From: Candidatus Fermentibacterota bacterium
Lineage (GTDB): Bacteria > JAFGKV01
Reading direction: 5' to 3'
Assembly (NCBI GenBank): GCA_030620115.1
Contig: JAUXFG010000076.1
Coordinates: forward strand, 1 to 17,755
Length of the DNA: 17,755 nt
The notes under the pieces were generated by a model, which saw only the letters and a list, made by a program, of their open reading frames with translations, searched no databases and was not told the DNA's origin. A program made the position numbers and the translations under genes. This document shows positions 1 through 17,755 of the stretch, one piece after another. Each line of letters opens with the position of its first letter. Positions within the stretch are counted from its first letter, which is position 1.

Positions 1-46
1 CACCTTCGTTGACTTTTCTCTTTGGAGGCTTCACCATTTCCGGGCA

Positions 47-238
47 TTAACCCGGACTTCTCACCGGGTTTCGAAGCGAAGTCCCGCGTCGGACGCGGGA
101 TTCTGAATGCAAGGCTTGCGACTGAGGATTCCGCAGGCGTATCCTCTGCGATACGTCGAGGAAGCCGACAGAGCATAACGCCGCAGGCGGGGCCATATCG
201 GCTGCTTCAGCCGAAAGTTGGTGAAAAGCTCGGGTTAA
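47..238. repeat. Hairpin-rich repeat element, copy A (upstream of hypC)
   Basis: A 192-bp element whose ends are imperfect inverted repeats: 47-66 matches the reverse complement of 219-238 at 16 of 20 positions, and both outer ends read TTAA next to CCCGG. A related copy lies at 2653-2865. Inside are several short hairpins: TCCCGCGTC/GACGCGGGA at 82-100, GAGGAT/ATCCTC at 124-146 and CGGCTG/CAGCCG at 199-213. It ends just before the Shine-Dalgarno of hypC (241-247), so it must be transcribed as leader if the hypC promoter lies further upstream. No protein of the element is visible; small open frames through it look fortuitous. It resembles a non-autonomous MITE or a REP/BIME-type palindromic element, but the family is not identified. 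Confidence 0.75.
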
Positions 239-255
239 GAAGGAGGTAAGAAAAC

Positions 256-507
256 GTGTGTCTCGCAATCCCTGCCAAAGTCATCTCGGTCGAACCAGGC
301 GGTCTCGCCATGATCGAGATCGAAGGTGTGCGGCATAAGGCGTCGGTGGAGCTGGTGCCAGAGGCGGAGGTGGGTTCCTATGTCATCGTGCATGCCGGTT
401 TCGCCATCAGCGTCCTCGATCAGGAGGAGGCCCAGGGGACGTTGAAGCTCTTCCAGGAGATGGCCGAGATGGCTGCGGAGACCCCGCATGTCGGGGATAT
501 CGGCTGA
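256..507 (+). CDS. hypC: HypC, [NiFe] hydrogenase maturation chaperone
   Basis: An 83-residue protein of normal HypC/HupF length. It begins MCLAIPAKV, with the invariant Cys2 that, after removal of Met1, binds the iron of the cofactor precursor and the large-subunit precursor. The family pattern VGSYVIVHAGFAISVLD follows at about residues 39-55, then EEAQGTL. HypC is cytoplasmic and partners HypD as the scaffold on which the Fe(CN)2CO group is built. The start is GTG, fixed by the MCLA motif and by AGGAGGT at 241-247 eight bases upstream. It is the first gene of hypCDE, with 21 bases to hypD. Repeat element A ends immediately before its ribosome binding site. A TTGACT at 9-14 could be a -35 box, but the matching -10 (CACCAT) is poor, so no promoter is claimed. 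Confidence 0.96.
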   Translation: MCLAIPAKVISVEPGGLAMIEIEGVRHKASVELVPEAEVGSYVIVHAGFAISVLDQEEAQGTLKLFQEMAEMAAETPHVGDIG

Positions 508-528
508 GAACAGATAGCCGGAATAACC

Positions 529-1614
529 ATGAAATTCATTTCGGAGTTCAGAGAGGGAGCTCTTGGCTCCGGTTTGGTTCGCCGGATCGAGCGGCTCTCT
601 CGCCCCATACGAATCATGGAAGTCTGTGGCGGGCATACCCATGTCATCTGCAGATATGGGATTCGCGACCTTCTTCCTCCTGATATCCAGTTGATCCACG
701 GGCCTGGCTGCCCGGTCTGCGTCATCCCGCAACACGAGATCGAGAAAGCCATCGAGCTCTCAACTCGACCCGGTATTCTGCTCTGTTGCTTTGGTGACGT
801 GATGCGTGTGCCCACAAGGCGAGGTACCCTCTTCTCCTTGGCCCGGGGACGCGGTTCGGTCAAGATGGTCTACTCTCCCTTGGAGGCAATTGAGATGGCC
901 GCCGCTCTTCCGGACAAGGAGATCGTCTTTTTCGCCATCGGCTTCGAGACCACGGCTCCATCAACCGCTTTGGCATTGAAGCGAGCCAGTAGCCAGGGAT
1001 TGGCCAACTTCAAGGTCCTCTCCACCCATTTCATCATCCCACCCGCCCTCAGGGTGCTCGTGAAAGACAGTTCCAGCAGAATCGGTGCGTTCATCGCCCC
1101 CGGCCATGTGACCACGATTATCGGTCCCGACGCCTACTGCTTCCTTGCCGACGAGTACAACCGCCCCGTGGTAGTCACCGGCTTCGAGCCCTTGGACCTC
1201 CTGCAAGCCATCATGTTGATCCTTCAGCAGGCAGCTGAAGGAAAACCACGAGTGGAGAATCAATACACACGTGCAGTCAGGGTTCAAGGCAACCGGCGAG
1301 CTCTTGAAGCCATGGATGAGGTCTTCGAGATTCGCCCCGCCATATGGAGGGGCCTTGGCCTCATTCCGGGAACAGGGTTGGGCATTGCGCCGGCCTTTGC
1401 GCCGTGGGATGCGGAAAAGGCGTGGGATCTGTCTCAGGTCGAGCCAGCACCTGAACCCCCCGGATGCCTGTGCGGCGATGTGCTCAAGGGTGTGTCGCAA
1501 CCCAAGGACTGTTCCCTGTTCGCTGTCTCGTGTACTCCTGATAGCCCTGTAGGCCCATGTATGGTGAGCCCCGAAGGAGCCTGTGCAGCCCACTACCGTT
1601 ACCGGGGAGCATGA
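529..1614 (+). CDS. hypD: HypD, Fe-S hydrogenase maturation protein
   Basis: A 361-residue protein, the usual HypD length. Hallmarks are MEVCGGHTHVICRYG (Cys33, Cys41) and IHGPGCPVCVIP (Cys61, Cys64). The middle holds FFAIGFETTAPSTA and GHVTTIIG. The C-terminal cysteine-rich segment contains CLCGDVLKG, Cys residues in DCSLFAVSCTPDSP and VGPCMVSPEGACAAHYRY, and carries the ligands of the [4Fe-4S] cluster. HypD accepts cyanide from HypE-thiocyanate and, with HypC, assembles the Fe(CN)2CO centre in the cytoplasm. It lies 21 bases after hypC and 21 bases before hypE, so the three are almost certainly co-transcribed. The ATG at 529 has only a weak ribosome binding site, consistent with translational coupling. 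All key cysteines are present and the gene appears intact. Confidence 0.96.
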   Translation: MKFISEFREGALGSGLVRRIERLSRPIRIMEVCGGHTHVICRYGIRDLLPPDIQLIHGPGCPVCVIPQHEIEKAIELSTRPGILLCCFGDVMRVPTRRGTLFSLARGRGSVKMVYSPLEAIEMAAALPDKEIVFFAIGFETTAPSTALALKRASSQGLANFKVLSTHFIIPPALRVLVKDSSSRIGAFIAPGHVTTIIGPDAYCFLADEYNRPVVVTGFEPLDLLQAIMLILQQAAEGKPRVENQYTRAVRVQGNRRALEAMDEVFEIRPAIWRGLGLIPGTGLGIAPAFAPWDAEKAWDLSQVEPAPEPPGCLCGDVLKGVSQPKDCSLFAVSCTPDSPVGPCMVSPEGACAAHYRYRGA

Positions 1615-1635
1615 GCATGACCAGGAGATATCAAG

Positions 1636-2652
1636 ATGCCAATAGGTAAAACCATCACGCTCGCTCACGGTGCCGGCGGCCGAGCCAGTGACGAACTGAT
1701 CAGGGAAATCATCTTGCCCGCCCTTGGCGGAGACCCCCGTTCGTGCCTGCCTGATTCGGTGGTGCTGAGCAATCTTGGCGAGCGGTTGGCCTTTACTACC
1801 GATAGCTATACGGTGAGCCCCTTATTCTTCCCTGGCGGGAATATCGGGAAGCTCGCGGTCTATGGCACAGTAAACGACCTCGCCATGTCAGGAGCGGAGC
1901 CACTTCTCATTTCGCTTGGTCTCATACTCGAAGAAGGCCTTGAGATCGATCTGCTCCGGAGAATCATCGAAGAAATCGGTGAAGCAACGAAAGAAACAAA
2001 GATCCGGGTGGTCACCGGCGACACCAAGGTCGTGGGTCGCGGAGCCGTGGACAAGATCTTCGTCAACACGTCGGGCATCGGAGCCCTTCCCGCATTCATC
2101 GGGCGGATCGCCCCGAATCAGGCAAGACCAGGAGATGTTGCTTTGGTGAGCGGAGCTCTTGGCGACCATGGCATTGCCGTGATGGCTGCCAGGGAGAAAC
2201 TCTCGTTTACTTCCAATATCAAGAGCGACTGCGCACCGCTTCACACGCTTGTGGCAACGCTGCTGCGGGCCGCACCCCACACCAGATGCCTGAGAGATCC
2301 TACTCGCGGGGGCGCAGCCGCCACCCTGAACGAGATCGCCCGTGCTTCACGGGTCGGTATTGAACTTGACGAGAACGCGATCCCGGTTCACCGGGAAGTG
2401 ATGGGCCTTGCCGAACTCCTCGGCCTTGATCCGCTCTTCCTCGCAAATGAGGGCAAGCTGATTGCCGTGGTGCCGGAGGAAGAGGCCGAGGCCGCCTTGG
2501 CAGCTCTGCGGGAGCATCACCTTGGGTTCGAAAGCAACATTATCGGTAAGGTTACCAGTGACCATCCTGCATCAGTGGTGATCAAAACAACCATGCGTAC
2601 GCATCGGGTGGTGGAATACCCCGCGGGAGAGTTGCTTCCCAGGATCTGTTAG
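1636..2652 (+). CDS. hypE: HypE, hydrogenase maturation carbamoyl dehydratase
   Basis: A 338-residue PurM/AIR-synthase-fold protein. The N-terminus has HGAGGRASDELI (about residues 11-22). The nucleotide-binding region has FTTDSYTVSPLFFPGGNIGK (about 53-72) and VYGTVNDLAMSGAEPL, followed later by DPTRGG. The protein ends PRIC: the last residue is the cysteine whose thiol is carbamoylated by HypF and dehydrated with ATP to thiocyanate, the source of the CN ligands. AGGAG at 1623-1627 precedes the ATG. The TAG stop (2650-2652) directly abuts the left end of repeat element B, so the functionally essential C-terminus survived exactly at the element boundary. hypF, hypA, hypB and hydrogenase structural genes are not in the window. 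Confidence 0.96.
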   Translation: MPIGKTITLAHGAGGRASDELIREIILPALGGDPRSCLPDSVVLSNLGERLAFTTDSYTVSPLFFPGGNIGKLAVYGTVNDLAMSGAEPLLISLGLILEEGLEIDLLRRIIEEIGEATKETKIRVVTGDTKVVGRGAVDKIFVNTSGIGALPAFIGRIAPNQARPGDVALVSGALGDHGIAVMAAREKLSFTSNIKSDCAPLHTLVATLLRAAPHTRCLRDPTRGGAAATLNEIARASRVGIELDENAIPVHREVMGLAELLGLDPLFLANEGKLIAVVPEEEAEAALAALREHHLGFESNIIGKVTSDHPASVVIKTTMRTHRVVEYPAGELLPRIC

Positions 2653-2865
2653 CCCGGACTTCTCATCGGCTCTCGAAGCGAAACAGCCGAGATGGTTCTG
2701 AATGCGAGGCTTGCGACTGAAAACCCCGCAGGCGTATCCCCTGCGAGGAGCCTGTGCTGAGCGCCAGCGAAGTATCTGGAGGCTGATGGAGCGTAACGAA
2801 GTCCCGCGTCGGACGCGGGATGCCATATCGACTGTTGCAGCCGATAGTTGGTGAGAAGTTCGGGC
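2653..2865. repeat. Hairpin-rich repeat element, copy B (downstream of hypE)
   Basis: A 213-bp relative of the element at 47-238, in the same orientation. The ends form an inverted repeat, CCCGGACTTCTCA at the left pairing with TGAGAAGTTCGGG at the right with one mismatch. Blocks shared with copy A, in order, include CCCGGACTTCTCA, CTCGAAGCGAA (TTCGAAGCGAA in A), TTCTGAATGC, AGGCTTGCGACTGA, CCGCAGGCGTATC and GCCATATCG, and a G/TTGGTGA..AG..CGGG end. The 25-bp stretch with the TCCCGCGTCGGACGCGGGA hairpin occurs in both copies but at different places (77-101 in A, 2797-2821 in B). The element fills the space between the converging hypE and the minus-strand gene ending at 2892. Confidence 0.75.
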
Positions 2866-2871
2866 CATCTA

Positions 2872-2889
2872 TTGGGCTGGGCAGCCCAA
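2872..2889. terminator. Possible bidirectional hairpin between converging genes
   Basis: A perfect inverted repeat, TTGGGCT/AGCCCAA with a four-base loop, lies between repeat B and the stop codon of the minus-strand gene at 2892. Its position between two converging genes suits a terminator. However, neither side is followed by a clear T-run, so a Rho-independent terminator is only a possibility. Confidence 0.35.
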
Positions 2890-2891
2890 GC

Positions 2892-3464
2892 TCAACGTCT
2901 TGTTTCTGCCCCTTCTTCGGAGAGATCGAATCCCGCACGTGGGATATCCGCACCAAAATCGCATTCCCCTACAATATTCGATTCCAATGATGTCTGACTC
3001 GCGTTCCGCGCCTTCCCGAGGAAGAAATAGTTCGTAGCCGTGTTGCCGATGCCACCAGTGAAATCCCGATGTGTGGTGGGATGGGCCACAATCTGCCACG
3101 CGCCCCCTGATGCATGGAAGAATGGCGTGGTACTCCGGTAGAGATCGTAGTGCGTCGCACCGGTCACCGCGCCCCAAGAAAGCCGTGCGGTGCTCGCACT
3201 GATCAACTCGATACTAAGCGCCATGGGGCTCAAACCACCGCCACCGGTTACCGCATGCCAGAAGCCGTGATGAGTCACGTAGCTCCCGCCGTCTGAAATG
3301 CCAACAGGGGCGCTCTGCCCCGTTGTTCCGGTTATGACATAACCTCCACCCGTCATCCGCGCCCCACCACCGGCGATGACCGAGGGTCCGACGACATATT
3401 GGGCCAGTGCTCCCGCAGGACAGAGAGCAAGTACGACTGCAATAGGAAGAAGGGATTTCTTCAT
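2892..3464 (-). CDS. Small secreted protein with fibronectin-III-like domain
   Basis: A 190-residue exported protein. The start at 3464 is chosen over an upstream in-frame ATG (3557) because GGAGG precedes it and because it begins a textbook signal peptide, MKKSLLPIAVVLALCPAGALAQ, with probable cleavage after ALA. Residues about 30-70 hold the pattern GGGYVITGTTGQSAPVGIS...GGSYVTHHGFWHA, a unit often seen at the start of secreted or surface proteins of environmental bacteria. Residues about 80-165 look like an FN3-type beta-sandwich (ARLSWGAVTGATHYDLYRS, then NYFFLGKARNASQTSLESN), ending in VGECDFGAD. There are no catalytic motifs; binding or a surface role is inference. It is the last of the minus-strand series and has its own promoter-like sequence at 3560-3588. 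Confidence 0.72.
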   Translation of the reverse strand: MKKSLLPIAVVLALCPAGALAQYVVGPSVIAGGGARMTGGGYVITGTTGQSAPVGISDGGSYVTHHGFWHAVTGGGGLSPMALSIELISASTARLSWGAVTGATHYDLYRSTTPFFHASGGAWQIVAHPTTHRDFTGGIGNTATNYFFLGKARNASQTSLESNIVGECDFGADIPRAGFDLSEEGAETRR

Positions 3465-3559
3465 GCTCCACCTCCGCAAGAATTGCTTACGCCGCTGATA
3501 CGACGGAAAATGCGCCTTCACAGGCAACGATAGGGCCAAATCAACCAACCCTATCAAGG

Positions 3560-3588
3560 ATCATGTGCTTTTCCATGCCCTCTGTCAA
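3560..3588 (-). promoter_or_regulatory. Sigma70-like promoter for the secreted FN3-like protein
   Basis: Read on the minus strand, TTGACA (3588-3583) is followed after exactly 17 bases by CATGAT (3565-3560). This is a full -35 match and four of six at -10. The predicted start lies near 3553, about 90 bases before the ATG at 3464. A 7-bp hairpin (GATAGGG/CCCTATC, 3529-3555) would lie at the very 5' end of the transcript. Confidence 0.5.
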
Positions 3589-3631
3589 GTTTCACGCTCC
3601 CGGATGCTCGTTCTTCTCGATGGGGACGCCC

Positions 3632-4120
3632 TCACTCATCCGCGTAGAACAGGAGCGCGATAATCTTCCATTGCCTCTGGGCATTACGGATCAATGTGAA
3701 TCGATCGACACCCGTGGTGGTCCTTCTTCCCTCCTCCAGGAGCCAATGAGCCCGAACCGTGGCGGAGATGTGATCCTCGTCAGCCTCGAAGGATGTGAGA
3801 CGTTCTATCATATTCCTGCATGCCAGCTCGCGGGCCTGGAGCTCTACGAATTCATCGCGCCCCATGGAAAGAACGATCTTGCCATGGCTCACCATCGCGA
3901 TAAGAGCACCCTCATGGAAATGAGCCCTGTACCCCTCAATGTCCCCCTGAGACCAAGATGAGAAATAGCTCTCCAGAAACTGCTCAAGGTCCCAACTCGC
4001 CTGACGGATCTCGGATCCCGACGACTCCTCTCTCGCGGGCTTTTGGTCTGAACCGCAGTAGGCCACGGTGAATACGCACGCTGCCGTCACCAATCCAATC
4101 AGGCACCTTCGCCCTCTCAT
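3632..4120 (-). CDS. Exported NTF2/SnoaL-like protein of unknown function
   Basis: A 162-residue protein. The start at 4120 is preferred because GGGAGAG lies seven bases upstream and the product starts with a basic N-terminus and hydrophobic segment (MRGRRCLIGLVTAACVFTVA). An upstream ATG at 4147 with AGGAG is an alternative. The hydrophobic segment ends in VAYC; this could be a lipobox, but Tyr before the Cys is atypical. Residues about 42-162 fit the NTF2-like (SnoaL/DUF4440-type) fold: a helix with LEQFLESYFSSWSQGDIEGY, a short FHEGALIAMVSHGKI strand region, and a C-terminal sheet ending DRFTLIRNAQRQWKIIALLF. These domains bind small molecules or act as ketosteroid-isomerase-like enzymes; no specific active site is recognised here. 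It lies 58 bases downstream of the spermidine-synthase-like gene. Confidence 0.68.
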   Translation of the reverse strand: MRGRRCLIGLVTAACVFTVAYCGSDQKPAREESSGSEIRQASWDLEQFLESYFSSWSQGDIEGYRAHFHEGALIAMVSHGKIVLSMGRDEFVELQARELACRNMIERLTSFEADEDHISATVRAHWLLEEGRRTTTGVDRFTLIRNAQRQWKIIALLFYADE

Positions 4121-4178
4121 TTTGACACTCTCCCTCTCATGATCCATACTCTCCTGGGGCACAGACGATAGAATCTGC

Positions 4179-5774
4179 CTAACCCAGAAGAAGTTCCGAA
4201 GGCAGATAGCGCAGTATGCCGCGACGTATCTTCAGGTCTGCCTCACTATTCCAAGCGAACAAGGGATTATACGTATCCGTGATGATTGGCCCGGGCCCGA
4301 TATCCTGCATTGGCAGGCGGGACATCTCCGCAATGCTCCGCTCCGATAGAGCACCGGCTTCCCTGATCCTCGCACCAAGATCCCGTGGCGGAAGCTCAGC
4401 ATGGGATGCCAGGAACACGAAGTTCCCAAACTCATTCCCTTCACCGGGATAGCTGAACCACCACACACAGGTATGGGGGAAGACCTCCCGCAGTGTTCGC
4501 AAGATCGCATGGACCACTCGGGCATGAGGGCCTTGTCTAAAGCCCAAGAAATTGATGCAAAGGAGGCCGCGCTCACTCAGGAGCTTCGCGCACCGCTGGA
4601 ATACCTCAAGGCTCAGGAGATGTGCCGGCGCGGATTCAGAGCTGAACACATCGAGGAATATTCCATCGTAATGTTGATCGGTTGTCTCGAGATAGTACCG
4701 ACCGTCCGCCTGGATAACCTCTCCCCTGCCTGGCCTGAATCCAAAAAAACGCCGAGCCGCATGGATGACCGTCTCATCGATTTCAACGGAATCCACAAGA
4801 AGCCCTCTTCCACTGAACATCGACGGCAGAAATCCTGCGCCCAAGCCCACAATCAAGGCACGTTCCGCGTGGGGAATGTACTCTCTGCATGCGGCGTCCA
4901 TAAGATGGAGATAACCAGATCGCGTCTGTCCGGTGGCGAGGTCTACCTCTCCCTGGAAGCTCCCATTCACAAGCATGTATCGCCCTTCCCCCACATCCAC
5001 CACCTTGAGCTGTCCATAGGGCGTCTCTTTGCTGAAAACAAGACGGTATCCCTTTCGCAAGAGGCCGGCTGGAGGCCGTCCCGCCGACGTGCCCATGGTC
5101 CCCACAAAGAGCAGAATCACCGCCGATGCCGCCATGAGACTCGGTTTCTTCCGCTTCATCCAATAAAGCGCACTCACCACGGCCAGCAGTGCTCCCAAGG
5201 CATAGAGTATCGTATCCATGGCCAAGGAAGGGATGAGGATAAAACCGGTGAGGAGTGTGCCAACCACGCTGCCCATAGTAGAAAGCGCATAGAGCGTGCC
5301 TGCAGACGATCCAACGCGATTCAGAGTTCGTGCATGAAGCTTCACCGCATAGGGCGAGACAAAACCGAGAGCCGTAATGGGCAAAAGAAAAAGCATCATC
5401 GCGCTCGTGAGAGACCCCATCCGTACTCCCATCGGTGCGGAAAGAAGGATAATCGGCCGTCGGATCGCGGGAATCGCCACTGCAAGAAAGGCCGCAATAA
5501 GAATGGAACCGTAGAGATAGTCAGGATGCGCTTTCGCGTCGGCGATCCGACCCCCGATCCAATAGCCTATTGCCAACGCAATCATAGCCGTCGCGATGAG
5601 CGATGCCCAGACATAGAGACTGACGCCGTAGTATGGCCCAATCACCCGGCTCCCCATCAATTCGAGGACCATGATGGCCATCCCGGTGATGAACACCGTG
5701 ATCCCCAGAGGAATCGTTCCCAATTGGATGACAGGCGTTCGATCCGCTGCCATCACCTTGCGTTTGCCTTTCAT
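4179..5774 (-). CDS. Membrane protein with spermidine-synthase-like domain
   Basis: A 531-residue two-part protein. Residues about 15-235 contain some seven hydrophobic segments, starting GITVFITGMAIMVLELMGSR, the usual opening of fused MFS/spermidine-synthase-like proteins, and running to a basic YWMKRKKP. Residues about 265-500 form a Rossmann methyltransferase-like domain: ALIVGLGAGFLPSMF (about 306-320) for nucleotide binding, VDSVEIDETVIHAAR with the acidic residue that would hold the ribose, DGIFLDVFSSESAPAHL (Asp375), and a late ITDTYNP (Asp500). The spermidine-synthase GGGDG is replaced by GLGAG, so aminopropyl transfer is doubtful; the substrate is unknown. The start at 5774 is chosen for GGGGAG six bases upstream; an ATG at 5831 is possible. 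It follows the PBP gene by 74 bases and may share its transcript. Confidence 0.82.
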   Translation of the reverse strand: MKGKRKVMAADRTPVIQLGTIPLGITVFITGMAIMVLELMGSRVIGPYYGVSLYVWASLIATAMIALAIGYWIGGRIADAKAHPDYLYGSILIAAFLAVAIPAIRRPIILLSAPMGVRMGSLTSAMMLFLLPITALGFVSPYAVKLHARTLNRVGSSAGTLYALSTMGSVVGTLLTGFILIPSLAMDTILYALGALLAVVSALYWMKRKKPSLMAASAVILLFVGTMGTSAGRPPAGLLRKGYRLVFSKETPYGQLKVVDVGEGRYMLVNGSFQGEVDLATGQTRSGYLHLMDAACREYIPHAERALIVGLGAGFLPSMFSGRGLLVDSVEIDETVIHAARRFFGFRPGRGEVIQADGRYYLETTDQHYDGIFLDVFSSESAPAHLLSLEVFQRCAKLLSERGLLCINFLGFRQGPHARVVHAILRTLREVFPHTCVWWFSYPGEGNEFGNFVFLASHAELPPRDLGARIREAGALSERSIAEMSRLPMQDIGPGPIITDTYNPLFAWNSEADLKIRRGILRYLPSELLLG

Positions 5775-5848
5775 CCCGTATCTCCCCGCGCGAGCTGCTG
5801 TTTCACTCCATCCCTCATTTTTCACCGGCATCCGGCGAGAAGCACCAG

Positions 5849-7855
5849 TTAGAGATCAGGGCGTTGATGGATCGGACAGACACTCTTAGGCTCATCCCCT
5901 TGCCGAAACACCTCTTCCATGATGTGAGGACATCGCGGGCTCGGCAACATTCCGGATTCACTGCATACCGCAACGTATACGATTCCGGGTGGCACAGGGA
6001 ACTCCTTGGGCGGAAGCCCCTTGTGCGCCTCAATCATCACATCGGCCCATATGGGAAGCGCTGCCAGAGCTCCGGTCTGCTTCCTGCCCAGTGATTTCAG
6101 CTCCTCGGTGAATCCCGTCCAGACACCACACACATAGTCGGGAGTAAAACCGATGAACCAGGCATTATTGCAATCATTGGTAGTACCTGTTTTCCCTCCG
6201 GCCGGTCTTCTGAATCCCCTGGCCACCGCCAGATGGCCTGTACCGTCTTTCACCACACTTTCCAACATATTCGTCACGATATAAGCGGTTCTTGGATCAA
6301 GGACCTCCTTGGTCTGACGCCGTGTTCGGAGAATCGTCTCGCCCTCCCGCTCGATCTTGGTGATACACACGGGCTCCACCATGAGGCCCATATTGGCGAA
6401 TACCGAATACGCCCGAACCATGTCGATGAGCTTGACCTCTTCGCTGCCAATGGCCATTGCCAGGTAGGGATCGATGGGGGTCGTGATTCCGAAACGCTTG
6501 GCGTACCGAACCACCACCTCCGGGCCCACATCCTGCAGCAGTCTGATGGCACATATATTTCTTGACTCCCGCAGTGCCTGGCGCAGGGGGATTGATCCTT
6601 TGAACTTCCCATCGAAATTCTTTGGTCGCCAGACCGTACTATCTACCATCTCCACGACAATGGGGGCATCCAATATCAAGCGTGAAGGATACCAGCCTTG
6701 GTCGATGGCAGTGGTATAGACGAATGGCTTGAAGGCACTCCCCGGTTGTCGGGGAGCATCCACCGCAAGGTTATACTGATACTCATAGAAATCACGGCCA
6801 CCGATAAAGGCTCGCATGTACCCGTTCGCGGCATCCATGAGTAAAAGCGCTGACTGTACATAGCCCGCGCTGTCGCCCTTCGCCCGCTGGAACTTGTACC
6901 CCTGACTCTTCTCTTTTTGGGTGAGAAACTCCTCCAGAATCTGCTCTGCCTTCCGTTGCAGTTCGTAGTCGAGGGTCGTGTAGACTGTGAATCCTTCGGT
7001 GAGCAAGGCATCCTTCCCGAATTGCGAGACAACCTGGCGTCTCACATAATCAACGAAGTATGGCGCTTTGCTCGGGCGATGTCGATCGGGAGCCAGATTC
7101 AAGGGAATCGTCTTAAGGCTTTCAGCCTGCGCGCGGCTTATTGTTCCCACTTCCGCCATCCTCCTGAGCACGAGATTACGTCGCCTCAGCGCATTCTCCG
7201 GACGCCTCCGTGGTCCGTACAACGACGGATTATTATGCGCCGGTGGAAGTATGGCGGCCTCCTCAGGTCCAAGTTCCGAGGCCCGCTTGTCGAAATATTC
7301 CTGTGCGGCCGCCTCCACTCCATACGCGCCTTCGCCGAAATAGACCTGGTTGAGGTACATGGTCAGGATCTCATTCTTGGTATATATCCGTTCGATCCTG
7401 AGAGCGAGGAGTGCCTCTTTGATCTTTCGCGAGATGGTCTTTGACCTGTCGAGATAGAGGAGCCGAGCCAGTTGCTGGGTAATGGTCGAGGCTCCCTGGG
7501 CGATGCGCCCCTCACGAAGATCGATGAGAAAGGCGCCTACCAATCGTCGCGCATTGAGCCCCCAGTGCTCTCGAAACTCGGTGTCCTCCATGGCCATAAA
7601 GGCCTTGATGATCCATGGCGACATCTCGTCGAGAGTGATGGGTATCCTGTTTTCGGTGTAGAACTCGTAGAGGATCTCTCCGTCGCTGGAGAGGATTTTC
7701 GTGGTACTGATCTGCCGAGGATGCTCCAGCGCCGACAAGGGCGGCAGTTGTGCTGAGAAATGCGCCAACACCGCAAATACCACTGCCCCCATGAAACCAA
7801 CAGTGAGAATCGAAGCGATGAGCAATCGCCTTATGGCCTTGGTGACATTCCGCAT
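5849..7855 (-). CDS. mrcA: Class A penicillin-binding protein (PBP1A type)
   Basis: A 668-residue bifunctional peptidoglycan synthase anchored in the inner membrane by one N-terminal segment (about residues 11-33). The GT51 glycosyltransferase domain has MAMEDTEFREHWG (catalytic Glu90), QGASTITQQLAR (from 120), SRKIKEALLALRIE (second Glu147) and EILTMYLNQVYFGEGAYG. The transpeptidase domain has the nucleophile motif GSAFKPF (Ser373, Lys376), SRN (431-433) and KTGTTN (from 555). All catalytic motifs are intact. The C-terminal tail has three spaced cysteines (CSESG...RCPH...VCPIH), as seen in PBP1A proteins of several non-enteric phyla. The start at 7855 is chosen for AAAGGA six bases upstream; the longer form from 7915 has no ribosome binding site. 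It is transcribed divergently from malic enzyme. Confidence 0.94.
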   Translation of the reverse strand: MRNVTKAIRRLLIASILTVGFMGAVVFAVLAHFSAQLPPLSALEHPRQISTTKILSSDGEILYEFYTENRIPITLDEMSPWIIKAFMAMEDTEFREHWGLNARRLVGAFLIDLREGRIAQGASTITQQLARLLYLDRSKTISRKIKEALLALRIERIYTKNEILTMYLNQVYFGEGAYGVEAAAQEYFDKRASELGPEEAAILPPAHNNPSLYGPRRRPENALRRRNLVLRRMAEVGTISRAQAESLKTIPLNLAPDRHRPSKAPYFVDYVRRQVVSQFGKDALLTEGFTVYTTLDYELQRKAEQILEEFLTQKEKSQGYKFQRAKGDSAGYVQSALLLMDAANGYMRAFIGGRDFYEYQYNLAVDAPRQPGSAFKPFVYTTAIDQGWYPSRLILDAPIVVEMVDSTVWRPKNFDGKFKGSIPLRQALRESRNICAIRLLQDVGPEVVVRYAKRFGITTPIDPYLAMAIGSEEVKLIDMVRAYSVFANMGLMVEPVCITKIEREGETILRTRRQTKEVLDPRTAYIVTNMLESVVKDGTGHLAVARGFRRPAGGKTGTTNDCNNAWFIGFTPDYVCGVWTGFTEELKSLGRKQTGALAALPIWADVMIEAHKGLPPKEFPVPPGIVYVAVCSESGMLPSPRCPHIMEEVFRQGDEPKSVCPIHQRPDL

Positions 7856-7946
7856 TAGTGTCCTTTCTTCTGACGTCGCCAATTCGAGTTCTGAAGGAAC
7901 TTTTCCGGGACGCATTGGTCAAGGCCACACAGGCACGTAAGGCGGG

Positions 7947-7975
7947 TTGACTGCGCCCATGCCCGCGGCTAAGAT
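7947..7975 (+). promoter_or_regulatory. Sigma70-like promoter of malic enzyme gene
   Basis: TTGACT (7947-7952), a 17-base spacer and TAAGAT (7970-7975). Transcription would start near 7982, giving a leader of about 70 bases before the ATG at 8053. It lies in the intergenic region shared with the divergent PBP gene, for which no equally good promoter was seen. Confidence 0.5.
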
Positions 7976-8052
7976 GTTTGACATTGCCCCTAAGAGAGAG
8001 GCGTTCTGGTCACTTAGCCAGAGAAAAGGTACATTCCACTTGGAGGACATCG

Positions 8053-9402
8053 ATGACCGATCCAAAGCTTTCCGTCGAGGAGCTTCTCGCGAAAGCAAAG
8101 AAGCCCGCAACAGATGCCATGGAACTTCATCCTTTCTACAAGGGAAAGATCCAGATCACTCTAAAAGCATGTGTCAGAGATTTCAACGATTTCGCCATCT
8201 GGTACACACCTGGCGTGGCAGCCCCTTGCAGGGATATCGAGAAGAACCCGGAAAAGGTCTTCGAGCATACCAACAAGGCCAACTTCGTCGCCGTGATCTC
8301 AGACGGCACGCGAGTGCTGGGTTTGGGTGATATCGGTCCGGAAGCGGGCCTGCCCGTGATGGAGGGCAAGGCCCTGCTTTTCAAGTATCTGGGCGGGGTA
8401 GACGCATTCCCCATCATGCTGGATACCAAAGATCCCGATGAGATCATCCGAATCTGCAAGGTCCTTCAGCCGACCTTTGGTGGCTTCAACCTCGAGGATC
8501 TTTCGCAGCCGAAGTGCTTCAGAATCCTTGACACGCTTCGCAAGGAATGTCACATCCCCGTGTGGCACGACGATCAGCAGGGCACCGCCGCGGTGACCTT
8601 GGCCGGCCTTATCAATGCAGTCAAGCATGTGGGCAAGGATCTTTCCAGTGTGAAAGTTGCCATGATCGGCGCCGGGGCAGCGAATATCGCCATCTCGCGG
8701 GTCATTATTGCGGGGGGTATTACTCCTGGCAATATCACCATGTGTGATACCAAGGGTATTCTCCATCCCGATCGTGAGGACAAGGAGTTCTTGCAGAAGG
8801 AATACAAAGAGAAATGGCATATGTGCGAAATCTCCAATGCCGAAGGAAAGCGTGGCGCCGCTCCTGAAGCCATGGAAGGCGCAGATGTCGTGCTTGCGGT
8901 CTCGAAACCAGGCCCGGGGACAGTGAAGCCTGAATGGATCGAGCGTATGGCTGATGATGCCATCGTTTTCTCATGTGCCAATCCTGTTCCGGAAATCTGG
9001 CCATGGGAGGCAATCGATGCCGGCGCACGGATTGTGGCGACCGGCAGATCGGATTTCCCGAACCAGGTGAACAACTCCCTCGGCTTCCCCGGTATCTTCC
9101 GAGGCACCCTGGATGTCATGGCCACAACCATCACTGACGAGATGTGTATCGCGGCTGCGCGAGAGCTCGCCAAAGTCGCCGAAGACAAGGGCGTCAGAGA
9201 CGACTATCTCATCCCCACCATGGACGAGTGGGAGGTCTTCCCCCGCGAGGCATGTGCCGTGGGCATGAAAGCAATCGAGCAAGGTGTTGCCAGATTAAGC
9301 TTGACCAGAGATGAGTTGATGGCTAAGAGTTCGGCAGCCATCAAGAAGGCGAGGGAAGAAACCGAACTCATGATGAAGGAAGGTTTCATAGCTATGCCTT
9401 AG
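8053..9402 (+). CDS. Malic enzyme (oxaloacetate-decarboxylating malate dehydrogenase)
   Basis: A 449-residue short-form malic enzyme without the C-terminal phosphotransacetylase-like domain of MaeB-type enzymes. It oxidatively decarboxylates malate to pyruvate with reduction of NAD(P) in the cytoplasm. Visible motifs: [12 protein letters not shown] with catalytic Tyr51; [20 protein letters not shown] followed by the EGKA lysine; FNLEDL (Glu148, Asp149) and WHDDQQGTA (from 171) for the divalent metal; a Rossmann [13 protein letters not shown] (about 202-214) with DTKGIL at the end of beta-2; [10 protein letters not shown]; and [13 protein letters not shown]. The cofactor (NAD or NADP) cannot be decided by eye. 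The ATG is chosen for GGAGG at 8042-8046, six bases upstream, and because homologous sequence starts here; the frame extends upstream to a TTG at 7978 that overlaps the likely promoter. Confidence 0.94.
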
Positions 9403-9418
9403 CGGAGCACTCACCACT

Positions 9419-9453
9419 GAGGAGGAGGGAGAATCCTTCCTCCTCGGAGGAGG
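9419..9453 (+). promoter_or_regulatory. Alternative-hairpin leader covering the glycosyltransferase SD
   Basis: Three blocks compete for pairing. Block 1 (9419-9430, GAGGAGGAGGGA) pairs with block 2 (9434-9445, TCCTTCCTCCTC) over 12 positions with one G-U pair and a three-base loop. Block 2 can instead pair with block 3, the Shine-Dalgarno AGGAGG at 9448-9453, through CCTCCT with a three-base loop. The first fold frees the ribosome binding site and the second hides it. The 12-bp hairpin might instead only separate malic enzyme from the next gene; no T-run follows it. Confidence 0.4.
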
Positions 9454-9457
9454 CATT

Positions 9458-10672
9458 TTGCGTATTGGAATCATCAGCGATAGCCCTGCTCTGACCACGG
9501 GCTATGGGGTCGAGACGAGGAATCTCTGTGACGAATTTCACAGGATGGGCGCAGATCTGGTCTGCCTGGGTTTGCACCAGCGGCTTTCGGGGCCTGAAAA
9601 GAAGCTTCCCTATAAGGTCGTAGTGCCCCATGCGGGAAGTGGGCCAGGTTTCTCCTCCATCGATGCCTTTCTCGTGGAAAACAAGCCAGATGTGTTGCTC
9701 GTCGATCATGCACTGCACACGTGCCGTCTGGTGCTCGATGCGGTGCGAGAGTCGGGTGTTCGCGTGCCGACACTGGCGTGGTACACTATGGAGGGGCTGC
9801 CGCCTTACAAGGAGTGGCTTCGGGCCGTGGTGCTCGCGGACAAAGCAGTGTCCCACAATCGAACCGGGGCATTGGAGGCACATCGACTTGCACAGATACC
9901 CATCCTCTGGATCCCTGCGGCAGTGGATCATTCGCTCTTCTATCCGCGCCCCCCGGAAGAGCGACAACGGATACGCGAGATATTGGGATGGACGGACAAG
10001 CATGTGGTCATGTTTCTCGGGAAGAACATGTGGTCGAAACAGCAAGCATTGCTCCTGGAGGCCCTTTCTTTGCTCAAGCGCAGGGATGAGAAGGACATTC
10101 TCCTCTATCTCCACTGCAAGCCGTTTGAGCAGTTTCGCGAGGGCGGTTGGGATCTTGCCGATATAGCTGAGCGATTGAGGATCCGCCACCGCGTCCAATT
10201 CCCCACCGGCCTCACCAACCAAAGGAGAGGTCTGCCGGTTCTAGGCACAGATGAGTTTCCAGGTGTGGCGAAGCGCTATGCGGCAGCCGACATCTTCTGT
10301 TCTGCCTCCTCGGTGGAGGGATTTGGGCTGGCTTTGCTCGAGGCCATGGCCAGCGGGCTCCCCGTCATACATCCTGATGATGGTGGCGCCATGAATGAGA
10401 TGGCTGACGACGCAGGTTGGCGCCTCCCCGTGCACGACAAGTATCTCATCGCATGGGGCTGCTATTATGTGAAGCCTTCTCCAAAAACGGTGGCCAAGGC
10501 CCTCAGAGAGGTCAGGCAGCACATCGCTGACCCTGACAATATGACGGATTGGAAATTCAGGCTCAAGAGACGAGCCGCTGCCTATCAGTGGCCCGAAGTG
10601 GCCCGTGCTCTCCACAGAGAACTGAAAAAGATGATCTCCAAGGGCGGTAAGGGGGGATGGAAAAAGGGATAG
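9458..10672 (+). CDS. GT4-family glycosyltransferase
   Basis: A 404-residue GT-B fold enzyme that would transfer a sugar from a nucleotide-sugar donor to a glycan acceptor. The N-terminal half starts with RIGIISDSPALTTGYGVETR, a beta-strand plus glycine loop typical of acceptor-side domains. The C-terminal half starts near VVMFLGKNMWSKQQALLLEA (about 183-202) and contains the donor-binding EX7E motif in VEGFGLALLEAMASGLPV (Glu287, Glu295). Donor and acceptor are not predictable. Translation begins at TTG 9458, supported by AGGAGG at 9448-9453; no ATG near the conserved N-terminus fits. It is followed with a 16-base overlap by a lipoprotein gene and then a polysaccharide-lyase-like gene, suggesting a role in a surface or exported polysaccharide. 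The gene starts 55 bases after malic enzyme. Confidence 0.88.
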   Translation: MRIGIISDSPALTTGYGVETRNLCDEFHRMGADLVCLGLHQRLSGPEKKLPYKVVVPHAGSGPGFSSIDAFLVENKPDVLLVDHALHTCRLVLDAVRESGVRVPTLAWYTMEGLPPYKEWLRAVVLADKAVSHNRTGALEAHRLAQIPILWIPAAVDHSLFYPRPPEERQRIREILGWTDKHVVMFLGKNMWSKQQALLLEALSLLKRRDEKDILLYLHCKPFEQFREGGWDLADIAERLRIRHRVQFPTGLTNQRRGLPVLGTDEFPGVAKRYAAADIFCSASSVEGFGLALLEAMASGLPVIHPDDGGAMNEMADDAGWRLPVHDKYLIAWGCYYVKPSPKTVAKALREVRQHIADPDNMTDWKFRLKRRAAAYQWPEVARALHRELKKMISKGGKGGWKKG

Positions 10673-11007
10673 GGGTCTGTAGGGGAAAAGGTCATCGCGG
10701 CATTTTCTGTTTCGCCATCTTCCTGGCTCTGATTTCCTGCACCGGAAAAAACGGAGGTCTCTCGGACAAGGAGTTTGCGACTCTCTACACGGAAATCGTG
10801 CGCGCACAAAGCACCGCCACGGACAGTGCCTCTGCCATCGACTCGGCCTTTGCCGTGACCTCCCGGCACGGTATACGCTCCGAGGATCTTGCCATGTTCC
10901 GAGACCGGATAAACAAACACCCTGAGCGCTGGGTCGCTGTATGGGAACTCACCATGGATCACCTCGAGGTCGCACGTGGTGCAAACAAACCCCGCAGGGG
11001 TGGCTGA
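10657..11007 (+). CDS. Small putative lipoprotein, DUF4296-like layout
   Basis: A 116-residue protein overlapping the glycosyltransferase end by 16 bases in another frame, a sign of translational coupling. A G-rich stretch directly before the ATG may serve as ribosome binding site. The N-terminus has basic residues, then FCFAIFLALISC, a convincing lipobox (LISC) with Cys at about residue 28. The mature part is a short helical domain: EFATLYTEIVRAQSTAT, then DSAFAVTSRHGIRSEDLAMF, then NKHPERWVAVWELTMDHLE. This layout (a short helix, a 'hyG + acidic' turn, and an aromatic helix after a Pro) resembles DUF4296-type lipoproteins described from Bacteroidota, but the match is by eye only and the function is unknown. 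Confidence 0.62.
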   Translation: MEKGIGVCRGKGHRGIFCFAIFLALISCTGKNGGLSDKEFATLYTEIVRAQSTATDSASAIDSAFAVTSRHGIRSEDLAMFRDRINKHPERWVAVWELTMDHLEVARGANKPRRGG

Positions 11008-11089
11008 GCCTGCCGATCCACCTCTACACCACTCTCCGTGACGTGCGACACCATGCATCAAGAAGCGCCATTCTCCCCCTTCTAGCTCC

Positions 11090-13060
11090 ATGAGACTGCC
11101 AGGCCTCTTCCTCGATGCGTGGCCCTCCTCTCCTCCTTTTTGCCCAATCCGCAACTCGCTCACCAGGCTCTGCTATCGTGGAATTGCACGGTTTCGACAG
11201 GCACTCATTGAAAGAGGAGTCACCCCGGAAAGGCCTGCGCCAGCGGTTCATTCTCGTTTCGACTCTCCCTTTTTCACTCCCCAGAAGCACCGGCTTGACC
11301 TCATGCACAGAGACGAGGTGCTGGAGAGAGCACGACAGGTGATGGATGGGCATATTACACTCTGGGGTCATCATCGGATATCTCTCGGTTCTGCTCCTTC
11401 CTGGCATAAGGATCCTATCACAGGTCATGCCTGGCCCAAAACCATGCCGGCCTCTCTCTGGCGGGCATGGGAATCAAGGCCTCCACAAGGCGCAGTGAGA
11501 CGGGTATGGGAGCTCAATCGACAGAGCTGGTTGTTCGATCTGGGTATGGCGTACCAGCTCACGGATCTGAATGAGTTCAAGGATGCCGGGTGGCGCCATA
11601 TCCGCCACTGGATTGGCGAGAACCCTCCCGAGTATGGGATCAACTGGATCAGCCCGCTGGAGATGGCAGTCCGTTCCGTCGCGTGGCTCTGGTTCTTTCG
11701 TATGACCGGTATGGAGGATACTCCTCCCGATGCCAAGGCGGGAGTAATCAGCTCACTCCATGCCATGGGAACACGTACGGCCTGGAGCCTCTCCGTCTCA
11801 TCGGCACCGAACAACCATCTGGCTGGAGAAGCCCTCCTGTTGCTCAGCCTCGGAAGCCTGCTCCCCGATCTTCCGGGTGCGCCACGCTGGGCCCATCTCG
11901 GACGGAATCTTCTTGTCGATTCTGTGACTTCCCACATCGGCCCTTCGGGGTCGCCGGGAGAGCAGTCGCCCTCTTATCTCCTCTTCGTGCTGGAGGTGTA
12001 TCTTCTCGCGCAGAGAATACTTCTTGATTTCTCACCCCTGACGCCGTTCCCCCCTTCGGTTCAGAAGCGCCTGGCTTCAGGCCTTGCGTTCCTATGGGAA
12101 CTATACCGGACACTGTCGTACCTCCCCCAAGTCGGGGACTGCGACGACGCGGCGCTCTTGCCGTGGGATCTTGATCCAGTGCTGAGACTCAGTGGCCTTA
12201 TCCAAGCCGGCCATGCGCTGCTCGACGTTGATTTGCCTATGCCTGAGCATGCCAACAGAACGGGCTGGCGTCTTGCCGGCCCCCATCGTCCCCTCCCCGA
12301 TCCTACGGGAAACGCTCACACCACGGCCAACCACGCTGCTGATCGCGATGGTTGGATCATGGGATCACGAGAGAAGCCCGGGATAGGAATGCTCTTCCTC
12401 GCCTCACCATTAGGTCTGCCACCAAAGTACGGCCATGGCCATGCCGATGCGCTGTCCGTAATTTGCACCGTTCGCGGCACACCGCTGCTTTGCGACTCCG
12501 GTACGTTTTCGTACGAAGAAGAACCATGGCGAAGCTACTTCCGCGGCACCTCTGCTCATTCCACCGTCATGGTAGAGGAGCTCGATCAGGCCGATCCCGT
12601 AGATACATTCACGTGGGCCTTCCCCTATGAGATTTCAGGTGGAATCACCTCTCGTATTGACGGATTGATAGCATCCGCGATCCATACCGGCTACCAGCGC
12701 CTCCCTCAGCGGGTAACACATCGCCGCAACGTCCTTCTCTCCACAGCAAGACTTCAGGTGGAGGACATGCTGGAGGGTGCCTTCGCATTCACTGCCCAGC
12801 TCCTCTGGCACATACACCCGTCTTGGACGATCCACGTGGATTCGGAGCGAACAGCGCATCTTACCATGGGGGGCATGGAGATCCGTCTTGTGATCGAGGG
12901 CTCCGGGACTCTACGACTCGTGAGCGCAGCACGACGCCCTATTCTTGGTTGGCACTCCTCGCGATTCGAGCAACTCGACAAGACATCGGTGCTGGCAATG
13001 GAGGCCTGCGGCACAAAGCTGCGTTGGGTTTCGGTGTTCTCTATAGGCCCTTCAGTCTAG
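11090..13060 (+). CDS. Heparinase II/III family protein (polysaccharide lyase-like)
   Basis: A 656-residue protein with the two-domain architecture of heparinase II/III and alginate-lyase-type enzymes. An N-terminal alpha-toroid spans about residues 70-380 with ELNRQSWLFDLGMAYQLT, NNHLAGEALLLLSLG (from 241) and EQSPSYLLFVLEVYLLA. A C-terminal beta-sheet domain starts near 420 with YGHGHADALS (from 447), LCDSGTFSYEEEPWRSYFRGT and AHSTVMVEELDQAD. These are the expected conserved His, Tyr and Arg segments. Such proteins cleave or edit uronic-acid polysaccharides and often sit in exopolysaccharide clusters; the neighbouring GT4 gene fits that. No signal peptide is evident. The ATG at 11090 lacks a Shine-Dalgarno; the frame is closed by TGA at 11039 and offers no other usual start codon upstream. 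It lies 82 bases after the lipoprotein gene. Confidence 0.85.
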   Translation: MRLPGLFLDAWPSSPPFCPIRNSLTRLCYRGIARFRQALIERGVTPERPAPAVHSRFDSPFFTPQKHRLDLMHRDEVLERARQVMDGHITLWGHHRISLGSAPSWHKDPITGHAWPKTMPASLWRAWESRPPQGAVRRVWELNRQSWLFDLGMAYQLTDLNEFKDAGWRHIRHWIGENPPEYGINWISPLEMAVRSVAWLWFFRMTGMEDTPPDAKAGVISSLHAMGTRTAWSLSVSSAPNNHLAGEALLLLSLGSLLPDLPGAPRWAHLGRNLLVDSVTSHIGPSGSPGEQSPSYLLFVLEVYLLAQRILLDFSPLTPFPPSVQKRLASGLAFLWELYRTLSYLPQVGDCDDAALLPWDLDPVLRLSGLIQAGHALLDVDLPMPEHANRTGWRLAGPHRPLPDPTGNAHTTANHAADRDGWIMGSREKPGIGMLFLASPLGLPPKYGHGHADALSVICTVRGTPLLCDSGTFSYEEEPWRSYFRGTSAHSTVMVEELDQADPVDTFTWAFPYEISGGITSRIDGLIASAIHTGYQRLPQRVTHRRNVLLSTARLQVEDMLEGAFAFTAQLLWHIHPSWTIHVDSERTAHLTMGGMEIRLVIEGSGTLRLVSAARRPILGWHSSRFEQLDKTSVLAMEACGTKLRWVSVFSIGPSV

Positions 13061-13130
13061 ATTCCAGATTGCAGATCCTCCCCCGTTTCTTCACCTTCAG
13101 ATCTCAGACTCAACGCGCATCATGGAGCCA

Positions 13131-13278
13131 AACGTTCAACATCGAACATCCAACGTCCAACGTCGAAGTGCAAGAGAGTGAGGGAGAGTGGAAATGCTCA
13201 GGTCTGTATCCACAGCGCTTGTCAGAGTGATCCTCTTGACTTGAACGTTCGATGTTGAGCGTTGAATGTTCGATGTTC
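13131..13278. repeat. Inverted pair of AACGTT/TTCGATGTT-type repeats
   Basis: Two copies of a degenerate repeat in opposite orientation: 13131-13167 (AACGTTCAACATCGAACATC onward) and 13241-13278 (TTGAACGTTCGATGTTGAGC onward), separated by 73 bases of unique sequence. They could form a long imperfect stem between the converging heparinase-family gene and lpxD. The same repeat recurs at 14574-14622 and 14745-14774. Similar sequence is known as intergenic filler in several environmental bacterial genomes; its origin is unclear to me. Confidence 0.65.
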
Positions 13279-13332
13279 TTCCTTCCCAATCCCCCAATCA
13301 TAGCAATCCCGCAATCCCCTTTCCCCTCCCCT

Positions 13333-14334
13333 CTACTCCTCCTTCTTCTGCTTGGCTAGACGACTGAGTATGGAAAGCATCCGCTTCCATTCGTCCACCG
13401 GCTTGGCCGGGCTTCCCCAGACGATCTGATTCGAACGCATTCGCTTTCCCGTTGGGATGCCAGCCTGGGCACCCACAATGACCTGATCTTCGATGATGAC
13501 ATGATCACCGACGCCCACCTGGCCGGCGAGGATACAGTAGTCACCGACTCTGGTCGAACCGGCGATACCGGTCTGTCCACTCACGGCAGTATGTGCTCCT
13601 ACATCTACATTGTGCGCTATCTGAACCAGATTATCGATTTTCGAATCCTTTCCAATGCGGGTTTGACCCAGGGTTGCCCGGTCAATGGAAGTGTTCGACC
13701 CGATCTCAACATCGTCTTCGATCACTACGGTCCCAAGCTGAGGGATCTTCAGGTAATTCTTCTTCTCGTCCAGGATATACCCAAAGCCGTCGGAGCCCAG
13801 AACTGTGCCGGCCTGTACCAGCACCCTGTCGCCCAGATGAACTCCGGGGTACAAAACCGCGTGCGGCCCCACCGTGCAATCCCGGCCCACCGAACAGCCG
13901 CGACCCACATACGAATTGGCCAGAATAACCGAGCCCGCTCCTATCTGGGTATCGTCTTCCACCACTACGAAGGGGCCTATATGAACCTGCGCGTCCACCG
14001 TCGCCGTATCCGACACAACGGCAGAGGGATGTATGCCCGGCTCAGGCATTGCGGGAGGAGCCAAGTATCTGACGATACGCGTGAAGGCAAGGCGAGGCTG
14101 CACAGACACGAGGAATGTTCTTTGGGAGTCCTCCGGAGTCTCCGAAACCACGATGCACGCGGCAGGCCCCTCCAGGGCTGTCTTGAGGGCACGCCGCTTC
14201 TCCGCGTACACCACATCACCCTTTGTCGCCTCCTCAACGCTGGAAAAGCCCTCGATTACTGTTGCGGGATCACCGACGATCGTCGCACTTATAATCTCAG
14301 CAATCTGACTCACCTTCCGTGGTTCACACTTCAT
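13333..14334 (-). CDS. lpxD: LpxD, UDP-3-O-acylglucosamine N-acyltransferase
   Basis: A 333-residue protein, close to the usual LpxD length. It adds the N-linked 3-hydroxyacyl chain from acyl-ACP to UDP-3-O-acyl-glucosamine in lipid A synthesis, in the cytoplasm at the inner membrane. An N-terminal uridine-binding domain (about 1-95, with EGFSSVEEATKGDVVYAEK) is followed by a left-handed beta-helix of hexapeptide repeats (about 100-300). Typical segments are VLGSDGFGYI, GSNTSIDRATLG and DNLVQIAHNV, whose His241 is the expected general base. A C-terminal helix (DEWKRMLSILSRL) completes the fold. The start at 14334 is set by GGGAGGAGG nine bases upstream; the frame extends to 14391 without such support. 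A weak promoter-like pair, TTGAGC-17-GACTAT, lies in that extension. The gene stands alone rather than in an lpx/fab cluster. Confidence 0.95.
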   Translation of the reverse strand: MKCEPRKVSQIAEIISATIVGDPATVIEGFSSVEEATKGDVVYAEKRRALKTALEGPAACIVVSETPEDSQRTFLVSVQPRLAFTRIVRYLAPPAMPEPGIHPSAVVSDTATVDAQVHIGPFVVVEDDTQIGAGSVILANSYVGRGCSVGRDCTVGPHAVLYPGVHLGDRVLVQAGTVLGSDGFGYILDEKKNYLKIPQLGTVVIEDDVEIGSNTSIDRATLGQTRIGKDSKIDNLVQIAHNVDVGAHTAVSGQTGIAGSTRVGDYCILAGQVGVGDHVIIEDQVIVGAQAGIPTGKRMRSNQIVWGSPAKPVDEWKRMLSILSRLAKQKKEE

Positions 14335-14401
14335 GAGGCCCTGCCTCCTCCCTGTGAAATAGTCTGTCGTATTCTTCTCTTGCTCAAGCAATCCGGCATT
14401 C

Positions 14402-14447
14402 CTGATAAATCTCTAGTAAATCCATGGATTTACTAGAGATTTATCAG
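14402..14447. repeat. Perfect 46-bp palindrome upstream of lpxD
   Basis: Two 23-base arms are exact reverse complements with no spacer, centred on CCATGG between 14424 and 14425. The arms begin CTGATAAATCTCTAGTAAAT and are AT-rich, unlike the surrounding DNA. The palindrome lies about 70 bases upstream of the lpxD ATG, on the promoter side. It could form a hairpin in RNA or a cruciform, be a large operator, or be a mini inverted repeat; no T-run follows it. Confidence 0.85.
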
Positions 14448-14573
14448 CCGCACCGTCACCTCGTCGCTTGGTCTGCCCCTCCACCCCAAATCCCAGATTC
14501 CTCTCATTCCTTCATCTCCTCATTCAAGCATTCCATCTTCCTCCCCACACCCCCATTCCCCTTCCTCTCTTCT

Positions 14574-14774
14574 CATTCGATGTTTCGCCAGCTGGCGGAT
14601 TGAATGTTCGTCGTTCGATGTATCTCAAGAGAGCTCTCAGCCCTTTGCCGAAGAAGTATTGCATCTCTGGAGGGACGCGCTCCGTCGCGTCCGTCGTTCG
14701 AGCGTCAACGGCCATGACTAAGCATGGCCTTCCATCATCCCCACTTCGATGTTGAATGTTGAACGTTCGATGTT
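14574..14774. repeat. Cluster of TTCGATGTT-type repeats with embedded hairpins
   Basis: Repeat copies at 14574-14622 and 14745-14774 match the copy at 13241-13278 (TTGAATGTTCG and CGTTCGATGT blocks). The first copy is interrupted by a perfect 12-bp palindrome, CGCCAGCTGGCG (14586-14597). Between the copies lie two more hairpins: GGACGCG/CGCGTCC (14673-14692) and GGCCATG/CATGGCC (14710-14729). The arrangement suggests small palindromes inserted into, or carried with, the repeats. Confidence 0.6.
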
Positions 14775-15043
14775 TTCCTCTCCTCCCTCCTTCCTCCTCA
14801 ACAGCTCAACAGCATATCAGATCCCCTCCGTCTCATTCGACGTTCATACTCTTAATCCCCCAATCCCACAATCTCCTCTCCCAATCTGTGAAATCTGTGG
14901 TTCGCAATCCAGCATTTCCCATCCCCCCAATCGACCAAAGGTCGCAAAACCTTTCTTTGCGGGCTTTACGACTTTTCGTGAGGCTCACATCCCCAGATTT
15001 CCAAATTATAGATTTCAGATTCCAGATTCTCCCCATTCCCCAT

Positions 15044-16630
15044 TCATTCTGGGAGCGGTATCAACACACAGCAGCGCTTCGTGATAGGAAATGTCAAGCT
15101 CCGCTCGTACCATGTACTCGTCTTCCAATTCACTAGCTGATCAGCATAGTGCGGCAATCCAGGAATCCCCGATTCGCCGGTGGAAAGCAGGGCTTCGGCC
15201 CGGTTTGGCCGCCATCTGACCCCAGCAGAGACAGGGACCTTCCCCGTTGCCCATGGGGCACAATCGGAGTCGCTGATGTAGCCCGCCTTCTTGATGACGA
15301 TCCTGTCCCGTCCCAGAAGACGTAAGAGGGAAAACGAAAACGGGCTCTGCATGATGACGGATCCGGGAGCTAACGGGGGCTCTGATGCCCCCCCGAACAC
15401 AACACTGTCACCTGCCTGGCCCACAGTGATCAGACGGAAGGGGCCGCCTTTGCGCAACTCCAATGAGTCCTCTCCGGTCTCGCGGGAACCCATGATCCAG
15501 AGTCCCAAATACCGTTCGACCAGGGATGCATCCATCCCCGGGGCGCCCCGTGTGCCCAGCGAATCCCCTCCAGGAACACAACCCGCGAGAACCGACCACC
15601 CGTCCCGAATACGAACCGTGTCTTCGTACATGATGTGTTCGAGGTCGCCAATGAACTCCAAAACCCTATGCTCTTCCTCCCACTCCGTTACCACATTCCA
15701 TGCCGGCTCCACGTTTTGCCCAGTGATCAAGAAGGTCGCCTGCCGTGATGACACGCATGCAAATGGAACGGGCCATCCGGGAATCGCCCACCCCCGCCGG
15801 AACTCGCTCGAACCAATAGCCAGCGCCGCTTCATGCCAGGGCGAAGGAATCGTCGAGCCCCAGACCATGTCGTACTGGATCCAATCTCCGCTCTGCCTGC
15901 AATAAGCCGAGAGATCGCTCAGAAAAAGCCCAAGACCTTGCGAAAGCGTACGAAACGACAGCATGCTGTCCCCCACGGAAAACATCTCCATGTCCAGTTC
16001 AGAGGGCACCCGTGATGAGCAGGGAACAGCCAGCCACATAAGCATCGCCCCACTGGCGAGGACATCCTCCATCTTCCACGGCGCAGGCCGGTGTCGCAGA
16101 AGCAAGAATTCAGGCGGTAATCTGGTAGGATGAGCGGTGAGATATGCATTGATGCCATTGACATACGACTGCAGCAAGAGATGTGCTGCCTTGGGGAGGT
16201 TCGCCCGGAGAGCCAGAGCCTGCCGATAGAACCCCACACGCCGATGCCATAGATCGAGAGCGGATGCGCGTTCCCCGGTCAGGGACGTCAATTCTCCCCA
16301 CGCGGCCGCCCGCAAGAGATCCATCTGCCAGAGCCGATCTTGGGCATGAACGTAACCCAGTGCAAAGAAGAAATCCTCTTCCGTGCTGACCGAAATACTC
16401 GGTGTGCCGAGCCCATCTCGTGACACCAGTACCGGACGGATGAGATTGGGGAGCCTTTCAATTCCTCGCTCTTGGGGAAAGAGCGACCAGAGATAGCCAC
16501 CGCCGAGCACGAGTACCAATGCACATACGCCGGCAATATGCCGAAGTACTCGTAATCCGACCGCTCCTCGAGCGCCACGGGAGAGATATGATAAAGACCG
16601 GTGCTTCTTCGGAGCGGGAGAACCGGTCAC
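15044..16630 (-). CDS. Degenerate penicillin-acylase-family protein
   Basis: A 528-residue protein with one N-terminal membrane segment (about 31-50). Its alpha-chain-like region matches penicillin acylases: VLVSRDGLGTPSISVSTEEDF, LGYVHAQDRLWQMDLLRAAAWGEL (about 91-114), SYVNGINAYL and PPEFLLLRHRPAPWKMEDV. The C-terminus also matches (TGESGIPGLPHYADQLVNW). Between them the usual beta-chain start, GSNxW with the N-terminal Ser nucleophile, is missing: the sequence passes from an unconserved stretch to STIPSPWHEAALAIG and GWAIPGWPVPF. The protein is also some 200-250 residues shorter than typical members, the loss being internal. It is probably catalytically inactive or altered. The start is GTG 14 bases after the upstream gene's stop, with no clear ribosome binding site, suggesting coupling. 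The frame itself is open throughout. Confidence 0.75.
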   Translation of the reverse strand: MTGSPAPKKHRSLSYLSRGARGAVGLRVLRHIAGVCALVLVLGGGYLWSLFPQERGIERLPNLIRPVLVSRDGLGTPSISVSTEEDFFFALGYVHAQDRLWQMDLLRAAAWGELTSLTGERASALDLWHRRVGFYRQALALRANLPKAAHLLLQSYVNGINAYLTAHPTRLPPEFLLLRHRPAPWKMEDVLASGAMLMWLAVPCSSRVPSELDMEMFSVGDSMLSFRTLSQGLGLFLSDLSAYCRQSGDWIQYDMVWGSTIPSPWHEAALAIGSSEFRRGWAIPGWPVPFACVSSRQATFLITGQNVEPAWNVVTEWEEEHRVLEFIGDLEHIMYEDTVRIRDGWSVLAGCVPGGDSLGTRGAPGMDASLVERYLGLWIMGSRETGEDSLELRKGGPFRLITVGQAGDSVVFGGASEPPLAPGSVIMQSPFSFSLLRLLGRDRIVIKKAGYISDSDCAPWATGKVPVSAGVRWRPNRAEALLSTGESGIPGLPHYADQLVNWKTSTWYERSLTFPITKRCCVLIPLPE

Positions 16631-16644
16631 GAATTGAATGGTAT

Positions 16645-17244
16645 CTAGTTGGAAACGCTTTCGAGACCGTCGAGGTCGATAAGTTCGACGAATTTCCGAA
16701 GATTATCCTTCTTCCCCTGGCTGATCTCGATAGTCACTTGGATATCATTGTCCAATACTACCGTCAGCGTACCGTTGTCCGCGCCGTCCTCCCATTCGAT
16801 GGTACATTTATGGCCCTTGATGCGGACAAGCTCTCCGTCTTGGGTTCCGTACATCTGTGCCATCTTCATCATCGCCCCAAGCCCGGTTCCGCCCATTTCA
16901 CCAGCCATGATCTTCAGGGTCACGGACTCATCACCGTCCTTGGCTTCAAATCGGCGCCCGGTTTCAATCAGGCTGATGTTGAGTATGGCGGCAGCTGCAG
17001 CGTCCACCTCATCATCAAAGGCTTCGTAGCCTGCCACCGATTCCGGCAGGAATTTCATCAGTTCATCCGCCTGGAGCTTCCTGATCTCCCTGATCGCCCA
17101 CTGAAGATCCTCGATAGCCTTGGCGTACTTCCCTTGCTTCAAGAGCGCGTTTCCTGACTCAATGAGCGATCCCGGATCCTCCGCGGAACTCGGAAGCGAA
17201 AGCAATAGCAAAAATGCGGCGGTTGCCGCCAGCATACGGCGCAT
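16645..17244 (-). CDS. Exported protein of unknown function
   Basis: A 199-residue protein with a clear signal peptide, MRRMLAATAAFLLLLSLPSSA, cleaved probably before EDP. Residues about 25-57 (LIESGNALLKQGKYAKAIED, then LQWAIREIRKLQ) look like a single TPR-type helical hairpin. Next is ELMKFLPESVAGYEA, an amphipathic segment, and then a mixed alpha/beta region with RFEAKDGDESVTLKIMAG and a C-terminal sheet (GTLTVVLDNDIQVTIEIS). I have a general impression of similar secreted proteins in Proteobacteria but cannot name a family, and no catalytic motif is seen. The start at 17244 is chosen for AAGGAGGA about five bases upstream; an ATG at 17271 with GAGG is possible. It is followed after 14 bases by the acylase-like gene, so the two are likely co-transcribed. 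Confidence 0.7.
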   Translation of the reverse strand: MRRMLAATAAFLLLLSLPSSAEDPGSLIESGNALLKQGKYAKAIEDLQWAIREIRKLQADELMKFLPESVAGYEAFDDEVDAAAAAILNISLIETGRRFEAKDGDESVTLKIMAGEMGGTGLGAMMKMAQMYGTQDGELVRIKGHKCTIEWEDGADNGTLTVVLDNDIQVTIEISQGKKDNLRKFVELIDLDGLESVSN

Positions 17245-17409
17245 GTCTTCCTCCTTCTTCTTCAAGTTCATGGTCCTCTTCCTTGGAGAAGGCGTATAGC
17301 CCACTCAACCCTATCGAGTATCAGAACAAAGCCGTGGAGAGAAGGTATGGCGCATGAACGCGCCTGTCCAGTATGGCTGATGCCTGCCTGACACCTGCCT
17401 GATCCCCTC

Positions 17410-17438
17410 TTGACTCCACTCTTTCCCCCTCGTAATCT
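17410..17438 (+). promoter_or_regulatory. Sigma70-like promoter of tRNA-Asn
   Basis: TTGACT (17410-17415), a 17-base spacer and TAATCT (17433-17438), with the expected start about 10 bases before the mature tRNA. The spacing and -35 box are the same as in the malic enzyme promoter. The -10 matches the consensus only at its first, second and sixth bases. Confidence 0.5.
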
Positions 17439-17455
17439 ACCGCCCGCAAATACCT

Positions 17456-17531
17456 TCCTCGGTAGCTCAATTGGTAGAGCGGGTGGCTGTTAACCACTAG
17501 GTTGGGGGTTCAAGTCCCTCCCGGGGAGCCA
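17456..17531 (+). tRNA. tRNA-Asn (anticodon GTT)
   Basis: A full cloverleaf of 76 bases: acceptor arms TCCTCGG and CCGGGGA (one G-U), D arm GCTC/GAGC with GG in the loop, anticodon stem GGTGG/CCACT around loop CTGTTAA with anticodon GTT at 17489-17491, T arm GGGGG-TTCAAGT-CCCTC, discriminator G and an encoded CCA end. It decodes AAC and AAU. Confidence 0.97.
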
Positions 17532-17569
17532 GCAAGACAACAATTGGAGAGACCTCTTTCGGACTTCCA

Positions 17570-17755
17570 ATGACCTACTGGACATACATTCTCCACAGCG
17601 AAGCATCCGATCGCTTCTACTACGGTCACACGAACAGTCTTGTGCGGCGAATCCGCCAGCATAATGACCCTGCATACGCGCTCTCCAAGACGACCAAGAG
17701 ATTCACCGGGCCTTGGAAGCTTGTTTGGTCTGAAGCTTGCGGATCTCGAAGCGAG
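17570..17755 (+). CDS. GIY-YIG nuclease family protein (5' part, cut by window)
   Basis: The first 62 codons of a gene that runs off the window. The product starts MTYWTYILHSEASDRFYYGH and continues with TNSLVRRIRQHN. This is the GIY-YIG fold: TYI and YYG stand for the two signature tripeptides, the Arg residues in LVRRIRQHN include the expected catalytic Arg, and the later GPWKLVWSEACGSRSE matches the strand and helix start that carry the Glu in single-domain members (about 85-100 residues). These small stand-alone nucleases have no settled function. The gene begins 38 bases after the tRNA, so it may be transcribed with it; GGAGAG at 17545-17550 is too far upstream of the ATG to be a good ribosome binding site. 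Confidence 0.85.
   Translation, partial: MTYWTYILHSEASDRFYYGHTNSLVRRIRQHNDPAYALSKTTKRFTGPWKLVWSEACGSRSE

Follow-up and report, generated by a model that had tools for sequence, protein, structure and literature searches.

The two related repeats on either side of hypC, hypD and hypE are ordinary scattered insertions of a MITE, and the family behind them is an undescribed one whose fold is widely conserved. We consider it likely that the two copies, A (51-234) and B (2653-2864), are independent insertions of a single MITE that is mobilised by an IS1380-type enzyme and carries a folded core selected on one strand. A transposase-free MITE would be moved in trans by an IS1380-family DDE enzyme that reads arms of the form CCCGGACTTCTCACC and inserts the element at YTAR, duplicating those 4 bp. 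The arms enclose a core of about 140 nt whose architecture is fixed: its internal loop is CGTCGCGAG/CCGCAGCAG, its inner stems number two or three, and its apex is a hairpin with a loop of the GGA/GAG type. Selection would keep one strand of this core folded, and the element probably acts as, or passes through, a folded single strand, either RNA or single-stranded DNA. We infer both the IS1380-type enzyme and the single-strand stage. The hyp genes are bystanders; B struck the stop codon of hypE without altering the protein.

A and B lie in the same orientation in the window, by which we mean the whole 17,755-nt stretch of DNA that was analysed. They share three ordered blocks: 47-80 with 2649-2682 (88% identity), 101-151 with 2696-2746 (88%) and 192-234 with 2822-2864 (86%). 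Each is closed by an imperfect inverted repeat of about 15 bp, and as blastn queries they found 50 (A) and 53 (B) matches in their own genome, far more than chance would give. A, 184 bp on the plus strand, has its left arm, identified from the sequence and the end-motif count, at 51-65 (CCCGGACTTCTCACC) and its right arm at 220-234 (GGTGAAAAGCTCGGG). B, 212 bp on the same strand, has its arms at 2653-2667, also of the CCCGGACTTCTCACC type, and 2850-2864 (GGTGAGAAGTTCGGG); as RNA it folds with a z of -4.4. Comparison of A with B and a cassette census placed the hairpin cassette H1, CCCGCGTC-GACGCGGG, at 82-101 in A, where it sits as TCCCGCGTCGGACGCGGGAT within the first inner stem, and at a different location, 2802-2821, in B. 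In B, a further cassette, H4 (GAGGAGCCTGTGCTGAGCGCCAGCGAAGTATCTGGAGGC, 2745-2783), replaces the apical hairpin. The original prediction, which had described paired, co-oriented elements with ordered common blocks and terminal inverted repeats enclosing exactly three cofactor-assembly genes, holds in each of these respects. The genes, all on the plus strand, are hypC (256-507, TIGR00074), hypD (529-1614, TIGR00075) and hypE (1636-2652, TIGR02124). It was also right that the elements are non-autonomous: they are short, have terminal inverted repeats, lack a transposase ORF and occur in many copies.

The further proposal that hypCDE had been mobilised as a unit did not survive. Such a composite cassette, in which direct copies served as transposon ends and brought the operon in, is what two same-orientation copies around exactly three genes might suggest, but we now find it scarcely credible. 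A is flanked by its own TTAA duplication, at 47-50 and, immediately upstream of the hypC ribosome-binding site, at 235-238. A search for target duplications, as originally advised, thus gave a matched pair for A and an unmatched one for B, which has TTAG on its left (2649-2652, whose TAG serves as the stop codon of hypE) and CCAT on its right (2865-2868), the TTAG duplication having decayed. The outer ends of the A-B pair therefore lack a matching duplication (TTAA left of A versus CCAT right of B). In both other genomes of the phylum (G001 and G002), the order hypC-hypD-hypE is kept without elements; neither genome has an excess of the end motif or a match to the family model, and this comparison, like the count of copies at hundreds of other sites, speaks for independent insertions and against a cassette; the original prediction had itself named both observations as grounds for giving the idea up. 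The distance between A and B needs no special explanation, because such distances are common at the density of paired elements found here, about 1 per 13 kb, with 12 of 35 neighbouring pairs no more than 2.5 kb apart. On the strength of A's own duplication, the outer-flank mismatch, the element-free hypCDE of the relatives and the copy number, we reject the cassette: A and B are independent insertions beside a resident operon. The C-terminus of the hypE product, GELLPRIC, is intact and identical in both relatives. Loss of hypCDE through recombination between A and B is possible.

How numerous the element is in this genome became clear from its 13-nt end motif, CCCGGACTTCTCA: allowing at most one mismatch, the 4.1-Mb assembly has 455 occurrences of it, against 6 of a reversed-motif control; this corresponds to more than 200 element copies. 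Direct reading of a 1.65-Mb sample, about 40% of the genome, yielded 126 paired copies, which make up 1.3% of the sample, and many single ends. Inner stems are often swapped for palindromic cassettes, which in the same sample also occur outside elements (H1 at 26 places, H2 at 51), and element copies are nested within one another. One copy (L145:601-1698) is interrupted by an insert of about 0.9 kb without a transposase. The window holds other repeats as well: a perfect 23-bp inverted repeat without spacer at 14402-14447 (CTGATAAATCTCTAGTAAATCCA and its complement), to which a stretch adjoining an IS701 copy elsewhere (L177, about 2520-2560) is similar, and, as another dispersed type, TTCGATGTTGAATGTTGAACGTTCGATGTT-type repeats, direct and inverted, at 13131-13286 and 14742-14783. 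A tRNA gene lies at 17456-17528 (Rfam RF00005, 68 bits).

The element is found well beyond this genome. Searching GTDB genomes with YTARCCCGGACTTCTCACC gave at least 72 stretches, against about 7 expected by estimate; the matches listed come from Planctomycetota, Myxococcota, Acidobacteriota, Eisenbacteria, Gemmatimonadetes, Proteobacteria and others, phyla being counted from the named records of that scan. Several matches are complete copies of 173-178 nt with CTAG on both sides, and across phyla copies are 173-179 nt long. We built one covariance model from copies of the element's own genome (R1) and another only from copies of other phyla (R2). R1 scored copies from other phyla at up to 117 bits, and R2 found A (57.8 bits, E 6e-15) and B (56.2 bits, E 1.6e-14) on the plus strand, each model thus detecting the other's elements across phyla. 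With R2, full-length copies were found in 10 of 145 sampled genomes, the present one included, with up to 19 per genome among the matches listed. The neighbours of copies in other lineages are unrelated genes, indicating that the element is not tied to any particular gene. The exact 33-nt core pattern had no match in GTDB, the end pattern had none in viral contigs, and plasmids gave only one short marginal match of 38 nt. Two further element types have the same arms around another interior that is folded just as strongly: one of about 240 nt in a gammaproteobacterial MAG (L184, L201, L244) and one of about 265 nt in MAGs recorded as Alphaproteobacteria, Rhodospirillales or Proteobacteria (L193, L211, L224, L227, L252).

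Across this range the stems covary, and the fold is biased towards one strand. In an alignment of 29 copies from 15 lineages (A4; MAFFT, 60% mean identity), 53 of 54 predicted pairs show compensatory changes, and the covariation score is 0.616, versus 0.228 (sd 0.010) in shuffled and at most 0.16 in slid alignments. The stems diverge in sequence yet stay paired, and the loops TTCGTCGCGAG, CCGCAGCAG and GGAGGCGTA..TACGTCGAG are conserved. The same strand is the better folded in all 15 lineage means, by 19.8 kcal/mol. After dinucleotide correction its z is -10.5, against -7.7 on the complement (15 lineages, p 2e-4), or -5.8 against -3.4 for the core alone, and the consensus folds at -67.6 versus -30.5 kcal/mol. 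Because homologous elements share ancestry, these 15 lineages are not fully independent. Pair types lean the same way (G.U 143 versus A.C 37 overall), and orientation judged from sequence motifs alone agrees in 53 of 55 copies from other lineages. From this one-strand fold across lineages, selection appears to act on a single-stranded form, be it RNA or DNA.

A plain DNA palindrome, in which template switching between the arms generates covariation and no single strand has a function, could produce some of the same pattern. The bases at -1 and +1, immediately next to the arms, complement each other in 76 of 116 copies versus 52.5 expected, as though template switching had carried the palindrome on into the target duplication, and the mismatches in arms of the element's own genome are strand-symmetric (48 G.T, 46 A.C) once three fixed-wobble positions are omitted. 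Part of the arm covariation may thus stem from template switching rather than selection. As the arm asymmetry in this genome disappears without the fixed wobbles, it is the core and the other lineages that carry the strand claim, and there a palindrome alone is a poor fit: one strand folds better in every lineage mean, the core alone included, inner pairs number 106 G.U against 33 A.C, and asymmetric loops are conserved. We regard this explanation as unlikely.

The flanks of the element are YTAR on both sides, and insertion makes 4-bp YTAR target duplications. Identical flanking 4-mers were found in 23 of 116 copies versus 11.6 expected, a count that none of 5000 shuffles exceeded. Base -4 equals base +1 in 59 of these copies (45.5 expected, p 0.003), and base -1 equals base +4 above chance (p 0.03). 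One nested copy interrupts the cassette module GGGCGTAGCCTGG, in the form GGGC-GTAG-element-GTAG-CCTGG, with GTAG duplicated; the empty site is known, the uninterrupted GGGCGTAGCCTGG occurring many times. Copies in other lineages are flanked by TTAG/TTAG and CTAA/CTAA, and the complementary combination was not seen among them. Since YTAR contains TAA or TAG, an element that inserts into a stop codon restores it, and in the 1.65-Mb sample 34 of 182 YTAR-flanked ends fall on the stop of an ORF 100 or more codons long, versus 11% of random YTAR sites. Relative to genes, 32 copies are sense and 23 antisense. This bias is not significant, which would make a role in host mRNA less likely than one in the life cycle of the element itself.

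Judged from the ends and the target duplication, the enzyme most likely to recognise the arms in trans is a DDE transposase of the IS1380 family. IS1380 elements, annotated or identified by profile, carry CCCGCATTTTTCAC between CTAG and CTAG, CCCGTCCTATTCACC between CTAA and CTAA, and, in a third case, CCCGGATATTTCATAA at both ends between TTAG and TTAG. In a gammaproteobacterial MAG, an IS1380 transposase (NF033539, 394 bits) is bounded by CTAG-CCCGGATTTCTCTCC on one side and GGTGAGAAATCCGGG-CTTG on the other, and the same MAG holds further elements with CCCGGATTTCTCTCC / GGTGAGAAATCCGGG ends. The present element thus combines IS1380-type ends with the 4-bp YTAR duplication, and it is because ends and duplication agree that we draw the link; co-occurrence is no part of its basis. 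With IS1380 insertion sequences (ISEcp1, IS1247 and relatives) it has in common the CCCG..TT-TCA ends and 4-bp YTAR duplications, and it differs from them in being about 176 nt long, without a transposase and with a conserved folded core, and in that the genomes bearing it have no IS1380 above cut-off. No such transposase was found above cut-off in this genome or in the 10 R2-positive genomes, and ten R2-negative genomes have one. A MITE usually shares its genome with an autonomous parent that has the same ends, although this is not a strict requirement. PF13701 and NF033539 gave matches only far below cut-off in this incomplete MAG, in which the transposase with matching ends that the original prediction advised looking for was likewise not found. 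A PF13701 match is also absent from Planctomycetota OFTM49, which has near-identical element copies. Among long end-to-end units in about 1.65 Mb, none carries a transposase; what turned up was an insertion lacking one, and ordinary genes. Counting against IS1380 recognition, the arms in one genome (G084) vary from copy to copy, each pair remaining complementary, and a sequence-reading transposase does not account for this.

Other transposase families fit less well. IS630/Tc1 elements duplicate TA, and the 4-bp YTAR duplication excludes this type; PF13358 is also absent from the genome. For IS701 the CTAG target fits, but the ends are CCCTACAACGAC, and copies matching PF13546 likewise end differently from the element. 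One IS701-family element of this genome, at L177:977-2524, appears to be intact; its ends are 18 bp long (CCCTACAACGACAGTTAG) and its target sites are CTAG.

Two further explanations concern what the folded strand is for and what moves it. The element could be a gene for a structured non-coding RNA that serves the host and has simply multiplied, the plus-strand RNA being the product and the arms its closing stem. The strand-specific fold, strong covariation, conserved loops, constant length across phyla and freely varying arms of G084 would all suit such a gene. Its patchy distribution, copy numbers of up to hundreds, 4-bp target duplications, unrelated neighbours and lack of a significant orientation preference would not, and we consider this quite improbable. 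That the element is REPIN-like and travels as a hairpin with the help of a RAYT (Y1 transposase) is more improbable by far. REPINs, as described by Bertels and Rainey, form hairpins, show compensatory changes and occur in hundreds of copies (PMC3116915), as does the present element, and a RAYT gene is indeed present in the genome (phmmer 155 bits, L116:12697). However, the element lacks the GTAG head of REPINs and has a 4-bp target duplication, and the resident RAYT has another REP: it is flanked by its own palindrome, GTAGGTCGGGTTAGCGCAGCGTAACCCGACAT, which is unrelated to the element, and the element neither matches nor flanks that REP. The locus itself (L116:12673-13299), a RAYT gene between inverted GTAGGTCGGGTTAGCGCAGCGTAACCCGACAT copies, is a REP-RAYT system whose palindrome is dispersed elsewhere in the genome. 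A MITE moved by an IS1380-type enzyme, with a core kept folded on one strand, remains our preferred explanation.

The Rfam 15 covariance models gave no match to the element, and our search of the open literature found no paper on this family. Its nearest counterparts in kind are Correia/NEMIS and ERIC/IRU, MITEs of 100-200 bp with target duplications and stable stem-loop transcripts (PMC2229807; PMC10969869). The present family shares with them its size class, target duplications and stem-loops; unlike them, reported as they are from Neisseria and from enterobacteria and Vibrionaceae, it occurs in several phyla, is GC-rich, uses YTAR instead of TA and shows demonstrated covariation. BOX elements of Streptococcus pneumoniae are likewise modular and built from exchangeable blocks; here, palindromic cassettes substitute for stems inside a closed inverted-repeat element.

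For hydrogenase biology the case is an ordinary one: the operon is native and the repeats beside it are bystanders. Bacterial MITEs are usually regarded as narrow, host-specific decay products of insertion sequences. We tentatively entertain, with slightly more doubt than conviction, a pan-bacterial family that would be defined not by sequence but by a conserved, strand-specific fold of about 176 nt, whose folded RNA or single-stranded DNA would be needed for its spread, with outer arms that are exchangeable and stems that in some lineages accept hairpin cassettes. Covariance detects the one-strand fold of this family in several phyla, an indication that structure in a single strand is important for a DDE-type MITE.
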